NCBI GenBank assembly: GCA_013360395.1 | Contig: JABWBQ010000009.1 | Span: forward strand, 1-64,000 | DNA from: Flavobacteriales bacterium | Lineage (GTDB): Bacteria > Bacteroidota > Bacteroidia > Flavobacteriales_F > PHOS-HE28 | Direction of reading: 5' to 3' | DNA: 64,000 nt | Shown here: positions 1 to 64,000 of the stretch, in pieces | Layout of the letters: every line of letters starts with the position of its first letter | How positions within the stretch are numbered: the first letter of the stretch is position 1 | Made by a program: the position numbers and the translations under genes | The notes under the pieces: generated by a model | What the model was told of the DNA's origin: nothing | Database searches by the model: none | The model's input: only the letters and a program-made list of their open reading frames with translations

Positions 1-89
1 TGGACCTGAGCGCCCTGGCCCCCGGGGTGTACCTGGTGAACGTGCGCGTGAACGACCGCTTCCACACCCAGCGACTGGTGCGCCAGTAA
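1..89 (+). CDS. C-terminal end of a T9SS-sorted secreted protein (5' partial)
   Basis: Only the last 28 codons are present, read from base 3 to the TAA at 87-89. They encode the end of a type A T9SS sorting domain: LAPGVYLVNV followed by a short basic strand ending RLVRQ. In the family this domain forms the final beta strands that direct a protein through the type IX secretion system for surface attachment or release. The body of the protein lies outside the window, so its function is unknown. A GC-rich hairpin follows the stop codon. Confidence 0.75.
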   Translation, partial: DLSALAPGVYLVNVRVNDRFHTQRLVRQ

Positions 90-110
90 GCTGAACGGAC
101 CATCCAGGCG

Positions 111-141
111 AAGGGCCGCTCCTTGACCGGGGCGGCCCTTT
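111..141 (+). terminator. Intrinsic terminator-like hairpin
   Basis: A perfect 9-bp stem AAGGGCCGC/GCGGCCCTT (111-119 with 132-140) encloses a 12-nt loop, 21 nt after the stop of the upstream gene. There is only a weak T tract afterwards, so it is a terminator by position and shape only. Confidence 0.6.
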
Positions 142-176
142 GGCCGTTGGGTGATCCCTCGGCCATGTGGTCCGTT

Positions 177-184
177 TAACTTTG
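177..184 (+). promoter_or_regulatory. Bacteroidota -7 element TAACTTTG
   Basis: A perfect match to TAnnTTTG lies 19 nt before the ATG at 204. No Shine-Dalgarno site is present. This supports 204 as the start codon and implies a 5' leader of roughly 15 nt. Confidence 0.6.
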
Positions 185-203
185 GTTCCGAACCACCGGC
201 CAC

Positions 204-3200
204 ATGAGCGGCAAGAGCATTCCACAGGTGCTGCTGGTCCTATCGGGGTTCGCAGCAGCGAATGCCAGTGGGCAGAGCGCACGGGGCACCGGTTTCCATT
301 TCGGCTTCATGCCGGGCTATAGTGCCTACGACGGGCTGCAGTACGTGGTCCACATCTCGGCCGACGAGGACGCCACCGGGACCATCCGGGTTCCGGAGCA
401 AGGCTGGTCGCTCCCCTTCTCGGTGGCCGCAGGCACCACCACCGTGCTGCAGGTGCCCACGCTCGTCTTCACCACGGACACCGATGAAGTGGTGCAAGGC
501 AAGGGTTGGCGCATCGACACGGATGTTCCCGTGGAAGTGGCGGTGATCAACCATCAGAACTTCACGTCGGACGCGACCATTCTGTGGCCCGCGCCGATGC
601 TGGGTCAACGGTACCGGATCCTCAGTTACCAAGGGCTGCAGGGCCTGGCCGGCCTCACCAGTGCCTTGCTCGTCGTCAGCCCCCAGGATGGGATGACGGT
701 CACCATCACCCCTTCGGCGGCCACGGCCGGAGGACATGTCGCCAACACACCGTTCTCCTTCGTCCTGGATGCCGGGCAGAGCTACCTGGTGCGGGGTGCC
801 ACCGCCGCGGACGACCTGACCGGAAGTCTGGTGGAGGCCGTCCCCGCGGCCGGTTCATGCGCCGGTGTCGCCGTCTTCGCCGGAGCACCCTGCACCAACG
901 TGCCCACGGGCTGCTTAGCCTGCGACCACCTGTTCGAACAGGTGATGCCGACCGAGGCCTGGGGGACCGTACATCACATCCCCGACCTAATGGGCGGCAT
1001 GTCGAACCTGGTCCGTGTGGTCGCGGACCAACCGCAGACGACGGTGTGGCACGATGGCGTACCGGTGGTCCTCAGTGCCGGGGCCTTCACCGAGCTGACG
1101 GTCACCGGGCCGAGCGTGATCACTTCCGACCAGCCGGTGGGCGTGGCCTTGTACCTGATCGGCATGACCTGCGCCGGCCTTGGGGACCCCTCGCTGCTGG
1201 CCGTACCGGGCGAAGCGAACGGGGTCACCATGGCCCGCTTCCGGACCTTCGACCAGGAACCGATGACAGCGCATCGGATCGCCCTCGTGACGGACACCGG
1301 CGGCATCGGCGGGGTCGTCCTGGACGGAGACACCCTTCCGGCCACCGCGTTCCAACCTTTCCCGGCGGATCCCTCCCACGCTTACGCCGACCTGTCCATC
1401 GCCACAGGCGCCCACGTGCTGAGCGGCACGACCGCCTTTCGGGCATGGAGCTACGGACTTGCCGACGACATGAGCTATGGCACGGTCGTGGGTGGAACGG
1501 TACCGGGCCTCCACCTCACGGACACCCTGATCTGCCACAGTGGTGGGCCCTTGCTCCTGAACGCACCACCGGGGATCACGGGGCCTGTGTGGACCTCGGT
1601 CACAGGCTCCGACACGCTGGGCACCGGTCCGACACTGCCCCTGACACCGCTGTCGAACATGCAGGTGCTGCTGATCGACAGCACGGCCGTGGCGTGCTCC
1701 GGCGGCCTGCAGTACCGCATCGAAATGCCTCCGGCAGGCACGCTGACGGCGTCCGCCGCCGAGGACACGGTCTGCACGCACCACCCCGTGATGCTTACCC
1801 ACTCCATGGTGGGCGCACCGGACCCGGTGTATTGGAGCGCCCCGTTGCCGGGCACACCGTACCATGTGGACACGCTGCGCACCACCCTGCTGGAGAGCAC
1901 CTGGTTCACGGCGACCCTGCGCTCCCCGCTGGGATGCTGGAGCCTTCGCGACAGTGTGCAGGTGGTGGTACGGCCCAACGGCATCAGTTCGGTGGTGGCC
2001 CGTGCCGACCCACCCGGCATGTGCATCGGTGCGAGCACGCAGCTGGGTGCTTCGGTCTGGACCGTGGTGGCGCAGGATGCCTTCAGCCAGGGTGCGGCGC
2101 CGTGGTGGAGCCTGTTGTCAGGGGCGACCGTGGGTTCCTCTTGTGGACCGAACGCGGGGATGGGCCTGGTGCTCGACGGCGCCTTCCCGCGTAGTGCCAC
2201 CACCCAGGCGTTCGACCTTGCCCAAGGCGGCGCGGTGGCCTTCGACCTCACCTCCGGCAACGGCCAGGACGGATGCGATGTGGCCGAGCCCGGCGACGAT
2301 GTCCTGCTGGAAACCTCCCCCGACGGCATCAACTGGACCGTGCTGCACACGTTGTCCGCCCAGCTGCTCGCCGGCACCACGCCGCACCACGTCCCGCTTC
2401 CTTCGTCCCATTGGGGGCCGGCCGTGAGGATCCGATTCCGGCAGGTCGGCACCTATGTCCCGCAGGAGGACGTGTGGCGGATCGACAACGTGCGCGTGCT
2501 GGCCTTGCGCCCCGCGATGGGCTGCGTGTGGTCCCCGAGCACCGGGTTGGATGATCCGCTGAGCTGTGCCCCGGTGGCCACCCTGTTCAACAACGGATCC
2601 TACCTGGTCACCGTCACCGACACCATGGCCGGATGCGCCACCGGCGATGGGCTGAGCGTCGCCGTGAGCTTTCCGCCGGCGGTCGAACTGCCTGCGGACA
2701 CGACGGTCTGTGACCTTTCGGCCCTGCCTTTCAACCTGGCCATCTGGAACCCCGACTGGTCCTCCATGTTCTTCACCAACGCGGGGTACATCGCGCAGGT
2801 GCATCCGACCGGCGGGACACTGCTGGTGGACGGCGATGCCACCGTGATCGCGGTGGTGACGGACACCGTGGGCTGTTCGGCCAGCGACACCATGCAGGTG
2901 TCGGCGGTACCGGTGGCGCCGCCGTTCCAGATCACCGGTGTGGGCGACAGCCTGTGCGTGCCCGACGGCCCGTTCACGTACATCTGGGCCGTGAACGGGA
3001 CCGTGCAGCCCGGCCAGGACGGACCGTGCCTGGCCTTGCAAGATCAAGGGACGTACAGCGTTGTCGTGTTGAACGCGCTGGGCTGCGGCACCTTCGCCGA
3101 AGGGTTCTTCTACGGGCTGGCCACGGCGGAGCGCACCGAGGTGCCGATGGCCTGGTACGACGGTGCCTCGGGCGCCATCGTCGTGCCGGAGCCCGGCGGC

Positions 3201-3368
3201 CCGTTCGACCTGCGCATCCTGGACCTGACCGGCAGGGTGGTGCTGGTGTTGGAGGGAAGCATGACGACCCGCGTGCCCGTGCGTGCGCACCTGGGGGGAG
3301 CCGGGGCCTATCTAGCGGAACTGCGCAACGCCGGGGGGCGACAGGTGCTGCGCTTCGTGGTGGACTGA
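204..3368 (+). CDS. Large secreted IgGFc-like protein with T9SS C-terminal sorting domain
   Basis: The 1054-aa product starts with a signal peptide (about residues 1-23, ending ANASGQ). Residues about 30-420 resemble the IgGFc-binding-protein N-terminal region found in many large Bacteroidota surface proteins: an opening FHFGFMPGY motif and an alternation of short beta strands. The middle holds Ig/PKD-like segments rich in Cys, Pro and Thr. The last 80 residues form a T9SS type A sorting domain (FDLRILDLTGRVV, then GAYLAELRN). The protein is expected to be exported by Sec, moved across the outer membrane by T9SS and kept at the surface or released. The ligand is unknown; the IgGFc name refers to homology only. 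The start is supported by a -7 box 19 nt upstream. Confidence 0.75.
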   Translation: MSGKSIPQVLLVLSGFAAANASGQSARGTGFHFGFMPGYSAYDGLQYVVHISADEDATGTIRVPEQGWSLPFSVAAGTTTVLQVPTLVFTTDTDEVVQGKGWRIDTDVPVEVAVINHQNFTSDATILWPAPMLGQRYRILSYQGLQGLAGLTSALLVVSPQDGMTVTITPSAATAGGHVANTPFSFVLDAGQSYLVRGATAADDLTGSLVEAVPAAGSCAGVAVFAGAPCTNVPTGCLACDHLFEQVMPTEAWGTVHHIPDLMGGMSNLVRVVADQPQTTVWHDGVPVVLSAGAFTELTVTGPSVITSDQPVGVALYLIGMTCAGLGDPSLLAVPGEANGVTMARFRTFDQEPMTAHRIALVTDTGGIGGVVLDGDTLPATAFQPFPADPSHAYADLSIATGAHVLSGTTAFRAWSYGLADDMSYGTVVGGTVPGLHLTDTLICHSGGPLLLNAPPGITGPVWTSVTGSDTLGTGPTLPLTPLSNMQVLLIDSTAVACSGGLQYRIEMPPAGTLTASAAEDTVCTHHPVMLTHSMVGAPDPVYWSAPLPGTPYHVDTLRTTLLESTWFTATLRSPLGCWSLRDSVQVVVRPNGISSVVARADPPGMCIGASTQLGASVWTVVAQDAFSQGAAPWWSLLSGATVGSSCGPNAGMGLVLDGAFPRSATTQAFDLAQGGAVAFDLTSGNGQDGCDVAEPGDDVLLETSPDGINWTVLHTLSAQLLAGTTPHHVPLPSSHWGPAVRIRFRQVGTYVPQEDVWRIDNVRVLALRPAMGCVWSPSTGLDDPLSCAPVATLFNNGSYLVTVTDTMAGCATGDGLSVAVSFPPAVELPADTTVCDLSALPFNLAIWNPDWSSMFFTNAGYIAQVHPTGGTLLVDGDATVIAVVTDTVGCSASDTMQVSAVPVAPPFQITGVGDSLCVPDGPFTYIWAVNGTVQPGQDGPCLALQDQGTYSVVVLNALGCGTFAEGFFYGLATAERTEVPMAWYDGASGAIVVPEPGGPFDLRILDLTGRVVLVLEGSMTTRVPVRAHLGGAGAYLAELRNAGGRQVLRFVVD

Positions 3369-3442
3369 GGGGGTGAACCGATCGGCACGCTGCGTGTACG
3401 GGGGATGGAACGATGTCCAAATTTGCATCGACCCCCATCGCC

Positions 3443-5053
3443 ATGCGCATCCCCCTGCTCCTTCTGCTCACCAGCTCCACCCTGCTCCATGCCGCTGAAG
3501 GCGAGCGGACCATCACCAGCCGGATCGGTGCTGCCAAGGTGTTCCTCAGCGGTGCGCAGGTGAGCCGCTCGGCGACGGCGACCGTGCCGGCGGGGCGCTC
3601 CACCCTTGTGTTCAGCGGCCTGAGCCAGGAGCTCGACCCCATGAGCATCCAGGTGACGGGCAAGGGCGGCTACACCATCCTGAGCGTCAACCACCGCATC
3701 AACTACCTCACCGAAAGCCCGAAGAAGCAGGAGATCGAGGAGTTGAAGGAGCGGATCCGCAAGCTGGAGCACGACTGGAACATCGAGAACGGGCTGCAAC
3801 AGGTGTGGGCGAACGAGGAACAGCTGCTGCTGAAGAACAGCGTGGTGGGCGGGCAGCAGAACGGGCTCACCGCCGCGCAACTGCAGGCGGTGAACGACTA
3901 TGTGCGCGAGCGGATGAAGGCCCTTAAGGCGGGCTGGCTGGCGCAGGAGGAAAAGAAGAAGGACCTGCACGAGCAAGCGGAGAAACTCCGCCAACAATCG
4001 GGCACCCTGCAGGCCCAGGCCCCGCGCCCCACCAGCGAGATCGTGGTGGAGATCGACGCGCCGGCGGAGGTCAACGCCACCTTCACCCTGGGCTACTTCG
4101 TGCACAGCGCCGGGTGGACACCGGCCTATGACCTGCGCGCCATGGCCGTGGGGCGACCGATCGAGCTACTGATGAAGGCCCAGGTGGTGAACAACACCGG
4201 CGAGGACTGGACGCGCGTGGACCTCAGCCTGAGCAGCGGCGACCCCACCCTCGGCGGGGTGATGCCCGACCTGCAAGCCTGGGTGCTGGACCGACCCGTG
4301 CTGCTGGAGACCGCCGTGTTCAGTGGACGGACCGCCAAAGCCGAGGCAATGTCGGCCGGGGCTCCGCCCCCCGCGATGGACGGCGATGTGGCCATGGAGC
4401 GCCTGGAAGCCCGGACGACGGTGAACAACACCGTGATGTACCGCACCACCACCGTGGAGTTCACGGTGGAAGCCCCCTTCAGCGTTCCGGCCGATGGCCA
4501 GGCCCACACGGTGGGCGTGCGCACGCACAGCATACCGGCCACGTACCAGCACTATTGCACGCCGAAGCTGGACCGCGACGCCTTCCTCTACGCACGCACC
4601 ACCGGCTGGGAGGACCTGAACCTGCTGCCCGGCCAGGCCAACGTGTTCTTCGAGGGCACCTACGTGGGCCAGAGCCACCTCGACCTCAGCCGCCCGCAGG
4701 ACACGCTGGCCATCAGCCTGGGACGCGACAAGGGCGTGGTGGTGGAGCGCGTGAAACGCAAGGGCTTCAGCGAGAAACCGGTGATCGGCGGCAAACGCAC
4801 CGTGACCATCGGATGGGACCTCACCGTGCGCAACACCAAGGGCACCGCGGTGGAACTGGAACTGCGCGATCAATACCCGATCAGCGCGCGCAGCGAGGTG
4901 GAGGTGAAGCTGGACGACGCCGGTGGCGCGACGGTGAATGAGGCCAGGGGCATGCTCACTTGGACGCTGAAGCTCGAGCCGAAGGCCACGCAGAAGCTCG
5001 CCTACACGTACAGCGTGAAGCACCCGAAGGGCGAGCCGGTGGTGTTGGAGTAG
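3443..5053 (+). CDS. MuiA-family DUF4140/DUF4139 protein
   Basis: This 536-aa exported protein resembles the mucoidy-inhibitor A family. It has a cleavable signal peptide (MRIPLLLLLTSSTLLHA), an N-terminal DUF4140-like beta region (about 20-105), a charged coiled coil (about 75-180, rich in E, K and Q) and a C-terminal DUF4139 region (about 195-535, with GYFVHSAGWTPAYDL). An in-frame ATG at 3413 would add ten residues before the signal peptide. The ATG at 3443 is preferred because it begins the signal sequence directly and follows a TTTGC tract 20 nt upstream. The molecular function of MuiA-like proteins is not established; they are usually envelope-associated. Confidence 0.8.
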   Translation: MRIPLLLLLTSSTLLHAAEGERTITSRIGAAKVFLSGAQVSRSATATVPAGRSTLVFSGLSQELDPMSIQVTGKGGYTILSVNHRINYLTESPKKQEIEELKERIRKLEHDWNIENGLQQVWANEEQLLLKNSVVGGQQNGLTAAQLQAVNDYVRERMKALKAGWLAQEEKKKDLHEQAEKLRQQSGTLQAQAPRPTSEIVVEIDAPAEVNATFTLGYFVHSAGWTPAYDLRAMAVGRPIELLMKAQVVNNTGEDWTRVDLSLSSGDPTLGGVMPDLQAWVLDRPVLLETAVFSGRTAKAEAMSAGAPPPAMDGDVAMERLEARTTVNNTVMYRTTTVEFTVEAPFSVPADGQAHTVGVRTHSIPATYQHYCTPKLDRDAFLYARTTGWEDLNLLPGQANVFFEGTYVGQSHLDLSRPQDTLAISLGRDKGVVVERVKRKGFSEKPVIGGKRTVTIGWDLTVRNTKGTAVELELRDQYPISARSEVEVKLDDAGGATVNEARGMLTWTLKLEPKATQKLAYTYSVKHPKGEPVVLE

Positions 5054-5058
5054 TTTCG
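5051..5058 (+). promoter_or_regulatory. Possible -7 element TAGTTTCG
   Basis: This matches TAnnTTTG at 7 of 8 positions, 26 nt before the ATG at 5085. Its TAG is also the stop codon of the upstream MuiA-like gene, so chance occurrence is possible. Confidence 0.35.
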
Positions 5059-5084
5059 TTCCACACCACCCGTTCGGTCCGGCC

Positions 5085-5756
5085 ATGCGTCACCATCCTT
5101 TGCGCACCCTCCTGTTCCTGGTCGTCGCACTGCCGCTCCACGCTGCGGCGCAGCGTGTCACCGCCACACACCTCGGCAACAGCGCGTTCCGCATCGGGCT
5201 GGGAGGGTGGACGCTCTTCATCGACTTCCCATACCGGCCGGACTGCCCGGGCTGCGACCGCTACACGCCGCCGCCGGACCTCGGGGAGGTGGACGGCACG
5301 GCGCTGATCACCCGGGCAGGCCCGGAGCATTTCGACAGCGTGCGCTTCCGGGCCACACGCCTGGACCTGCTGGCGCCCTTCGTGCCGGCAGGTGAACAGG
5401 CCGCGGCCCTGTCCCGGCTGGAGGCGCAGGGCATCTACGCCTACCCGCAGGCCGCAGCGGACGGCGACAAGGCTGGTGCATCCTACATCGTGAGCTACCG
5501 GGGGCGGCGCCTCTGCTTCACCGGCGACGCACAGGACCCCGCGCCATTGCTCGCCGCGCGCGACCTGGCGGCGGCCTTCGTCAGCGAAGCGTTGTTGCGC
5601 ACCGTGCATGCCCAAGGGAAGCGCATCGACACCCGCGTCCTGGTGGTGACACGGCGTGAAGCCACTCCAGCGGACAGCCTCGACCTGCCCACGCCGTGCG
5701 ACGCATGCAGGCTGGTGGTACCGCACCAAGGCGAAGTGATCGAGCTCTTCCGGTAG
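5085..5756 (+). CDS. Exported degenerate metallo-beta-lactamase-fold protein
   Basis: This 223-aa protein has a signal peptide ending HAAAQ and then resembles the UlaG-type metallo-beta-lactamase fold: SAFRIGLGGWTLFIDFPY at the N-terminus and CFTGDAQDP in the middle. The metal-binding HxHxDH motif expected after the first strands is replaced by ITRAGPEHFD, which leaves only one histidine. The C-terminus contains CDAC, a possible small metal or disulphide site. It is therefore probably not a normal two-zinc hydrolase; a binding or structural role is possible. The reading frame is intact and codon use matches the neighbours, arguing against a decaying pseudogene. The fold call rests on motifs only. 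Confidence 0.6.
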   Translation: MRHHPLRTLLFLVVALPLHAAAQRVTATHLGNSAFRIGLGGWTLFIDFPYRPDCPGCDRYTPPPDLGEVDGTALITRAGPEHFDSVRFRATRLDLLAPFVPAGEQAAALSRLEAQGIYAYPQAAADGDKAGASYIVSYRGRRLCFTGDAQDPAPLLAARDLAAAFVSEALLRTVHAQGKRIDTRVLVVTRREATPADSLDLPTPCDACRLVVPHQGEVIELFR

Positions 5757-5865
5757 CGTACGGGACCGCACGCCCCTCACCACGGCCGACACGCGATCCA
5801 CAAGGCCGGATGCGCGATCCGCACCACCGCACGCCGACGCGGTGGGGAGGTGCCCACTTTGCGCC

Positions 5866-8043
5866 GTGCGACGCGGCGCGCTTCTGTCCCTACTGGTATG
5901 GCCCCACGTGATCGCGGCGCAGCAAGGCGTTGGTGACACCACCCGCGCGGTGCTGCTCGACCCGGTCCGTGTGGAGGGCGTACGCCCCGACATCCACCCC
6001 CTGCCGGCCACGCAGGGCACTTACCTGTTCAGCGGCCGCAAGAGCGAAGTGATCGTCGTCGCCGAGCAGGGCGCCGCCCTGGCGGAGAAGCAGGGCCGGC
6101 AGCTCTTGGCCAAGGTCCCGGGGCTGTTCGTGTACGACATGGACGGCACCGGCAACCAGTTGAACATCGCCACCCGCGGGCTCGACCCCCACCGCGGTTG
6201 GGAGTTCAACATCCGCAAGGACGGCGTGATCACCAACACCGACATGTACGGCTATCCGGCCAGCCATTTCAGCCTGCCCATGGAGGTGGTGGAACGCATC
6301 GAGCTCGTGCGCGGCACCGGGTCGCTGGAGTACGGGGCCCAGTTCGGTGGTATGCTCAACTACATCACCAAGGGGCCCGACAGTACGCGGGTGTTCGCCT
6401 TCGAGAGCGTCAACACCGTCGGCTCCTTCAGCCTCCTGAGCACGTTCAACAGGGCCAGCGGCACCTGGCGCAAGTGGTCGTACAACGCGTGGATGCAGCG
6501 CCGGGGTTCGGACGGGTACCGGCGGAACAGCCGGAGCGATTTCCAGGCGCAGCACCTCAGCATCGGCTTCAGGCCCTCCGACCGGATCGACCTCACGGCA
6601 GGCTGGGCCCGCTCGGACTACCTGGTGCAGCTTGCCGGCCCGCTCACCGACGCCATGTTCCAGGCGGATCCCCGGTCGGCCACCCGTTCGCGGAATTACT
6701 ACGAGCCCGACATCCACGTGCCGTGGTTCACGGTGCGATGGCTGCCCTTCCGCGGTGGGGAGCTGCAATGGACCACATCGGCCGTGCTGGGTACGCGCAC
6801 CAGCGTGCTCTTCGACCGGCCCGCGACCGTGGTGGACCGCATCGACAGCACCACGCTGCAATACGCGCCGAGGCAGGTGGACATCGACGACTACCGGAGC
6901 ACCAACAGCGAACTGCGCCTGCGACACCACTACCGCACGGGGCGCACCACGAGCACCTGGGTGGCCGGCGTGCAGGGCATGCGCAACGACATGCGACGCC
7001 GACAGCAGGGCCAGGGGACCACGGGCACGGACCATGATCTGCAGCTCGTCGTTCCCGGCTGGGGCCGCGACCTGCACTACCGCACGCGCAACCTGGCGTT
7101 GTTCGCCGAGAACCGGTGGTGCATGACCGCACGTTCGTCGTTGACCGTGGGGATGCGCTACGAGTGGGGCCGCAGCGACCTGGAGGGGACCACCAGCTAC
7201 CCCCTGCAGAACGAACTGCCACACCGGATCGCGCACCGTTATCCGCTTCTCGGAGCGGCGCTGGAACATGGTGTCGGCGCATGGATGACGGTCCATGCCG
7301 GCTGGGCGCAAGCCTACCGGCCGGTACTGATGAAGGACGTGGTGCCCGCTTCACCCTTCGAACGCACGGACCCGGACCTGCGCGACTCCCGCGGCCACAA
7401 TGCCGAGATCGGCATCCGTGGACGTTGGAAGGCGATCCGGTGGGACGTCAGCGCCTACCAATTGTTCTATGGCGACCGCGTGGGCGCGCTGGTCGAACAG
7501 GACAGTGCGGGCAACGCGCTGGTGCGGCGCACCAACATCGGGAGCTCGGTGTCCCGGGGGGTGGAATGCTTCATACAGGCCGATGTGCGCCTGGGCCCTG
7601 CGCTATGGCTGACGTTGTTCACCAGCACCGCCTACCTGGACGCCCGGTACAAGGATGCGGTGGTGCGTCAGGGCGGGGCCAACGTCGACATCAGCGGCAA
7701 CCGGGTGGAGAGCGCCCCGGAATGGACCAGCCGGAACGGGCTGACCCTGCGCTACAAGGCGCTGCGGCTGAACGCGCTGTACAGTTGGGTCTCGGAGACC
7801 TTCGCCGATCCGATGAACACGGTGGAGCCGAACGCCTCGGGCACCGTGGGGCTGGTGCCGTCCTACGGCCTGCTGGATGTGGGACTGACCCTTCCGGTCC
7901 AGCCGTGGCTGGAGCTCCGGGCCCACCTGAACAATGCGCTGGATGCGCGGTATTTCACCAAACGGCCGCAGTTCTACCCGGGTCCCGGTGTGTGGCCCAG
8001 CGATGGCCGGAGCTGGTCGGTGAGCGTGGCCGTGCGCCTGTGA
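5866..8043 (+). CDS. FecA-like TonB-dependent outer-membrane receptor
   Basis: The 725-aa product is a TonB-dependent receptor. A plug domain occupies about residues 45-175 (LLAKVPGLFVYD, NIATRGLDPHRGWEF, VERIELVRGTGSLEYG, then GGMLNYITKG) and is followed by a 22-strand type barrel ending in an aromatic-poor SVAVRL. The plug pattern resembles the FecA/ferric-dicitrate branch, so a siderophore or metal chelate is a reasonable but unproven substrate. The GTG at 5866 gives a good signal peptide (RRGALLSLLVWPHVIAAQQ). A GTG at 5842 would add eight residues and a Cys-rich start. No ferric-citrate regulator is adjacent. Short inverted repeats follow the stop codon. Confidence 0.8.
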   Translation: MRRGALLSLLVWPHVIAAQQGVGDTTRAVLLDPVRVEGVRPDIHPLPATQGTYLFSGRKSEVIVVAEQGAALAEKQGRQLLAKVPGLFVYDMDGTGNQLNIATRGLDPHRGWEFNIRKDGVITNTDMYGYPASHFSLPMEVVERIELVRGTGSLEYGAQFGGMLNYITKGPDSTRVFAFESVNTVGSFSLLSTFNRASGTWRKWSYNAWMQRRGSDGYRRNSRSDFQAQHLSIGFRPSDRIDLTAGWARSDYLVQLAGPLTDAMFQADPRSATRSRNYYEPDIHVPWFTVRWLPFRGGELQWTTSAVLGTRTSVLFDRPATVVDRIDSTTLQYAPRQVDIDDYRSTNSELRLRHHYRTGRTTSTWVAGVQGMRNDMRRRQQGQGTTGTDHDLQLVVPGWGRDLHYRTRNLALFAENRWCMTARSSLTVGMRYEWGRSDLEGTTSYPLQNELPHRIAHRYPLLGAALEHGVGAWMTVHAGWAQAYRPVLMKDVVPASPFERTDPDLRDSRGHNAEIGIRGRWKAIRWDVSAYQLFYGDRVGALVEQDSAGNALVRRTNIGSSVSRGVECFIQADVRLGPALWLTLFTSTAYLDARYKDAVVRQGGANVDISGNRVESAPEWTSRNGLTLRYKALRLNALYSWVSETFADPMNTVEPNASGTVGLVPSYGLLDVGLTLPVQPWLELRAHLNNALDARYFTKRPQFYPGPGVWPSDGRSWSVSVAVRL

Positions 8044-8163
8044 CCGCCCCGATCGGGGGGTCCGTGTCGGGTGGTGAACAACTCCGTCCGGCAAGCCGGC
8101 CCCCTGTCCCGGCCCGTCGACAGGGAACCTCCGGGCCCTGCGGTGGGCGCGGCCCGCAGAAGG

Positions 8164-8225
8164 TCCACCGGGGCGTTCCGGCGCCTTCCGCGGCGGGCGA
8201 TCGGCCACCCGGAACGCCCGGTGGA
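8164..8225. repeat. Long imperfect inverted repeat (17-bp stem)
   Basis: The arms at 8164-8181 and 8209-8225 are complementary over 17 bp with one bulged G (TCCACCGGGGCGTTCCGG against CCGGAACGCCCGGTGGA). The 27-nt loop is itself GC-rich and can fold. It lies 24 nt before the RRM promoter -33-like element, so it may be the terminator of the upstream receptor gene or a regulatory structure. Confidence 0.6.
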
Positions 8226-8248
8226 TGGGCGATGGCGGGCGGGGGGTG

Positions 8249-8279
8249 CTTGACGGAACGGGACTTCTGTCTACTTTCG
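8249..8279 (+). promoter_or_regulatory. Promoter TTGAC/TACTTTCG of the RRM gene
   Basis: TTGAC (around 8250) stands 17-19 nt before TACTTTCG (8272-8279), a 7/8 match to the Bacteroidota -7 element. The ATG is 80 nt further on, which makes this the longest leader predicted in the window and leaves room for post-transcriptional control. Confidence 0.5.
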
Positions 8280-8359
8280 TGCCGCCCAACGACCTCGGTG
8301 TGCTTTGGCGAGACCACTCAGGCACAGGCAAAGAACAACCTAACCCGTCAGTTGAACGC

Positions 8360-8713
8360 ATGAACATTTACGTCGCCAACGTCCCTTACTCCGTAAAGGA
8401 CCAGGATCTCCGTGAGCTCTTCGAGGCTTACGGCGAGGTCACCTCGGCCAAGATCATCATGGACAAGGCCACCAACCGGAGCCGCGGCTTCGGCTTTGTG
8501 GAGATGTCCGATGACAGCGCCGGCCGTCAGGCCATCGAGGCCACGAACGGCAAGAACTTCCACGGCCGTGACCTCGTGGTGAACGAGGCCCGTCCCCGGC
8601 CGGAGGGCGACCGCCCCTTCCGCGGAGGCGGTGGCGACCGTGGCGGCTACCGCAACGACCGCGGTGGTTTCCGCGACCGTGGCGAGCGCAGCTACCGCCG
8701 CGACGAGGAGTGA
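8360..8713 (+). CDS. RRM-domain RNA-binding protein
   Basis: The 117-aa protein has a single RNA recognition motif at residues 1-80 with the canonical RNP2 (IYVANVP) and RNP1 (RGFGFVEM) strands. It ends in a Gly/Arg/Asp-rich tail (about 88-117, RGG-like repeats). Such short RRM-RGG proteins are common in Bacteroidota and Cyanobacteria and bind single-stranded RNA; cold or stress roles are reported for cyanobacterial members. The ATG is unambiguous because the RNP2 strand begins at residue 3. The gene has its own promoter, an 80-nt leader and a strong intrinsic terminator, so it is a monocistronic unit, possibly autoregulated through its leader. Confidence 0.92.
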   Translation: MNIYVANVPYSVKDQDLRELFEAYGEVTSAKIIMDKATNRSRGFGFVEMSDDSAGRQAIEATNGKNFHGRDLVVNEARPRPEGDRPFRGGGGDRGGYRNDRGGFRDRGERSYRRDEE

Positions 8714-8733
8714 TCCCTTTCGCAACACCATCA

Positions 8734-8761
8734 AAAGGGCCCCGCTTCGGCGGGGCTCTTT
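8734..8761 (+). terminator. Intrinsic terminator with UUCG tetraloop
   Basis: A 12-bp stem (8734-8745 with 8750-8761, one G-U pair) is closed by a TTCG tetraloop flanked by C-G. The right arm ends in TTT. It sits 20 nt after the RRM gene stop and is the clearest terminator in the window. Confidence 0.85.
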
Positions 8762-8847
8762 CGTTGGGGCCGGTCGGTGGTTGTGAAAAGTTGTTGATCG
8801 CATCCGGAACAACGGGCAACGCCGGGCAGGTGGCACCGGCGCAAGGG

Positions 8848-8855
8848 TAGTTTTG
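8848..8855 (+). promoter_or_regulatory. -7 element TAGTTTTG
   Basis: A perfect TAnnTTTG ends only 7 nt before the ATG at 8863. With the usual spacing from this element to the start of transcription, the mRNA would begin at or next to the start codon. Confidence 0.55.
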
Positions 8856-8862
8856 CACGCCC

Positions 8863-11355
8863 ATGCCGCACCACCTGCTCCGCGCGGTCCTGCTGTTCAT
8901 CGTCGCGGCGACCTGCACCTTGCTCCCGGCCCAGCGCCCTGGCGGTGCCGCACGCGCCATCACCGGGCGCATTTACGGCAAGGTGCTCGACGCGGTGAGC
9001 GGCAAGGGTGCCGAGTTCGCCACGGTAACGCTGCTGGCCGCAGGCCGGGACAGCGTCATCACGGGGGCCATGGTGCGCGGCAACGGCGACTTCCTGCTCG
9101 AGCCGGTGCCCGGCGGGCGCTACCGGCTGCAGGTGAGCTTCCTGGGTTACCGAAGCCTCGAACAGGCGGTGGAGGTGACGCGGGAGAAGCCTGAGGTGGA
9201 CCTGGGCGACCTGGAACTCGAACCCGATGCCGGGGTGTTGCAGGAAGCCACGGTGGTGCGCGAGAAGAGCACCATGCAGATGCTGGTGGACCGCCGGGTG
9301 TTCAATGTGGACAAGGACCTGGCGGCGCGTGGCGGCTCGGGTGTGGACGTGATGAAGAACGTGCCCGGGCTGAGCGTGGACCTGGAAGGCAACGTGGAGA
9401 TGCGCGGGGCGCGGCCCCAAGTGCTGGTGGACGGCCGCCCCTCCTCGCTCACCCTGGAGCAGATCCCCGCCGAGGAGATCGAGCGGGTGGAGGTGATCAC
9501 CAACCCCTCGGTGATCTTCGACGCCAACAGCACGGGCGGCATCATCAATGTGGTGCTCAAGAAAAGCACCAAGCCCGGCTACAGCGGCCAGCTGCAGGCC
9601 GGGGTGGGCACCAACGAACGCCGCCAGGCCGGTGGCAACGTGAACCTGCGCGAAGGGCGCTGGGGTTTCAACCTCAGCGCCAATTACAACGGCAGCGCCA
9701 ACCTCACCGACGGGCTCACCCTGCGCACCGACCTTGAACAAGGCACGCCCACCGGCACCTTCGAACAGGGCTCGGACGAACGATCCGAGCGGCGCATGTA
9801 CGGCGGGCGCTTCGGCGCGGACCTGCAGGTGAGCAACCGCAGCAACCTGTCCGTATCCCAAAGCGTGCGCTTCCACGACATGTCCGGGCGGGAGGAACAA
9901 GTGTTCGAGAGCCGTTCCGGTGCCGGTGAGCTGACCTCGTACGGCACCCAGGTGAACGGTTCGGGGAGCCTGAGCCGCAGTCTCACCTCGCAACTGGCCT
10001 TCCGGCACACGGGCCCCGAAGAGGGCAGGGAATGGTCCGCGGACCTCACGTACAACCGCTGGGACCGCGACAGCGATTCGCGCTTCGACCTGCGACGGTA
10101 CCTGCATGATGGAGCGCCGGACACCACCACGCCGCAGGTCCAGGACATCGACGGCGGTTCATACTACGACCAGTTCTCCTTCCAGTTCGACATGGCCGAT
10201 CCGCAGAGCACGCGCAGCAAGCTGGAATACGGGGTGAAGAGCAACCTGAAATGGGACCGCACCTGGCTCGATGTGCGGACGACGACGCCACAGCATCCGG
10301 AGGGCATGCTGGACAGCGCGCTCACCAACAACTACCGCATCACCGACCTGATCAACGCGGCGTACGTGAACTGGACGCGTACGCTCACCGAACGGTGGAG
10401 CCTGCAGGCGGGACTGCGCTTCGAGCAGACCTGGTTCGAGACGGAGCTCACCGGCAAGGACCAGGTGTTCAGTTACAAGTATCCCGATGGTGGCCAGGAC
10501 CTGTTGAAGGCGCTGTTCCCGGCGGTGTACCTGGTGCGGCGCTGGCCGGGCAGCATGCGGGAGGTGCAGGTGAACTTCTCGCGCAAGATCGACCGCCCGC
10601 GCTTCTGGCAGATCATGCCGTTCATCATGTTCAGCGATGCGCGCAACGTGCGGATCGGCAACCCCGGCCTGGCGCCCGAGATGAACAACCTGGCGGAGGT
10701 GAACCACCTGCTTCCCTTCTGGAAAGGCAGGGCCAGCTGGCTCACGAGCCTGTTCGGGCGCTACACCGAGGACGTGATCACCGGCTACAGCACGCCGTTG
10801 GCCACCGACAGCACCGTGCTGCTGAACACCTTCGTGAACGGGAGCCACAGCACCACCGCGGGATGGGAGAACGTCGTGAAGGTGGATCCCATCCAGGGTC
10901 TTCAGATCACGCTGAGCGGCACCCTCCAATACCTGGACCTGGCACTGGCCTCGGCGAACGGCGGCGACCGGAACCAGGGCCTGCAATGGAGCGCCAAGGT
11001 GCTGCTCAACTACCGCCTGCCCAAGGATTGGTCGGTGCAGGTGAACGGTGAGTACGAGGGCCCCCGCGTGCAGGCACAGGGTCGCACCCTGGAGCAGTAC
11101 GGGGTGGACCTGTCGGTGGGCAAGGACTTCCTGCGCAAGCTGAGCGCGGTGCTGTCGGTGAACGACGTGTTCTACACCCGGCGCCGCGGCACCCTGCTGG
11201 AGACCGAGCACTACACGCAGGAGAGCTATCGGCGGCGGGAGATGCGCTCGGTGCGTTTCACCCTCACCTGGAAGTTCGGCGAGCAGAACAACTCGCTGTT
11301 CCGCCGCCGCCAGCCGCAGCGTGAGAACAACGACGGGGGCGGCATGGAGATGTGA
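8863..11355 (+). CDS. TonB-dependent receptor-type outer-membrane barrel (CarboxypepD_reg plus OMP_b-brl_3)
   Basis: The 830-aa protein has a signal peptide ending LLPAQ, an N-terminal carboxypeptidase-regulatory-like domain (about 35-120, GRIYGKVLDAVSGKGAEFATV), a plug-like domain (about 130-240, MKNVPGLSVDLEGNVEMRG and VEVITNPSVIFDANSTGGIINVVLKK) and a long barrel. The arrangement is that of the Bacteroidota outer-membrane-beta-barrel family 3 receptors, which are TonB-linked but often have no assigned substrate. The C-terminus is polar and Gln/Asn-rich (RRRQPQRENNDGG), unlike the terminal aromatic of classical receptors. Only 11 bp separate its stop from the convergent HmuY-like gene. Confidence 0.85.
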   Translation: MPHHLLRAVLLFIVAATCTLLPAQRPGGAARAITGRIYGKVLDAVSGKGAEFATVTLLAAGRDSVITGAMVRGNGDFLLEPVPGGRYRLQVSFLGYRSLEQAVEVTREKPEVDLGDLELEPDAGVLQEATVVREKSTMQMLVDRRVFNVDKDLAARGGSGVDVMKNVPGLSVDLEGNVEMRGARPQVLVDGRPSSLTLEQIPAEEIERVEVITNPSVIFDANSTGGIINVVLKKSTKPGYSGQLQAGVGTNERRQAGGNVNLREGRWGFNLSANYNGSANLTDGLTLRTDLEQGTPTGTFEQGSDERSERRMYGGRFGADLQVSNRSNLSVSQSVRFHDMSGREEQVFESRSGAGELTSYGTQVNGSGSLSRSLTSQLAFRHTGPEEGREWSADLTYNRWDRDSDSRFDLRRYLHDGAPDTTTPQVQDIDGGSYYDQFSFQFDMADPQSTRSKLEYGVKSNLKWDRTWLDVRTTTPQHPEGMLDSALTNNYRITDLINAAYVNWTRTLTERWSLQAGLRFEQTWFETELTGKDQVFSYKYPDGGQDLLKALFPAVYLVRRWPGSMREVQVNFSRKIDRPRFWQIMPFIMFSDARNVRIGNPGLAPEMNNLAEVNHLLPFWKGRASWLTSLFGRYTEDVITGYSTPLATDSTVLLNTFVNGSHSTTAGWENVVKVDPIQGLQITLSGTLQYLDLALASANGGDRNQGLQWSAKVLLNYRLPKDWSVQVNGEYEGPRVQAQGRTLEQYGVDLSVGKDFLRKLSAVLSVNDVFYTRRRGTLLETEHYTQESYRRREMRSVRFTLTWKFGEQNNSLFRRRQPQRENNDGGGMEM

Positions 11356-11366
11356 GCCGCAGCCGG

Positions 11367-12329
11367 CTACAGCTCCTGCACCTCCCAGGTGGGGCAGCCC
11401 ACGATGCCCTGGTCGTTGTAGAAGTCCAGGAAGTGCAGCTTGTGGAACAGGCCCTGCTGGTCCTGAACGATGTACACCAGCGAGGGGTCCACGACATAGT
11501 AGCCGCCATCGAAGGAATACACCTTCCAGTCGAAGCCGATGGCATCGCGCGCGGTGCTGAACGGATGCTGCAGGGTGTCCGCCAGGGTGACCGCGTTGAG
11601 GTCGGCCCCGGCGACCCGGGCCACGCGGACGCCGGACGGGGTGAGCACGCCGGTGACGATGTACGGGATGAAGGGATCGAGGAACTGGTGGGTGTACTGG
11701 GTGAACACCATGTCCCACGTGCCGGTGGGCGGCTCCACATCGACGGGCCCGTTGGCGAAGCTGAACATGGTATGGGCGCTGCTGCCTGATTTGGCGAGCG
11801 TGTGCTCCTGCACACCGCTGCCGTCCAGTGCCGCAGTGCGGAACACGAAGGTCGTGGCGGTGACATCCAGCATGAGCAGCTTGCGCAGCCCCATGTGGGT
11901 GCCGAAGGCGTTGTACCCGAGGTCGATGATGTGAACGTGCTGGGTGCCGCGCCAGTCGCCGATGGCGGTGCTGTCCGGGTTGCCGCTCGGGGCGTCGATC
12001 CTCCGGGCCAGGGCCATGCCGGTCGTGTCGGTGGGCGTGCTCATGTCGACCACCCCGATGTCCCAGGCCGTCATCAGCCGGCTCCCGTTGAGCCACACAC
12101 GCCATCCGCCGGGTGCGCTCTCGAAGGCCAGGTCCCAGGCGGTCTTGGGGTTGCTGCGCACCACGGTGCGCGTGCCGAGGTCCACCCAGAGCTGGTCCTG
12201 GTAGCCGCTGCCCATGCACAGTTGCACCTGTTCGGCCGAGCCGCGCGGGCGTGCCTCCACCGGCAGTTCCTCCTTGAGGCATCCGGACAGGAGCAGGGCG
12301 GCGACAGGGAGCAGCAGGTGGGTACGCAT
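11367..12329 (-). CDS. HmuY-like haem-binding lipoprotein
   Basis: The 320-aa product begins with a lipoprotein signal (LLLPVAALLLSGC, Cys17). It carries two HmuY-type segments, each with the characteristic W-D-x-x-F strand (TAWDLAFES near residue 62, GTWDMVFTQY near 195), and the closing IGFDWKVYSF/YVVDPSLVYIV pattern. HmuY proteins hold haem at the cell surface and pass it to a TonB receptor. The gene begins 2 nt after the end of the TonB receptor gene in the same operon, which supports that role. No haem-ligating histidine pair can be assigned by eye. Confidence 0.75.
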   Translation of the reverse strand: MRTHLLLPVAALLLSGCLKEELPVEARPRGSAEQVQLCMGSGYQDQLWVDLGTRTVVRSNPKTAWDLAFESAPGGWRVWLNGSRLMTAWDIGVVDMSTPTDTTGMALARRIDAPSGNPDSTAIGDWRGTQHVHIIDLGYNAFGTHMGLRKLLMLDVTATTFVFRTAALDGSGVQEHTLAKSGSSAHTMFSFANGPVDVEPPTGTWDMVFTQYTHQFLDPFIPYIVTGVLTPSGVRVARVAGADLNAVTLADTLQHPFSTARDAIGFDWKVYSFDGGYYVVDPSLVYIVQDQQGLFHKLHFLDFYNDQGIVGCPTWEVQEL

Positions 12330-12331
12330 GG

Positions 12332-14572
12332 TCAGGAGCGCTTGCGCAGTTCCACCTCCAGCCGCAGGAACCAGGTGCGGCCGGTGGTCATGGGCACGCT
12401 GGTGGCGGTGGTGGCATGTGCGCCTTCGGCCATGGTGGCCGCCAGGTTCCGCACGTCGAACAGGTCCTTGCAGCCCAGGGAGATCCCCAGGCGGCGGTCG
12501 AGGAAGGTCTTGGTGAGCGTGGCGTCGGCCAGGTGGTAGGCCCCGATGGTGCCGCGGGTGACCGCACCGTCGGCATCGGCCATGTAGTTGGCCAGCTGGC
12601 CCTGGTACTTGTAGAAGACCGAGGCGGTGAGGCCCAGGCGCCGGTGGTCCCAGGTGGCCGATGCGCGGACCTCCGGGCTCCAGAGCACCGCAGGGGCCAC
12701 CGCATCGCGACGCCCCGTCGCCGACGCACCGGCGGTGAAGGCCCAGCGGCCGTCGTCCCAACCCGCACCAAGCGCGCCGCCGAAGGTGCGCAGGTCGCCG
12801 ATGTTGATGTAGGTGTAGCGCGTGGCACCGGTCTGGGCCAGACTGATGAGGTCGGAGACCTGGTTGTAGAAGGAGCTCAGTTCGGCGCTCCAAGTGCCGT
12901 GCTCACGCTGGGTACGGTAGCTGAGGCCCGCGCTGCCGTGGTGCGCGCGTTCGGGCCGCAGGTCGGGGTTGCCCACGATGTCGTGGTTCACATCCACGAA
13001 GTACAGATGCAGCTCCTTGAGCGATGGGGCGCGGAAGCCCCGGGCATAGGCGGCACGCACGGTGAGGTCCGCACCGGCCGTCCAGCGCAGGTTGAGCGAA
13101 GGGATCAGCGGCGCCTCGTAACGTGTGTTGTAGGCGTAGCGCAGACCCGGACGCACGGTGAGGCTGTTCCAGGGCCGGTACTCGGCGCTTCCGAAGGCCG
13201 CCAGGTCGGTGATGGTCTCGCCGGCGGCGGCCATGCGGTCGCCCGATCCGGTCTCGTGGTTCAGGTCAACGCCGGCCTCCCAGGCCAGGCGCGCGTCATC
13301 GGGTGCCGATGCCCAGGTGGCGCGCAGGTTGGTGAGGGTGAAGCGCGAGGTGTCCTGCGTGCCCGGGGCGGTGGCGAGCTGCTCGCTGAGGTCGGTGAGG
13401 TCGCGGTACCACGTGTTGCGGATGCGGCGGTAGCGTTGGTGGGCGAGCAGGGCATTGAGCCTGCGGCCGCGGCCCATGCGGCCCTCGATGAAGACCGCAT
13501 TATCCAGCCGGTGGGTGAGGTATTGCTCGTCGAAGGCCGACTCGTGGTAGGGGGCCCGCGGCCGTCCCCGGTCGGTGATGCGGTCCTGGAACACCTCGCC
13601 CTTGTAGCCGATGTCCCAGCGCTCGGTCCTCCAGCGGTGGTTGAGGCGGGCGAAGAGCTGCTCGCGCGGCTTCCATTGCTGGTGGCGGGTGCTGTCGGCC
13701 GCATGCGGGGCGGGGTCGAACCAGCCGCCGGTGGCGGGGTCCCAACCGGCGAAGGCGTTGCGGCCCGCGGTGAGCACCAGGTCGTGCCGGCCCGGGCGCG
13801 CGGCGACGGTGGCGTTGAGGTTGAGGCGGCCGATGTGCTCGGCGTAGGCCGAGAGCTTGGCGCTCACCGGCCCGTTGGCGCGGTTGCGGGTGATCAGGTT
13901 GATGGTCCCGGCCAGGGCGTTGGTGCCGTAGTTCACGCTCAGCGGGCCCTCCACCACTTCCACGCGCTCCACGCCGGTGAGGTCCAGTTGTGCCAGGTCC
14001 AGGTTGCCGTCCTGCCGCCCGATCACCGGCACCCCGTCCACCAGCACCTTCACGTTCTCGCCGCCGAGGCCCTGCATGCTCACGGCCGTGCCCAGGATGT
14101 TGTCCTGCCCGAGGCGCACGGTGAGCTCGTTGCGCAGGGCATCGGCCACGGTGTTGGCGGCCATGCGGTCCAGGCGGCCGCGGTCGATCACACGCACACG
14201 GTGCACGGCCTTGTCCGCGATGTTGGCGCCGTATTGGCCGGTGACCACCAGCTCGGGCATGCCGATGGTGGCCGGGGCCAGCTGGAGCGCGTGGGGCCCG
14301 GGGCCGCGCAACGTGTCGGCGAGGGCTGCGAAGCCCATCATGCGGACGCACACGGCCAGCGGTTGTGCGGGGTCCGCCGGCACGGTCAGGGCCCCGTGGT
14401 CGTCGGTGCTCTGGGTGCCGGTGCGTCCGTGCTGCCCCCAGGTGACGGTGGCGAACGGCACCGCGGTGCCGTTCAGCGCGCTGCACTGGAGCCGCACCTG
14501 GGCGGAGAGTGCCGCCGGGTGGGCGGCGGCCGTCGCCACCGCGAGCAGGACGAATGCTGACCGGGCTCCCAT
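12332..14572 (-). CDS. TonB-dependent receptor, probable haem receptor (HmuR-like position)
   Basis: This 746-aa receptor has a signal peptide (MGARSAFVLLAVATAAAH...ALSAQ), a short CarboxypepD-like domain, a plug (about 105-220, ELTVRLGQDNILGTAVSMQGL, VEVVEGPLSVNYGTNALAGTINL) and a barrel with repeated R-T-x-Y strands. It lies between two HmuY-like genes, the usual partner arrangement of HmuR-type haem receptors. An ATG at 14620 would add 16 residues ahead of the signal peptide; the ATG at 14572 is preferred because the hydrophobic core then starts at residue 5 and a CCTTTG tract lies about 14 nt upstream. Haem is the inferred substrate. Confidence 0.78.
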   Translation of the reverse strand: MGARSAFVLLAVATAAAHPAALSAQVRLQCSALNGTAVPFATVTWGQHGRTGTQSTDDHGALTVPADPAQPLAVCVRMMGFAALADTLRGPGPHALQLAPATIGMPELVVTGQYGANIADKAVHRVRVIDRGRLDRMAANTVADALRNELTVRLGQDNILGTAVSMQGLGGENVKVLVDGVPVIGRQDGNLDLAQLDLTGVERVEVVEGPLSVNYGTNALAGTINLITRNRANGPVSAKLSAYAEHIGRLNLNATVAARPGRHDLVLTAGRNAFAGWDPATGGWFDPAPHAADSTRHQQWKPREQLFARLNHRWRTERWDIGYKGEVFQDRITDRGRPRAPYHESAFDEQYLTHRLDNAVFIEGRMGRGRRLNALLAHQRYRRIRNTWYRDLTDLSEQLATAPGTQDTSRFTLTNLRATWASAPDDARLAWEAGVDLNHETGSGDRMAAAGETITDLAAFGSAEYRPWNSLTVRPGLRYAYNTRYEAPLIPSLNLRWTAGADLTVRAAYARGFRAPSLKELHLYFVDVNHDIVGNPDLRPERAHHGSAGLSYRTQREHGTWSAELSSFYNQVSDLISLAQTGATRYTYINIGDLRTFGGALGAGWDDGRWAFTAGASATGRRDAVAPAVLWSPEVRASATWDHRRLGLTASVFYKYQGQLANYMADADGAVTRGTIGAYHLADATLTKTFLDRRLGISLGCKDLFDVRNLAATMAEGAHATTATSVPMTTGRTWFLRLEVELRKRS

Positions 14573-14638
14573 CGGGATAGGCACTGCAAAGGACCGCACC
14601 CCGGTCGGGATGCGGGTCATGCGTGCGTCAGGATGCGG

Positions 14639-15856
14639 TCAGCGGCGCAGCAGCCGGGTGTGGGCGGTGCCGAGGTCGGTGCGAAGCCGTACGGTGTAGG
14701 TGCCGGGGCCGAGGTCGCCGAGGTCCAGCGTGACCAGGCCACCGCCCACCTCACCCTGCCCCAGGACCAGGCGGCCGGCGGCGTCGAGCACTTCGACCCC
14801 CAGCACACGGGCACCGGCCGCGTCGATGCTCACCCGGCCGTCCTCGGTGGGGTTGGGCCATGCGCGCAAGGTGGCCGCCAGCGGCTGTTCGGCCAGGCCG
14901 GTGGCGCTCACCAGCTCCTGTGTGAAGCTGATGTCGCCCGAGGCACTGCCGCCGAATCCGGTGAACACCAACTGCCACACATTGCCGACCAGGTCCTTCA
15001 CGAAGTAGCTCAGGGAGTCCTCGATCACCCATTGCATGTTCTGCATGTCGAAGGCCTTCCAGCCGAAGCCGATGCTGTTGATATGCGCGCTGAAGGCCGC
15101 AGTGGTCCAGTCGGCGTTGGCGGGCAGCACACCGGTCGCCGCGCTGGCCTCCACGCCTTTGTTCTGCAGTACGCCCGTGACGCCGTAGGGCTGGGGGATG
15201 AAGGCGATGTACTTCACGAAAGTGAGGTCCCAGCTGTCCTTGGCGGGCTCGCGGTCCACCAAGGTGTTGGTCCCCAGGTCCCAGTACACGAAATTCTTGG
15301 TCGCGTAGGCCGATTTGACGATCTGGCCGGTGAGCTCGTCGGAGCCGTCGAGGTTGGCGTGGGTGAAGGTGTAGGTGCCCGTGGCCAGGCCGTCGATGCG
15401 CAGCTTGCGCCACACGCCGGAGCTCAGGTGCACCAGGAAGATGGTGTCCCCGGCCACCACATGGGTGATCATGTTGTAGTTGCCCCAGCCCAGGTCGAAC
15501 TCATCGGCGAAGGGCCCCTGGTTGAGGGCACCGAAGCTCCAGCTGGTGTCGGCGTTGTGCGCGCGGGGCCAGGTGGAGAGGCCGGCGGTGTCCACGTTGT
15601 TCCAGTCGGCGATGGCGAAGGGGCTCTTGACCACCTCCACACCGGCCTTCTGGGTGTTGACCAGGACACTGGCCGTGAAGCCGTCGATCTCGAAGGCCAG
15701 GTCCCAGTTGTCCTTGGGTGCGGTGGCCACCACGCCGTTCTGCAGGCTGTACCACACCTGTTCGGCATAGCCGGGTGCGATGCTCACGGTGACGGCGGTC
15801 TGTGCGGAAGCCCGCGCCAGCAGCAGGGCGGCGGGCAGGAGGAGAAGTGCGCGCAT
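14639..15856 (-). CDS. HmuY-like protein fused to a T9SS sorting domain
   Basis: The 405-aa protein has a signal peptide (MRALLLLPAALLLARASAQ), two HmuY-type segments (DNWDLAFEI near residue 50, DSWDLTFVKY near 210; closing IGFGWKAFDM near 265) and a C-terminal T9SS type A domain (about 325-405: LRAWPNPTEDGRVSI, then GPGTYTVRL). The domain order predicts a haem-capturing protein delivered by T9SS rather than by the lipoprotein route used by its operon partner at 11367-12329. The two share the same bipartite core and are probably paralogues. It is the first gene of the operon, with a -7-like box 23 nt upstream. Confidence 0.78.
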   Translation of the reverse strand: MRALLLLPAALLLARASAQTAVTVSIAPGYAEQVWYSLQNGVVATAPKDNWDLAFEIDGFTASVLVNTQKAGVEVVKSPFAIADWNNVDTAGLSTWPRAHNADTSWSFGALNQGPFADEFDLGWGNYNMITHVVAGDTIFLVHLSSGVWRKLRIDGLATGTYTFTHANLDGSDELTGQIVKSAYATKNFVYWDLGTNTLVDREPAKDSWDLTFVKYIAFIPQPYGVTGVLQNKGVEASAATGVLPANADWTTAAFSAHINSIGFGWKAFDMQNMQWVIEDSLSYFVKDLVGNVWQLVFTGFGGSASGDISFTQELVSATGLAEQPLAATLRAWPNPTEDGRVSIDAAGARVLGVEVLDAAGRLVLGQGEVGGGLVTLDLGDLGPGTYTVRLRTDLGTAHTRLLRR

Positions 15857-15879
15857 GGAAGAGCTTGGTTTCAGGGCCG

Positions 15880-15887
15880 CAAAGCAA
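15880..15887 (-). promoter_or_regulatory. -7-like element TTGCTTTG of the haem operon
   Basis: On the minus strand this matches TAnnTTTG at 7 of 8 positions, 23 nt before the start at 15856. No iron-responsive (Fur-like) palindrome was recognised beside it. Confidence 0.4.
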
Positions 15888-16033
15888 CGGTCGCACGCGG
15901 CTTGCGAACAAGGAGATGGGACCGTGCTCGGTCACGGAACTGCAACAAGCCGCACCGGGGTCTGCGGGTGGCCGGGGTCGTCAGCGCGCATCCAAGGATC
16001 GTTAACGGAAGGCGGGGCAACTCGGTGAACGTG

Positions 16034-16041
16034 TAACATTG
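16034..16041 (+). promoter_or_regulatory. -7-like element TAACATTG
   Basis: A 7/8 match to TAnnTTTG, 8 nt before the ATG at 16050. Together with the divergent haem-operon box, the 193-nt intergenic region carries two outward promoters. Confidence 0.45.
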
Positions 16042-16049
16042 CCCGAAGC

Positions 16050-17381
16050 ATGAAGCGGCGCAGCCTCGCCATCCTGGTGACCCTGGCCACGCTGAGCGTG
16101 GTGGGCGTGGTGCTCATCCAGATCCTGTGGCTGGACCGGGCGTTCCGCATGCAGCATGAGCAGCTCGCCCTACAGCGCCAGCAGCAGGTGCAGCTGGACA
16201 AGCAGTTCAACGACCGGGTGGTGATCGCGCTCACCGATGTCACCGAGCAGATCCTGTCCATCAACAAGGACCCCTCGGACCTGTTCGATGCGGTGAAGCA
16301 GGAACGGCCCAACTACTTCGCCGTCACCATCAACGACACGCTGCATCCGTACCTTCTGGAGGCCCTGCTGCGCAAGGAGTTCCTGCGGAGGGGCATCAGC
16401 GAGGACTTCGAGTACGGCATCTACGACTGTTTCACGGACTCCATCGTGTACGGGGCCTACGTGGGGCTGGACACCGTGTCGTCGGACACCATGCACACCG
16501 GGTTGATGAAGCTGGACAAGGACGGGCACTACTTCGGGGTGTACTTCCCGCGGCGGCACAGTGCGTTGTGGAGCCCCGAGCCCGCGAGCCGCGGCACGTG
16601 GACCTATCCGGCCATCGTCACCCTCATCGTGTTCGGGTTCTTCGCCTACAGCGTGTGGCTGATCATGCGGCAGAAGCGGCTCAGCGAGATGAAGAACGAC
16701 TTCATCGGCAACATGACGCACGAGCTGAAGACGCCCATCAGCACCATCGCATTGAGCAGCGAAGTGATCGCCGATCCGGCCATCGTGCGGGAGCCCGACC
16801 GGCTGGCGGCTTATGCGCGCATCATCCGCAGCGAGACCGAGCGGCTGCGCGCGCAGGTGGACCGGGTGCTGCAGCTCACCGCGCTGGAGCGCAACGGCCC
16901 CGCCCTGCGCACGGCGGACATCGATCTGCACGGGCTCATCCGCGACATCGCCGCCTCCTTCAAGCTGGTGCTCGAGGAACGCGGCGGTGAAATGATGCTG
17001 GAGCTGAAGGCCGCGCAACCCGCGGTGCGGGGCGACCGCGCACACCTGGCCAACGCCCTTTCCAACCTGGTGGACAACGCCATCAAGTACAGCCCTGAGG
17101 CGCCGCGCATCACCGTGTCCACCCGCGATGCCGGGAGCGAGGTGGCCGTGGAGGTCGCCGATCGCGGCATCGGCATCGCACGGGAGCACCTGCGCCATGT
17201 CTTCGAGCGGTTCTACCGTGTGCCCACCGGCAACGTGCACGACGTCAAAGGCTTCGGCCTGGGGCTGCACCACGTACAGCAGGTCATCAAGGCGCACCGC
17301 GGATCGGTGCGCGTACAAAGCGAACCCGGCAGGGGCAGCCGTTTCACCGTGCTGCTCCCACGCATCCAGAACAACGCATGA
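16050..17381 (+). CDS. Membrane sensor histidine kinase (RprX-like)
   Basis: The 443-aa kinase has two membrane segments (about 7-27 and 186-206) flanking a periplasmic sensor of about 155 residues. The HisKA H-box NMTHELKTP places the phospho-acceptor at His224. The HATPase domain has an N-box (NALSNLVDNAIKYS near 335), a G1 box (DRGIGIAREH) and a G2 box (GFGLGLHHV). The adjacent regulator overlaps its stop by 4 nt, so the two form a co-translated pair. The architecture resembles the Bacteroidota RprX/RprY system; the signal is unknown. Confidence 0.9.
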   Translation: MKRRSLAILVTLATLSVVGVVLIQILWLDRAFRMQHEQLALQRQQQVQLDKQFNDRVVIALTDVTEQILSINKDPSDLFDAVKQERPNYFAVTINDTLHPYLLEALLRKEFLRRGISEDFEYGIYDCFTDSIVYGAYVGLDTVSSDTMHTGLMKLDKDGHYFGVYFPRRHSALWSPEPASRGTWTYPAIVTLIVFGFFAYSVWLIMRQKRLSEMKNDFIGNMTHELKTPISTIALSSEVIADPAIVREPDRLAAYARIIRSETERLRAQVDRVLQLTALERNGPALRTADIDLHGLIRDIAASFKLVLEERGGEMMLELKAAQPAVRGDRAHLANALSNLVDNAIKYSPEAPRITVSTRDAGSEVAVEVADRGIGIAREHLRHVFERFYRVPTGNVHDVKGFGLGLHHVQQVIKAHRGSVRVQSEPGRGSRFTVLLPRIQNNA

Positions 17382-18076
17382 GCGACAGCAAAGGCAGCAT
17401 CCTGCTCGTGGAGGACGACCCCAACCTGGGTTTCGTCATCCAGGACGCCCTGGCCCGCAAGGGGTACACCGTGCACCTGTGCCGCGACGGCAAGGAGGGG
17501 CTCCGCTATTTCAACGGCAACCGGTACGACCTCTGCGTGCTGGACGTGATGCTGCCGCAGAAGGACGGCTTCAGCCTGGCCGAGGACATCCGGGTCACCG
17601 ACGAGGAGGTGCCCATCGTGTTCCTCACGGCCAAGAGCCAGACCGAGGACCGCATCGCCGGCTTCAAGGCCGGGGGTGACGACTACCTCACCAAGCCGTT
17701 CAGCCATGAGGAACTGGTGCTGCGCATCGAGGCCATCCTGCGCCGCACGCGGGGCCGGAGCGCGGGTGCGCGACAACGCGAGCGTTTCGACCTCGGCACC
17801 TTCCATTTCGACCATCGCGACCTCACGCTCCGGCACCCGGACGGCGACCGCAAGCTCACGCGCAAGGAGGCCGAAGTGCTGCGCCTGCTGTGCCTGCACC
17901 AGGACCAGGTGCTGCCGCGCGAACTGGTGCTCAACATGGTCTGGGGCGACGACACCTACTTCCTGGGGCGCAGCCTCGACGTGTTCATCAGCCGGCTGCG
18001 CAAGTACCTCAAGGCCGACCCCACCGTGCAGATCGTGAACGTGCACGGTGTGGGGTTCAAGTTGCAGGTGGGCTGA
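17378..18076 (+). CDS. OmpR-family response regulator (RprY-like)
   Basis: The 232-aa protein has a receiver domain (1-120) with the acidic pair at 13-14, phospho-acceptor Asp56 in CVLDVMLP, Thr in VFLTAKS and the conserved Lys in DDYLTKPF. A winged-helix DNA-binding domain follows (about 135-230, ending NVHGVGFKLQV). It overlaps the kinase gene by ATGA and is its cognate regulator. Targets are unknown; the haem operon transcribed away from the pair is a candidate by position only. Confidence 0.92.
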   Translation: MSDSKGSILLVEDDPNLGFVIQDALARKGYTVHLCRDGKEGLRYFNGNRYDLCVLDVMLPQKDGFSLAEDIRVTDEEVPIVFLTAKSQTEDRIAGFKAGGDDYLTKPFSHEELVLRIEAILRRTRGRSAGARQRERFDLGTFHFDHRDLTLRHPDGDRKLTRKEAEVLRLLCLHQDQVLPRELVLNMVWGDDTYFLGRSLDVFISRLRKYLKADPTVQIVNVHGVGFKLQVG

Positions 18077-18091
18077 AGGTCCGGCTACCTT

Positions 18092-20271
18092 GTGCGGGTG
18101 TCCCGCACCCTGCTCCCATCCCTGTGCGCCGTCCTGCTCCTGGCCGGCCCGGTGCACGCCACGGAGACCGATCCGCAATGGGCGCGCTACCGCGACACCC
18201 GGCTGGACATGCGCCAGCGGCTGATCGCGCTGCACGAGGTGATCCATGCGATCCGTTCCACCGATGTGGACAGCAGCCGCGCCCTGGCCGAGCGCATGCG
18301 CGCCGAGGCCGTCGTGGCCCGCGACACGCTCATGATCGCGCTCGCCGAACGCGACCTCGGCCTGGCGGCGATCTTCCAGCGGGACGGTGAGCGGGCGCGC
18401 CTGCACCTGGAGCGTGCCCTGGGGCTCTACCTGGCGGAAGGCGACAGCGCAGGCCATCGCGGCGCCGGCGCCACCCTCAGCAGCCTGGGCATGGTGCTCA
18501 AGAACGAAGGCCGGATGGACGAGGCGGTCCGCGCCTACCGCCGTTCCATGGCCGAGCACCGGCTGGCGCACGACGAGGAAGGCACCATGTACGCCCTGAA
18601 CGGTCTGGGGCGTGTGCACGAGATCCAGGGCGCATACGACAGTGCGTTGCTGTACTACGGCAGGGTGGCCGAAGTGGCCGGCCGGCTGGGTGTGGACGAC
18701 ATGGAGGCCGCGGGCTACGGCAACATGGCCAACGTGAACGCCGAACTGGGCCGCATCGGCGAGGCCATCGACCTCACCTACCGCAGCCTCGCCATCATGG
18801 AGCGCATCGGCGACAAGCGCGGCATGGCCACCTGCCTCACCGGTGTGAGCTCCCTGAAAGGCGCGCTCGGCGAGCACGACGAGGCTTTCGCCCTGCAGCG
18901 CAAGGCCCACGCGCTGTACACCGAGGTGGGCTACCGGCAGGGCATGATGACCGCCGGCACCAGCCTGGGGGCGATGCTGCTGGAACGCGGTGCGGTGGAC
19001 AGCGCCGCAATGGTGCTGGAGCACACCGTGACGCTGGTGCGCGAAGCGAACGCGCGCGACCTGATGGGGCGGCCCCTGCGCGACCTTGCCGCGGTGCGCC
19101 GGGCACAGGGCCGCCACGACGATGCGACCACCCTGCTGAACGAGGCGCTGGCCCTGGCCCGTGACCTGGGGGATGCGACCGGCGAGGCGCGCGCCCGCAT
19201 CGGTCTCGGGCTGCTGGCGCTCGACAGGGGAGGCGCGCACGAGGCCACCGCGCTCTGCGCCGAAGCCGAGCGGGCGGCCCGGGCCCACCGTGCGCTGGAG
19301 GAGCGCATCGAGGCGTGCAGCTGCCTGCACAGGGCCCTCAAGGCCCAGGGGCGCGGCATGGAAGCACTGCAGTACCACGAGACCTGGGTGATGCTGCGCG
19401 ACAGCCTGGCCAACGACCGTACGGCCCGCCAGCTCACACGGCGCGACATGCTGCATTCCTTCAACAAACAGCAGCTGGCCGACAGCCTGCGCCATGCCAC
19501 CGAGCTGGGCGCGTTGGAGACCGCACGCACCATCGAGGCCCTGCGGGCCGACCGCAACCGGGCGCGCACCTGGGCCGTGGGCGGTGGCGCCCTGCTGCTG
19601 CTCGTGGGCGGCGCCCTCTGGTTCCGCACCGACCGCAAACGGCGCCGCGAACGCTTCGAGAAGGAGGCCGCCCACCTGGAGACCCAGGCCCTACGCAGCC
19701 AGATGAACCCCCACTTCATCTTCAACGCCCTCAACTCCATCAACGCCTTCATCCAGCGCAACGACCCCGACGCCGCCGGCTCCTACCTCACCCGCTTCGC
19801 CCGCGTGATGCGCAGCGTGCTCGAGAACAGCCGCCACCCCACCGTGCCCCTGCACGACGACCTGGAGACCCTGCGCGGCTACATGGACCTGGAACGCCGG
19901 CGTCTCCAGGAGAAGTTCGACTTCACCATCCACGTGCATCCCGACATCGACCCGCACGAGGTGCAGGTGCCGCCCCTGGTGGTGCAGCCCTTCGTGGAGA
20001 ACGCCATCTGGCACGGCATCACCCACAAGGAAGGCAGGGGCCACATCACCCTCTCGGTGCAACCGCGCGGCTCCCAGCTGCTGTGGACCATCGAGGACGA
20101 CGGCGTGGGGCGCCACGCCCCCAAGAGACCTCCCTGGGCACGGCCATCACCCGCAGCCGCCTCGACCTGGTGCAGAAGCAGCACGGCGGCCAGGCCGGCT
20201 TCCGCTACGTGGACCTGCCCTCCGGCACCCGGGTGGAGGTGGAGATGCCCCTGCTGCGGGACGGGGCGTGA
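18092..20271 (+). pseudogene. TPR-containing LytS-type sensor histidine kinase with an apparent frameshift
   Basis: The gene encodes a signal peptide, a long TPR region (about 60-460), one membrane segment (about 490-507, TWAVGGGALLLLVGGALWF) and a His_kinase/LytS module whose QMNPHFIFN motif has the phospho-acceptor near residue 541; the N-box is PFVENAIWHGI. After DDGVGRHAP the expected C-terminus continues in the +1 frame as SLGTAITRSRLDLV...FRYVDLPSGTRVEVEMPL, ending at the TGA at 20269-20271. One extra C in the C5 run at 20118-20122 would restore one frame (HAPQETSLGTA). As read, the first frame stays open to 21082 and would fuse the kinase to the next small protein. A sequencing error or a recent mutation would both explain this. 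The partner is probably the LytTR regulator at 22441. GTG 18092 or 18098 starts the protein. Confidence 0.75.
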
Positions 20272-20379
20272 GAACGGGGAGAAGGGTGCGCGGGTGAGTT
20301 CGGGGATCCCGCCAGCGGCGAACGCCGTGCGCCATTGGACACACGCCCTTGCCGCGCCGCGCAGTGGAGGGTTGGAACT

Positions 20380-20506
20380 GCTGCGCGTACTCCCTCCCGC
20401 CACTTGCTCCCCCGACCCCGCCACCTGCTCACCGGGGCTCCCCCTCCCCCCCTCCCTGGGGCTTGTTTTGGGTCACCAACGACACGGAACCCCAACGCCC
20501 CAGGCC
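20380..20506 (+). promoter_or_regulatory. Upstream region copy 1 of a duplicated leader
   Basis: The stretch contains C-rich CCCGCCA.TTGCT and CCA.CTGCTCAC motifs followed by TTGTTTTGGGTCACC (from 20463), 36 nt before the ATG at 20507. The same order of motifs recurs at about 22005-22120 before the 73-aa gene. TTGTTTTG matches TAnnTTTG at 7 of 8 positions, so it may be the -7 element of both copies. Confidence 0.5.
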
Positions 20507-21082
20507 ATGACCACCAACGCCACCCTCCGCCAGCTCGTCCTCGCCGCCACCCTGTGCACGGCAGCGGTCCACGCCGAGGAAGCACGCGTGCTCCGCATCC
20601 AGGGGAAGGTGCTGAGCAGCGAGACCCTCGCCGGCGCCACCCTGACGGTGCTGCAGGACGGTGCGGCCTTCACCCGCATGGTGCAGGGCCTGGCACAGTT
20701 CCAGATGGACCTGCCCCTGGGCCATGAATACCGCCTGAGCTTCGAGCGGCCGGGCACCATCGGCAAGGAACTGCTGTTCGACACGCGCCTGCCGGGCGAC
20801 GCACGACCGCCGAAGGACCTCTTTTTCCAGTTCCAGGTGAGCCTGCTGGCCCAGCCGGCCGAAGGTGCGGTGCGTTACGACGGGCCGGTGGGGCTGATCG
20901 CCTTCAACGACCAGGAGGGCGACTTCGGCTACGAGCACCTGCGCACGGCCCGGCTGGTACCGCTGACCGGCCCTGCCGCCGCACCGGTGAAGCGCGCCCG
21001 TCGCGAGGCCGCCCCGTTCGTGGACCCCACGATGGAGCTGGCCGCCTGGGTGGAGACCCGCCGCGCCGAAACCCATCCTTGA
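20507..21082 (+). CDS. Small exported protein with regulatory-like beta domain and conserved tail
   Basis: The 191-aa product has a signal peptide (MTTNATLRQLVLAATLCTAAVHAEE) and a carboxypeptidase-regulatory-like beta domain (about 25-115: RIQGKVLSSETLAGATLTVL, then GLAQFQMDLPLGHEYRL). A basic linker leads to a C-terminal tail APFVDPTMELAAW. This tail recurs as APFTDPTLALAAW in the 73-aa exported protein at 22121-22342, and the two genes also share their upstream sequence. No enzyme motif is visible. It lies between the LytS-like kinase and LytTR regulator and is a candidate output of that system. Function unknown. Confidence 0.7.
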   Translation: MTTNATLRQLVLAATLCTAAVHAEEARVLRIQGKVLSSETLAGATLTVLQDGAAFTRMVQGLAQFQMDLPLGHEYRLSFERPGTIGKELLFDTRLPGDARPPKDLFFQFQVSLLAQPAEGAVRYDGPVGLIAFNDQEGDFGYEHLRTARLVPLTGPAAAPVKRARREAAPFVDPTMELAAWVETRRAETHP

Positions 21083-21105
21083 ACCCCACGACACCCGACC
21101 CACGT

Positions 21106-21717
21106 ATGACGCCCCATCGCCAGCCCGGACCGCCCATGCACCCCTACCTGGAGGCCCTCAAGCACCGCATCAACCGCCATGGCCTGACCTGGCCTTGGAG
21201 CCGCTCGACCGCCGGTGCCGGCGCGGCCGTCCCGCCCTTCAGCGTGATCCGCAAGGCGCTCGACGACCTGGACCGCGACGGCTGGTATCCGCGCCCGTTG
21301 TCCGGGCCCGTGCATGTGCGCGGACAGGTGGAGGGGGTGAACGACCATCGCTGCGCGGTGAGCATCGTCCTGAACGAACGCCTGGCCCAGGTGGTGGACA
21401 CCGACGAGGAAGGGCGCTTCGCTCTGCAGCTGCCTGCGGATGCGGCGATCCGCCTGGTGCTGGTGCAACCCGGACATCTGCCGCGCCTGATCGAGATCCG
21501 TCCCTGGGAAGGCCGGCCCACAAACGACCACAGCAAGCCGATGCCCATCGCGTTGCACGTGATGCTCACCCCACGGGAAGGCATGGCGACCAAGCCCATG
21601 GCCGAGCGTATCACCCTGCTTGACCGCCAAGGCCGCCTGCTGGTGGAGTGGGACCGCGTGCGGGGCACCCAGGAGAACGGCCCGCATCCGGAACCGATGC
21701 TGCGGCGCGCGGTGTAG
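21106..21717 (+). CDS. Hypothetical protein with carboxypeptidase-regulatory-like domain
   Basis: This 203-aa protein starts at the ATG at 21106 (MTPHRQPGPPMHPYLEALK); a TTG overlapping the previous stop (21079) and an ATG at 21136 are alternatives. It lacks a clear signal peptide. Residues about 65-145 form a regulatory-like beta domain (VHVRGQVEGVNDHRCAVSIVL, EEGRFALQLP, IRLVLVQPGHLPRLIEI) similar in layout to the preceding gene's product, suggesting a divergent paralogue. It is probably co-transcribed with that gene. The stop codon is followed 15 nt later by the heptamer repeat. Function unknown. Confidence 0.65.
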   Translation: MTPHRQPGPPMHPYLEALKHRINRHGLTWPWSRSTAGAGAAVPPFSVIRKALDDLDRDGWYPRPLSGPVHVRGQVEGVNDHRCAVSIVLNERLAQVVDTDEEGRFALQLPADAAIRLVLVQPGHLPRLIEIRPWEGRPTNDHSKPMPIALHVMLTPREGMATKPMAERITLLDRQGRLLVEWDRVRGTQENGPHPEPMLRRAV

Positions 21718-21732
21718 GGATCCGCGGGGGCT

Positions 21733-22000
21733 TCCAGCCTCCGGCCTCCCGCCTCAAGCCTCAAGCTTCCAGCCTTCGGCCTCAAGCCTCAAGCTTCCAG
21801 CCTTCGGCCTCAAGCCTCAAGCTTCCAGCCTTCGGCCTCCGGCCTCAAGCTTCCAGCTTTCAACTTTCAGCTTTCAGCTTTCAACTTTCGGCGTTGGCTT
21901 CCAGCCTCCAGCCTCAAGCTTTCAGCTTTCGGCGTTGGCTTCCAGCTTCCGGCTTTCAGCTTTCAACTTTCAGCTTTCGGCGTTGGCTTTCAGCTTTCTG
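21733..22000. repeat. Degenerate heptanucleotide tandem repeat (consensus TYCARCY), about 35 units
   Basis: The array reads as 23 consecutive 7-mers (21733-21893), a 6-mer TTGGCT, 5 heptamers, TTGGCT, 6 heptamers, TTGGCT, then one heptamer and a remnant. The 5' part uses TCCAGCC/TTCGGCC/TCAAGCC/TCAAGCT, including three near-exact 28-bp (4-unit) higher-order repeats at about 21754-21837. The 3' part uses TTCAGCT/TTCAACT. Each 6-mer is preceded by TTCGGCG. The base composition is strongly pyrimidine-biased on the plus strand. Confidence 0.95.
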
Positions 22001-22004
22001 TTCC

Positions 22005-22120
22005 CGGTTACCGCCGCGCCCGCCAGTTGCTACCTCCCGCCCACCAGCTGCTCACCCGGGCTCACGCCCCCCCTTGTCCCCGGCCTTGTTTTGGGTCACC
22101 AACGAACCCCGACCCACGCC
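22005..22120 (+). promoter_or_regulatory. Upstream region copy 2 of the duplicated leader
   Basis: Motifs CCCGCCAGTTGCT and CCAGCTGCTCACC, a C-rich run and TTGTTTTGGGTCACC (from 22086) occur in the same order and spacing as in copy 1. The ATG of the 73-aa gene follows 27 nt after TTGTTTTG. Confidence 0.5.
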
Positions 22121-22342
22121 ATGGCCCGCTCCACCACCCTTCGCAGCCTCCTGATCCTGGTCTCCTTCCTCACCCTGGCCCACGGCACCTTCGCCGCCAC
22201 CCCGCGCAAGGCCGCCAAGGCCCGGCAGGCCCGTACCGAGCGTCGCATGGTGGCCCCCTTCACGGACCCCACGCTGGCGCTGGCCGCCTGGACCGAGCAG
22301 CAGCGCGCCATCCAGGCCTCCACCGTGCGCACGATGCGCTGA
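22121..22342 (+). CDS. 73-aa exported peptide sharing the APF-DPT-LAAW tail
   Basis: The product consists of a signal peptide (about residues 1-25, LLILVSFLTLAHGTFAA), a short Arg/Lys-rich linker (KAAKARQARTERR) and the tail APFTDPTLALAAWTEQQRA. The tail and upstream region match those of the 191-aa protein at 20507, so this looks like the same export and tail modules with the middle beta domain removed. It is too small to be an enzyme. It lies about 100 nt before the LytTR regulator gene. The shared tail and the duplicated leader are the evidence that it is a real gene. Confidence 0.65.
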   Translation: MARSTTLRSLLILVSFLTLAHGTFAATPRKAAKARQARTERRMVAPFTDPTLALAAWTEQQRAIQASTVRTMR

Positions 22343-22440
22343 TCCACCCCGCACCCGGCCAAGCGCCCTGCATGGGCCTTCGTCGGTCCCTGGTGCCACC
22401 GGTCGGCAGGTGCTACCTTGCCCTCCTCAACCGATCGACC

Positions 22441-23196
22441 ATGAGCACCCTGAGCGCCGTCATCGTGGACGACGAGCAGCATTGCCGCGACGCCCTCAGC
22501 GGCCTGCTGCAGCGCAAACACCCGGAGATCGAATTGCTGGGCATGGCCACCAATGTGCCCGAGGGCATCGCCCTGTTGAGCAAGGTGAAGCCGAAGGTGC
22601 TCTTCCTGGACATCGAGATGGGCAAGCAGACGGGGTTCGACCTGCTACAGGCCATCGGCCCGGACCGGCCGCACGTGATCTTCACCACGGCGCACGAGGG
22701 CTATGCCGTGAAGGCCATCCGTTTCAGCGCCCTGGACTATCTCCTGAAGCCGGTGGACGCCGAGGAGCTGGCCTCGGCCATCGGCAAAGTGCGGCAGGAG
22801 GAACGCACACCCCAGAGCCCGGACCAGTTCATGGCGCTGCTGAAGAACCTCACCCGCCCGTCCGGAGCGGAGAAGCGCATCGCACTGCCGGTGGCCGACG
22901 GGCTGGAAATGGTGGACGTGGACGATATCATGTACTGCGAGAGCGACAGCAACTACACGGTGGTGCACCAGAAGGACAAGAAGCGCCTGGTGATCAGCCG
23001 CACGTTGAAGGAGTTCGAGGACATGCTGGACCCCACCCAGTTCGTGCGCGTGCACCACAGCTACCTGATCAACGTGAAGCACGTGAAGAAGTACATCCGT
23101 GGCGAGGGCGGAGAGGTGATCATGACCGACGGCACCAACGTGGCGGTGAGCCGCCGCAAGAAGCAGGAACTGATGGACAGCCTGGCCAAGCTGTAG
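22441..23196 (+). CDS. LytTR-family response regulator
   Basis: The 252-aa protein (counting the stop-free frame from ATG 22441) has a receiver domain with acidic residues at 10-12, phospho-acceptor Asp57 in VLFLDIEM and Lys in DYLLKPVD. A LytTR DNA-binding domain (about 150-248) contains DIMYCESDSNYTVVH and FVRVHHSYLINVKHV. LytTR regulators pair with LytS-type kinases; the nearest is the frameshifted gene at 18092. Both genes are preceded by the variant CTACCTTG, which may be a weak -7 element. A hairpin terminator follows. Confidence 0.92.
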   Translation: MSTLSAVIVDDEQHCRDALSGLLQRKHPEIELLGMATNVPEGIALLSKVKPKVLFLDIEMGKQTGFDLLQAIGPDRPHVIFTTAHEGYAVKAIRFSALDYLLKPVDAEELASAIGKVRQEERTPQSPDQFMALLKNLTRPSGAEKRIALPVADGLEMVDVDDIMYCESDSNYTVVHQKDKKRLVISRTLKEFEDMLDPTQFVRVHHSYLINVKHVKKYIRGEGGEVIMTDGTNVAVSRRKKQELMDSLAKL

Positions 23197-23221
23197 GCCA
23201 GGGGTCCGCAGTGAACGCGAA

Positions 23222-23241
23222 GGGGCGCCTGCGGGCGCCCC
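23222..23241. terminator. Hairpin between the LytTR gene and yqeY
   Basis: An 8-bp perfect stem GGGGCGCC/GGCGCCCC (23222-23229 with 23234-23241) has a 4-nt loop. It lies between two convergent genes and could terminate transcription from both sides, though no T tract is present. Confidence 0.6.
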
Positions 23242-23263
23242 CTGCTTGTCCGGTCGGGCTGGA

Positions 23264-23719
23264 TCAGCCGGCCAGCATGCGCTTCACGAGCGCGGCGACG
23301 GCAGCGCCGTCGGCACGGCCCGCCAGTTGCTTGTTCGCTTCGCCCATCACGCGCCCCATGTCCTTCATGCCGGTGGCACCTGTGGCGGCGATCACGGCAC
23401 GCACGGCGGCCTCGAGCTCGCTGTCGCTGAGGCGCGCCGGCAGGTAAGCCTCGATCACCCGGGCCTGCACCTCCTCCTCCCCGGCCAGGTCGGCGCGGCC
23501 CTGCTCCCGGTAGATGGCCGCGGCCTCCATGCGCTGCTTGTGGAGCTTCTGCAGGATCCGCGAGCCGGCCTCCTCGCTGACGCCGCCGCCCCCACCGCCC
23601 TCCTTGGTGAGCTCCAGCAAGATGGCGCTCTTGATCGCGCGCAGGGCGTTGAGGCGGTCCTTGTCGCGGGCCAGCATGGCCGTCCTGAGGTCGGCGTCGA
23701 TGCGCTGTTGGAGATCCAT
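23264..23719 (-). CDS. yqeY: GatB/YqeY domain protein
   Basis: The 151-aa protein matches the YqeY family over its length: an N-terminal helix pair (MDLQQRIDADLRTAM...RLNALRAIKSAI) and a C-terminal YqeY domain with EAYLPARLSDSELEAAV and GATGMKDMGRVMGE. A Gly6 stretch (41-46) sits in the hinge. YqeY-like proteins resemble the tRNA-binding tail of GatB; the role is unproven. It begins 11 nt after ftsZ and is the last gene of the dcw transcription unit. Confidence 0.9.
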   Translation of the reverse strand: MDLQQRIDADLRTAMLARDKDRLNALRAIKSAILLELTKEGGGGGGVSEEAGSRILQKLHKQRMEAAAIYREQGRADLAGEEEVQARVIEAYLPARLSDSELEAAVRAVIAATGATGMKDMGRVMGEANKQLAGRADGAAVAALVKRMLAG

Positions 23720-23730
23720 GGGCGCGTGCG

Positions 23731-25329
23731 TCAGTCCACGTTGTCGTGCAGGAACGGGTTGTTGCGGCGCAGTTCCACGCGGCGTTCGCCGTTCTCGTCC
23801 TGGTCCTCGGTGAGGGTGTAGCGGCTCACGTTGCTGTCGGTGCTGCGGGGTCCTTCGCTCAGGGCGATGCGCTTGCGCACATAGGCGGGCTCGCGTTCCA
23901 TCTCATTGATGCCGTTGGTGGACCGCATGCGCAGGGTCATCTCGCGCATGCGCACGAGCCGTTCCTCCACGCGGGCCTGGTGCTCGGTGGGGCTGAGGCG
24001 GTTGGTGGGCTGTGTGTGGAGGGGCACGGTGGTGTCAGGCGGGGCGGCGACCGCGGCGGCGGGTTCGTCATAGAGGTCGAAGCGCACCTTGTCGGCGACG
24101 GGCGGGCTCACCTCCAGGTCCACGGTGTGTCCGGCTGCCGGAACCGCGGGGCGCGGGGTCTCCTGCGCCACCGGTGCGGGCTGGGGGGCGGCGGGTTTCA
24201 GGTAGGGCTCGGTGGGGGCCTGGGGGGCCGGCTCCGGGGCCTTGGCGACCGGGACCTGCGGGACGCTGGCCACGGGGTTCACGATGGGCTGGGTGATCAT
24301 CGTGGGCACATCGGCATCGAGCGGGATCACCTTGCGGGCCTCGGGCACATGGCCCACCACACCGGTCTCGGGGTTCACCTGGAAACCGGTGGCGATGACG
24401 GTCACACGCAGGCGTTCGCCCAGGCCGTCCTGGCGGCAATAGCCCCAGATGACGTCGGCGCTGCTGCCGGCCGCCTCCTGGATGTGGTCGGTGATCTCGC
24501 TGATCTCGTCCATCAGCACCTCGCGCTCGCCATGCGTGATGTTGAGCAGGACGAACTTGGCGCCCTTGATGTCGTTGTCGTTGAGGAGCGGGGAGGCCAG
24601 GGCCTCCTGGGCGGCGCGCAGGGCGCGATCCTCACCCTCGGCCTCGGCCATGCCCATGATGGCGGCGCCGCTGTTGGTCATCACGGTCTTCACGTCCTCG
24701 AAATCCACGTTCACCTTGCCGGTCACGGTGATGATCTCGGCGATGCCGCGGGCTGCGGTGGTGAGCACATTGTCCGCGTGGCCGAAAGCGTTGTCCAGGC
24801 TCAGGTTGCCGAAGAGGTCGCGCAGCCGGTCGTTGTTGATCACCAGCAGGGTGTCCACCGAGCGGCGCAGGTCCTCGATGCCGCCCACGGCCTGGAGCTT
24901 GCGCTTGCGGCCCTCCCATTGGAAGGGCATGGTGACGATGCCGACCGTGAGGATGCCGAGCTCGCGGGCGATGGCGGCGATCACCGGAGCGGCGCCGGTG
25001 CCGGTGCCGCCGCCCATGCCGGCGGTGATGAAGACCATCTTGGTGCGTGTGCCGAGCAGCTGGCGGATCTCGTCGAGGTTCTCCTGGGCGGCGTCTTTGC
25101 CGCGCTCGGGGATGGAGCCGGCGCCGAGGCCGTCGGTGAGGGCGGGGCCCAGCTGCACCTTCACGGGCACGGGGCTGATGTCCAGCGCCTGTTTGTCGGT
25201 GTTGCAGATGATGAAGTCCACGCCCTTGATGCCCTGGGCGTGCATGTAGTTCACGGCGTTGCTGCCGCCGCCCCCCACGCCGATCACCTTGATGATCGAG
25301 GAGAGCTCACGGGGAAGGTCGAATTTCAT
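23731..25329 (-). CDS. ftsZ: Cell division GTPase FtsZ
   Basis: The 532-aa tubulin homologue has the GTP-binding loop GGGTGTG at 106-112, the nucleotide contact GGGGSNAVNYM at 19-29 and the T7 catalytic loop near 210-220 (NVDFEDVKTVM). After the globular core (about 1-320) comes a long Pro/Ala/Val-rich linker of roughly 150 residues and a C-terminal region ending RNNPFLHDNVD. The core is longer than the Escherichia coli protein only through this tail, a feature of Bacteroidota FtsZ. It forms the Z-ring and is tethered by FtsA, encoded immediately upstream. Confidence 0.98.
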   Translation of the reverse strand: MKFDLPRELSSIIKVIGVGGGGSNAVNYMHAQGIKGVDFIICNTDKQALDISPVPVKVQLGPALTDGLGAGSIPERGKDAAQENLDEIRQLLGTRTKMVFITAGMGGGTGTGAAPVIAAIARELGILTVGIVTMPFQWEGRKRKLQAVGGIEDLRRSVDTLLVINNDRLRDLFGNLSLDNAFGHADNVLTTAARGIAEIITVTGKVNVDFEDVKTVMTNSGAAIMGMAEAEGEDRALRAAQEALASPLLNDNDIKGAKFVLLNITHGEREVLMDEISEITDHIQEAAGSSADVIWGYCRQDGLGERLRVTVIATGFQVNPETGVVGHVPEARKVIPLDADVPTMITQPIVNPVASVPQVPVAKAPEPAPQAPTEPYLKPAAPQPAPVAQETPRPAVPAAGHTVDLEVSPPVADKVRFDLYDEPAAAVAAPPDTTVPLHTQPTNRLSPTEHQARVEERLVRMREMTLRMRSTNGINEMEREPAYVRKRIALSEGPRSTDSNVSRYTLTEDQDENGERRVELRRNNPFLHDNVD

Positions 25330-25374
25330 GTCGTTGAGGTTTGGAAGGTGGAACTGGGGTGGCGGGGATGCGGT

Positions 25375-26667
25375 TCAGATGTCGTCGTCGCTGAGGATCT
25401 CGGAGGCGCTCTTGATGACCTTGTCGAAGAAGCTGCCCACACGGCTGCCCTGGCTGTGGCCTTTCACCTTGGCGGCCGGAGCGGTCTGGGCGCCCTGCTT
25501 GGCACGCTGGCGGTCCAGGAAGTCGAAGCCCTTCATCATCAGGCCCACGCCGGTGGCGAACAGCGGGCTGGTCACCTGCTCGACGTCGCTCTTGGCCAGG
25601 TGCTCGTTGGGATAGCCGATGCGGGCGGACATGCCGGTGATGTACTCCACCAGCTGGCGCAGATGTTTGAGCTGGGCACCACCGCCGGTGAGGACCACCC
25701 CGCCGATGAGCTGTTTCTCCAGCCCGCTGTTCCGGATCTCGAAATGCACGTGCTCCACGATCTCCTCCATTCGGCACTGGATCACCTCGGCCAGCGTGCG
25801 CAGGCTGATCTCCTTGGGTTCACGCCCGCGCAGACCGGGGATGCAGACCACCTCGTTCTCCTTGTTCTCGGCGGCGAGCGCACTGCCGAACTTCACCTTC
25901 AGCAGCTCGGCCTGCTCGCGCATCACCCCGCAGCCCTGGCGGATGTCCTCGGTGATCACGTTGCCGCCGAAGGGGATCACGGCGGTGTGGCGGATGATGC
26001 CGTCGTAGAAGATCGCGATGTCGGTGGTGCCGCCACCGATGTCCACGAGCACCACGCCGGCCTCCTTCTCCTCGGCGCTCAGTACCGCATCGGCGCTTGC
26101 CAGCGGTTCCAGGATCAGCTCGGTGACTTCGAGGTTGGCCCGGTACACGCACTTGTTGATGTTGCGCGCGGCGGTCACCTGGCCGCTGATGATGTGGAAG
26201 TTGGCCTCCAGGCGCACACCGCTCATGCCGATCGGGTCGCGCACGCCCTGCTCGCCGTCCACGATGTACTCCTGGGGCAGCACATGGATGATCTCCTCGC
26301 CCGCCGGCATCACCAGCTTGTACATGTCGTCGATCAGCATGTCGATGTCCGTCTGGCCGATCTCCAGCTCATGGTTCTGGCGGGTGATCATGCCGCGGTG
26401 GTGCATGCTGCGGATGTGCTGGCCCGCGATGCCCACGTTCACCGTGCCGAGCGAAACGTTGGCGTTGGCCTCGGCCTCCTTCACGGCGGCCACGATGGAG
26501 TCCACCGTCTTCTGGATGTTGGCCACCATGCCGCGGTTCACCCCTTCGGAGCGGCTGCGGCCCATGCCGAGGACCTCGATCTTTCCTTGTTCGTTCCGTC
26601 GCCCGACGATGCAGGCGATCTTGGTGGTGCCGATGTCCAGTCCGGCTACGATCTCTTGTTGGTGCAT
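25375..26667 (-). CDS. ftsA: Cell division protein FtsA
   Basis: The 430-aa actin-fold protein begins with GLDIGTTKIACIVGRR (phosphate-1 loop) and carries the second phosphate loop VLVDIGGGTTDIAIF near 205-220 and an adenosine motif VVLTGGGAQLKHL. The inserted 1C (SHS2) subdomain lies at about 85-165. FtsA tethers FtsZ to the membrane through a C-terminal amphipathic helix, but here the C-terminus (SFFDKVIKSASEILSDDDI) is only weakly amphipathic. The start at ATG 26667 lies 12 nt after the ftsQ stop. Confidence 0.97.
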   Translation of the reverse strand: MHQQEIVAGLDIGTTKIACIVGRRNEQGKIEVLGMGRSRSEGVNRGMVANIQKTVDSIVAAVKEAEANANVSLGTVNVGIAGQHIRSMHHRGMITRQNHELEIGQTDIDMLIDDMYKLVMPAGEEIIHVLPQEYIVDGEQGVRDPIGMSGVRLEANFHIISGQVTAARNINKCVYRANLEVTELILEPLASADAVLSAEEKEAGVVLVDIGGGTTDIAIFYDGIIRHTAVIPFGGNVITEDIRQGCGVMREQAELLKVKFGSALAAENKENEVVCIPGLRGREPKEISLRTLAEVIQCRMEEIVEHVHFEIRNSGLEKQLIGGVVLTGGGAQLKHLRQLVEYITGMSARIGYPNEHLAKSDVEQVTSPLFATGVGLMMKGFDFLDRQRAKQGAQTAPAAKVKGHSQGSRVGSFFDKVIKSASEILSDDDI

Positions 26668-26679
26668 GTGTACAGCGTG

Positions 26680-27483
26680 TTAGGGCGTTGTGCGGTTGGT
26701 GCAGACTACCTGGCCGTCGAAGCGCAGGTCGATGACGGAATGGCGACGCCAGTCGGTCTGTCCGATCCCCTGGCGATAGAAGAGTTGCAGCTTGGCCAAG
26801 CGCTGGGCCAGGCGGTCGGCGTTCCCGAGGCGGATGCGTTGACCGCCCACGCGGGGCACCAGCTCGAACTGGCCGTCGGGCATCACCACGACCTGGTCGA
26901 TCAGCGCGGTCCAGAACGGATCGTCATGGAGGAAGGTGGCGATGCGATGCAGCTCGGGGAGGTGGGAGGCCGTCACCAGGCTGTCGGAGCTCCGCAGGTC
27001 CATCACCTGCGCTTCGGCCCCGGCCAGATGCACGTTGCCCAGGGCCACGGGCACCCGGGCGGTGTGCTGGTCGCTCAGGGGCATGGTGTGCCCGTCGTGA
27101 TCCAGGTAGTAGCCTCCGCCGTCGCGGTCGAGCACCCGCATGATGGGTACACGCTGCTCCACCCTTACGTGCAGGATGCCGTCGAGCGTGTGGTAGGCTT
27201 CCGCGCTGCGCACCCAGGGGATCGCGCGCAGGCGTTCCTCGATCGCCCGCAGGTCCATCGCGGCCACGGGCACGCCCACCACCGCATCGCCCATGCCGAG
27301 CACCTGTTCGCGCACCTGCATGGGGCTGATGAAGCGCAGGTCGTCCACCGCCAGGACCTCGATGGCCAGGTCCTGCACCGGCCGGCGGTCGGCCGTGCGT
27401 TCCACGAACCCGAGCGCCACCACGACGAGCGCGGCGACGACCGTCAGCAGGACCGGGCGGAGGAGCACGCGGGGGGCTTTCAT
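26680..27483 (-). CDS. ftsQ: Cell division protein FtsQ/DivIB
   Basis: This 267-aa bitopic protein has one N-terminal membrane segment (about 8-27, VLLTVVAALVVVALGFV), a POTRA-like region (about 38-115, IEVLAVDDLRFISPMQVREQVL, ending RVEQRVPIMRVLD) and a beta domain. The sequence is poorly conserved as usual for FtsQ; the call rests on topology and on its position between murC and ftsA. It overlaps the end of murC by 4 nt. FtsQ recruits the FtsL-FtsB part of the divisome. Confidence 0.9.
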   Translation of the reverse strand: MKAPRVLLRPVLLTVVAALVVVALGFVERTADRRPVQDLAIEVLAVDDLRFISPMQVREQVLGMGDAVVGVPVAAMDLRAIEERLRAIPWVRSAEAYHTLDGILHVRVEQRVPIMRVLDRDGGGYYLDHDGHTMPLSDQHTARVPVALGNVHLAGAEAQVMDLRSSDSLVTASHLPELHRIATFLHDDPFWTALIDQVVVMPDGQFELVPRVGGQRIRLGNADRLAQRLAKLQLFYRQGIGQTDWRRHSVIDLRFDGQVVCTNRTTP

Positions 27484-28850
27484 GCGGCGGCGTTTTTGCG
27501 AAGAGCGTCGGCGATGCGGGGCACAAGGCGGTCGATGTCGCCCGCACCGAGGGTGAGCAACAGTTCCGGCGGATCCGCGGCGAGGCGCTCCACCAGTGCG
27601 TCCCGGCCAAGGAGGTGCTTGTCCGCCAGCGGCACCAGGCCCAGGAGCCAGGCCGAGCTGATGCCTGCGATGGGTTCCTCGCGCGCCGGATAGATGTCGA
27701 GCAGCAGCAGGGTGTCGGCCATCGCCAGGCTCCGGGCGAAGCCGTCGGCGAGGTCGCGCGTGCGGGTGAACAGGTGGGGCTGGAACACCACGGTGAGGTG
27801 GCGGCCGGGATGCAGCTCGCGTGCGGACCGGATCGCGGCCTCCAATTCCGCAGGGTGGTGGGCGTAGTCGTCGATGAACACCGTGCGCGGACCCGCGATG
27901 ACGGTCTGGAACCGGCGTTCCACGCCCCGGAAGGAGGCGAGCCCATCGCGCAGCGACCCGGCGGGGACCCCGGCGTGCAGCGCCATGGCGGCCGCGGCGG
28001 TGGCGTTCTCCACGTTGTGCCTGCCGGGCATGCCCAGCCGCAGGTCGCGCAGTGTTCCGGTCGCGGTCACAAGGTCGAAGTGATAGGCGCCGTCCCGCAC
28101 CTCCACCCGTTCGGCACGAGGCGCTCCGGCACCGCCGATGGCGTAGGTGTCCGCCTGCAGGCCGGGAAGCACGTCGCGGACACGCTCATGCACGAGCAGG
28201 CTGCCGGTGCAAAGGGCGGCGAACTCGCGATAGGCCGCGAACATCGCCTCCTTCGTGCCATAGATGTCGAGGTGGTCCGGATCGGCGGCGGTGATGATGG
28301 CATCCGTGGGGCGGAGGTGCAGGAAGCTGCGGTCGAACTCATCGGCCTCCACCACGTTGGCCACCGCACCGTCGTCGAGCAGCACGTTGGTCCCGTAGTT
28401 CGCGCTGATGCCGCCAAGGAAGGCGTTCACCGGCACGCCACCGCTGTGCAGCAGGTGCGCCAGCAGGGTGCTCACCGTGGTCTTGCCGTGCGTGCCGGCC
28501 ACGGCGTAGGTGCGGCGGTCGCGGGTGATGAGGCCGAGCAGCTCGCTGCGCTTCACGATGCGGGCACCGGCGGCGGTCCACCACGCCAGCAGCGGACTGG
28601 TGGCGGGCACGGCGGGCGTGCGCACCACGAGCACCTCGGCGGGCCGTTCGCGCAGCGGTGCGGGGATGGAGGCTGGATCCTCGTCGAAGTGGAGGGACAT
28701 GCCCTCGGAGGCCAGGCCGTCCGTGAGCGGGGAGGGCGTGCGGTCGTAGCCGCCCACCACGGCGCCCTGGCGCCGATAGTAGCGTGCCAGGCCGCTCATG
28801 CCGATGCCGCCGATGCCGACGAAATAGAGGCGCTGGACCGCGGTGCTCAT
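27480..28850 (-). CDS. murC: UDP-N-acetylmuramate--L-alanine ligase
   Basis: The 456-aa Mur ligase has an N-terminal UDP-binding Rossmann segment (LYFVGIGGIGMSGLA), the ATP P-loop AGTHGKTT at 118-125, a substrate-binding VVEADEFDRSF segment near 180 and the Mur C-terminal domain (DDYAHHPAELEAAI). It adds L-alanine to UDP-MurNAc in the cytoplasm. The start at ATG 28850 overlaps the murG stop by 4 nt, indicating translational coupling. Confidence 0.97.
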   Translation of the reverse strand: MSTAVQRLYFVGIGGIGMSGLARYYRRQGAVVGGYDRTPSPLTDGLASEGMSLHFDEDPASIPAPLRERPAEVLVVRTPAVPATSPLLAWWTAAGARIVKRSELLGLITRDRRTYAVAGTHGKTTVSTLLAHLLHSGGVPVNAFLGGISANYGTNVLLDDGAVANVVEADEFDRSFLHLRPTDAIITAADPDHLDIYGTKEAMFAAYREFAALCTGSLLVHERVRDVLPGLQADTYAIGGAGAPRAERVEVRDGAYHFDLVTATGTLRDLRLGMPGRHNVENATAAAAMALHAGVPAGSLRDGLASFRGVERRFQTVIAGPRTVFIDDYAHHPAELEAAIRSARELHPGRHLTVVFQPHLFTRTRDLADGFARSLAMADTLLLLDIYPAREEPIAGISSAWLLGLVPLADKHLLGRDALVERLAADPPELLLTLGAGDIDRLVPRIADALRKNAAA

Positions 28851-29989
28851 GCTCGTGCGTCGGTGTTGGCGAGGGCGATGGTCTCGCGGGCGATGGTGGC
28901 TGCGGCGTCCGGGCGGCCCAGACCCATGATGGCCTTGCGCATGCGTTCGCGCGCCGGTGCGTCCTGCAGCAGGCGCAGCACGGCAGGTCCCAGTTCCTCC
29001 CGGGTGCGGTCGTCGCGCACCAGCATGGCCGCACCGCGGTCGGTGAGCACGCGCGCATTGGAGGTTTGATGGTCCTCGGCCGCGGTGGGCAGGGGCACCA
29101 GCACCGCCGGACGTCCCACCAGGCACAGTTCGCTGATGCTGATGGCACCGGCACGCGCCACCACCACATCGGCGCAGGCGTAGGCCAGGTCCATGCGGTC
29201 GATGAAGGGGAGCACCCTGCAATCGGGATAGCCCAGGTCATCGACGGCCTTGCGTGCCCGGTCGAGGAAGGGGTTGCCCGTCTGCCAGATCACCTGGGCT
29301 CCCGCGGCCTTCCAGGCGGCCAGGGAGGCCTCCACACCGAGGTTCACCCCGCGCGCGCCCAGGCTGCCGCCCGTCACGAGCACCACCGGTGCGTCGCTGC
29401 GGAACCCGAAGTGGGTCAACGCTTCGGGGCGCCGGCCTTCCACGCGCACGGTCTCGGTGCGCACGGGATTGCCGGTAAGGCGCAGACGGTCCTTGGGGAA
29501 GAAGCGCTCCATGCCCGGATAGGCCACGCAGATGCGCCGTGCGCGGCGCCCCAACTGGATGTTGGTCTTCCCGGCATGGCTGTTCTGCTCCTGGATCAGG
29601 GTGGGCACGCCCATGCGCTGGGCCACGGCGAGCAGCGGGCCGCTCGCGTAGCCGCCCACGCCCACGGCCACGTCCGGTCGGAAGGAGCGCAGCAGGCGCC
29701 GCGCCTTCAGGAGGCTGCGCAGCAGCATCCAGGGCAGGCCCAGGTTGGCCAGCAGTGCACCGCGTTGGAACCCCCGGATGGGCAGGCCCACGATGCGGTG
29801 TCCGGCGGCGGGCACCTTGGTCATCTCCATGCGTCCCTCCGCGCCCACGAAGAGCACCTCCGCGCCGGGCGACGCCTCCCGCACGGCGTTCGCGATGGCG
29901 ATCGCCGGGAAGATGTGCCCACCGGTGCCTCCTCCGCTGATCATCAGCCTAAGCGGCCGCCGGGGCGGTGCCTGATCGGGGTTCGACAT
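28847..29989 (-). CDS. murG: UDP-GlcNAc:lipid I N-acetylglucosaminyltransferase
   Basis: The approximately 380-aa GT-B enzyme starts near LMISGGGTGGHIFPAIAIA, the first glycine-rich loop; it also has VGVGGYASGPLLAVAQ and the donor-site signature with GAISISEL (near 270). It makes lipid II on the inner face of the membrane. The start is uncertain: ATG 30016, ATG 29989 and ATG 29944 are in frame. The first two overlap the ftsW end by 41-68 nt. 29989 gives a short polar leader like those of homologues. Confidence 0.95.
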   Translation of the reverse strand: MSNPDQAPPRRPLRLMISGGGTGGHIFPAIAIANAVREASPGAEVLFVGAEGRMEMTKVPAAGHRIVGLPIRGFQRGALLANLGLPWMLLRSLLKARRLLRSFRPDVAVGVGGYASGPLLAVAQRMGVPTLIQEQNSHAGKTNIQLGRRARRICVAYPGMERFFPKDRLRLTGNPVRTETVRVEGRRPEALTHFGFRSDAPVVLVTGGSLGARGVNLGVEASLAAWKAAGAQVIWQTGNPFLDRARKAVDDLGYPDCRVLPFIDRMDLAYACADVVVARAGAISISELCLVGRPAVLVPLPTAAEDHQTSNARVLTDRGAAMLVRDDRTREELGPAVLRLLQDAPARERMRKAIMGLGRPDAAATIARETIALANTDARA

Positions 29990-31136
29990 GTTGGTTCGCG
30001 GGTTCGTCGTACACACTGCGGCTCACGCTCAGCACGATGCCGATCATGAGGCTGGTGAACCAGATGGAGGTGCCGCCCATGCTGACCAGGGGCAGCGGCT
30101 GGCCGGTGACAGGCACGAGGTTCACGGCCACGGCCATGTTGACCAGCGCCTGCAGCACGAGGCTCAGGCTGAGGCCCAGCGCGGTGAGCGCGCCGAAGGG
30201 CTTGGGACAGAAGCGGGCGATGCGCACGGCGCGGCCCATGAGGATGAGGTAGAGCAGCAGCAGGCCGATGCCGCCGAGCAGACTGCCGTACTCCTCGATG
30301 ATGAAGGCGTAGATCATGTCCGAGTACGGGTGCGGCAGGAAGTTCCGCGAGGTGCCGCTGCCCGGGCCGTTGGGCAGCAGACCGCCGCTGGCGATCGCGA
30401 TCTTGGCGTGCTCCACCTGGTAGTTGGCATCGCTGTCGGCCGACCCGTGGTTCTCCAGGCGCGCACGCCAGGTCTCCACGCGGGGCAGCAGTCCCAGGTC
30501 GCCCGCCTCGTTCACGGCCACCAGCAGGGCGAAGGCGCCGACGGCGAGGCCCACCGAGGCGGCGATCCACTTCAGCGGCACACCGCCCAGGAAGGCCACG
30601 GCCATGCACACCACGAAGAGCAGCGCGGCGGTGCTGAAGTTGGCCGGCAGGATGGTGCCGCACACCGCACCGATGGGCAGCATGAGCTTCAGCACCACGT
30701 CGCGGAAGGTCCAGGGCGCCTCCTTGTGGCGGGCAATGGCGCGCGCCGTGAACACGATCAGCACCACCTTCGCCAGGTCGCTCGTCTGGAAGCTCTGGCC
30801 GATGAGCGGGATGCGCAGCCAGCGACTGGCATCGTTGAGGTTGGTGCCCATCAGCAGCGTGAGCACGAGCAGGCCGATGGTGACGCCGAGCAGCAGCTGC
30901 GACAGGCGGCCGTACACCCCGAACTTCAGGCGGTGCGCCCCGTACATGATGGCGCCGCCGCACACCAGCATCAGGCCGTGCTTCATCAGGAAATGCAGGG
31001 TGCCGTGCCCCTCCTGTCGGAACGCCAGGGAGGCGATCGAGCTGTACACGGCCAGGAGGCTGACCACGCCCAACAGCAGCGCCACCATCCAGATGGTGCG
31101 GTCGCCGCGCAGGTGTTCGTGGAAGAGGCGGTTCAT
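29949..31136 (-). CDS. ftsW: Peptidoglycan polymerase FtsW (SEDS family)
   Basis: The 395-aa membrane protein has about ten hydrophobic segments. Conserved SEDS features are FQTSDLAKVVLIVFTA (the acidic residue near the catalytic loop), NFSTAALLFVV, an extracytoplasmic loop with LLPNGPGSGTSRNFLPHPYSDMIYA and VTGQPLPLVSMGGTSIW. It polymerises glycan strands at the division site together with the class B penicillin-binding protein. Start ATG 31136 lies 7 nt after the stop of the MurD C-domain paralogue; its stop lies inside the murG leader. Confidence 0.95.
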   Translation of the reverse strand: MNRLFHEHLRGDRTIWMVALLLGVVSLLAVYSSIASLAFRQEGHGTLHFLMKHGLMLVCGGAIMYGAHRLKFGVYGRLSQLLLGVTIGLLVLTLLMGTNLNDASRWLRIPLIGQSFQTSDLAKVVLIVFTARAIARHKEAPWTFRDVVLKLMLPIGAVCGTILPANFSTAALLFVVCMAVAFLGGVPLKWIAASVGLAVGAFALLVAVNEAGDLGLLPRVETWRARLENHGSADSDANYQVEHAKIAIASGGLLPNGPGSGTSRNFLPHPYSDMIYAFIIEEYGSLLGGIGLLLLYLILMGRAVRIARFCPKPFGALTALGLSLSLVLQALVNMAVAVNLVPVTGQPLPLVSMGGTSIWFTSLMIGIVLSVSRSVYDEPANQHVEPRSGTAPAAA

Positions 31137-31143
31137 CGGTGCA

Positions 31144-31656
31144 TCACAGTTCGCGTACGGTGCGTTTGAAGGCGTGGCCGCGCTCCTCGTAGTTGGCGAA
31201 GCCGCCGCCGCTGGGGCAGGCCGGGCTGAAGAGCACCACCTCACCGGCACCCGCCAGCTCGTGGGCCAGGAAGACCGCGGTGCGCAGATCGCCGGCCTGA
31301 TACACCTGGCCGAGCGCTTCGCGCATGGTCGCGGGCACCTCCCCCACCGTCGCCCCGCACAGGATCAGCGCCGTGACATGATCGCCCAGGAAGGCCCGCA
31401 CCGCCGCGTCGCCCAACCCCTCCGGCAGTTCGCCCGCGATCCACAGCACGGGCTTCTCGATGGCGGCCAGGGACCTCAGTGTGGCGTCGAGGAAGGTGGC
31501 GCGCGAGTCGTTGATGTACTCCACGCCGCGCACCATGCCCACGAATTCCATCCGGTGGGGGGCGCTCCGCAGCTCGTCCAGCGCATGTGCGCGGGCCTCC
31601 ACCAGGCCTGCGCGGGCCTGACGCAAGTTCAGCAGGTGCAGGGTGTCCTTGTCCAT
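31144..31656 (-). CDS. Stand-alone paralogue of the MurD C-terminal domain
   Basis: The 170-aa protein aligns along about 150 residues with the C-terminal third of the adjacent MurD. Shared landmarks are HRME (34-37; MurD EHRLE), INDSRAT (48-54; MurD INDSKAT), VLWIAGE (70-76; MurD VVWIAGG), VLFSPACPSGGGF (141-153; Mur[14 protein letters not shown]) and NYEERG (155-160). The N-terminal UDP-binding domain and the central ATPase with its P-loop are absent. The Lys of the DSKAT motif, which contacts substrate in MurD, is Arg. The gene is intact, in frame with normal codon use, and sits 34 nt after murD and 7 nt before ftsW. A regulator, partner or scaffold role is possible; function unknown. It cannot ligate D-Glu alone. 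Confidence 0.85.
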   Translation of the reverse strand: MDKDTLHLLNLRQARAGLVEARAHALDELRSAPHRMEFVGMVRGVEYINDSRATFLDATLRSLAAIEKPVLWIAGELPEGLGDAAVRAFLGDHVTALILCGATVGEVPATMREALGQVYQAGDLRTAVFLAHELAGAGEVVLFSPACPSGGGFANYEERGHAFKRTVREL

Positions 31657-31690
31657 GGCGGTGGTGATGCTTGTGGTTCCGTTCCGGGGT

Positions 31691-33025
31691 TCAGAGGGAC
31701 CTGACGGCGGCCTTGAACCGACGGCCCCGGTCCTCGTAGTTCTCGAACAGGTCGAAGCTTTTGCAGGCCGGGCTCAGGAGCACCGTGTCGCCCTCATCCG
31801 CCAGCGCGTAGGCGGCCTGGACGGCGTGTTCGGCGCTGCCGGTCTCCACGAAGTCCTTCACCACGGTGGCGAAGGCATCGCGCAGACGGCCGTTGTCCCG
31901 ACCCAGGCACACGATGGCCTTCACCTTCTCCTTCACCAGGGGCAGCAGCTGTGTGTAGTCGTTGCCGTGCTCCTCCCCGCCGGCGATCCAGACCACGGGG
32001 CGGTCCATGCTCTCCAGGGCGTACCACGCACTGTTCACGTTGGTGGCCTTCGAGTCGTTGATGAAGGTGACCCCGTGGACGGTGGCCACCCGTTCCAGGC
32101 GATGCTCCACGTTCTGGAAATCGCTCAGGCTCTCGCGCAGGGCCTCGCTCCGCACCTCCAGGATGCGTGCGGCGATGCCGGCGGCCAGCGAGTTGTACAC
32201 GTTGTGCCTGCCCTGCAGGGCGAGTTCATGTATGGACATGCGGAACGGGTTTTGGTCTGTGTGGATGTGGATGTGGGCGTCGTCGAGCCATCCACCGCGG
32301 CCAAGGGGGCGTTGGATGGAGAAAGGCCAGCGCTGCGCACGCACCGGGTGCAGGTCGATGCCGCGCATCACCTCCGGGTCGTCGGCGCAATGGATGAAGT
32401 GGTCGTCGCCGGTCATGTTCATCGCGATGCGGAACTTGCTCGCGACGTAGTTCTCCATCCGGTCGCCATAGCGGTCCAGGTGGTCCGGCGTGATGTTGAG
32501 CAGCACGGCGACATGGGGCCGCAGGGTGCGGATGCCGTCGAGCTGGAAGCTGCTCAGCTCGAGCACGTAGAGGGCGTGGTCCCGTTCGGCGACGAGGCCC
32601 GCGAAGCTGCGGCCCACGTTGCCGCCCAGGCCGGCGTCGATGCCCGCCGCTGTGAGGATGTGGTGCAGGAGCAGCGTGGTGGTGGTCTTGCCGTTGCTGC
32701 CGGTGATGGCCACGATGGGCGCGTTGGCATGGCGGGCGGCCAGCTCCACCTCGCTGATCACGGGGATGCCCCGCGCATGGGCCGCGGCCACCAGGGCGGC
32801 GGTGTCGGGGATGCCGGGGCTCTTCACCACCTCGTCGGCCGACAGCACGCGCGCGGCCGAATGCCCGCCCTCCTCGAAGGGGATCCCGTGCGCTACCAGC
32901 ACATCGCGGTATTGCGGCTTGATCGCGGCGCCGTCGCTCACGAACACCGGCAGGCCCAGCTTCTGCGCCAGCACCGCCGCGCCCACCCCGCTCTCCTGCG
33001 CACCGAGCACCACCAGGGACCTCAT
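31691..33025 (-). CDS. murD: UDP-N-acetylmuramoyl-L-alanine--D-glutamate ligase
   Basis: The 444-aa ligase has an N-terminal domain ([20 protein letters not shown]), a P-loop [12 protein letters not shown] near 107-116, the SSFQLDGI motif near 160 and a C-terminal domain with [14 protein letters not shown] and [19 protein letters not shown]. All catalytic landmarks are present, so this is the functional D-glutamate-adding enzyme. The start ATG 33025 overlaps mraY by 4 nt. It is the parental full-length relative of the truncated paralogue encoded downstream. Confidence 0.97.
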
Positions 33026-34269
33026 CGCAGCTTGAGGGTTACGATGCTCAACACGGCGAGCATGATGCCGACGATCCAGAAGCGGCTCACGATCTTGCTT
33101 TCGTGCACGCCCTTCTTCTGGAAGTGATGGTGCAGGGGCGACATCAGGAAGATCCTGCGCCCCTCGCCGTACTTGCGCTTGGTCCACTTGAACCAGGAGA
33201 CCTGCATCACCACGCTGAGGTTCTCCACCAGGAAGACCCCGCACAGCACGGGGATCAGCAGCTCCTTGCGCACCAGGATGGCCAGCGTGGCGATGATGCC
33301 GCCGAGGGCGAGGCTGCCGGTGTCGCCCATGAAGACCTGCGCCGGATAGGCGTTGTACCAGAGGAAGCCGATGCAGGCCCCCAGCATCGCACCGATGTAC
33401 ACCGCCAGTTCACCGCTGTCGGGGATGTACATGATGTCCAGGTACTCCGAGAAGATGATGTTGCCGCTCACGTACGCCAGCACGCCCAGGGCCAGCACCA
33501 TGATGGCGGAGGTGCCCGTGGCCAGCCCGTCCAGCCCGTCGGTGATGTTGGCACCGTTGCTCACCGCGGTGATGATGAAGATGACCACCAGGATGTAGAG
33601 CACCCAGGTGTAGCGGCGCGCCTCGCGACCGAACATGCCGAGCACCGAGGAGTAGTTGAACTCGTTGCCCTTGACGAAGGGGATGGTGGTGTTGGGGCTT
33701 TTGCGGTCCAGCAGGTGGTGCACGGTGCCGTCCTCCTCCACGTAGGTGCTCAGCGCCGCGGGGTCCAGCTGTTCGGCGAGCACCGCCGGCACCTCCACCT
33801 TGGTGCGTATGTCCGGATGGAAATAGACCACCGCACCGACGATGATGCCGATGCCGACCTGCCCCACGACCTTGAACCGGCCCGCCAGCCCGCGCTTGTC
33901 CTTCTTGAAGACCTTGATGTGGTCGTCGATGAAACCGATGGCACCGAGCCACACGGTGACCGCGAGCATGAGCAGGATGTAGATGTTGTCCAGGCGTGCG
34001 AAGAGCAGCGTGGGGACGAGGATGGCCGAGAGGATGATGAGGCCGCCCATGGTGGGCGTGCCCTGCTTGCTCAGCTGCCCTTCCAGGCCCAGGTCGCGCA
34101 CCGTCTCGCCCACCTGCATGCGGCGCAGCAGGCGGATGATGCCCTTGCCGAACCACAGGCTGATGACCAGGGAGACGAACACGGCCATGCCCGCGCGGAA
34201 GGAGATGTAGTTGAACGCACCGCTCCCGGGGAGGGAGAAACCGATGGCCTTGAACAGGTGGTACAGCAT
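33022..34269 (-). CDS. mraY: Phospho-N-acetylmuramoyl-pentapeptide-transferase
   Basis: The 415-aa integral membrane enzyme transfers phospho-MurNAc-pentapeptide to undecaprenyl phosphate to form lipid I. Visible motifs are the DDH pair ([17 protein letters not shown] near 115), [12 protein letters not shown] near 245, [10 protein letters not shown] near 315 and LHHHFQKKG near 380. About ten membrane segments are present. Compared with proteobacterial MraY (about 360 aa) there is an extra hydrophilic stretch of some 60 residues (about 150-215), typical of Bacteroidota homologues. Confidence 0.97.
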
Positions 34270-34271
34270 GG

Positions 34272-35735
34272 TCAGCGGTGCATCAGTTCAAGGGTCTCCT
34301 TCAGCACGGCGGCGTCGTCGAAGGGGTGGCGCGTGCCGGCGATCTCCTGGTAGGTCTCGTGCCCCTTGCCGGCCACCAGCACGGCATCGCCCTTTGCGGC
34401 CATGGCCACGGCCTGGCGTATGGCCTCGCGCCGGTCGGCGTTGACGAACACGCGGTCGGCATCGCCGGCGGGCACCCCCGCGCGCATCTCCGCCAGGATG
34501 GTCATCGGGTCCTCGCTGCGCGGGTTGTCGCTGGTGAGCACCACACGGTCGCTCAGCTCCGCGGCGATGCGTGCCATCACCGGGCGCTTGGCACGGTCGC
34601 GGTCGCCGCCGCATCCCACCACGGTGATCACGCGCTGCTCGGCGCTGCACACGCCACGCATGGTCTCGAGCACGTTGCGCAGCGCGTCGGGGGAGTGCGC
34701 ATAGTCCACCACGCCGAGCACGCCGCCGGGGCCGCGCACCGCCTGGAAACGCCCGCGCGGCGGCTCCAGGTCGCTCAGCGCCGTCAGCACGTCCATGGGG
34801 GCCGGGCCCAGATGCACGGCCACGGCGTACACGGCCAGCAGGTTGCTCGCGTTGAAGGCGCCGACCAGGCGGGTGTACACCTCGTGCCCGTCGATGTCGA
34901 GGTGCAGGCCGGTGAGCTCGTTCCCGATGATGCGGGCGCGATGGTCGGCCATGGCCCGCACGGCATAGCTGCGCTTGCGCGCGGCGGTGTTCTGGACCAT
35001 CACCGCGCTGCGGGGATCATCGGCGTTCACCAAGGCCAGCGCATCGGGTCCCAGCTGGTCGAAGAACCGCTTCTTGGCCTGGATGTAGGCGTCGAAGGTG
35101 CCGTGGTAATCCAGATGGTCGTGGGTGATGTTGGTGAACACGCCCACATCGAAGTGCAGCCCGGTGATCCGCTCCTGCATCACGCCGTGGCTGCTCACCT
35201 CCATGAAGCAGTGGGTCACCTTCTCGTCCACCATCTCGCGCAGCAGGGCGTTGAGGCGCACCGCGTCGGGCGTGGTGTGGGTGGCGGGCAGGGTGCGCTG
35301 GCCGATGCGCACCTCCACGGTGCTGATCAGGCCGCACTTGTGCCCGAGGGCGCGGAAGAGGCGGTACAGCAGGGTGGCGGTGCTGGTCTTGCCGTTGGTG
35401 CCGGTGATGCCGACGAGGGTGAGCGCGCGGGAGGGGTGGTCGTGGAAGTTGTCCGCGGCGACCGCCAGCGCGTGGGCGCTGTCGGCCACCCGCACGTAGG
35501 CCACACCGTCCCTGGGCCGGTCCGGCATGCGCTCACAGATGATGGCGGCGGCACCGCGCCCGATGGCCTGATCGATGTGGTCGTGGCCGTCCGTCCGTGT
35601 GCCGCGCAGGGCGAAGAAGGCGCTGAAGGGGACCACCTCGCGGCTGTCGGTGCAGATCCGCTCGATGGCGGTGTTGGTGCTGCCCACCACCTGTTCCAGG
35701 CGTGCCCGGTAGAGGATGTCCTTCAACAGTTTCAT
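34272..35735 (-). CDS. murE: UDP-MurNAc-tripeptide ligase, probably meso-diaminopimelate-adding
   Basis: The 487-aa ligase has the P-loop [11 protein letters not shown] near 109-119, a substrate loop with [12 protein letters not shown], the Mur C-domain start [13 protein letters not shown] and the motif SDNPRSEDP near 405. In MurE the DNPR motif marks meso-diaminopimelate specificity. It adds the third residue of the stem peptide. It begins 4 nt inside the ftsI-type gene and ends 2 nt before mraY. Confidence 0.96.
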
Positions 35736-37852
35736 GTGGCGAGCTCCAGTACGATGGTGGTGCCGGGGGTGAAGCGGTGGCCGGGCATGAGGGACTGGCG
35801 GCGCACCATGCCGGCGCCGGTCACCTGCACCCGCAGGCCGCGGTTCTCCAGGAGATAGAGGGCGTCGCGCAGGCCCATGCCCCCGACGTTGGGCACCACA
35901 TGCTGGGCATCACCGGGCAGTCCGCGGGGCCGAAGCACCACGCTGGTGTCCGCCGCCTGCGATACGACCCATTCGCCCTCACCCTCCTGCTCCACGGGCA
36001 CGCCCAGCGTGGCGAGGGCCGTGCGCAGGTCGCCCGCATGCCCGCCGAAGGTCACCGGGGTGCGCGCCTCCGGCGGGGCCAGCCCGGCCAGCCCGGTCTG
36101 CATCTCCAGGCGGTTGCTGTGGATCTTGTCGGCGATCTCCCGGAAGATGGGGCCGGCCACCACGTTGCCGTAGTAGCCGCTCATGCTGGGCGAGCTCACC
36201 ACCACGATGCAGCTGTAGCGCGGTGCGTCGGCCGGGAAATAGCCGGCGAAGGAGGCCTGGTAGCTCACGCCGGCGCTCTTGTAACCCGAGCGTTCCCTGG
36301 CGATCTGCGCCGTGCCCGTCTTGCCGGCGATGCGGAAGTGCGCCGCCTTCAGGTTGGTGGCCGTGCCGGTGTCCACCACGCCTTCCAGCATGTGGCGCAC
36401 CTGCGCCAGTGTGGCCGGGGAGCAGATGCGCTCCTTGAGGGTCACGGGTTCGAACCGCTGCACCTCCTTGCCCGCCCGCGTCACATGCGTGGCGAACTGG
36501 GGCTGCATCATCCGGCCGTCGTTGGCGATGGCGTTGTAGAAGGCCAGGACCTGCAGCGGGGTCAGGCTCACCTCGTAGCCGATGCTCATCCACGGGAGGC
36601 TCACGCCGCTCCAGCCCTTGTCGCCCGGGTCGCGCATCACCGGCACGCCCTCGCCGGGGATCCGCACGCCCAGCGGACGGTCGAGGCCCAGCCGGCGCAG
36701 GCCGTCCACGAACCGCTTGGGGTCGTTGCGGTAGGCCTTGTGCACCACCTGCGACACGGCGGTGTTGCTGCTCAGCTCCAGGGCGCGGTGCACGGTGATG
36801 CGGCCGTAACCGCCCTCGTGCGAGTCGCGCATGATGCGGTCGTGGAAACGCACCTTGCCATCGCGCGTGTCCACCGTGTCGGTGGCCTTCACCACACCGT
36901 CCTCCAGTGCCACCATGAGGCTGGCCGTCTTGAAGGTGGAGCCGGGCTCGGTGGGCAGGCCCACGGCGTAGTTGAGGTCCTCCACGTAGGTGCTGTCGCC
37001 CTGGAGGGTGAGGTTGCTGATGGCCTTCACGTAGCCGGTGGACACCTCCATGACCACCACGCAACCGTGGTGAGCGCCGTGCTTGCGCAGCTGGGCTTCC
37101 AGGGCGGCGTCGGCCACGTCCTGCAGGTTGATGTCGATGGTGGTGTGCACATCGCTGCCGGGCACGGGGTCCTGCCCGTTGTCGTCGTCGATGGGCATCC
37201 AGATGCCACCGGTGAGGCGGCGTTCGAGGCGGCGCCCGGTGACACCGCGCAGCCAGCTGTCGAAGCCGCCCTCGATGCCGATGGCGCTGCTGTCCTTGAG
37301 CACATAGCCCACCGAGCGTGCGGCCAGCCGGCCGAAGGGACGCACGCGTACCGTGCGCTTCTCCAGGATCAGGCCGCTGGCATAACGGCCGCGCCGGAAC
37401 AGGGGCATGTCCTTCACGGTCTGCAGCTGCTCGTGGTCCACCTTGCGCTTCACCAGGTGGTAGCGGTCGCGCCGTGCGCGTGCGGCCATCAGGTCGCGTC
37501 GGTACTCGGCGGCCGAACGGTCGCCGAAGAGGTCGCTCAGCGCCTGGCACAGGGGGTCGATCTCGGCCCGGAGCAGCTCGTCGCTGAGGCCGTCGGCCAT
37601 GAGGTCCATGCGCACCTCGTACTCGGGCACGCTGGTGCTCAGCAGGCGGCCGTCCTCGCTGTAGATGTGGCCGCGGTCGGGTTGCACGGTGCGGTAGGCC
37701 GTGGCCACGTGCTCGGCGCGGGCGGTCCAGCGCTCGCCCTCCATCAGCTGGATGACGAAGAGCTTCACCGCGATGGCCGCGGCGAAGAGCAGCAGCACAC
37801 CATAGAGGAACATGGTGCGGAGGCGGAAGGCGCGCTGGGCTTCCATGGTCAT
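35732..37852 (-). CDS. ftsI: Class B penicillin-binding protein (FtsI/PBP3-type transpeptidase) with PASTA domain
   Basis: The 706-aa protein has a single N-terminal membrane anchor (about 13-33), a dimerisation domain (about 55-220) and a transpeptidase domain with STFK (305-308), SSN (361-363) and KTGT (511-514). A C-terminal PASTA-like domain follows (about 640-706, VVPNVGGMGLRDALYLL). It crosslinks septal peptidoglycan together with FtsW, encoded in the same operon. The PASTA addition is common in Bacteroidota and Firmicutes members. It overlaps ftsL by 4 nt. Confidence 0.95.
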   Translation of the reverse strand: MTMEAQRAFRLRTMFLYGVLLLFAAAIAVKLFVIQLMEGERWTARAEHVATAYRTVQPDRGHIYSEDGRLLSTSVPEYEVRMDLMADGLSDELLRAEIDPLCQALSDLFGDRSAAEYRRDLMAARARRDRYHLVKRKVDHEQLQTVKDMPLFRRGRYASGLILEKRTVRVRPFGRLAARSVGYVLKDSSAIGIEGGFDSWLRGVTGRRLERRLTGGIWMPIDDDNGQDPVPGSDVHTTIDINLQDVADAALEAQLRKHGAHHGCVVVMEVSTGYVKAISNLTLQGDSTYVEDLNYAVGLPTEPGSTFKTASLMVALEDGVVKATDTVDTRDGKVRFHDRIMRDSHEGGYGRITVHRALELSSNTAVSQVVHKAYRNDPKRFVDGLRRLGLDRPLGVRIPGEGVPVMRDPGDKGWSGVSLPWMSIGYEVSLTPLQVLAFYNAIANDGRMMQPQFATHVTRAGKEVQRFEPVTLKERICSPATLAQVRHMLEGVVDTGTATNLKAAHFRIAGKTGTAQIARERSGYKSAGVSYQASFAGYFPADAPRYSCIVVVSSPSMSGYYGNVVAGPIFREIADKIHSNRLEMQTGLAGLAPPEARTPVTFGGHAGDLRTALATLGVPVEQEGEGEWVVSQAADTSVVLRPRGLPGDAQHVVPNVGGMGLRDALYLLENRGLRVQVTGAGMVRRQSLMPGHRFTPGTTIVLELAT

Positions 37853-38250
37853 CGCACGGCCTCGGCCAGTTCGGGTTCGACGGTGATCTTGCGGGGCGGC
37901 ACCCGGCTCTCGCGCAGGCCGAGCCCGGAGATGTCCTCGGCCACCTGGCTTTGCTGCTCGGTGCGGTCCAGGTGGCTGCGCACGGTGATGTACTCGCTGC
38001 GCAGTTCCTTGAGGTCGGCATCGGTGCGGTGGAGGTCGCGCACCGTGCGCTCGGTCCAGTAGCCGTAGCCGATGTACACGAGCATCAGGCCGGCGATGAA
38101 GAGCAGGAAGGGCATGTTGCCCAGCACCTGGTCGCGCGTGAGGAACGAGCCGTTGAGCACACCGGCGAGCACGCCGGGCCGTTTGGCGCGCCGTTCGGCG
38201 GCCGGCTGCCCGTCGGTGTTCTCCGGGGTGCGTGGGGTGTTGCCTTTCAT
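37849..38250 (-). CDS. ftsL: FtsL-like divisome membrane protein
   Basis: This 133-aa bitopic protein has a basic N-terminal cytoplasmic segment (about 1-45), one membrane segment (MPFLLFIAGLMLVYIGYGYW) and a heptad-type periplasmic coiled coil (about 70-110, DLHRTDADLKELRSEYITV). FtsL sequences diverge strongly; position between rsmH and the penicillin-binding protein plus topology give the call. It should act with FtsQ to activate FtsW-FtsI. Confidence 0.85.
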   Translation of the reverse strand: MKGNTPRTPENTDGQPAAERRAKRPGVLAGVLNGSFLTRDQVLGNMPFLLFIAGLMLVYIGYGYWTERTVRDLHRTDADLKELRSEYITVRSHLDRTEQQSQVAEDISGLGLRESRVPPRKITVEPELAEAVR

Positions 38251-39158
38251 GTGCGTTCCGCTATCCTGAGCCGGGCGCTGCGTGCCCGTGGGTTGGTCCT
38301 TGTCTCCTGTTCATCCGGCATGATCGCCTTGTTGCTCAATGGCCTGAAGGGTCGCAGGCGGTTGCCGTGGAGGTCCTTCCGTTCCTCGCCGCCCAGGTCG
38401 CCCGCACGCATCCAGTTCTTCACCAGGCGGTCCTCCAGGCTGTGGTAGCTGATCACTGCCAGCCGGCCGCCGGGCCTGATGATGCGGGGGCTCTCGATGA
38501 GGAGGCGTTCCAGCGCGCCGAGCTCGTCGTTCACCGCGATGCGCAATGCCTGGAAGACCCGTGCGAGGAAGGCGTTGGCATCGCGGCGGGGCGTCACCGG
38601 GCGCACGGCCTCCACCAGCTGCTGCGTGGTGGCCAGGCGACGTTGCGCGGCGGCCTGCACGATGCAGCGGGCCACCCGGTGGGCGCCCTCCACTTCGCCA
38701 TAGGTGCGCAGCAGGTGGGCGAGCCCGGCCTCGTCCGCACGGTTCACCAGGTCGGCGGCGGTGCGCCGTCCGCGGCGGTCCATGCGCATGTCCAACGGGC
38801 CGTCGTGGCGGAAGCTGAAGCCGCGGCCGGCCGTGTCGAACTGGTGACTGCTCACGCCCAGGTCCGCCAGCAGCCCGTCCACCGGAAGCCTTCCCAGGAA
38901 GCGCAGATGGTTGCGCACCCAGCGGAAGTCGGACCGCACGAGCGTGAAGCGGGGGTCCTTCAGGGCACGGGCCCAGGCATCGGCGTCGCGGTCGAAGGCG
39001 ATCAGCGCCCCCCGGGGGCCCAGGCGGTCCAGGATCGCCCGGCTGTGACCGCCACCGCCGAAGGTGACGTCCACATAGACACCCTCGGGACGGATATCAA
39101 GGCCATTGATACAAGGTTGGGAAAGAACGGGAGCGTGGTACTCACTGGCCATCGGCAT
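38247..39158 (-). CDS. rsmH: 16S rRNA (cytosine(1402)-N(4))-methyltransferase
   Basis: The 303-aa methyltransferase starts with SEYHAPVLSQP, a family signature, and has the S-adenosylmethionine loop DVTFGGGGHSRAIL near 29-42 and the acidic FDRDADAW motif. It ends NPRARSARLRIAER, the typical C-terminus. It methylates C1402 of 16S rRNA and is a normal second gene of dcw clusters. The ATG at 39152 is an alternative start; both overlap the end of mraZ. Confidence 0.96.
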   Translation of the reverse strand: MPMASEYHAPVLSQPCINGLDIRPEGVYVDVTFGGGGHSRAILDRLGPRGALIAFDRDADAWARALKDPRFTLVRSDFRWVRNHLRFLGRLPVDGLLADLGVSSHQFDTAGRGFSFRHDGPLDMRMDRRGRRTAADLVNRADEAGLAHLLRTYGEVEGAHRVARCIVQAAAQRRLATTQQLVEAVRPVTPRRDANAFLARVFQALRIAVNDELGALERLLIESPRIIRPGGRLAVISYHSLEDRLVKNWMRAGDLGGEERKDLHGNRLRPFRPLSNKAIMPDEQETRTNPRARSARLRIAERT

Positions 39159-39606
39159 TGCCCAGGCTTCCCATCACCTCTTCGGCGAGGGCGGTGAGGT
39201 CCACGGCCTCGCGCTGCATCCGGGCATGGCCTTCCTTGCTCCAGAGCTCCACCCGGTCGAGCAGCCCCATCACCTTGAGGTCCTTGCCGATCCCGGCATG
39301 GACCACCAGCGGTTTGGGAAGCAGGATGCGGTCGCTGCCATCGAGCTCCACCCGGGTGGCCCCGTTCGTGAAGCGCCGGATGAACTCCCGGTTCTTCTCC
39401 ACGAAAGGGTTCAGGCGGGCCATCATGGCCTGCGTCCGCTCCCACTCGCTCATGGGGTACAGCACCAGGCACGGCTTGAACACGTCACGGGCGATCACGA
39501 AACCCTTGGCCGCCACCTCGGCGAGCTGACGCTTCAGCCCGCTCGGCAGCACCAGACGCCCTTTGGCGTCCAGCCGCAGATCGTATTCGCCCAACAGGTT
39601 CAGCAT
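39142..39606 (-). CDS. mraZ: Transcriptional regulator MraZ
   Basis: The 154-aa protein contains two AbrB-like MraZ repeats. The first has GEYDLRLDAKGRLVLPSGLK (6-25) and the second RVELDGSDRILLPKPL near 85-100, each with the DxKGR/DxxxR motif. MraZ represses the dcw operon by binding repeated TGGG boxes near its own promoter. Such boxes are seen 42-66 nt upstream of the start codon here. It is the first gene of the cluster. Confidence 0.95.
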   Translation of the reverse strand: MLNLLGEYDLRLDAKGRLVLPSGLKRQLAEVAAKGFVIARDVFKPCLVLYPMSEWERTQAMMARLNPFVEKNREFIRRFTNGATRVELDGSDRILLPKPLVVHAGIGKDLKVMGLLDRVELWSKEGHARMQREAVDLTALAEEVMGSLGNADGQ

Positions 39607-39630
39607 GCGGATGCGCGTGCGAGACGGCAG

Positions 39631-39638
39631 CGAAAGTA
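39631..39638 (-). promoter_or_regulatory. -7 element TACTTTCG of the dcw operon
   Basis: A 7/8 match to TAnnTTTG on the minus strand, 24 nt before the mraZ start. It is the only convincing promoter of the operon, since the downstream genes are tightly packed. Confidence 0.55.
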
Positions 39639-39647
39639 GACGATTTA

Positions 39648-39672
39648 TCCCACTTTAGCCTACTCTCTCCCA
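39648..39672 (-). promoter_or_regulatory. MraZ-type operator: three 10-bp-spaced boxes
   Basis: On the minus strand the order is TGGGA, N5, TAGGC, N5, TGGGA, giving exact 10-bp periodicity (39668-39672, 39658-39662, 39648-39652). This matches the known MraZ target layout of TGGGN boxes separated by 5 nt, with the central box imperfect. It ends 9 nt upstream of the -7 element, so bound MraZ would block the -33 region. Confidence 0.65.
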
Positions 39673-39767
39673 CAATTCTCTTCCAGCTCGCTGTTCTTTC
39701 AACGATCAGGATGGGATATTGTTGCTATGATCCCCGTAAATACTGAAGAAATCGGCGGTCACGGGTG

Positions 39768-39804
39768 GTGGGAAAATGTGGGAGAAACTTTTCCACATCC
39801 CCAC
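39768..39804. promoter_or_regulatory. Hairpin carrying two plus-strand TGGGA boxes
   Basis: TGGGA at 39769-39773 and 39779-39783 are 10 bp apart. The same DNA can fold as GTGGG/CCCAC plus ATGTGG/CCACAT. It may be a second MraZ site or a structural element; nearby TTTTCCACA resembles a relaxed DnaA box. Confidence 0.35.
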
Positions 39805-39928
39805 TTCGGACCGTTTCGACGAAGCTCCTCCCGCCCCCCCTTCGGATCCCGGTCCGGCGCGCCCGTCTTGCGCACAGGGCGTTGTGGACAGCGCCCCGGC
39901 CCGAAAAGCGGCGACCGGAGGGCTTCAC

Positions 39929-39936
39929 TACATTTG
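39929..39936 (+). promoter_or_regulatory. -7 element TACATTTG
   Basis: A perfect TAnnTTTG match, 36 nt before the ATG at 39973, supporting that start codon. Confidence 0.55.
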
Positions 39937-39972
39937 GACGGAGGCGGTCCACCACAAGACCGCGGCGTACCG

Positions 39973-40734
39973 ATGTTGCATGGGCTGAAGGAGGAAGGTG
40001 AGTTCCGCTACGTGGAGGAGGGCGATGGCCCGGTGCTGCTGTTCCTGCACGGCCTGTTCGGGGCCCTGAGCAACTTCGAGGATGTATTCACCCACTTCGC
40101 CGGTCGTTACCGGGTGGTGGTGCCCATGCTGCCCCTGTACAGCATGCCCATGCTGAGCACGAACGTGCCGGCCCTGGCCGACTTCCTGCACCGCTTCATC
40201 GTTCACAAGGGCTACCGGGAGGTGAACCTGCTGGGCAATTCCCTGGGCGGTCACGTGGCCCTGATCCACTGTTCGAAACGTCCGGCGGGCGTGCGCACGT
40301 TGATCCTCACCGGCAGCAGCGGCCTCTACGAGAACGCTTTCGGCGGGAGCTTTCCACGCCGCGAGGACAAGGAGTACCTGCGCAAGAAGATCGCCCTCAC
40401 CTTCCACGACCCGCGCCACGCCACGGACGCGCTGGTGGACGAGTGCTACCACACGGTGAACGACAAGGCCAAGCTCATCCGCATCCTCGCCCTGGCCAAG
40501 AGCGCCATCCGGCACAACATGGCGCGCGAGCTGCCCAAGCTGACCATGCCCGTGTGCCTGATCTGGGGGCGGCAGGACGGCATCACACCGCCCGAGGTGG
40601 CCGAGGAGTTCCATCAGTTGATCCCCGGCAGCGAGCTGTTCTGGATCGACGCGTGCGGCCACGCCCCGATGATGGAACAACCGGCCCTCTTCAACGGCAT
40701 CCTGGACGCATGGCTCTCCCGCAAGCTGGCCTGA
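39973..40734 (+). CDS. Alpha/beta hydrolase
   Basis: The 253-aa protein has the alpha/beta-hydrolase pattern: oxyanion region FLHGLFGALSNFE, nucleophile elbow GNSLGG (Ser near residue 91), acid in IWGRQDGITPPE and catalytic His in DACGHAPMMEQP. There is no signal peptide, so it is cytoplasmic. The substrate cannot be predicted. The ATG at 39973 is chosen because homology begins immediately afterwards and a promoter box stands 36 nt upstream. It is followed 49 nt later by engB. Confidence 0.88.
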   Translation: MLHGLKEEGEFRYVEEGDGPVLLFLHGLFGALSNFEDVFTHFAGRYRVVVPMLPLYSMPMLSTNVPALADFLHRFIVHKGYREVNLLGNSLGGHVALIHCSKRPAGVRTLILTGSSGLYENAFGGSFPRREDKEYLRKKIALTFHDPRHATDALVDECYHTVNDKAKLIRILALAKSAIRHNMARELPKLTMPVCLIWGRQDGITPPEVAEEFHQLIPGSELFWIDACGHAPMMEQPALFNGILDAWLSRKLA

Positions 40735-40783
40735 TGGTGGCAGCGGCGGTATCCTGCGCTCCTGCCCGCAACCCGCCGGCCCC

Positions 40784-41422
40784 ATGCGCACGCTGAAGGC
40801 CGTGCACCTGGGCAGTGGGCGCGAGGCCGCGCACTGGCCCGCCCCCACCCTGCCTGAATACGCCTTCATCGGCCGCAGCAACGTGGGCAAGAGCTCGCTG
40901 GTGAACATGCTGGCGGGCATCAACAAACTGGCGCGCGTCAGCGCCACGCCGGGCAAGACGCGCAACGTGGAGCACTTCCGCGTGGAGGGCACCCTGGCCG
41001 CAGGCCGCCCCTGGATGCTGGCCGACCTGCCGGGCTACGGCTTCGCACGCACCGGCCGCGACGAGCGCGCGGCGTGGAAACACATGATCGACCGCTACCT
41101 GTTGGAGCGGTCCAATCTGCAGTGCGTGTTCCTGCTCGTGGACGTGCGGCTGGAGCCCCAGCGGAGCGACCTGGAGATGGTGCAATGGCTCGGCGAGCAG
41201 GGGGTGCCCTTCGCCATCGTGTTCACCAAGTGCGACAAGCTGGCGCAGCCCAAGGTGCAGGGCAGCGTGGCGCTCTGGCGCCGCACGCTCAAGCGCACCT
41301 GGCAGGAGCTCCCGACCATGTTCATCACCTCCGCCGAGGAGCGTCAGGGCCGTGAGGCGCTCCTGGAGTTCATCGACGGGATCAATGCGGAGTGGGACGC
41401 GCGGCCGGGGCACGCCCGGTAG
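40784..41422 (+). CDS. engB: Ribosome-biogenesis GTPase YihA/YsxC (EngB)
   Basis: The 212-aa GTPase has G1 GRSNVGKS (30-37), the G2 Thr in SATPGKTRNVEHF, G3 DLPGYG and G4 TKCDK, with the C-terminal ITSAEERQG as the G5-like element. The family takes part in large-subunit assembly. The spacing suggests co-transcription with the hydrolase gene. The stop codon abuts the left end of a MITE-like element. Confidence 0.95.
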   Translation: MRTLKAVHLGSGREAAHWPAPTLPEYAFIGRSNVGKSSLVNMLAGINKLARVSATPGKTRNVEHFRVEGTLAAGRPWMLADLPGYGFARTGRDERAAWKHMIDRYLLERSNLQCVFLLVDVRLEPQRSDLEMVQWLGEQGVPFAIVFTKCDKLAQPKVQGSVALWRRTLKRTWQELPTMFITSAEERQGREALLEFIDGINAEWDARPGHAR

Positions 41423-41576
41423 AGGCTATCCCGAAACTGGGCTGCGCGAGGATCTTTCGAGCCCATGCTTTGTTGTGAAAAGCCTTACAGAACTACCGGC
41501 TCTGCTCGGTTCTCGCGCCTCGCCTGGACGCGAAATACCGCTCGCTCGCTTCCAAAAGCATTCATGAGACAGCCTC
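41422..41576. mobile_element. MITE-like element, 155 bp, with imperfect terminal inverted repeats
   Basis: The interval starts GAGGCTATCCC and ends with the inverse of GAGGCTGTCTC (9 of the first 11 positions match). Its internal composition is visibly less GC-rich than the flanking genes (for example TTTGTTGTGAAAAGCC) and it has no coding capacity. The left end overlaps the last base of the engB stop codon. No clear target-site duplication was found; CCGGT/CCGGG flanks are similar. It may be a non-autonomous IS relic. Confidence 0.5.
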
Positions 41577-41608
41577 CCGGGGATCGCACCCGCATTCCCA
41601 CGAGCCCC

Positions 41609-41941
41609 TCAGCCCTCGCGCTTCATGCCCAGCATGTGCTCGGCGAAGTAGGCCCCGAAATCACGCATCTGTGCGGCCATGCGGTCCTCGCCCGTGGCAC
41701 GCTCGAAGGTGTCGGCCATGGTGAGGATGCACTGGTGGAAGAAGCGCTTCATGTCGTCCACGCTCATGGTCTTGGTCCAGAGGTCGATGCGCATGGTGTT
41801 CTTCTCCCGTTCGTCCCAGAGGGCCAGCAGCACGGCGTTCGCCTCGCTGCGCACACCGCCGTCCTCGGCCTCCCAGGCGATGTGCTCGGGCACATGGTTC
41901 TCGTCGAGCTGTACGTCGAGGCGGATCTGCGAGGTCTTCAT
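41609..41941 (-). CDS. gldC: Gliding motility protein GldC
   Basis: The 110-aa protein closely follows GldC: KTSQIRLDVQLDENHVPEHI, WEAEDGGV, RIDLWTKTMSVDDMK, FFHQCILTMADTF and YFAEHM near the C-terminus. In Flavobacterium johnsoniae GldC improves gliding and is encoded next to gldB. The ATG at 41941 gives the conserved N-terminus; an ATG at 41956 would overlap gldB by 8 nt. The gene lies 7 nt after gldB. Confidence 0.92.
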   Translation of the reverse strand: MKTSQIRLDVQLDENHVPEHIAWEAEDGGVRSEANAVLLALWDEREKNTMRIDLWTKTMSVDDMKRFFHQCILTMADTFERATGEDRMAAQMRDFGAYFAEHMLGMKREG

Positions 41942-41948
41942 GCCGGTG

Positions 41949-42983
41949 TCAATCACGGGGTTTGTAATCCTTCAGGATGGTGCGGGCGTCGATGCCGCGG
42001 AACAGGTCGCTGAGCCCGGTACGCGGATGGGCCTTGAGGTAGGCCTGCACCATGCGCAACCCGACCCACTCGCCGATGTGGCCGGGGCTCTCGCGGGGCA
42101 GGCCGTTGGTGAACGGACCGTCGTTGAGGTAGGCCGCGATCCGCTCGGGGTCCTTGCTGAACAACTGGCCGTCCGCCACCAGCGCCCGCCAGATGTTGAA
42201 CTCGTGGGCCTCGCACCAGGCCAGTTGCTCCGGGGTGAAGGCCAGCTTGAGGGCGGGCGCCGTGCCCGGAAGCAGGGCGTCGAGCAGGGCCATCACCTTG
42301 CCGGTCTCCACCAGCTGGGTGAGCAGGTCCTCGCCGGCGGCATCGCGCAGGTAGTGCACCATCAGCCAGCCCTTCACCGCAGCGGGCACCAGCATCGCAG
42401 GCTCCATGCGCCGTTTCACATAGTTGGGGAAGGCCTCCGGGGCCAGCAGGCCCACCACGGGGTGGTCGGGGCCGATGAACCATTCGATGCCCACGCCAAG
42501 CATGCTGTCGGTGGGGAAGATGCCGTAGTTGAAGCCCGCGTTGAAGACCACCACCCGGGGCGTGAGGCTGTCGGGGAAGAGCGCCTTCAACCGGCCGAAC
42601 GCATCCACCAGCTCCGCATGCTGGGCCTCCATGCCGCCGAAGAGACTGTCGGCCGCGGCCTGTGCGGCGGCCCAGTCGGGGTCGCGGGTGAAGCGCAGCA
42701 GGGCCACGCTCAGGCGGGGGTCGTCGATCGGTGCCGCCCGCAGCACGCGCTCCACGTAGAGGCGGTAGAACCCGCCGAGGTCGGCGTAGGCACGAAGGCT
42801 CACGGCGGCGAGCGAGTCCGGAGGGGCCTTGAACAGCAGCCGGTCCAAGCGGTAGAGGTCCACCTGCACGGGCACCGGGTCCACCTTGGCGGGGCCATCG
42901 GGCGTGCCGCAGGCGGCGACCAGCAACAAGGCCGCGCCGGAGAGGGTGCGGGCGACCCGATTACCTTTGACCCCAACGAACAT
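41949..42983 (-). CDS. gldB: Gliding motility lipoprotein GldB
   Basis: The 344-aa protein has a lipobox (GAALLLVAACG, Cys25) and family features: VQVDLYRLDRLLF, FNAGFNYGIFPTDSMLGVGIEWFIGPDHPVV and GHIGEWVGLRMVQAYL near the C-terminus. GldB is an essential gliding/T9SS-associated lipoprotein in F. johnsoniae. The start codon is 11 nt from the divergent barrel gene. Its -7 element TAGGTTTG ends 4 nt before the ATG. Confidence 0.9.
   Translation of the reverse strand: MFVGVKGNRVARTLSGAALLLVAACGTPDGPAKVDPVPVQVDLYRLDRLLFKAPPDSLAAVSLRAYADLGGFYRLYVERVLRAAPIDDPRLSVALLRFTRDPDWAAAQAAADSLFGGMEAQHAELVDAFGRLKALFPDSLTPRVVVFNAGFNYGIFPTDSMLGVGIEWFIGPDHPVVGLLAPEAFPNYVKRRMEPAMLVPAAVKGWLMVHYLRDAAGEDLLTQLVETGKVMALLDALLPGTAPALKLAFTPEQLAWCEAHEFNIWRALVADGQLFSKDPERIAAYLNDGPFTNGLPRESPGHIGEWVGLRMVQAYLKAHPRTGLSDLFRGIDARTILKDYKPRD
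42962..42969 (+). promoter_or_regulatory. -7 element TACCTTTG inside gldB, driving the PorT-like gene
   Basis: A perfect TAnnTTTG match lies within the first codons of the divergent gldB gene, 25 nt before the ATG at 42995. Confidence 0.6.
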
Positions 42984-42987
42984 CGCG

Positions 42988-42995
42988 CAAACCTA
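42988..42995 (-). promoter_or_regulatory. -7 element TAGGTTTG of gldB
   Basis: A perfect minus-strand match whose outer base coincides with the A of the divergent ATG (42995). Only 4 nt separate it from the gldB start, so a leaderless transcript is predicted. Confidence 0.6.
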
Positions 42996-43744
42996 TGAAG
43001 AAGGCGTTCCTCCCCCTGGCGGTCGCAGCCCTGCTCACCACCGCCACCACGGCCCAGGACTCCCGGGGTGTCAAACTCGGCATCAAGGCCGCACCCAGCC
43101 TGAGCTGGATCAGATCCTCCACCAAGGAGATCAAGGGCGATGGGATGAACCTGGGCTTCTCCTTCGGCCTGATGACCGACTTCCGGTTGGGCAGCGACAA
43201 CTACGCGCTCAGCACCGGCCTGTTCCTCAACCTCACGGGGGCCAAGCAGAAAAGCACCAGCTACCATACCAAGCTCGCCGGGCTCGACCGGACCATCCCG
43301 GCCTTCGAATTCAAGCGGAGCTACCAGTATGTGGAGCTGCCCATCCTGATCAAGTTGAAGACCAACGAGATCGGCTACATGACCTACTACGGCCAGCTGG
43401 GCTTCGGGTCGGCGTTCTGCGTCACGGCCAAGAGCGATGTCTACAAGTATGACGCTGCGGCGACCGGGCTGGGGCAGGACGCGAAGTTCACCCACGAGGA
43501 GAAGGCCAACATCCTCAAGGAAACGGTGCCCTTCCGGGCCTCGCTGGTGGTGGGCATCGGGGCGGAGTACAAGTTCGCCGGCAACACCACCATGGTCTTC
43601 GGCCTCAATTACAACAACGGCTTCACCGACACCTTCGACAAGCAGAAGCTCTTCAAGCGCGAGGCGAACGAGGAGATCACCGACGAGGTGGAGGTGCACG
43701 GCAAGCTCCACTATGCCGAGCTGCTGCTCGGAGTGTACTTCTGA
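42995..43744 (+). CDS. PorT-family outer-membrane beta-barrel protein
   Basis: The 249-aa protein has a signal peptide (MKKAFLPLAVAALLTTATTAQ) and alternating amphipathic strands with the PorT-like YQYVELPILIKLKTNEIGYMTYYGQLG and RASLVVGIGAEYKF patterns, ending in an aromatic residue (LLLGVYF). The family forms eight-stranded outer-membrane barrels; PorT itself is a T9SS component, but this small member could be any PorT-like barrel. A terminator follows the stop. Confidence 0.8.
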   Translation: MKKAFLPLAVAALLTTATTAQDSRGVKLGIKAAPSLSWIRSSTKEIKGDGMNLGFSFGLMTDFRLGSDNYALSTGLFLNLTGAKQKSTSYHTKLAGLDRTIPAFEFKRSYQYVELPILIKLKTNEIGYMTYYGQLGFGSAFCVTAKSDVYKYDAAATGLGQDAKFTHEEKANILKETVPFRASLVVGIGAEYKFAGNTTMVFGLNYNNGFTDTFDKQKLFKREANEEITDEVEVHGKLHYAELLLGVYF

Positions 43745-43766
43745 GGGCAGGCCACCGCATCCCGGG

Positions 43767-43792
43767 AGGCCCTGCGCACTTTCGCAGGGCCT
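43767..43792 (+). terminator. Intrinsic terminator of the PorT-like gene
   Basis: A perfect 10-bp stem AGGCCCTGCG/CGCAGGGCCT (43767-43776 with 43783-43792) has a 6-nt loop CACTTT and is followed by TTCCCTTT. It separates the barrel gene from nadE. Confidence 0.8.
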
Positions 43793-43809
43793 TTCCCTTT
43801 CAGCACACC

Positions 43810-44607
43810 ATGGATCCCATCGCCGTCGCCGATCACATCACCGGCTGGTTGAAGGACCGCTGCGTGCAGAGCGGCCAGCGCGGCTTCGTGGTGGGGGTGA
43901 GCGGCGGCATCGACAGCGCGCTCACCAGCACGCTGTGCGCACGCACCGGCCTGCCCACACTCTGTGCGGAGATGGCCATCCACCAGGCCCCGGGCCATGT
44001 GCAGCGGGCCCTGGAGCATGTGGCCTGGCTGCAGGCCGCGCACCCCGAGGTGGGCCTGCAGCGCGTGGACCTCACCCCCACGTTCGACCTCCTGGCGAAG
44101 GCGCTGCCCCCGGGCGCAACGGCGGCGGTGACCGACCTGGCGCTGGCCAACACGCGGGCCCGGCTGCGGATGACCACGCTGTACTACCTCGCGGGCATCC
44201 ACGGCCGCCTGGTGGCCGGCACGGGCAACAAGGTGGAGGACTTCGGGGTGGGCTTCTTCACCAAGTATGGCGATGGCGGGGTGGACCTCTCGCCCATCGC
44301 CGACCTCACCAAGACCGAGGTGTACGCCGTGTCCCGCGCGCTGGGCGTGCCCGAGAGCATCCTGCGGGTCAAGCCCACCGACGGCCTGTTCGGCGACGAC
44401 CGCAGCGACGAGGACCAGATCGGGGCGAGCTACCCCGAACTGGAGTGGGCCATGGCCCTGCGCGAGCGCGGCGTTGACCCGGCGGGCCAGGCCCTCACGG
44501 CCCGCCAGCGCGAAGTGCTGGCCATCTTCGACCGCCGCCACGCGGCCAACCGCCACAAGATGGAGCCGGTGCCCGTGTGCCGGGTCCCGTCGGCGCTCAA
44601 GGCCTGA
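43810..44607 (+). CDS. nadE: NAD(+) synthase, ammonia-type
   Basis: The 265-aa enzyme has the PP-loop SGGIDSAL (31-38), RLRMTTLYYLA, GTGNKVEDFGVGFFTKYGDGGVDLSP and TKTEVY, all diagnostic for NadE. It converts nicotinate adenine dinucleotide to NAD with ATP and ammonia. No glutaminase domain is present. Proximity to gldB-gldC matches flavobacterial gene order. It starts 18 nt after the terminator, so its promoter may lie in or before the hairpin; none was recognised. Confidence 0.96.
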   Translation: MDPIAVADHITGWLKDRCVQSGQRGFVVGVSGGIDSALTSTLCARTGLPTLCAEMAIHQAPGHVQRALEHVAWLQAAHPEVGLQRVDLTPTFDLLAKALPPGATAAVTDLALANTRARLRMTTLYYLAGIHGRLVAGTGNKVEDFGVGFFTKYGDGGVDLSPIADLTKTEVYAVSRALGVPESILRVKPTDGLFGDDRSDEDQIGASYPELEWAMALRERGVDPAGQALTARQREVLAIFDRRHAANRHKMEPVPVCRVPSALKA

Positions 44608-44613
44608 AACACC

Positions 44614-45708
44614 GTGCACGCCGCACGCCCGGTCGCCCTGTTCCTCGCGCTCGCAGCCTTCGCGGCCCCGCCGTCGCACGCACAGCACGAACCCGCACCG
44701 CCGCCCGCGAACGGCGGCTTCGACAGCACCCGGGTGCTCGACCTCACCCACCAGCTGACCCTGCGGCTGTTCATGAGCACCAAGTTCAACGCGGCGGAAT
44801 TGCGCGACGCGGCGCGGGAGAGCCGGGTGACCTACCGGCCCAACACCAACGTGAACCTCGGCGTGGGGGTCAGCTACAGGGCGCTCACGCTGAACCTCGG
44901 CTTCGGGTTCGGCTTCCTGAACGGGGACGATGCCGAGCTGGGGGACACGCGCTACCTGGACGCGCAGGGGAACATGTTCGGGCGGCGTTTCGCGATCAAC
45001 CTGTTCGCGCAGTCCTACAAAGGCTACTACATCGACGTGCTGAACTATCCCGGGTCCATGGCCGGCGACACGCTGTACGACCGCATCATCCGGGAGAACC
45101 GGCTGCGGCCCGACCTGGTGCAGGAGAACCTCGGGCTCAGCATGCTGCACATCGTGGGCAACCGGCGCTTCAGCTACCGGGCCGCGTTCAACCAGGACGC
45201 CTGGCAGCTGCGCAGCGCGGGGGCCATGCTGGTGGGCGGTTACGGGGTGTTCCAAGCCCTGCGTTCGGACCGGCCGGAGATCCCGCAGGAGGTGGACAGC
45301 CTGTTCGCCCCCGCCCTGCGCTTCCGCCGGCTGGAACAGGCCGAGCTGGGCGGGCTGCTGGGTTACGCGCACACCTTCGTCATCAAGCGCCACGTGTTCA
45401 TCGCCCTGTCCATCGCCGGCGGCGTGGGGTTGGTGCGCAGCGAGGGCTGGTATCCGGAGCACGACACCGACCGCCGCGACGTGCTCTGGGGTGCGGGGCT
45501 GCGTTCCCAGCAGCGCATCGCCCTGGGCTACAACAGCGCCCGCACATGTGTGGGCCTCTCGGCCTCCAACGAGACCTCCAGCACCAGCCCCGTGCGCGAT
45601 GCCACCTACGGTTGGAACGTGGGCAACGTGCGCCTCTTCGTGGCCTACCGCATCCCGGCCCGCATCGGCTTCGTGGACAAGGCGATGGGGCGGCTGGGCC
45701 TGCTATGA
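44614..45708 (+). CDS. DUF4421-type outer-membrane protein
   Basis: The 364-aa product starts with GTG at 44614 (signal peptide LFLALAAFAAPPSHAQ) and resembles the DUF4421 family of Bacteroidota: YRPNTNVNLGVGVSYRALTLNLGFGFGFL, FGRRFAINLFAQSYKGYYID and repeated barrel-like strands ending VRLFVAYRIPARIGF. The pattern indicates an outer-membrane or periplasmic beta-barrel of unknown function. It lies 6 nt after nadE, so co-transcription is likely. Confidence 0.78.
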   Translation: MHAARPVALFLALAAFAAPPSHAQHEPAPPPANGGFDSTRVLDLTHQLTLRLFMSTKFNAAELRDAARESRVTYRPNTNVNLGVGVSYRALTLNLGFGFGFLNGDDAELGDTRYLDAQGNMFGRRFAINLFAQSYKGYYIDVLNYPGSMAGDTLYDRIIRENRLRPDLVQENLGLSMLHIVGNRRFSYRAAFNQDAWQLRSAGAMLVGGYGVFQALRSDRPEIPQEVDSLFAPALRFRRLEQAELGGLLGYAHTFVIKRHVFIALSIAGGVGLVRSEGWYPEHDTDRRDVLWGAGLRSQQRIALGYNSARTCVGLSASNETSSTSPVRDATYGWNVGNVRLFVAYRIPARIGFVDKAMGRLGLL

Positions 45709-45737
45709 GACGGGCGTGGCCATGCCGCGCGCACCGG

Positions 45738-45745
45738 TACCTTTG
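45738..45745 (+). promoter_or_regulatory. -7 element TACCTTTG
   Basis: A perfect match ending 4 nt before the ATG at 45750; a leaderless mRNA is predicted. Confidence 0.6.
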
Positions 45746-45749
45746 CCCC

Positions 45750-46649
45750 ATGGACCATCGTACGACCCTCCGCTCCCTGACCATCGCCTGCCTGTTCCCG
45801 ACGCTCGGCACGGCCCTCCACGCGCAGGACAAGTCGGCCAGCGGCCACCTGCTCAACTGGACGAACACCATCGTCGTGGAGACCGACAGCCTGGTGAACG
45901 GCAGGTACAAGCTGCCCGCGCACACCTTCACGGTGTGGGAGGCCGACCCCGGCACCGCCTTGAACGCGCTGAAGGCCGCCTATGCGGAACAGGGCGCGAA
46001 ATTCAGCGGCTCCTCACCACTGCGGGGCATGGCCACCGTGGCGGGCATGGGCGAGGCCCCGGTGCTGCTGCTGGCCACCACTGCCAAGGACAAGAAGGCC
46101 GGCGGAGCGCGGATGCAGGTGGCCTTCGCCGCCAACGACAGCACGGCCCTGCCGAGTGGTGGCGAGGCGGCCCATGCGCTGGCCGTGCAGGTGAACCGGG
46201 CGATCGTGCAACAGCAGATCGACGCGCAGCAGAAGATCGTGGACAAGCACCACGGCAGGTTGGAGGGCGCCCAGAAGGACCAGGCCAAGGCCCAGGAGAA
46301 GGCCGGCAAGGCCGCCGAGGACCTGGAGAAGGCCAAGAAGGAGAAGAGCAGGCTGACCGACAAGCACACCCAGCTGCAGAAGGAGGAACTGAAGTTGAAG
46401 GAGCGCTACAACGCCACCCAGGAGGCCAAGGACCTGGAGAAGCTCACCAAGATGCACAACAAGCTGGTGAAGGTGCAGGAGGACCTGGCCAAGCAGATCC
46501 GCAAGGAGGCCGACGCGCAGGAAAGCCACAACAAGCGGCAGGGTGCGATCCCCGAAGCGCAGGAGGCACAGCAGGGCCACCAGGTCTCCAAGGAGCAGGC
46601 GGTGAGCGAGCTCGAGGCCTTGAAGCGCAAGCTGGAGGCGGTACGCTGA
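45750..46649 (+). CDS. Exported coiled-coil protein
   Basis: The 299-aa protein has a signal peptide (ending GTALHAQ), a globular region (about 30-135, LNWTNTIVVETDSLVNGRYKL) and a long, strongly charged coiled coil (about 150-299) of Lys/Glu/Gln/Ala heptads, e.g. KAQEKAGKAAEDLEKAKKEK. No enzymatic motif was found. It could be a periplasmic adhesin-like or structural protein. It has its own promoter and is convergent with korB. Confidence 0.75.
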   Translation: MDHRTTLRSLTIACLFPTLGTALHAQDKSASGHLLNWTNTIVVETDSLVNGRYKLPAHTFTVWEADPGTALNALKAAYAEQGAKFSGSSPLRGMATVAGMGEAPVLLLATTAKDKKAGGARMQVAFAANDSTALPSGGEAAHALAVQVNRAIVQQQIDAQQKIVDKHHGRLEGAQKDQAKAQEKAGKAAEDLEKAKKEKSRLTDKHTQLQKEELKLKERYNATQEAKDLEKLTKMHNKLVKVQEDLAKQIRKEADAQESHNKRQGAIPEAQEAQQGHQVSKEQAVSELEALKRKLEAVR

Positions 46650-46694
46650 GCGGACCGGCCCTTCAGGCCCTCGGGCGCACGGCGGGAGGCCCGG

Positions 46695-47726
46695 TCAGAC
46701 GATCTCCCAGGTGTGGTCGCCGCGGAGCAACGCGTCCAGGTCGCCCTGGCCCTTGCGCTCCCGTGCCGCCTGGACCTGGGCCTGGAGCTTGGCCTCGTGC
46801 GTGGGGCGGTCCTTCACGAACAGCACGCCGAACGGTCGCGGGAAGCCGCCCTGCGTGCGCGGGTCGTCGAACAGGCGGACGAGCAGCGAGGCCTTGAAGC
46901 TGTCCCGCTCATCGTGCACCCAGCAATCGTTCACCGAGCGTTCCGCACCGATGTCGATCACGGTAGGCCGCATGTCCTGCAGACTGATGCCCTTGGTGCC
47001 GTTGGCGAAAAGGAGCGGTTTGCCGTGCTCCACGAACAGGGTGTTGTCCGCCTTGCTGCCCTTCTCGGTGAAGGCCTCGAAGGCGCCGTCGTTGAACACG
47101 TTGCAGTTCTGGTACACCTCCACCAGGCTGGTGCCCCGGTGGGCATCGGCCCGGGCGAGCACCTCGCGCATGTGCTTGGGGTCGCGGTCCATGCACCGGG
47201 CGATGAAGGTGCCGTCGGCGCCCTTCACCAGGGCGAGCGGGTTGAACGGATGGTCCGTGCTGCCCAGCGGGGTGCTGCGCGTGACGGCACCCTCGGGGCT
47301 GGTCGGTGAGTATTGCCCCTTGGTGAGCCCGTAGATCTCGTTGTTGAACAGCAGCACGTTCACGTCCACGTTGCGGCGCAGCAGGTGGATGATGTGGTTG
47401 CCACCGATGCTCAGGGCATCGCCGTCGCCGGTGATCATCCAGACGCTGAGGTCGGGACGTACGCTGCGCAACCCGCCCACGATGGCCGGCGCACGTCCGT
47501 GGATGCCGTGCAGACCGAAGGTGTCGAGGTAGTACGGGAAGCGGGAGCTGCAGCCGATGCCGCTGATGAAGACGACCTCCTCCTTCCTGCGGCCGCTCTG
47601 TTCGAGCAGGGTCTGCACCTGCTTCAGGATGCTGTAATCGCCGCAACCGGGGCACCACCGCACCTCCTGGTCGCTGGAGAAGTCGGCCTTCGCCGGGGCT
47701 GCGGGGCTGGCGTTCGTGGTGTTCAT
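46695..47726 (-). CDS. korB: 2-oxoacid:ferredoxin oxidoreductase, beta subunit
   Basis: The 343-aa beta subunit has the Fe-S motif WCPGCGDY near 24-31, SGIGCSSRFPYY, and the thiamine-diphosphate motif GDGDALSIGGNHIIHLLRRN...NNEIYGLTKGQYSPTS. This is the layout of the two-subunit 2-oxoglutarate/2-oxoacid:ferredoxin oxidoreductases. The start ATG 47726 overlaps korA by 4 nt, and the complex is encoded as one operon. The exact 2-oxoacid is not certain; the korB name follows the commonest substrate. Confidence 0.9.
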   Translation of the reverse strand: MNTTNASPAAPAKADFSSDQEVRWCPGCGDYSILKQVQTLLEQSGRRKEEVVFISGIGCSSRFPYYLDTFGLHGIHGRAPAIVGGLRSVRPDLSVWMITGDGDALSIGGNHIIHLLRRNVDVNVLLFNNEIYGLTKGQYSPTSPEGAVTRSTPLGSTDHPFNPLALVKGADGTFIARCMDRDPKHMREVLARADAHRGTSLVEVYQNCNVFNDGAFEAFTEKGSKADNTLFVEHGKPLLFANGTKGISLQDMRPTVIDIGAERSVNDCWVHDERDSFKASLLVRLFDDPRTQGGFPRPFGVLFVKDRPTHEAKLQAQVQAARERKGQGDLDALLRGDHTWEIV

Positions 47727-49615
47727 GCTTGGGTCGCCGCAGCGGCGGTGGTGTTGTGCGTCAGCAGGTCGAGCGCGGCGTTCCGGATCTCCTCGCTGGT
47801 GAAGGGCAGGCCCTGCACCTTGCTGAGGCCCCGTGCATCCACCAGGTACTCGGCGCGCAGCAACTGGCGCAGCTGGCCGCTGTTCATCTCGGGCACCAGC
47901 ACCTGGCGGAATTTCCTCAGCAGGGGGCCCAGGCCTTTGTTGAAGGGGAAGAGATGGCGCAGGTGCACGTGGGCCACGCTGTGCCCTTCGGCCTGCATCT
48001 GCAGGGCGGCGGTGCGGATGGCGCCGTAGGTGCTGCCCCAGCCCACGATCAGCAGGTCGCCCTCGGGCGGGCCGCTGTCCAGGCGGATGGGCCTGAAGCG
48101 GTCCGCGATGCGCGCCACCTTCTCGGCCCGCAGACGTACCATCTTCTCGTGGTTCGCGGGATCGTAACTGATGTTGCCGGTACCGTCCTGCTTCTCGATG
48201 CCGCCGATGCGGTGCTGCAACCCGGCCTGGCCGGGCAGGGCCCAGGGCCGCACACCGCGGGCATCGCGGCGGTAGGGCAGGAAGCGGTCGCCGTCGTTGG
48301 GCGCCTGGATGAAGTTCGGGGTGATGGTGGGCAGGTCGGCGGAGCTGGGGAAGCGCCAGGGTTCGGCACCGTTGGCGATGTACCCGTCGGTGAGCAGGAT
48401 CACCGGCGTCATGTGCTCCACGGCAAGCTGCACGGCCTCGAAGGCCATCTCGAAACAATCCACCGGGGTGCTGGCGGCGATCACGGGGATGGGGGCCTCG
48501 CCATTGCGGCCATGCACGGCCTGCCACAGGTCGGCCTGCTCGGTCTTGGTGGGCAGGCCCGTGCTGGGCCCCCCGCGCTGCACGTTCACGATCACCAGCG
48601 GCAGTTCGAGCATGAAGGCCAGGCCCATGGCCTCGATCTTCAGGGCGATGCCGGGGCCGCTGCTGGCGGTGACGCCCAGGGCACCTCCGTAGCTGGCACC
48701 GATCGCCGAAGCGATGGCGGCGATCTCGTCCTCGGCCTGGAAGGTGATGGCCCCCAGGTTCTTGTGACGGCTCAGCTCGTGCAGGATGTCGCTCGCGGGC
48801 GTGATGGGATAGCTGCCGTAGAACAGTTGGAGCCCGGCCTTGCGCGCACCGGCCAGCAGGCCCAAGGCAGTACCCTGGTTGCCGGTGATGCTGCGGTAGG
48901 TGCCCTTGGGCATGGGCGCGGGCTTCACCTCGAAGCGCGTGGTGAAGGTCTCGCTGGTCTCCCCGTAGTGGTACCCGGCCAGGAGCACCCGCCGGTTGGC
49001 CTCCATCAGCTCGGGCTTCCGCCCGAACTTGTGCTCCAGGAACCGCTCGCTGTTGTCCAGTTCGCGGCTGAACATCCAGTTGATGAAGCCCAGCACGAAC
49101 ATGTTCTTGCAGCGGTCCTTCTCCTTCATGCCGAGGGTGGTGCCCTCGAGCGCTGCGCGTGTCAGCTTGGTCACGTCCACGCTGTGCAGCTTGTAGGCCT
49201 CGAGGGAGCCGTCGGTGAGCGGGTCGGCCTCATCGATGTACCCGGCCAGGCGCAGGTTCTTGCGGTCGAAGCCGTCGGCGTTGGCGATGATGATGCCGCC
49301 CTGCTTGAGCTTGTGCAGGTTGGCCTTGAGGGCGGCGGCGTTCATCACCACCAGCACGTCGCAGCGGTCGCCCGGGGTGAAGACCTCCACGCTGCCGAAG
49401 TGGAGCTGGAACCCGCTTACACCGGCCAGCGTGCCCTGCGGGGCGCGGATCTCCGAAGGGTAGTTGGGGAAGGTGCTGACGTCGTTGCCGAAGAGCGCGT
49501 TGTTGTCGGTGAACTGTGCGCCGGTGAGCTGGATGCCGTCGCCGCTGTCGCCGGCGAAGAGGATCACCACGTTCTGGCGCGGCTCAACGGTCTTGGGCTT
49601 GGCGGGGGTCTCCAT
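47723..49615 (-). CDS. korA: 2-oxoacid:ferredoxin oxidoreductase, alpha subunit (gamma-alpha fusion)
   Basis: The 630-aa protein has the gamma domain at its N-terminus (about 15-195, VILFAGDSGDGIQLTGAQF and FPNYPSEIRAPQGTLAG), then the pyruvate/oxoacid-binding alpha domain (about 235-620, GSYPITPASDILHEL, AEDEIAAIASAIGASYGGA, TASSGPGIALKIEAMGLAF). Gamma-alpha fusion is the form found in many Bacteroidota. Together with KorB it links 2-oxoacid decarboxylation to ferredoxin reduction. A -7 element stands 11 nt upstream. Confidence 0.92.
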   Translation of the reverse strand: METPAKPKTVEPRQNVVILFAGDSGDGIQLTGAQFTDNNALFGNDVSTFPNYPSEIRAPQGTLAGVSGFQLHFGSVEVFTPGDRCDVLVVMNAAALKANLHKLKQGGIIIANADGFDRKNLRLAGYIDEADPLTDGSLEAYKLHSVDVTKLTRAALEGTTLGMKEKDRCKNMFVLGFINWMFSRELDNSERFLEHKFGRKPELMEANRRVLLAGYHYGETSETFTTRFEVKPAPMPKGTYRSITGNQGTALGLLAGARKAGLQLFYGSYPITPASDILHELSRHKNLGAITFQAEDEIAAIASAIGASYGGALGVTASSGPGIALKIEAMGLAFMLELPLVIVNVQRGGPSTGLPTKTEQADLWQAVHGRNGEAPIPVIAASTPVDCFEMAFEAVQLAVEHMTPVILLTDGYIANGAEPWRFPSSADLPTITPNFIQAPNDGDRFLPYRRDARGVRPWALPGQAGLQHRIGGIEKQDGTGNISYDPANHEKMVRLRAEKVARIADRFRPIRLDSGPPEGDLLIVGWGSTYGAIRTAALQMQAEGHSVAHVHLRHLFPFNKGLGPLLRKFRQVLVPEMNSGQLRQLLRAEYLVDARGLSKVQGLPFTSEEIRNAALDLLTHNTTAAAATQA

Positions 49616-49626
49616 GAAAGGTGTCG

Positions 49627-49634
49627 CGAAGGTA
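49627..49634 (-). promoter_or_regulatory. -7 element TACCTTCG of korAB
   Basis: A 7/8 match on the minus strand, 11 nt before the korA start. Confidence 0.5.
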
Positions 49635-49699
49635 CGGGTGGGGGGTCGGTGGTCCCTGATCGGGGTCAGGGCCGGGGCCGGGCGCGGAGGCCCCCCGCA

Positions 49700-49963
49700 T
49701 CACACCGCCTGGCCCATGTTCACGGCCTCCACGCCCTTGATCGACGGGGCCACCCGCTTGATGGCCTCCTCGACGCCGGCCTTCATGGTCATGGGGCTCA
49801 TGGCACAGCCGCAGCAGGCGCCGTGCAGGCGCACGCGCACCACCCCCTCCGGGGTGATCTCCTCCAGGGTGATGTCGCCCCCGTCGGCCTCCAGGAAGGG
49901 GCGCAGGTCGCTCAGGGCGTCCAGGACGCGCTTTTCCAACAGCGGGTCGGTGCGGCGCGTCAT
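49700..49963 (-). CDS. Single-domain NifU-type Fe-S scaffold
   Basis: The 87-aa protein is a lone NifU C-terminal (Nfu) domain with RPFLEADGGDITL and the iron-binding CxxC in GACCGCAMSPMTM. It binds or transfers Fe-S clusters. It begins 3 nt after the Mrp-type ATPase gene, and the two functions are linked in Fe-S assembly. A second, two-domain Nfu protein is encoded at 62601-63215. Confidence 0.93.
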   Translation of the reverse strand: MTRRTDPLLEKRVLDALSDLRPFLEADGGDITLEEITPEGVVRVRLHGACCGCAMSPMTMKAGVEEAIKRVAPSIKGVEAVNMGQAV

Positions 49964-49966
49964 GGG

Positions 49967-51031
49967 TCAGGCGGTGACGGGTTGGTGTAGGTGTTCCAGC
50001 ACGGCCGCGCAAAGTTCGTGGAAGGCGGCCGCACTGGGCGTGCCCTGCTGGAGCACGGCGGGGCGCCCCACATCGCCGGCCTCGCGGATGCTTTGCACCA
50101 GGGGGACCTCCCCGAGGAAGGGTACGCCGAGCTCGGCGGCCAGGGCCCGGGCGCCGCCCTTGCCGAAGATGAAATACTTGTTCTCCGGCAGCTCGGCCGG
50201 GGTGAACCAGGCCATGTTCTCCACGATGCCCAGCACCGGCACGTTCACGCTGGGGAGCTGGAAGAAGCCCACCCCTTTGCGGGCATCGGCCAGGGCCACG
50301 GGCTGCGGCGTGCTCACGATCACGGCGCCGGTGAGGGGCACGGCCTGTACCAGGCTGAGGTGGATGTCGCTGGTGCCCGGCGGCAGGTCCACGAGCAACA
50401 GGTCGAGCTCGCCCCAGTCGGCATCCTTGAACAGCTGCTCCAGGGCCTTGCTGGCCATGGGGCCGCGCCAGGCGATGGCCTGTGCCGGGTCGGCGAAGAA
50501 GCCGATGCTCAGCAGTTTCACGCCGTGGGCCTCCACCGGCACGATCATGGGCTTGCCGTCCCGGTCGGTGGTGCGGGGCCGCTCCTTCAGCACGTCGAAC
50601 ATCAGGGGCATGCTGGGCCCGTGGATGTCGGCGTCCACCAGGCCCACGCGCAAACCACGCGCGGCCAGCCCCACGGCCAGGTTGGCGGTGATGGTGCTCT
50701 TGCCCACGCCGCCCTTGCCGCTGGCCACGGCCACGATCCATTTCACACCGGGCAGCACCTTGCGCAGGCCGGCCCGCTCCCCGCTCAGCGGGTTCACGGT
50801 CACCCGCACACGCACATCCGGGCCCAACGCCTGGCCGAGCTGGAAGGTCACCGCCTCCTCCATCCGCTTGCGGCCGTGCAACGCGGGGTTGCTCACCTCC
50901 ACGGTGACGTGCACGGTGTTGTCGTCCACGACCACCTCGCGCACCAGGTCGAGGGTCACGATGTCCTTCTTGAGATCGGGTTCGACGACGCGGGCGAGCG
51001 CGGACCGGATGGCTTCCTCGGTGATGGGCAT
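49967..51031 (-). CDS. mrp: Mrp/NBP35-family Fe-S cluster carrier ATPase
   Basis: The 354-aa protein has an N-terminal MIP18/DUF59 domain (about 1-90) and a deviant Walker A loop SGKGGVGKS (104-112), with GLVDADIHGPSMP as Walker B and DLLLVDLPPGTSDIHL. The C-terminal CxxC of some family members is not evident here. Mrp proteins deliver Fe-S clusters to apoproteins. Co-expression with the downstream Nfu gene supports this role. Confidence 0.93.
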   Translation of the reverse strand: MPITEEAIRSALARVVEPDLKKDIVTLDLVREVVVDDNTVHVTVEVSNPALHGRKRMEEAVTFQLGQALGPDVRVRVTVNPLSGERAGLRKVLPGVKWIVAVASGKGGVGKSTITANLAVGLAARGLRVGLVDADIHGPSMPLMFDVLKERPRTTDRDGKPMIVPVEAHGVKLLSIGFFADPAQAIAWRGPMASKALEQLFKDADWGELDLLLVDLPPGTSDIHLSLVQAVPLTGAVIVSTPQPVALADARKGVGFFQLPSVNVPVLGIVENMAWFTPAELPENKYFIFGKGGARALAAELGVPFLGEVPLVQSIREAGDVGRPAVLQQGTPSAAAFHELCAAVLEHLHQPVTA

Positions 51032-51061
51032 GACGGGATGCGGACAGGGCGGTCCGCGGCG

Positions 51062-51069
51062 CGAAAATA
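51062..51069 (-). promoter_or_regulatory. -7 element TATTTTCG of mrp
   Basis: A 7/8 match to TAnnTTTG on the minus strand, 30 nt before the mrp start. Confidence 0.5.
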
Positions 51070-51097
51070 AGGTCTCCCCAAGGGGCCGCGGGCGGGA

Positions 51098-51529
51098 TCA
51101 ACGGCCCACCGGGGTGTGCGCGTCGGTCCTGTCCATCAACCAGAGCTGGGCGATGGACGGATCCTCGAAGAAGGCGATGCTGTACGGTACACCGGCCGAC
51201 GTTGCGTTCACCATGCGGTCCACGGCGATCCGGTTCAGGACATCGGCGCTGCTCACGATGGCCACGCGTTCCAAGCCCACCTGGATCAGCTGCGGCACGA
51301 ACTCCTGCATCGTCCAGGTCTGGTCCGCGAACAGGATCGGCCCCATGCATCGCCCGTCGCTGAGCCAGTGCTTCAGGCCATGGTGGCGCACGGTGGCCAG
51401 CAGTCGCATCATGATCTCGCGATACTTCAAGCCGGGCACGGGCTCCTTCCAGGTGAGGCGCACCAGGCTCAGTTCGGGCAGCACCTCGATCCGTGCGTCC
51501 GCATCATCGTGATCCACCAGCACCACCAT
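51098..51529 (-). CDS. STAS/SpoIIAA-like hypothetical protein
   Basis: The 143-aa product (ATG 51529 preferred over 51583, because only from MVVLVDHDD does a continuous fold begin) has alternating strands and helices: ARIEVLPELSLVRLTWKEP, YREIMMRLLATVRHHGLKHWLSD, RVAIVSSADVL and YSIAFFEDPSIAQLWL. This resembles the STAS-like domains of unknown role common in Bacteroidota. A function cannot be assigned. It is the last of a minus-strand group. Confidence 0.55.
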   Translation of the reverse strand: MVVLVDHDDADARIEVLPELSLVRLTWKEPVPGLKYREIMMRLLATVRHHGLKHWLSDGRCMGPILFADQTWTMQEFVPQLIQVGLERVAIVSSADVLNRIAVDRMVNATSAGVPYSIAFFEDPSIAQLWLMDRTDAHTPVGR

Positions 51530-51586
51530 GCCATCCCTGCTTTGGCAGCATGAAGATACGCGGTGCGCACCGGACCACCGCACACC

Positions 51587-51967
51587 TCAGGGGCCGAGGT
51601 GCTCCGAGGGGTCCCAGAACAGGGTGCCGAATTCCACCACCTGGTCGTCGCGCACCTGCACCCCCTCCTGCTCCAGCAGTTCCTGCATGCGGGTGGGCGA
51701 CCCGAAGTGATGTTTGCCGGTGAGCAGGCCCTCGCGGTTCACCACCCGGTGGGCGGGCACCTTCGGCCGTGCCGTGTGCGCGTTGTTCATGCAATACCCC
51801 ACCGTGCGCGCCGAGCGGGCGGCACCGAGGTAGCGTGCGATGGCGCCATAGCTCGTCACCCGCCCCCGGGGCACCTCGCGCACCACGTCCATCACGTCGG
51901 CGAAGAAGTCGCGCTGCTGCACGGCTCCGTCGCGGACCTGCTTGCGTGCGGAACGACCATTCCCCAT
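51587..51967 (-). CDS. MGMT-family alkyltransferase-like protein lacking the acceptor cysteine
   Basis: The 126-aa protein is the DNA-binding domain of the O6-alkylguanine-DNA-alkyltransferase family: VMDVVREVPRGRVTSYGAIAR (helix-turn-helix with arginine finger) and NAHTARPKVPAHRVVNREG. The active-site PCHR motif is PAHR, so it cannot accept the alkyl group. Such alkyltransferase-like (ATL) proteins bind O6-alkylguanine lesions and pass them to nucleotide excision repair. The start ATG 51967 overlaps nothing upstream; the LVIVD gene ends 11 nt before. Confidence 0.88.
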   Translation of the reverse strand: MGNGRSARKQVRDGAVQQRDFFADVMDVVREVPRGRVTSYGAIARYLGAARSARTVGYCMNNAHTARPKVPAHRVVNREGLLTGKHHFGSPTRMQELLEQEGVQVRDDQVVEFGTLFWDPSEHLGP

Positions 51968-51977
51968 GTCCGCACGA

Positions 51978-53399
51978 TCATTGCACCACGGTACGGAGAA
52001 CGTTCCGTCCTTGTGGGGTGATGAGCTCCACGAGGTACGATCCCGGTGCGGGCCGGGGCAGGTCGATCCGTGCGCGGGGGCCTTGCACACGCCCCTGCCA
52101 CAGCACGCGGCCGAGGTGGTCGCGGACCACCGCCTGTGCCACGCCTTCCAACGCGATGTTCAGCGGGCCCTGGGTCGGGTTGGGCCACACCTGCCACGAA
52201 CGGTCCCTGCCGGGGTCGGGGAACGCCGTGCTCCGGTCCACGGTCCAGGTGAACAGCTGGATGCCGCCATCGTCGGCGTAGTAGGGCTGCGGCGGCCAGA
52301 ACACGAGCGAGTTGTCGATGTAGCTCAGCACCATCAGGCTGTCGTGCACATCCACCCCCCACGCGACGGAACTGTCGTTGGGATGGATGAAGCCGCCCAC
52401 GAGCAGCGGGGTGACCGGCTCGGTGATGTCATAGACCAGCACCTCGCTGTCGCCGCCATTGACGAAGAGCAGGCTGTCGCCGGCGGCGGGGATGAGCTCG
52501 TTGGCGTGGCCATCGCTGCCGAACCACGACCCGCCGTTGCAGTTCCACGGGTTCACCCACGCGAGCTGCTGCATGGCGGTGGCGTTGCGGATGTCCACCG
52601 CCTCGAAGCCGCAGAAGTCCGTGGTCACGTAACACACATCGCCGACCACGCGCACGTTGTTGTAGGCGCAGGGTGTGGCGGCAGGCTGCAACGGGTTGAG
52701 GTACCGGTCCACCTCCACCAGGTCCGTCGGGTCGTCGATGGCGATGGCGCGCAGGGCACCGGCATCGTAGGCCAGCAGCAGCGTATCGCCCTTGAAGTCC
52801 ATGCCCCGCGCATTGGGCGGGTAGTTCACCAGGCCGGGCCAGGTCGTGTCCGGCTGGAAGGAGGAGACGAAGCGGATGTCGGCGGGGTCGTTCACGTCCA
52901 GCACCACCAGGCCCTCGCGCATGGCGCCCAGGTAGGCGAAGCCGTTGCGCACCCGCACGATGGCGCTGCCCGAGGTGAAGGCCGCACTGTCCCACTGGTC
53001 GAGCACGGCGGCGTTCGCGGGGTCGGCGATGTCCAGCACGGCCAGCCCGGCCGCCTGTGTCACGCCCTGGAAACCGCCGAGGCTCACGTACAACAGGTCG
53101 CCGTCCTGATGGATGTTGGTGGGTTTGAGCCCACCGAAGGCGGGCGGCCACAGCACATCGACCTCCACGGGGGCCGCCGGGTCGGAGATGTCGTAGGTGC
53201 GCAGGCCGTGCTCCACACCTGCCGCATACAGGAACGGCCGGTCCGAACGGTCGATCAGCGCCGCGAAGGTGGAGTACACGAAGGGGTGATGCACGAAGGC
53301 CTGCTCGGTGAGCAGCACGGTATCGATGGCCTGGCCATGCGCGGCGGGACCGGGCATTGCGACCACGAGCACGACCGAAGCCAGCGGTCCGATCCGCAT
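51978..53399 (-). CDS. LVIVD-repeat secreted protein with T9SS sorting domain
   Basis: The 473-aa protein has a signal peptide (MRIGPLASVVLVVAMPGPAAHGQ), several LVIVD-type beta-propeller repeats (GLRTYDISDPAAPVEV, GLAVLDIADPANAAVL, GLVVLDVNDPADIRFV, VLVYDITEPVTPLL) and a C-terminal T9SS domain (about 400-473, WQVWPNPTQGPLNI, GSYLVELITPQG). The cargo should be displayed or released at the cell surface. Ligand unknown. ATG 53399 is preferred because a -7 element overlaps the alternative GTG 53405. Confidence 0.8.
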   Translation of the reverse strand: MRIGPLASVVLVVAMPGPAAHGQAIDTVLLTEQAFVHHPFVYSTFAALIDRSDRPFLYAAGVEHGLRTYDISDPAAPVEVDVLWPPAFGGLKPTNIHQDGDLLYVSLGGFQGVTQAAGLAVLDIADPANAAVLDQWDSAAFTSGSAIVRVRNGFAYLGAMREGLVVLDVNDPADIRFVSSFQPDTTWPGLVNYPPNARGMDFKGDTLLLAYDAGALRAIAIDDPTDLVEVDRYLNPLQPAATPCAYNNVRVVGDVCYVTTDFCGFEAVDIRNATAMQQLAWVNPWNCNGGSWFGSDGHANELIPAAGDSLLFVNGGDSEVLVYDITEPVTPLLVGGFIHPNDSSVAWGVDVHDSLMVLSYIDNSLVFWPPQPYYADDGGIQLFTWTVDRSTAFPDPGRDRSWQVWPNPTQGPLNIALEGVAQAVVRDHLGRVLWQGRVQGPRARIDLPRPAPGSYLVELITPQGRNVLRTVVQ

Positions 53400-53404
53400 G
53401 ACCA

Positions 53405-53412
53405 CGAAGCTA
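53405..53412 (-). promoter_or_regulatory. -7 element TAGCTTCG formed on the trmB stop codon
   Basis: A 7/8 match on the minus strand, 5 nt before ATG 53399. Its TAG is the stop codon of the upstream trmB gene (53410-53412). Confidence 0.45.
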
Positions 53413-54114
53413 CAACAGCTCCGGCCCGTCCGGTCGATGGATGGCGAACCGCACGTAGTGGATCATGCGCCCTTCGGCCAGCCACATTGATTCGTAGAAA
53501 GTGCGGATGCCGAGCTCGGCCTGTTCGATGGGCGGTACGCGGTGGACCAGGTCGCCGTACACGTCGGCGCTGTGCTGCAGGAGGGGCAGCTGATGGGCCG
53601 CGACCTGCTCCAGCGTGTATTCATAAAGCAGGGGGCTGTCGGTCTTGAGATGCACCACACCACCCGGTCGCAGCACCTGCCGGTAGCGCTCCAGGAACAA
53701 GGGGCTCGTGAGCCGTTTGCGGGGCTTGCCCACCTGGGGGTCGCTGAAGGTGAGCCAGATGGCATCCACCTCGCCGGGGGCGAACGCATGGAGGAGATGG
53801 TCCACATGCGCACGGAGGAAGCCGGTATGGGCGATGCCCCGTTCCAGCACATTGCGGGCCCCGCGCCAGATGCGTGCGCCCTTGATGTCCACGCCCAGGT
53901 GGTTGCGTTCCGGATGCAAGGCCGCCAGGCCCACGGTGTATTCGCCCTTGCCGCAGCCCAGTTCCAGCACGATCGGCGCCTCGCGGCGGAAGAAGTCGGC
54001 GTTCCAGCGTCCCTTCATGGCGAACCGGCCCTGCACCAGCTCCTCGAAGGACGGCTGCAGCACATGCGCGAACGTGGCGTTCTCGGCGAAACGGAACTGC
54101 TTGTTCTTGCCCAT
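53410..54114 (-). CDS. trmB: tRNA (guanine(46)-N7)-methyltransferase
   Basis: The 234-aa methyltransferase has the family motifs: ELGCGKGEYTVGLA (S-adenosylmethionine loop, near 50), NHLGVDIKGARIW, TFSDPQVGKPRKR (the DPW/KKRH-type substrate motif) and RPGGVVHLKTD. It methylates G46 of tRNA. It is monocistronic or leads the LVIVD gene. A -7 element stands 7 nt upstream. Confidence 0.95.
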   Translation of the reverse strand: MGKNKQFRFAENATFAHVLQPSFEELVQGRFAMKGRWNADFFRREAPIVLELGCGKGEYTVGLAALHPERNHLGVDIKGARIWRGARNVLERGIAHTGFLRAHVDHLLHAFAPGEVDAIWLTFSDPQVGKPRKRLTSPLFLERYRQVLRPGGVVHLKTDSPLLYEYTLEQVAAHQLPLLQHSADVYGDLVHRVPPIEQAELGIRTFYESMWLAEGRMIHYVRFAIHRPDGPELL

Positions 54115-54121
54115 GGCGGCG

Positions 54122-54129
54122 CGAAAGTA
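54122..54129 (-). promoter_or_regulatory. -7 element TACTTTCG of trmB
   Basis: A 7/8 minus-strand match ending 7 nt before the trmB start codon; near-leaderless transcript predicted. Confidence 0.5.
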
Positions 54130-54196
54130 GGCGGTGCCTCCAGGGGCGCTGCGTGGAACGCATGGTCTTCGCCGGCGGGTGCGCACCTTCGCGGGC

Positions 54197-55267
54197 ATGG
54201 GCGGCTTGAGCGGAGCGCGGGTGCTGGTGGCCCCCCTGGACTGGGGCCTGGGCCATGCCGCCCGCTGCGTTCCGGTGATCCGGCGGCTGTGCGCCCGCGG
54301 TGCCGTGCCCGTGCTCGCCGCCGACCACGGGCCGCTGGCCCTGTTGCGCGGGGAATTCCCCGGGCTCGAGCAGGTGCGACTGCCGGGGATCACCGTACGG
54401 TACGCCGTCGGCCGGAGCCAGCTGTGGAGCCTGGCCATGCAGTTCCCGGCGATGCTGCGCAGCGTGGCCACCGAGCGCACCACCTTGGAACGGATCGCTC
54501 CGGGCCTGCGGCTGGATGCCGTCGTCAGCGACCAGCGCTTCGGGGTGCGCAGCGACCGGCTGCCCTCGGTGCTCCTCACGCACCAGCTCTTCCCGCCGGC
54601 CCCGCTGGCCCGCCTGCCGTTGCAACGGCTCAACCTGCGGCACGTGGCCCGGTTCGACCGCTGCTGGGTGCTGGACGAACCGGTAGCTCCCGGCCTTGCG
54701 GGGGAGCTCTCACACGGTCCGCGCGTGCCGGCGAACGTGCGGTACATCGGTCCGGTGAGCCGCCTGACGGAACCGGCGGGGACTGCGGCCAGGGCCCATC
54801 GCATCGTGGCCGTCATCAGCGGGCCCGAACCGCAACGCACCCTGCTGGAGGACATCCTGTTGGATCAGCTGGCCACACTCCCCGGCGAACACCTGCTGGT
54901 GCAGGGCCTGCCCCACCGGCCCGACCGTCGTCGCGTGGGCCACGTGGACGTGGTGGGCCACCTGCCGGGCCGCGCCCTGCGGGAGGCCTTGCTGGGCGCC
55001 TCGCTCATCGTTTCACGCAGCGGCTACACCACCCTGATGGACCTCGCGGCCCTGGGCCTGGGCGCCTTGATCATCCCCACACCGGGCCAGCCGGAACAGG
55101 AGTACCTGGGCCGCCTGCATGCACGCACCGGCCGTTTCGTGGTCCAGGACCAGCACAGCGTGGACCTTGCCCGCGTGCTCGCCGCGCCGCCCGCACGGTA
55201 CCCGGCATCGTACGACCCGGCGCTGCTGGATGCGGCGCTCGACGAGCTCGACGGGATGCTGCGATGA
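54197..55267 (+). CDS. Glycosyltransferase (GT-B, MurG/UGT-like)
   Basis: The 356-aa protein has an N-terminal Rossmann half (ARVLVAPLDWGLGHAARCVPVIRRL) and a C-terminal half with the nucleotide-sugar loop VSRSGYTTLMDLAALGLGALIIPTPGQPEQEYLG. These match GT-B enzymes related to MurG and UDP-glycosyltransferases. No signal peptide or membrane segment is present. The acceptor is unknown. The ATG at 54197 is used because an upstream ATG at 54134 would add an Arg-rich, unrelated 21-residue stretch. Confidence 0.82.
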   Translation: MGGLSGARVLVAPLDWGLGHAARCVPVIRRLCARGAVPVLAADHGPLALLRGEFPGLEQVRLPGITVRYAVGRSQLWSLAMQFPAMLRSVATERTTLERIAPGLRLDAVVSDQRFGVRSDRLPSVLLTHQLFPPAPLARLPLQRLNLRHVARFDRCWVLDEPVAPGLAGELSHGPRVPANVRYIGPVSRLTEPAGTAARAHRIVAVISGPEPQRTLLEDILLDQLATLPGEHLLVQGLPHRPDRRRVGHVDVVGHLPGRALREALLGASLIVSRSGYTTLMDLAALGLGALIIPTPGQPEQEYLGRLHARTGRFVVQDQHSVDLARVLAAPPARYPASYDPALLDAALDELDGMLR

Positions 55268-55279
55268 GCCACGACCCGC

Positions 55280-55287
55280 TACTTTCG
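55280..55287 (+). promoter_or_regulatory. -7 element TACTTTCG
   Basis: A 7/8 match located 5 nt before the ATG at 55293. Confidence 0.5.
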
Positions 55288-55292
55288 TCGGG

Positions 55293-56531
55293 ATGAACGC
55301 ACGCACCCCGCTCCTGGCCCTGCTGATGATCGCGGGTCCCGGCCTCCGCGGCCAGGACGCCCTGGAGCAACGTCTGCACGACCTGCAGGCGCGCGACAAG
55401 CAACTGCGGGAGGCCCGCGAAGCCCTGGCGTGGCCGATGGATTCGTTGAAGCTGGCGATCATCCGGCGCGACCTGCGTGCCCAAGGCCTGCCTGCGCTCG
55501 CCGATGGCGAGGAGGTCGTGGAGCACCCCGGCCACATGCTGGTGTACAGCGAGCGCCACGAACAGGCCCGGTGGACCGCCCACATCGCCACACCCGACGT
55601 GGTGACGGGCAACCTGGCCCGCATCGACACCTTCCTGATGGACCCCAAGGTGCGCAGCGGCACCAGCACCGTGGAGGACTACTGGAACAGCGGCTTCGAC
55701 CGCGGCCATCTGGTGCCCAGTGCCGACATGCGGTGGAACAAGCAGGCGTTGACGGCCACGTACCTGTACAGCAACGTGAGCCCGCAGCGCCCCGAGTTCA
55801 ACCGGGGGAGCTGGGGCGATCTGGAGGACTGGGTGCGGCGCACTGTTCGCTACGGTGGCGAGCGTGTCTTCGTGATCACCGGCCCGGTGCTGCGCGAAGA
55901 CCTGCCGGTGATGAACAACCCCGGCCATCGCAACCGGGTGAGCATCCCCGAACTGTACTTCAAGGTGCTGGCCGACCTGGACGGGCCGGAGCGCAAGATG
56001 ATCGGCTTCGTGATGCGCAACGGGGTGAACGAGTACCCCGTGATCAGCTATGCGGTCCCCGTGGACAGCGTGGAGCGGCTCACCGGGCTGGACCTCTTCC
56101 CGGCACTGGACGACACCCTGGAGGCAAGGCTGCAGGCGCAACGCGATCCGCAGGCCTGGTACCATCCCGGCGACCCGTACAAGGGCGAGGTGGAACCCCT
56201 GCCCGCACCGCTGCCCAAGGGCATGTTCAACACGGTGCAGGCACGCCACCACATCGGGCACCACATCACCGTGTGCGGCACCGTGGTCAGCACGCGCCGC
56301 ACCGCCAAGGCCAATGCGGTGTACCTGAACTTCGACCGGCTGCACCCCGCGCAGGATTTCTATTGCACGGTGTGGGACAGCAACGGGCCCAACTTCCACT
56401 ACGACCCGGAGCAGGCCCTGCTGCGCCAGCGGGTGTGCGTCACCGGCAAGGTGACCCTGTACGACGACATCCCGCGCATCAGCGTGAACAACGAGAACGC
56501 GATCGTGCGCTGGGAGGACGCTGTGCGCTGA
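55293..56531 (+). CDS. Secreted DNA/RNA non-specific endonuclease
   Basis: The 412-aa protein has a signal peptide (ALLMIAGPGLRGQ), a short coiled coil (22-45), and a beta-beta-alpha-metal nuclease domain with DRGH at 136-139 in FDRGHLVPSADM and a downstream SNVSPQRPEFNRGSW containing the metal-binding Asn. A C-terminal OB-like domain (about 315-405, GHHITVCGTVVSTRRTAKAN, YLNFD) may bind nucleic acid. It probably degrades extracellular nucleic acids for phosphate or nucleotides. It has its own -7 element. Confidence 0.88.
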   Translation: MNARTPLLALLMIAGPGLRGQDALEQRLHDLQARDKQLREAREALAWPMDSLKLAIIRRDLRAQGLPALADGEEVVEHPGHMLVYSERHEQARWTAHIATPDVVTGNLARIDTFLMDPKVRSGTSTVEDYWNSGFDRGHLVPSADMRWNKQALTATYLYSNVSPQRPEFNRGSWGDLEDWVRRTVRYGGERVFVITGPVLREDLPVMNNPGHRNRVSIPELYFKVLADLDGPERKMIGFVMRNGVNEYPVISYAVPVDSVERLTGLDLFPALDDTLEARLQAQRDPQAWYHPGDPYKGEVEPLPAPLPKGMFNTVQARHHIGHHITVCGTVVSTRRTAKANAVYLNFDRLHPAQDFYCTVWDSNGPNFHYDPEQALLRQRVCVTGKVTLYDDIPRISVNNENAIVRWEDAVR

Positions 56532-56584
56532 GGGCCGGTGGGCGGCGCCCGGCCCGTCGCGGTATGGCCCAGGGACCGCCGGCC

Positions 56585-56592
56585 TACCTTCG
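56585..56592 (+). promoter_or_regulatory. -7 element TACCTTCG
   Basis: A 7/8 match 13 nt before the ATG at 56606. Confidence 0.5.
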
Positions 56593-56605
56593 CCGGGACC
56601 CGCCC

Positions 56606-59600
56606 ATGCACACACTTCGCTCCGCCCCTCTTCCGCAGCCGCTGTTCCATACGCCCGCACCCTGGGCCCTGGCCGGGCTCCTGTTCCTGGCCGCCTGCGG
56701 GCCGTCGGACACGCCCAGCACCGGCACAGCACCGCGTCCTGCGGGCCCGCTGTTCCTTTCCCTGGCCCCGGACAGCACCGGCATCACCTTCGCCAACACG
56801 CTGGAGGAATCGCCGTCCATGAACTACTTCACCTACATCTACGCCTACAACGGTGGTGGTGTGGGGGCGGGCGACATCAACGGGGACGGCCTGATCGACC
56901 TGTTCTTCTCCGGCAACCAGCAGCGCGACCGGCTCTACCTCAACCTGGGGGGCATGCGCTTCGAGGACATCACCGAGAAGGCGCTCGGACCCGACCCCGG
57001 CGGATGGCGCACCGGCGTGGCCATGGCCGATGTGAACGGGGACGGTCACCTTGACATCTACGTGTGCCGCAGCGGCCTCACCACCGACACCGCCCTGACG
57101 CGCAACCTGCTGTACCTGAACAACGGCGACCTCACCTTCCGCGAGGCGGCACATGCCCTGGGCGTGGCGGACACGAGCCACAGCACCCAGGCCACCTTCC
57201 TGGACGTGGAGGGCGACGGCGACCTGGACCTGTACGTGATCAACCACCCCATGGACCGGATCTCCGGCGTGAGCGTCTCGCAGGTGCGGGCGGCCATCGC
57301 CGCGGGCACCGCCCCCAGCAACAGGCTCTTCGTGCAGGACAACGGGCGCTTCCGGGAGGCCACCCGCGCACACGGGCTCATGGACTTCAGCTACAGCCTG
57401 GGCGTGAACGCCGTGCACCTCGACGGGGACGACCGCATCGACCTGTACGTGGCCAACGACTTCGACGTGTCCGACGCGATGTACACCAACCACGACGGGC
57501 AATTCACCGAGGTGATCAAGGAGCGCACGCGGCACGTGAGCAACTTCGGGATGGGCTGCGACGTGGCCGACCTCAACAACGACGCCCTGCCGGACATCGT
57601 GGTGCTGGACATGGTGGCCGACGACCATGTGCGCAGCAAGACCAACATGGGCAGCATGTCGGCCCAGGCCTTCTGGTCCATCGTGGCCGTCGGCCAGCAC
57701 TACCAGTACATGGTGAACACCCTGCAGCTCAACAACGGCAACGGCACCTTCAGCGAGATCGCCCAGCTGGCCGGCATCGCCCGCACGGACTGGAGCTGGG
57801 CCCCCCTGCTGGCCGACCTGGACAACGATGGCTGGAAGGACCTGCTGGTGACCAACGGCTACAAGCACGACATCCGCAACAACGACTACCAGCAGCAGGT
57901 GTACCGTGGCCTGAGGAACGGTGCGGACTTCTACCGCGCGCTGGACCTGGTGCCCAGCACCCGCATCCGCAACTACCTCTTCCACAACCAGGGTGCGGAC
58001 AGCACGGGGCGCGCCCGGCTCACCTTCGCCGACAGCTCCCAGGCCTGGGGCTTCACCGAACCGCTCAACAGCAACGGCGCGGTGTATGCCGACCTGGACA
58101 ACGACGGCGACCTGGACCTGGCGATCAACAACATCGATGCGCCCGCCTCGGTGTACGCCAACCGGGCGCGCGACCTGCATCCGGAACGGCATTACCTGCG
58201 GCTGGCGCTCAAGCACGCCGGGCACGATGCGCTCGGTGCACGCGTCACCCTGCGCCATCACGGAACGGTGCAATACCAGGAGCTCAGCCCCGTGCGCGGC
58301 TACCAGAGCTCGGTGGAGCCCGTGCTGCACTTCGGCCTCGGCCCGGCTTCCGGCATCGACAGCCTGGAGGTGCGCTGGCCCGATGGTCGCATCACCCTTT
58401 TGCGCAACGTGCAGGTGGACCGGATGCTCACCCTGGACAGCAAGGATGCCGCGGCGCCAACGATGGGCACAACGACAGCCCGCCCCCTGCTGGCCGAGGA
58501 CCCCGCGCGCATTCCGGACGCCGCCACGCACCGCGACCCCGCCTACGACGACTTCCGCCTGGAGGTGCTGCTGCCGCACAAGATGAGCGAGCTGGGCCCC
58601 ATGCTCGCCGTGGCCGATGTGAACGACGATGGGCGGGACGACCTGTGGATGGGTGGTGGCCGGGGCCAGGCACCCATGCTGATGATACAGACCGAGGCCG
58701 GCACGCTGAAGGTGGCCGAAGGGGCGCACCCCCTCACCGGCAAAGGCCAGGAACTGCTGGGTGCCCGCTTCATCGACGGCGATGGCGACGGCGACCAGGA
58801 CCTGCTGGTGCTCGCGGGCTCCAACGAGGACGACCTGCGCAGCGACGCCTTCCGCCACCACTACCTGCGCAACGACGGCACCGGCCGCTTCACCCGGGTG
58901 GACGATGCCCTGCCGCCGATGATGACCAGCGGCCAGCGCGCGGACGCGGCCGACATCGATGGCGACGGGGACCTGGACCTGTTCGTGGGCGGACGGCAGA
59001 CCCCGGCCCACTACCCCTTCGCGCCCCGCTCCTACCTGCTGCTCAACGACGGCACCGGCCACTTCACCGATGCCACCGAGGAGCGGGCCAGGGACCTCAT
59101 GGGCCCGGGCCTGGTGAGCGACATGCGTTTCGCCGACCTCGACGGGGACCGCGACCCCGACCTGGTGCTCGTGGGCGAGTGGATGCCGGTGATGGTGCTG
59201 CTGAACGACGGCGGCCGCTTCACCGATGCCACGCGGGCCGCCGGGCTCGAAGGCACCTCCGGATGGTGGAACAGCCTGTGCGCGGCCGACCTGGACGGTG
59301 ACGGCGACGTGGACCTCGCGGCCGGCAACCTCGGCTGGAACAGCAAGTTCAAGGCGGACGCGGCGCATCCGCTCCACGTGTACTGGGCCGACATGGACGA
59401 CAACGGCCGTTCGGACATCGTGCTCGCCAAGGAGAAGGCCGGCCACCAGGTGCCCGTGCGCGGCCGCGAATGCAGCAGCCAGCAGTGCCCGGTGATCCTC
59501 CAACGTTTCCCCACCTACGATGCGTTCGCCAATGCCGACCTGCAGGCCATCTACACCCCGGGGAAGCTGGACAAGGCCCTGCACCGCTCGGCCTCCTGGA

Positions 59601-59995
59601 TGCGGAGCGCGGTGTTCCTCAACGACGGTGCGGGGCGCTTCACCGCCCGGGCCCTGCCCGTGGAGGCCCAGCTGGGTCCGGTGAACGGCATCGCGGCGTT
59701 GGACGTGAACGCCGACGGCCACATGGACCTGGTGACCGCGGGCAACAACTGGGGTGCCGAGGTGGAGACCGTGCGCTACGATGCCGGGCGCGGCTGCGTG
59801 CTGCTGGGCGACGGCCGGGGTGGCTTCACCCCGCTGACGCCCGCGGCTTCGGGCTTCTTCGCCTGGGGCAATGCCCGGGACCTGGCCGTGCTGCGCATGG
59901 GCCCGCGTCGCACCCCGGTGGTCGTGGTGGCCGAGCACGGCGGTCGTCCGCAGGCCTTCGTCGTGGGCGGCCTCAGCGCGACTTCCGCAAGGTGA
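56606..59995 (+). CDS. Large FG-GAP/VCBS-repeat lipoprotein with ASPIC/UnbV domain
   Basis: The 1129-aa lipoprotein (lipobox ALAGLLFLAACG, Cys31) contains about a dozen FG-GAP/VCBS blades with Ca-binding D-x-D-x-D-G loops, e.g. GAGDINGDGLIDLFF, MADVNGDGHLDIYV, ADLDNDGWKDLLV. The middle holds an ASPIC/UnbV domain (about 525-610, RLALKHAGHDALGARVTL, SLEVRWPDGRITLL) and a second set of blades follows. This is the CRTAC1-like architecture of Bacteroidota, often encoded near SusCD-type systems, and predicts a surface beta-propeller adhesin or binding protein. The 3' end overlaps the convergent kinase gene by 23 bp. Confidence 0.88.
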   Translation: MHTLRSAPLPQPLFHTPAPWALAGLLFLAACGPSDTPSTGTAPRPAGPLFLSLAPDSTGITFANTLEESPSMNYFTYIYAYNGGGVGAGDINGDGLIDLFFSGNQQRDRLYLNLGGMRFEDITEKALGPDPGGWRTGVAMADVNGDGHLDIYVCRSGLTTDTALTRNLLYLNNGDLTFREAAHALGVADTSHSTQATFLDVEGDGDLDLYVINHPMDRISGVSVSQVRAAIAAGTAPSNRLFVQDNGRFREATRAHGLMDFSYSLGVNAVHLDGDDRIDLYVANDFDVSDAMYTNHDGQFTEVIKERTRHVSNFGMGCDVADLNNDALPDIVVLDMVADDHVRSKTNMGSMSAQAFWSIVAVGQHYQYMVNTLQLNNGNGTFSEIAQLAGIARTDWSWAPLLADLDNDGWKDLLVTNGYKHDIRNNDYQQQVYRGLRNGADFYRALDLVPSTRIRNYLFHNQGADSTGRARLTFADSSQAWGFTEPLNSNGAVYADLDNDGDLDLAINNIDAPASVYANRARDLHPERHYLRLALKHAGHDALGARVTLRHHGTVQYQELSPVRGYQSSVEPVLHFGLGPASGIDSLEVRWPDGRITLLRNVQVDRMLTLDSKDAAAPTMGTTTARPLLAEDPARIPDAATHRDPAYDDFRLEVLLPHKMSELGPMLAVADVNDDGRDDLWMGGGRGQAPMLMIQTEAGTLKVAEGAHPLTGKGQELLGARFIDGDGDGDQDLLVLAGSNEDDLRSDAFRHHYLRNDGTGRFTRVDDALPPMMTSGQRADAADIDGDGDLDLFVGGRQTPAHYPFAPRSYLLLNDGTGHFTDATEERARDLMGPGLVSDMRFADLDGDRDPDLVLVGEWMPVMVLLNDGGRFTDATRAAGLEGTSGWWNSLCAADLDGDGDVDLAAGNLGWNSKFKADAAHPLHVYWADMDDNGRSDIVLAKEKAGHQVPVRGRECSSQQCPVILQRFPTYDAFANADLQAIYTPGKLDKALHRSASWMRSAVFLNDGAGRFTARALPVEAQLGPVNGIAALDVNADGHMDLVTAGNNWGAEVETVRYDAGRGCVLLGDGRGGFTPLTPAASGFFAWGNARDLAVLRMGPRRTPVVVVAEHGGRPQAFVVGGLSATSAR

Positions 59996-61016
59996 ACGCG
60001 AAGGTGCTGCCGCGACCTTCGGTGCTCCGCACGGTGATGGTCTGTCCGTGCGCCTCCACGATGTGCTTCACGATCGCGAGCCCGAGCCCGCTGCCCCCCT
60101 CGTTGCGCGCTCGGCTGGTGCCCACCCGGTAGAAGCGCTCGAACAGGCGCGGAAGATGCTCCTCCCCGATGCCGATGCCGTCGTCGCTCACTTCCACCAG
60201 CACATGCTCCCCCATGTCCTCCACGCTCACCGTGCAGTGCCCGTCGCGGCGTCCGTAGCTCACCGCGTTCACGAAGAGGTTCACGAACACCTGCACCAGG
60301 CGGTCGCGGTCGCCGTGGACGACCAGTCCTTCCGGCACCCGGTCCACCAGCGCGATGCCTTTGTCGCGGGCCGCCAGCTCCACCTCGCGCGCAGCCTCTT
60401 CCACCAGGCCGCGCAGGGCATGGGGCTGTTCGCGCAGGTCCATCACACCGCTCTCCAGCCGGGTGATCAGGTCCAGGTCCTCCACGATCTTGATCAGGCG
60501 GTCCACGCCATGACCGGCGCGGGTGAGGAAATCGCGGTTGACCTTGGGGTCCTCCAGGCCGCCGTCCAGCAAGGTGAGGATGTAGCCCTGGATGTTGAAG
60601 ATGGGCGTCTTGAGCTCGTGCGCCAGGTTGCCGATGAACTCGCGGCGGAACCGTTCCCGCTCCCGCAGCTCGGTGATCTCACTACGGCGCGCACGCGCCC
60701 ACTCGGCCACCTCCCCCTCCACACGGCCCAGCGCATCGTCGGTCCGGGCGGGCACGACCACCGGGTCCGCCGCACCACGCAGCCCCTGCACCACCTTCAG
60801 GATGCCGCGGATCCGGTCCTGCACCAGGCGCAGCAGCACGAAGCGCAGCACCAGGAAGGCGGCCGCCCCCGAGGTCGCACCGACGAGCGCCGCCTTCCCC
60901 GCATGGGAAAGGCCGCGAACATCCATCGCCAGCATGCAGACCAGGAAGGCCGCCGCACCGATCGCCAGGGCTGCCGGTGCAACAAGCCGCTGCGGGTCGA
61001 GCGCGGGCCGGGACAT
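59973..61016 (-). CDS. Orphan PhoR-like sensor histidine kinase
   Basis: The 347-aa kinase has two membrane segments (about 15-31 and 45-65) with almost no periplasmic loop, the H-box GNLAHELKTP (His133), N-box FVNLFVNAVSYGRRDG, G1 DDGIGIGEEHL and G2 GGSGLGLAIV. With no sizeable external domain it probably senses through the membrane or a partner. No regulator gene is adjacent. It converges with the FG-GAP lipoprotein gene. Confidence 0.9.
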   Translation of the reverse strand: MSRPALDPQRLVAPAALAIGAAAFLVCMLAMDVRGLSHAGKAALVGATSGAAAFLVLRFVLLRLVQDRIRGILKVVQGLRGAADPVVVPARTDDALGRVEGEVAEWARARRSEITELRERERFRREFIGNLAHELKTPIFNIQGYILTLLDGGLEDPKVNRDFLTRAGHGVDRLIKIVEDLDLITRLESGVMDLREQPHALRGLVEEAAREVELAARDKGIALVDRVPEGLVVHGDRDRLVQVFVNLFVNAVSYGRRDGHCTVSVEDMGEHVLVEVSDDGIGIGEEHLPRLFERFYRVGTSRARNEGGSGLGLAIVKHIVEAHGQTITVRSTEGRGSTFAFTLRKSR

Positions 61017-61021
61017 GGCCG

Positions 61022-61029
61022 CGAAGATA
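61022..61029 (-). promoter_or_regulatory. -7 element TATCTTCG
   Basis: A 7/8 minus-strand match, 5 nt before the kinase start codon. Confidence 0.45.
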
Positions 61030-61063
61030 CCGGGGCCTCGCGCGGGGCCGGGTGTGCCGCCGC

Positions 61064-61564
61064 TCAGGGGGGCAGCACGACGGGGCCCGTGTTCACCGTG
61101 TTGCTCTCGTGCAGGGCCCGGTCCACCAGCCGCACCGTGTAGCGCACCGTGTCGTACGGCGTGTTCGGCACCGTGGGCCACGGGGTGAGGGCCACGGCCA
61201 GCTCGCCTTCCAGCGTCTTGTCCTGCCCGGTGGGCGCGATCACGGGGATGCGGTAGTACAGCGGCAGCAGCAGCGTCGGTCGCACCCATGCGCCGTTCTG
61301 CCGCTCCTCGTATTCGACGAACAGGTTGTAGAACCACGGGGCCACATCGAACGGCGGAAGTGTGTCGCCCTGCCCGAGCCCGATGTCCCCGTCACCATCG
61401 GTGAAGGTGATCACCAGCGAGGCCGAATCGCCGTGCGTGGTGAACGACTTGAACGCGATGTGCGGCTCCACGGGGAACTCCTCGGAACGCTGGCAGCCCG
61501 CAGCGAGCAGGAGCACCGCAAGCGCTCCGGCTACCTTTGTCGGCAAGGTCGCGAACCTGTGCAT
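61064..61564 (-). CDS. Hypothetical lipoprotein
   Basis: The 166-aa protein has a lipoprotein signal (AVLLLAAGC, Cys24) and a beta-rich domain with an FTDGDGDIGLGQGD loop that could bind calcium. Related short DGDGDIG lipoproteins occur in Bacteroidota without known function. It starts 35 nt from the divergent LuxE-like gene; its -7 element TAGTTTTG lies 5 nt upstream. Confidence 0.7.
   Translation of the reverse strand: MHRFATLPTKVAGALAVLLLAAGCQRSEEFPVEPHIAFKSFTTHGDSASLVITFTDGDGDIGLGQGDTLPPFDVAPWFYNLFVEYEERQNGAWVRPTLLLPLYYRIPVIAPTGQDKTLEGELAVALTPWPTVPNTPYDTVRYTVRLVDRALHESNTVNTGPVVLPP
61532..61539 (+). promoter_or_regulatory. -7 element TACCTTTG inside the lipoprotein gene
   Basis: A perfect plus-strand match lies within the first codons of the divergent lipoprotein gene, 59 nt before the LuxE-like ATG. 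Confidence 0.45.
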
Positions 61565-61569
61565 CGCTC

Positions 61570-61577
61570 CAAAACTA
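61570..61577 (-). promoter_or_regulatory. -7 element TAGTTTTG of the lipoprotein gene
   Basis: A perfect minus-strand match, 5 nt before the start codon at 61564. Confidence 0.55.
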
Positions 61578-61598
61578 CGGCACCCGGCGCCGGCGGCC

Positions 61599-62597
61599 AT
61601 GGTCGATGAAGCCTGGTCCACGTGGATGGACCGGCCCTTCGCCGTGGATGGCCCCGAGGCCTTCAACGCGCTGGCGCTCGATCTATTTCGTCTGCACGCC
61701 GCGCGCAACCCGGTGTACCGTGCCTTCCTGGAGGGTCTCCGCGTGGTGCCCGACCGGGTGGCCACGGTGGAGGCCATCCCGTTCCTGCCCATCCAGACCT
61801 TCCGCGACCACCGGGTGTTGCTGGAGGGGCTCGCGCCGGCGTTGACCTTCGCCAGCAGCGGCACCACGGCCACCGTCACCGCACGCCACCATGTGCCCTG
61901 GCCCGCGCTCTACGAACGATCGTTCCTGACCGCCTTCCGGCGCTTCCTGGGCGATCCGCGGGCGTGGCGCATCATCGGGCTGCTGCCGGCGTACATGGAC
62001 CGGCCGGACAGCTCGCTGGTCCACATGGCCCATCGCCTGGTGGCGTTGTCCGGCGATCCGTGGGGCGGCCTCTTCAGGGACCGGTACGACCAGGTGGCCG
62101 AGCTGCTGCGGCGATCGGAGGCGGAAGGTCGGAAGACCCTGCTCCTGGGTGTGCCCTTCGCCCTGCTGGACCTGGCCGAGCAGCACCCCATGCCGCTGCG
62201 GCACGTGCACATCGTGGAGACCGGCGGCATGAAGGGGCGACGGCCCGAACTGGTGCGCGAGGACCTGCACGCGCGGTTGCGGAGCGCTTTCGGCGTGGCG
62301 CGCGTGGGCGGCGAGTACGGCATGACCGAGCTGATGAGCCAGGCCTGGAGCGATGGTGCGGGCCGCTACCACTGTCCGCCCTGGATGGCCGTGCGCATCC
62401 GCGAGGTGAATGATCCGCGCAGCACCCAGGCCCACGGCCGCACCGGGGGCATCGACATCATCGATCTGTGCAACGTCGCCAGCTGTCCGTTCATCGGCAC
62501 CCAGGACCTGGGGCGCACCCATGCGGACGGCGGCTTCGAGGTGCTGGGCCGCTTCGACCACAGCGATGTGCGCGGCTGCAACCTGCTGTTCGCCTGA
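61599..62597 (+). CDS. LuxE/PaaK-like acyl-protein synthetase
   Basis: The 332-aa protein resembles the LuxE acyl-protein synthetase branch of the adenylate-forming superfamily: IPFLPIQTFRDHRVLL, the AMP/phosphate loop FASSGTTATVTARHHV, VETGGMKGRRPELVRED and GGEYGMTELMSQAW, then DLCNVASCPFIGTQDLGR. No lux genes are present; in Bacteroidota such proteins occur singly and probably activate an acyl group for transfer. Substrate unknown. Start ATG 61599; ATG 61626 is an alternative. Confidence 0.8.
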   Translation: MVDEAWSTWMDRPFAVDGPEAFNALALDLFRLHAARNPVYRAFLEGLRVVPDRVATVEAIPFLPIQTFRDHRVLLEGLAPALTFASSGTTATVTARHHVPWPALYERSFLTAFRRFLGDPRAWRIIGLLPAYMDRPDSSLVHMAHRLVALSGDPWGGLFRDRYDQVAELLRRSEAEGRKTLLLGVPFALLDLAEQHPMPLRHVHIVETGGMKGRRPELVREDLHARLRSAFGVARVGGEYGMTELMSQAWSDGAGRYHCPPWMAVRIREVNDPRSTQAHGRTGGIDIIDLCNVASCPFIGTQDLGRTHADGGFEVLGRFDHSDVRGCNLLFA

Positions 62598-62600
62598 AGG

Positions 62601-63215
62601 TCAAAGCTCCTCGGCCACCACCTCGCGCACGCCGGGCACCATCTGCCGCAGCAGGTTCTCCACGCCGCCCTTGAGGGTCACCATGCTGCTCGGGCATCCG
62701 CTGCACGAGCCGCGCAGCGTCACGGTGACCACCCCGTCGCGGAAGGAGCGGAAGGCGATATGGCCCCCATCACCCTCCACGGCCGGGCGCACATATTCAT
62801 CCAGCACGGCGATGATGCGCTCCTCCTCCGCACCCGCGGGCTCCGCATGACCCATGCTCCGGTCGTTGGCCACGGCCAGCTCCAGCGCGGGCACATCCGC
62901 ATACAGCACACGGCCGTCGGTGCGCAGATGCTCCTGGATGAACTCGCGCAGCTCCAGGTGCACCATGTCCCAGCTCACGATGTCGTTCTTGGTGACGGTG
63001 ACGAAGTTGCCGCCGATGAGCACCCCGGTGGTCATGGGCAGGTTGAAGACCTTCTCGGCCAACGGCGACACCCCCTGGGCCTGCTCGGGCGAGAGGAACT
63101 CCAGCACCTGGCCTTCGGGCAGCAGGGGCACGCTGCTCACAAAGCGCATGGTGGCCGGGTTGGGGGTCATCTCGGCGTACACCGATGCGGGCGGACGGTT
63201 CGCGGGCTGTGCCAT
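62601..63215 (-). CDS. Two-domain Nfu-type Fe-S scaffold protein
   Basis: The 204-aa protein has an N-terminal Nfu_N domain (about 12-100, TPNPATMRFVSS...LIGGNFVTVTKND) and a C-terminal NifU domain with the CxxC iron site in RGSCSGCPSSMVTLKGG. It takes part in Fe-S cluster assembly or transfer, together with the single-domain Nfu/Mrp pair at 49.7-51.0 kb. The -7 box TACCTTTG ends 4 nt before the ATG. Confidence 0.93.
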   Translation of the reverse strand: MAQPANRPPASVYAEMTPNPATMRFVSSVPLLPEGQVLEFLSPEQAQGVSPLAEKVFNLPMTTGVLIGGNFVTVTKNDIVSWDMVHLELREFIQEHLRTDGRVLYADVPALELAVANDRSMGHAEPAGAEEERIIAVLDEYVRPAVEGDGGHIAFRSFRDGVVTVTLRGSCSGCPSSMVTLKGGVENLLRQMVPGVREVVAEEL

Positions 63216-63219
63216 GGGG

Positions 63220-63227
63220 CAAAGGTA
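63220..63227 (-). promoter_or_regulatory. -7 element TACCTTTG of the Nfu gene
   Basis: A perfect minus-strand match, 4 nt before the start at 63215. Confidence 0.6.
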
Positions 63228-63297
63228 GCGGGCCCGCCAGGCGGTTGGGATCACAAGAAGACCCGCGGACAGGGCGTGCCGCACGGGGCCCGGCCGC

Positions 63298-63305
63298 TAC
63301 CTTTG
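63298..63305 (+). promoter_or_regulatory. -7 element TACCTTTG
   Basis: A perfect match, 6 nt before the ATG at 63312. It is back-to-back with the Nfu promoter. Confidence 0.6.
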
Positions 63306-63311
63306 CACACG

Positions 63312-63710
63312 ATGAAGGCCCTGCGCCGGGAGCGATGGATGCATGCCGCGCTGGCAGTGCTGCTGGTGCTGGCCACGTCGGTGCCCGTGCTTTCGCGCAT
63401 GACCTGCCTGGAAGGCGGTCACAGCCGGCTCATGGTGGGCGACAGCGAGGATTGCTGCCCTACAGGAGAGGATACCGAGGGCGCCACGGTGAAGGCCCAA
63501 TGCTGCGTGACCACGACGGCACAGGCCGCCCGCGATGCCTACGTACCCACCGCGGCGCTGGCCATGGCCACGGCCGATGACGGTGCCCTGCCGACCCCGC
63601 CCCTGGTGGTGATGGCCGCGGAAAGGACCGTGGTCGCCATGCCGGGCACGAGGCCACCGCCCCTGCCCGTGCTGGAACGGCTGGCACGGCTCCAGGTGCT
63701 TCGGATCTGA
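63312..63710 (+). CDS. Small exported Cys-rich protein, HYC_CC_PP-like
   Basis: The 132-aa protein has a membrane or signal segment (about 11-28) and then TC-x-EGGH, EDCCPTG and QCCV, with a Pro-rich RPPPLPVLERLARLQVLRI ending. The CC pairs and PPPL...LRI ending resemble the HYC_CC_PP family of Bacteroidota, whose genes commonly precede metal-related TonB receptors; the leading HYC is MTC here. A TonB receptor gene follows 69 nt later, fitting that context. Metal handling is inferred. Confidence 0.6.
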   Translation: MKALRRERWMHAALAVLLVLATSVPVLSRMTCLEGGHSRLMVGDSEDCCPTGEDTEGATVKAQCCVTTTAQAARDAYVPTAALAMATADDGALPTPPLVVMAAERTVVAMPGTRPPPLPVLERLARLQVLRI

Positions 63711-63779
63711 TCGTCGGACAACAGGAGGTGTGCGGCCACAGGCCGCCTTGGTCCCCATTGTCCCATCGATCGATCCCTC

Positions 63780-64000
63780 ATGAAACAACAACTCGATAAA
63801 ACCTTCCTCATCCTTGCGCTCCTGTGGTCCTGGACGGCCGCCGCGCAGGATGTCCCCGTCACCGGCACGGTGCGCTCCGCGGCCGATGGCGCCCTGCTGC
63901 CCTACGCCACGGTGGGCTGGGCCGGCACGGTGACGGCCACCACCACCGACACGGCCGGGCACTTCGCCCTGCCGGCACCGGCCAGCTGGCCCGCCACGCT
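63780..64000 (+). CDS. TonB-dependent receptor, N-terminal part (3' end outside the window)
   Basis: The first 73 codons encode a signal peptide (FLILALLWSWTAAAQ) and the start of a carboxypeptidase-regulatory-like domain (TGTVRSAADGALLPYATV, TDTAGHFAL), the usual N-terminus of Bacteroidota TonB-dependent receptors. The plug and barrel lie beyond the window. Co-transcription with the preceding HYC_CC_PP-like gene is likely. Confidence 0.75.
   Translation, partial: MKQQLDKTFLILALLWSWTAAAQDVPVTGTVRSAADGALLPYATVGWAGTVTATTTDTAGHFALPAPASWPAT

Follow-up and report, generated by a model that had tools for sequence, protein, structure and literature searches.

A predicted LytTR operator and a candidate regulon of exported proteins at a TPR-LytS kinase locus of a Flavobacteriales bacterium

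Pairs of LytS-type kinases and LytTR regulators are common in Bacteroidetes, and literature searches turned up no Bacteroidetes LytS-LytTR pair whose binding site or regulon has been described. The binding site of a LytTR regulator consists of two repeats, each 9-11 nt long, with a spacer of 11-13 nt (PMC4847170), and in the best-studied cases the -35 element follows the repeats at a distance of about 10 bp (PMC6193735). The E. coli YpdA/YpdB system and its yhjX promoter (PMC4847170) resemble the locus described here in combining a LytS-type kinase and a LytTR regulator with two 10-nt direct repeats and an 11-nt spacer. The repeat sequence is GGCATTTCAT in the YpdB/yhjX case and CCACTTGCTC here, and the present locus further differs in having a periplasmic TPR sensor, exported or surface targets and a predicted regulon of another size.

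The HdrR and BrsR bacteriocin and competence regulons of S. mutans (PMC6193735) are similar in that direct repeats with an 11-13 bp spacer are located just upstream of the promoter and small exported products are encoded at dispersed sites. They differ in that a membrane-inhibitor pair is found there and a kinase-regulator pair here, where the promoter is of the Bacteroidetes type and the signal peptides are ordinary. No bacteriocin-like exporter was found nearby, unlike in the S. mutans LytTR systems.

Within the window, that is, the whole stretch of 64,000 nucleotides that was analysed, a TPR-LytS histidine kinase and a LytTR response regulator flank the genes of interest. The kinase (18092-20126, + strand) includes a signal peptide, TPR repeats (Pfam TPR_12), one transmembrane segment, a His_kinase domain (PF06580, E=1.9e-22) and the start of a HATPase_c domain, the end of which is encoded in a different frame (20127-20272, +). 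The regulator (22441-23196, +), the predicted activator, matches the Pfam families Response_reg (6.7e-18) and LytTR (5.8e-23), so that the flanking genes proposed in the initial annotation were confirmed. Between them are the genes for a 191-aa exported protein (20507-21082, +), consisting of a signal peptide, a predicted transthyretin/CarboxypepD_reg-like beta-sandwich and a conserved tail, and for a 73-aa exported peptide (22121-22342, +), in which the signal peptide is followed by a basic linker and the conserved tail. As had been described, both frames are present and have a common tail, APF[VT]DPT[ML]xLAAWxExxRA, along with an N-terminal hydrophobic leader peptide. A 203-aa protein encoded between these two genes (21106-21717, +) was absent from the initial annotation; its gene starts 23 bp past the stop codon of the 191-aa gene and is probably in one operon with it, and hhalign relates the C-terminal part of the protein to the domain of the 191-aa protein (probability 85.8, E=5.4e-6). 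The gene order is conserved in three relatives (G008, G026, G025) and less completely in three others (G005, G023, G013), while the kinase and LytTR genes stay together in nine (G008, G026, G025, G005, G027, G023, G013, G024, G019). Elsewhere in the window (14639-15856, - strand) is a 405-aa exported protein with a C-terminus that by eye resembles a T9SS sorting domain.

Pfam returned no families for the 191-, 73- and 203-aa proteins. The fold predicted for the 191-aa protein is a beta-sandwich of transthyretin type whose tail contains a terminal helix. Foldseek gave weak matches to a human CPD domain (5aq0, E=0.014) and a SusC NTE domain (9hfj, E=0.007), and four of 17 relatives had weak CarboxypepD_reg matches (E>=0.007). 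The 191-aa protein differs from the CarboxypepD_reg/transthyretin-like proteins (PF13620) in falling below the Pfam cut-off, in having a conserved tail and in being exported as a stand-alone protein.

In an alignment with three sister genomes (G008, G026, G033), the kinase gene lacks 28 bp within its HATPase-coding region (window 20100-20150, break near 20126). The kinase gene is therefore frameshifted, and the 996-aa frame at 18092-21082, which joins the kinase to the 191-aa protein, is a reading artefact. The cause is either decay of the local system or an assembly error at this position.

The same upstream block before the 191-aa and 73-aa genes, first noted as a 15-mer, held up and is longer than had been noted, as about 110 bp are common to both genes and the similarity runs on through the signal-peptide codons (126 of 169 positions identical over leader and signal-peptide codons; 120 of 168 in the sister genome G008). 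A DNA search with the shared block found four clear copies in the genome, which precede the 191-aa gene, the 73-aa gene, a second 73-aa gene (contig C18) and the gene for a 171-aa exported protein (C87). The 15-mer itself, TTGTTTTGGGTCACC, is located at 20463-20477 and 22086-22100 with one further copy in the 3.68-Mb genome. It was ruled out as a family-specific leader, since it also occurs, without the direct repeats or the rest of the block, before a methyltransferase-like gene at L003 (G000:C105:12158) and L085 (G026:C15:25461) and is absent where leaders read TTGCTTTG. Judged from the sequence, the leader would most simply be an activated promoter, with the 15-mer as its core.

Every leader copy features direct repeats of the type CCACTTGCTC-N11-CCACTTGCTC with a 21-bp period, followed by a -7-like box at a fixed distance. 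Before the 191-aa gene the predicted LytTR operator reads CCACTTGCTC-N11-CCACCTGCTC (20400-20430, +; profile R1 window E=1.2e-17) and the predicted -7 box is TTGTTTTG (20463-20470, +), with its TTT at the fixed distance. Before the 73-aa gene the operator is a degenerate CCAGTTGCTA-N11-CCAGCTGCTC with three mismatches (22023-22053, +; profile R1 window E=2.6e-15), and the -7 box is again TTGTTTTG (22086-22093, +). The two-repeat pattern with at most three mismatches was found three times in the window, two of these at the leaders, against a chance expectation of 0.03; the only other close half-site pair in the window had a spacing of 27 bp. No operator was detected by profile R1 before the kinase gene or the LytTR gene itself in this window. 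The 21-bp period was first noticed by synteny in G005, G014, G023 and G013, ahead of any pattern search, and the genome-wide pattern scans used this spacing. The repeat geometry was 10+11 nt in all sites.

Features outside the search pattern recur at fixed distances from the first repeat in 36 sites, including TTT at +66 to +68 (31-36 of 36) and GC[TA] at +37 to +39, with the start codon at about +85 to +130. In sequence terms, GC[TA] is located about 7 nt past the second repeat and the -7 box 33-36 nt past it. The flavobacterial sigma-A -7 box is TAnnTTTG at -12 to -5 (PMC9723704); the leaders resemble this promoter in having TTTG at a fixed place with an A or T three positions before it (G in 27 of 36 sites; +63 is A in 21 and T in 15) and differ in that the first T is not conserved (6 of 36). 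At -33 the leaders have GC[TA], as expected of an activated promoter, and not TTG. TTG is the -33 consensus of the flavobacterial sigma-A promoter.

Given the domains present, the anatomy of the operator, its co-occurrence with LytTR across genomes, the conserved gene order and the constraint on the tail, we consider it likely that the kinase and LytTR together switch on a regulon of exported proteins dispersed over the genome, and that they do so through the leader, which would serve as an activator-dependent promoter. The TPR-LytS kinase would phosphorylate the adjacent LytTR regulator, and the regulator would then bind the two CCACTTGCTC direct repeats with their 21-bp period. The -33 position follows these repeats after about 7 bp and the Bacteroidetes-type -7 box after 33-36 bp. 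Binding to the repeats would recruit RNA polymerase, and the effect would be activation and not repression.

Two alternative views of the leader were considered. It is scarcely probable that the leader works at the RNA level, like an attenuator or a riboswitch: it precedes the start codon and was first noticed as a leader, but the conserved repeats are upstream of the inferred transcription start, and the conserved features are fixed-spacing direct repeats for which pairing is not needed. The leader could also be the mere trace of a segmental gene duplication with no regulatory meaning, as the leaders and signal-peptide codons of the 191-aa and 73-aa genes are homologous and an identical unit of 439 bp with operator and 73-aa gene occurs twice in G008, 34 kb apart. 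The same repeats and -7 box, however, occur at the same spacing before unrelated families (Hcp, LVIVD, lipoproteins) with differing intervening sequence, and this explanation is extremely unlikely.

The activator reading assigns the operator to this particular LytTR protein; since the genome has 16 LytTR matches, synteny and co-occurrence are the basis for that choice. A pattern scan followed by profile R1, built from 33 sites that all came from LytTR-bearing genomes, was applied to 45 congeneric genomes; every genome named here was assembled from metagenomes. Orthologs of the LytTR regulator were identified in 12 other genomes (73-98% identity). Exact pattern matches were found in 9 of 13 genomes with a close LytTR ortholog and in 1 of 32 without (Fisher p=7e-6), and profile R1 at E<=1e-5 matched in 15 of 17 LytTR-bearing genomes and 1 of 28 others (p=6e-9), an association that shared ancestry could inflate. 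The lone exception was G064, in which the kinase runs off the contig end where LytTR would follow, and two LytTR-bearing genomes, G004 and G067, had weak profile matches only. Five divergent genomes outside the training set (G001, G010, G019, G024, G067) had a match 0.6-2.5 kb from LytTR, and in four of them (G001, G019, G024, G067) this was the best match of the genome (chance about 7e-11); the best match in G010 was 21.6 kb from its LytTR.

It is conceivable, and we consider it unlikely, that the repeats are a real activator site of another regulator, either another of the 16 LytTR matches or an unlinked factor, with the neighbouring LytTR being a bystander that shares the ancestry of the regulon. 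The number of LytTR matches, the distance in G010 and a co-occurrence statistic that ignores kinship would fit such a view. Against it, all 45 genomes have many LytTR-like candidates while the operator occurs only with this ortholog (plus G064), and the best match is beside this very gene in G001, G019, G024 and G067.

Five strong operator copies (E<=2.2e-13) were identified in this genome, located before both window genes (C81:20397, 191 aa; C81:22020, 73 aa), a second 73-aa copy with 79% identical protein (C18:7771) and two exported beta-sandwich proteins (C87:7447, 171 aa; C30:18500, 159 aa). A further copy precedes a 175-aa protein that is MORN-like by eye (C53:6400, E=5e-10) and a weak one an SprB/T9SS-type protein (C90:28924, E=0.002). 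Activation by LytTR would thus switch on the 191-aa protein, the 203-aa protein by read-through, both copies of the 73-aa peptide and the two further beta-sandwich proteins, as well as probably the MORN-like and possibly the SprB/T9SS-type protein.

In relatives the operator precedes 120-aa lipoproteins and choice-of-anchor-L-like, MORN-like and Hcp/TssD proteins, and in G024 and G019 LVIVD proteins with a T9SS tail. Two Hcp/TssD genes each in G027 (L153, L215) and G064 (L211, L212) have the operator-promoter (Pfam 4e-46 for one of the genes), which suggests that type VI secretion tubes are part of the predicted regulon in these two genomes. An exported protein of beta-sandwich type adjoins or closely precedes LytTR in G023, G013, G014, G011 and G001, while G010 and G067 feature a similar short membrane-anchored frame 2.5 kb from LytTR that has a weak operator match. 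The genes downstream of the operator belong to unrelated families and mostly carry export signals. The initial annotation had proposed a signalling-linked family of secreted peptides under a duplicated leader; the signalling link and the control through the leader are supported by the LytTR-operator geometry and by the way the operator tracks LytTR. A family of peptides only was not upheld, because the tail is absent from most predicted members, which are exported proteins of the beta-sandwich, MORN-like, lipoprotein or T9SS type.

The 73-aa family was found in 6 of the 45 congeneric genomes, and a scan of 84,980 species returned five of those six only, metagenome assemblies labelled Flavobacteriales or Bacteroidetes. 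The tail of the family had a pN/pS of 0.13 (0.00 without the window copy), compared with 0.80 for signal peptide and linker. The frame is very probably translated because the tail is under strong purifying selection, and the view of it as a real gene is thereby strengthened. The window copy is the least constrained (tail pN/pS 0.48), and with its weaker tail constraint, three-mismatch operator and frameshifted kinase the local copy may be decaying. Tail-search matches at E 0.01-0.6 (G026:C12, G033:C194, G025:C206, G000:C126, G000:C76) had no leader or convincing tail and were rejected.

The proposal that the 73-aa peptide is the 191-aa protein without its middle domain agrees with our comparison, and loss of that domain is the simplest origin of the gene because the leader, the signal-peptide region and the tail all match the 191-aa gene. 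On the sequence evidence the peptide is best read as the tail of the predicted regulon without its domain; a 191-type gene would have lost its beta-sandwich, and selection would have kept the tail. The extracellular or envelope partner of this tail would most likely be shared with the tail of the 191-aa protein. AlphaFold predicted two helices for the peptide, with a pTM of 0.28 that is too low to be informative. The 439-bp unit of G008:C12 (L091, L092), consisting of the operator, the 73-aa gene and about 100 bp downstream, is duplicated with zero differences; its flanks are unlike and no obvious terminal inverted repeats were seen by eye. A minisatellite with 7-, 28- and 41-bp units occupies 21730-21998 of the window, immediately ahead of the operator of the 73-aa gene. 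The second 73-aa copy on C18 has a similar array in front of it, and none is present there in the sister genome G026.

An extracellular signal that the kinase perceives through its TPR domain, in a positive loop like those of Gram-positive LytTR pheromone systems, is a decidedly unlikely role for the 73-aa peptide. Its position between kinase and regulator, its export signal, its strong tail constraint and its predicted control by the same system would suit that role. Most genomes with the kinase-LytTR pair, however, are without a 73-aa gene, second 73-aa copies are located far from the kinase, and the kinase is of a single-TM TPR architecture and is frameshifted here. With TPR repeats and one apparent TM segment, it is not the polytopic receptor kinase of Agr/ComE-type pheromone systems, and no dedicated peptide processing or export gene was identified among the frames from the kinase to ftsZ. 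A further idea, also improbable in our judgement, is that the tail is an extracellular ligand module. The free 73-aa peptide would then act at a surface receptor, either in competition with the tail-bearing 191-aa protein or as a signal for it, and LytS-LytTR would close the loop. If true, LytTR peptide signalling would have a Gram-negative counterpart here.

The favoured reading, in which LytTR activates exported-protein genes through the leader, provides a predicted operator, a spacing, a promoter and a target list, including Hcp of type VI secretion in two relatives, that were derived from sequence alone. The 73-aa family adds a small lineage-specific exported peptide with its conserved part defined to the residue. 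For this sludge bacterium and its relatives, the analysis predicts the control targets of such a LytS-LytTR system.

Follow-up and report, generated by a model that had tools for sequence, protein, structure and literature searches.

Few gene clusters have been studied as closely as the dcw cluster, and the MurD ligase encoded in it is the described protein closest to the gene analysed here. The two are alike in sequence (positions 292–440 of the NCBIfam model TIGR01087), in operon and, as judged by Foldseek with a low-confidence query model, in fold, but our gene lacks domains 1 and 2 with the ATP-binding site, has lost ligase residues and stands as a separate gene. MurD-type relatives also occur in the MurD2/MurL pathway, and MurD2 coexists with the free domain in one family, f71; in contrast to the free domain, MurD2 has all three domains, is an L-Glu ligase and forms its own clade (support 100/100), with the free domain outside it. 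Two further systems show that Mur ligase relatives can serve as parts of complexes. The lipid II amidotransferase MurT/GatD includes a Mur-ligase-like protein that acts at the lipid II stage as part of a complex, but MurT keeps an ATP-binding domain, which the free domain does not have, and a profile search of our protein against the MurT family gave no match. The plant MurE-like protein PAP11 is a Mur ligase relative that serves structurally, as a non-catalytic subunit of the plastid RNA polymerase; it is, however, a relative of MurE in another complex, and no membership is implied for the free domain. A stand-alone MurD C-domain gene was not found described in the open-licence literature searched.

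A free MurD domain 3 between murD and ftsW

The window, the whole stretch of 64,000 nucleotides analysed here, comes from a Flavobacteriales genome (contig JABWBQ010000009.1). On its minus strand, an intact open frame at 31144–31656 runs from ATG to stop and encodes a 170-aa stand-alone MurD domain 3 (C-domain), a presumed ligase-incompetent MurD paralogue with orthologues in other genomes. We refer to this free-standing MurD C-domain gene or protein as C, and code families as f, genomes as G and loci as L. Upstream lies a complete, three-domain murD (31691–33025, minus strand; 396.6 bits with TIGR01087), whose start is overlapped by 4 bp by mraY (33022–34269, minus strand), the next neighbour of C where murD has been lost. 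The murD stop is separated by 34 bp from C, and ftsW (29949–31136, minus strand) starts 7 bp past the C stop, an order that recurs in relatives.

Only model positions 292-440/441 of TIGR01087 align with the window protein (E 2.9e-33), and the score of 115.6 bits lies below the MurD-ligase cut-off of 211.95. Pfam Mur_ligase_C (PF02875) matches over the whole domain length with 36.3 bits, above its gathering cut-off of 28.4. Neither Mur_ligase_M (ATP-binding) nor the N-terminal UDP-binding domain was found in the Pfam and NCBIfam searches. The protein is 35% identical to the adjoining MurD, whose gene is the sole other match in the genome. Arg302, Thr321 and Ser415 are kept, Lys319 is replaced by Arg and Lys348 is absent; the DSKAT motif reads DSRAT, the genus tally at that position being 25 R, 9 K, 4 A and others. 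These results bear out the first-pass annotation, which had described an intact 170-aa gene covering the C-terminal third of MurD without the UDP-binding and ATPase domains, and with the DSKAT lysine changed to Arg. The signature of the L-Glu ligase MurD2, an Arg at the Lys348 position inside a full ligase, was looked for in the window protein, which has neither the residue nor the ligase domains. Read from its residues and missing domains, the protein is not predicted to have D-Glu ligase activity.

Two segments stand out in the protein. The helix LRTAVFLA (residues 124–131; 31264–31287, minus strand) is highly conserved and peculiar to the genus version of C, in which A127, F129 and A131 are invariant and R125 is almost so. 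The segment LFSPACPSGGGFANYEERG (residues 142–160; 31177–31233, minus strand) is the counterpart of the MurD D-Glu side-chain loop, with Ser415 kept and Leu416 changed. An AlphaFold model of the window protein, built from five sequences, matches MurD domain 3 in Foldseek (7ti7, 7u35, 3lk7 and others; E 6e-8 to 4e-7), with plastid polymerase chains at the tail of the list; as its mean pLDDT is low (59.8), the match is corroborative only and the model is too weak for surface analysis.

Artefactual origins were considered. A misassembly that split a second ligase, named in advance as a possible refutation, is ruled out by the same arrangement within single 3.9 Mb contigs of relatives (G002:C1 and G037:C1). 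Readthrough or a frameshift extension of murD is ruled out because the frame offsets of C to murD are evenly spread across loci (35/33/26), as expected at random.

Distribution and gene order

Within the genus, at least two MurD-C matches, corresponding to MurD and the adjoining free domain, were found in 30/30 high-quality genomes and in 43/45 overall. An order-level survey yielded genus genomes only, and the wider spread comes from class-level sampling: 62 more genomes outside the genus, from a class sample of 396, had at least two matches, and nearly all of these loci, when re-examined, carry a 156–241-aa open frame directly behind murD. A broader profile run on 129 well-assembled class genomes recovered the same set and placed C in 38 of them, belonging to 16 of 62 families. 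What had been taken for a local peculiarity is therefore a class-wide gene family rather than a lineage-specific oddity, and the absence from relatives that might have spoken against it was not observed. The feature proposed to mark such a family, a separate open frame of ~155–200 aa in the slot before ftsW, is present. Among ~187 genomes sampled outside the class, nearly all had one match (MurD), and no stand-alone C was seen in the genomes examined, a set that leaves aside G463 and G596, each with a second match. The named matches carrying the free gene are solely Flavobacteriales/Bacteroidetes MAGs.

Essentially all labelled loci read murD-C-ftsW-murG, with median spacings of 20.5 bp from murD to C and 15 bp from C to ftsW, and in loci without C murD is followed directly by ftsW. 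At L170 (2033–3141, in G325), two tandem and strongly different stand-alone C genes lie between murD and ftsW. The gene is patchy within genera of f19 and f39; its patchiness even inside one genus (f19) indicates that it is often lost and is dispensable in some lineages.

Family f71 (31 genomes, 12 genera) has the order murE-mraY-C-ftsW-murG-murC, from which murD is gone, and C sits between mraY and ftsW in ~29 of the 31 genomes. The only full-length MurD relative there is MurD2, which is encoded away from the cluster and in some cases as a fusion with MurL. In G299, just one protein exceeds the MurD cut-off, an unlinked open frame of 876 aa whose C-terminal half matches MurD; its N-terminal half matches MurL with E 1.4e-76, yet stays below that model's strict cut-off. 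In a tree, the seven f71 ligases included group together (100/100), separate from canonical MurD, and they have Arg in place of Lys348, a substitution reported to be important for L-Glu use by MurD2 (PMC8788868). A fusion of the MurL–MurD2 type (~880–1000 aa) or a separate MurD2 stands for MurD at L186 (4264–6894, minus strand; G299), at L234 (G443) and in other f71 genomes; the passages of that review consulted here name no carriers beyond some Proteobacteria and actinobacteria (PMC8788868). A 593-aa open frame in G442 looked like an MraY–C fusion, but this was ruled out: C is a separate 178-aa gene between mraY and ftsW.

These arrangements bear on whether C is an allosteric or inhibitory partner of MurD, a free domain 3 that binds MurD or MurD2, competes with or locks the mobile C domain and so sets the rate. 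Such a role would suit a protein that retains the domain 3 fold and is encoded right behind murD in most families, and in f71 the MurD2 paralogue is still present as a potential target. However, C is strongly conserved in f71 although canonical MurD is missing, and in one genome, G083, a break in the cluster parts C from murD, with C on another contig, 6 bp before ftsW. The tie to MurD that the first-pass annotation had assumed is thus unsupported, and we regard an allosteric role as unlikely.

Unlinked extra copies of C occur at L181 (5017–5556, minus strand), L187 (2621–3280, plus strand), L184 (6195–6833, minus strand) and L183 (4871–5488, minus strand). The extra copies in f4 and f44 adjoin the same aldehyde dehydrogenase gene, and there is one more in G083. 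They are what would be expected if C were a non-catalytic subunit that is carried in the dcw operon but has its job outside wall synthesis or division. Against this, the main copy holds the slot between mraY or murD and ftsW in ~19 families, also after murD loss, and such moonlighting seems improbable to about the same degree.

Ligase residues are eroded in the free domain

To compare the free domain with the ligase next to it, residues of 117 C proteins and 103 partner MurDs were numbered by alignment to 1e0d. Lys348 is kept in 15/117 C proteins versus 100/103 partner MurDs, Lys319 in 57/117 versus 103/103 and Arg302 in 67/117 versus 103/103. Pro412 is present in all 117 C proteins and Ser411 in 112, with Thr321 in 86, Ser415 in 95 and Tyr422 in 89; in the partner MurDs, Thr321, Ser415, Pro412 and Ser411 are each found in 100–103 of 103. 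Retention of Pro412 and Ser411 alongside the loss of Lys348, Lys319 and Arg302 indicates, at the level of the alignment, that the fold-defining residues persist while the nucleotide and D-Glu contacts of the catalytic face are eroded.

The partly retained loop raises the question of an amino-acid or precursor sensor, in which the D-Glu side-chain loop would signal to a division protein how much D-Glu or UDP-MurNAc-peptide is present. In E. coli MurD, Ser415 and Phe422 contact D-Glu or its mimics (PMC3527612), and the frequent retention of Pro412, Ser415 and Tyr422 in C fits such a use. In contrast, 102/117 C proteins have lost Lys348, the residue that holds the other carboxylate; Ser415 is replaced by Asp in the f5 proteins, and the loop is partly deleted in one f71 subgroup. 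We consider a sensor more doubtful still than the two roles discussed above.

The ligases themselves vary at some of these positions. The window MurD (31691–33025) and those at L003 and L039 have His for Lys348 (GGEEHGNDY) and Lys for Ala414 (SPACKSFD), both changes co-occurring in the same three genomes; this is possibly a compensating move of the D-Glu-binding lysine. In f11 (L135, L144, L150, L155, L158, L162 and L165), MurD is unusually divergent and the free C is the most MurD-like of all, with Lys319 and Lys348 kept, a pattern that may reflect ligase replacement.

C is under purifying selection

By the Nei–Gojobori method, which is rough where dS exceeds 1 and was applied in part to open frames taken from the upstream stop rather than the true start, dN/dS of C is 0.17–0.28 in pairs with the window clade, 0.03–0.19 in most pairs elsewhere in the class, and 0.031 and 0.065 in f71, where ftsW gives higher values for the same pairs. 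Internal stops are absent from nearly all copies, and the family shows neither the broken frames nor the dN/dS near 1 of a pseudogene. The C family is under purifying selection. The earlier proposal that the in-operon gene is maintained agrees with the values of ~0.2 near the window and 0.03–0.19 beyond it, and the dN/dS near 1 that it had named as its refutation did not appear. Decay of the family as a whole is ruled out by low dN/dS, open frames and wide presence.

One genus subclade departs from this pattern. At L047, L048 and L049 (G017, G033 and G016), dN/dS is 0.36, and erosion has reached the SPAC motif along with further conserved residues, L049 also containing a run of N; selection is relaxed here, with loss perhaps in progress. 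That C is what remains of a second murD in decay, surviving only by chance, is very improbable: it is indeed a fragment of a larger gene, and the erosion in L047–L049 makes the idea possible for that subclade, but its presence in 30/30 good genus genomes and 16/62 sampled families, together with low dN/dS and intact frames, refutes it for the whole family.

Origin of the free domain

In a first tree, 45 C rows and 43 MurD rows were separated by one branch (support 97/89). When MurDs from genomes without C, f71 sequences and MurD2 were added, 51 of 58 C rows formed one clade (97/74) within the MurDs of the class and the seven f71 rows lay elsewhere; a constraint placing all 58 in one clade was not rejected (AU p = 0.413). 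The f71 proteins seem to retain ~20 more N-terminal residues from the MurD central domain, so f71 C is possibly a displaced murD that was trimmed independently, rather than the same paralogue. Whichever the origin, f71 has retained a free MurD domain 3 without its ligase. Elsewhere, the free domain-3 gene would have come from the C-terminal third of murD, by duplication or by paring-down, at an early stage of the class.

Discussion

Conservation, purifying selection, loss of ligase residues and persistence without MurD together argue that C is a maintained, ligase-incompetent subunit, and we hold it very probable that C is a non-ligase protein derived from MurD. In the mechanism we propose, ligase chemistry would have been lost while the free domain was kept as a non-catalytic subunit. 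C would act through protein–protein contact as a docking or adaptor subunit near the membrane (MraY, MurG, FtsW), by way of the same surface that brings Mur ligases into such complexes. It would thereby link the supply of precursors from the cytoplasm with the synthesis of lipid II and the building of the septal wall.

An adaptor role of C at the MraY/MurG/FtsW stage, with gene neighbourhood as the sole pointer to the partner, is a tentative proposal to which we give somewhat less than even weight. Gene order in the dcw cluster is conserved for many reasons, which weakens the neighbourhood argument. Retention of much of the D-Glu side-chain loop (Ser415 in 95/117, Tyr422 in 89/117) also counts against an adaptor, since a pure scaffold need not keep it. 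The patchy absence of C within genera, its erosion in L047–L049 and the possible separate origin of the f71 gene weigh against the proposal as well. The proposal is helped by the reported binding of MurD, MurE and MurF to MurG (PMC6420597). Slightly more doubtful is its fuller form, in which the Bacteroidota-type dcw cluster has in C a component not described before, a MurD domain that is free and ligase-dead and would serve as a dedicated adaptor from precursor synthesis to the MraY/FtsW stage. When MurD2/MurL displaced the ligase, C may have been kept, or newly formed, independently of MurD itself.

C probably has a job of its own, seemingly undescribed so far. It adds to the dcw cluster an extra conserved gene, present in a large part of a class and without a name in the libraries searched. 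In f71, a family in which the L-Glu pathway has taken the place of MurD, the survival of C after the loss of canonical MurD separates the role of the MurD C domain as a binding module from its role in the ligase, and opens to direct test the physical link that has long been suspected between Mur enzymes and the membrane machinery.
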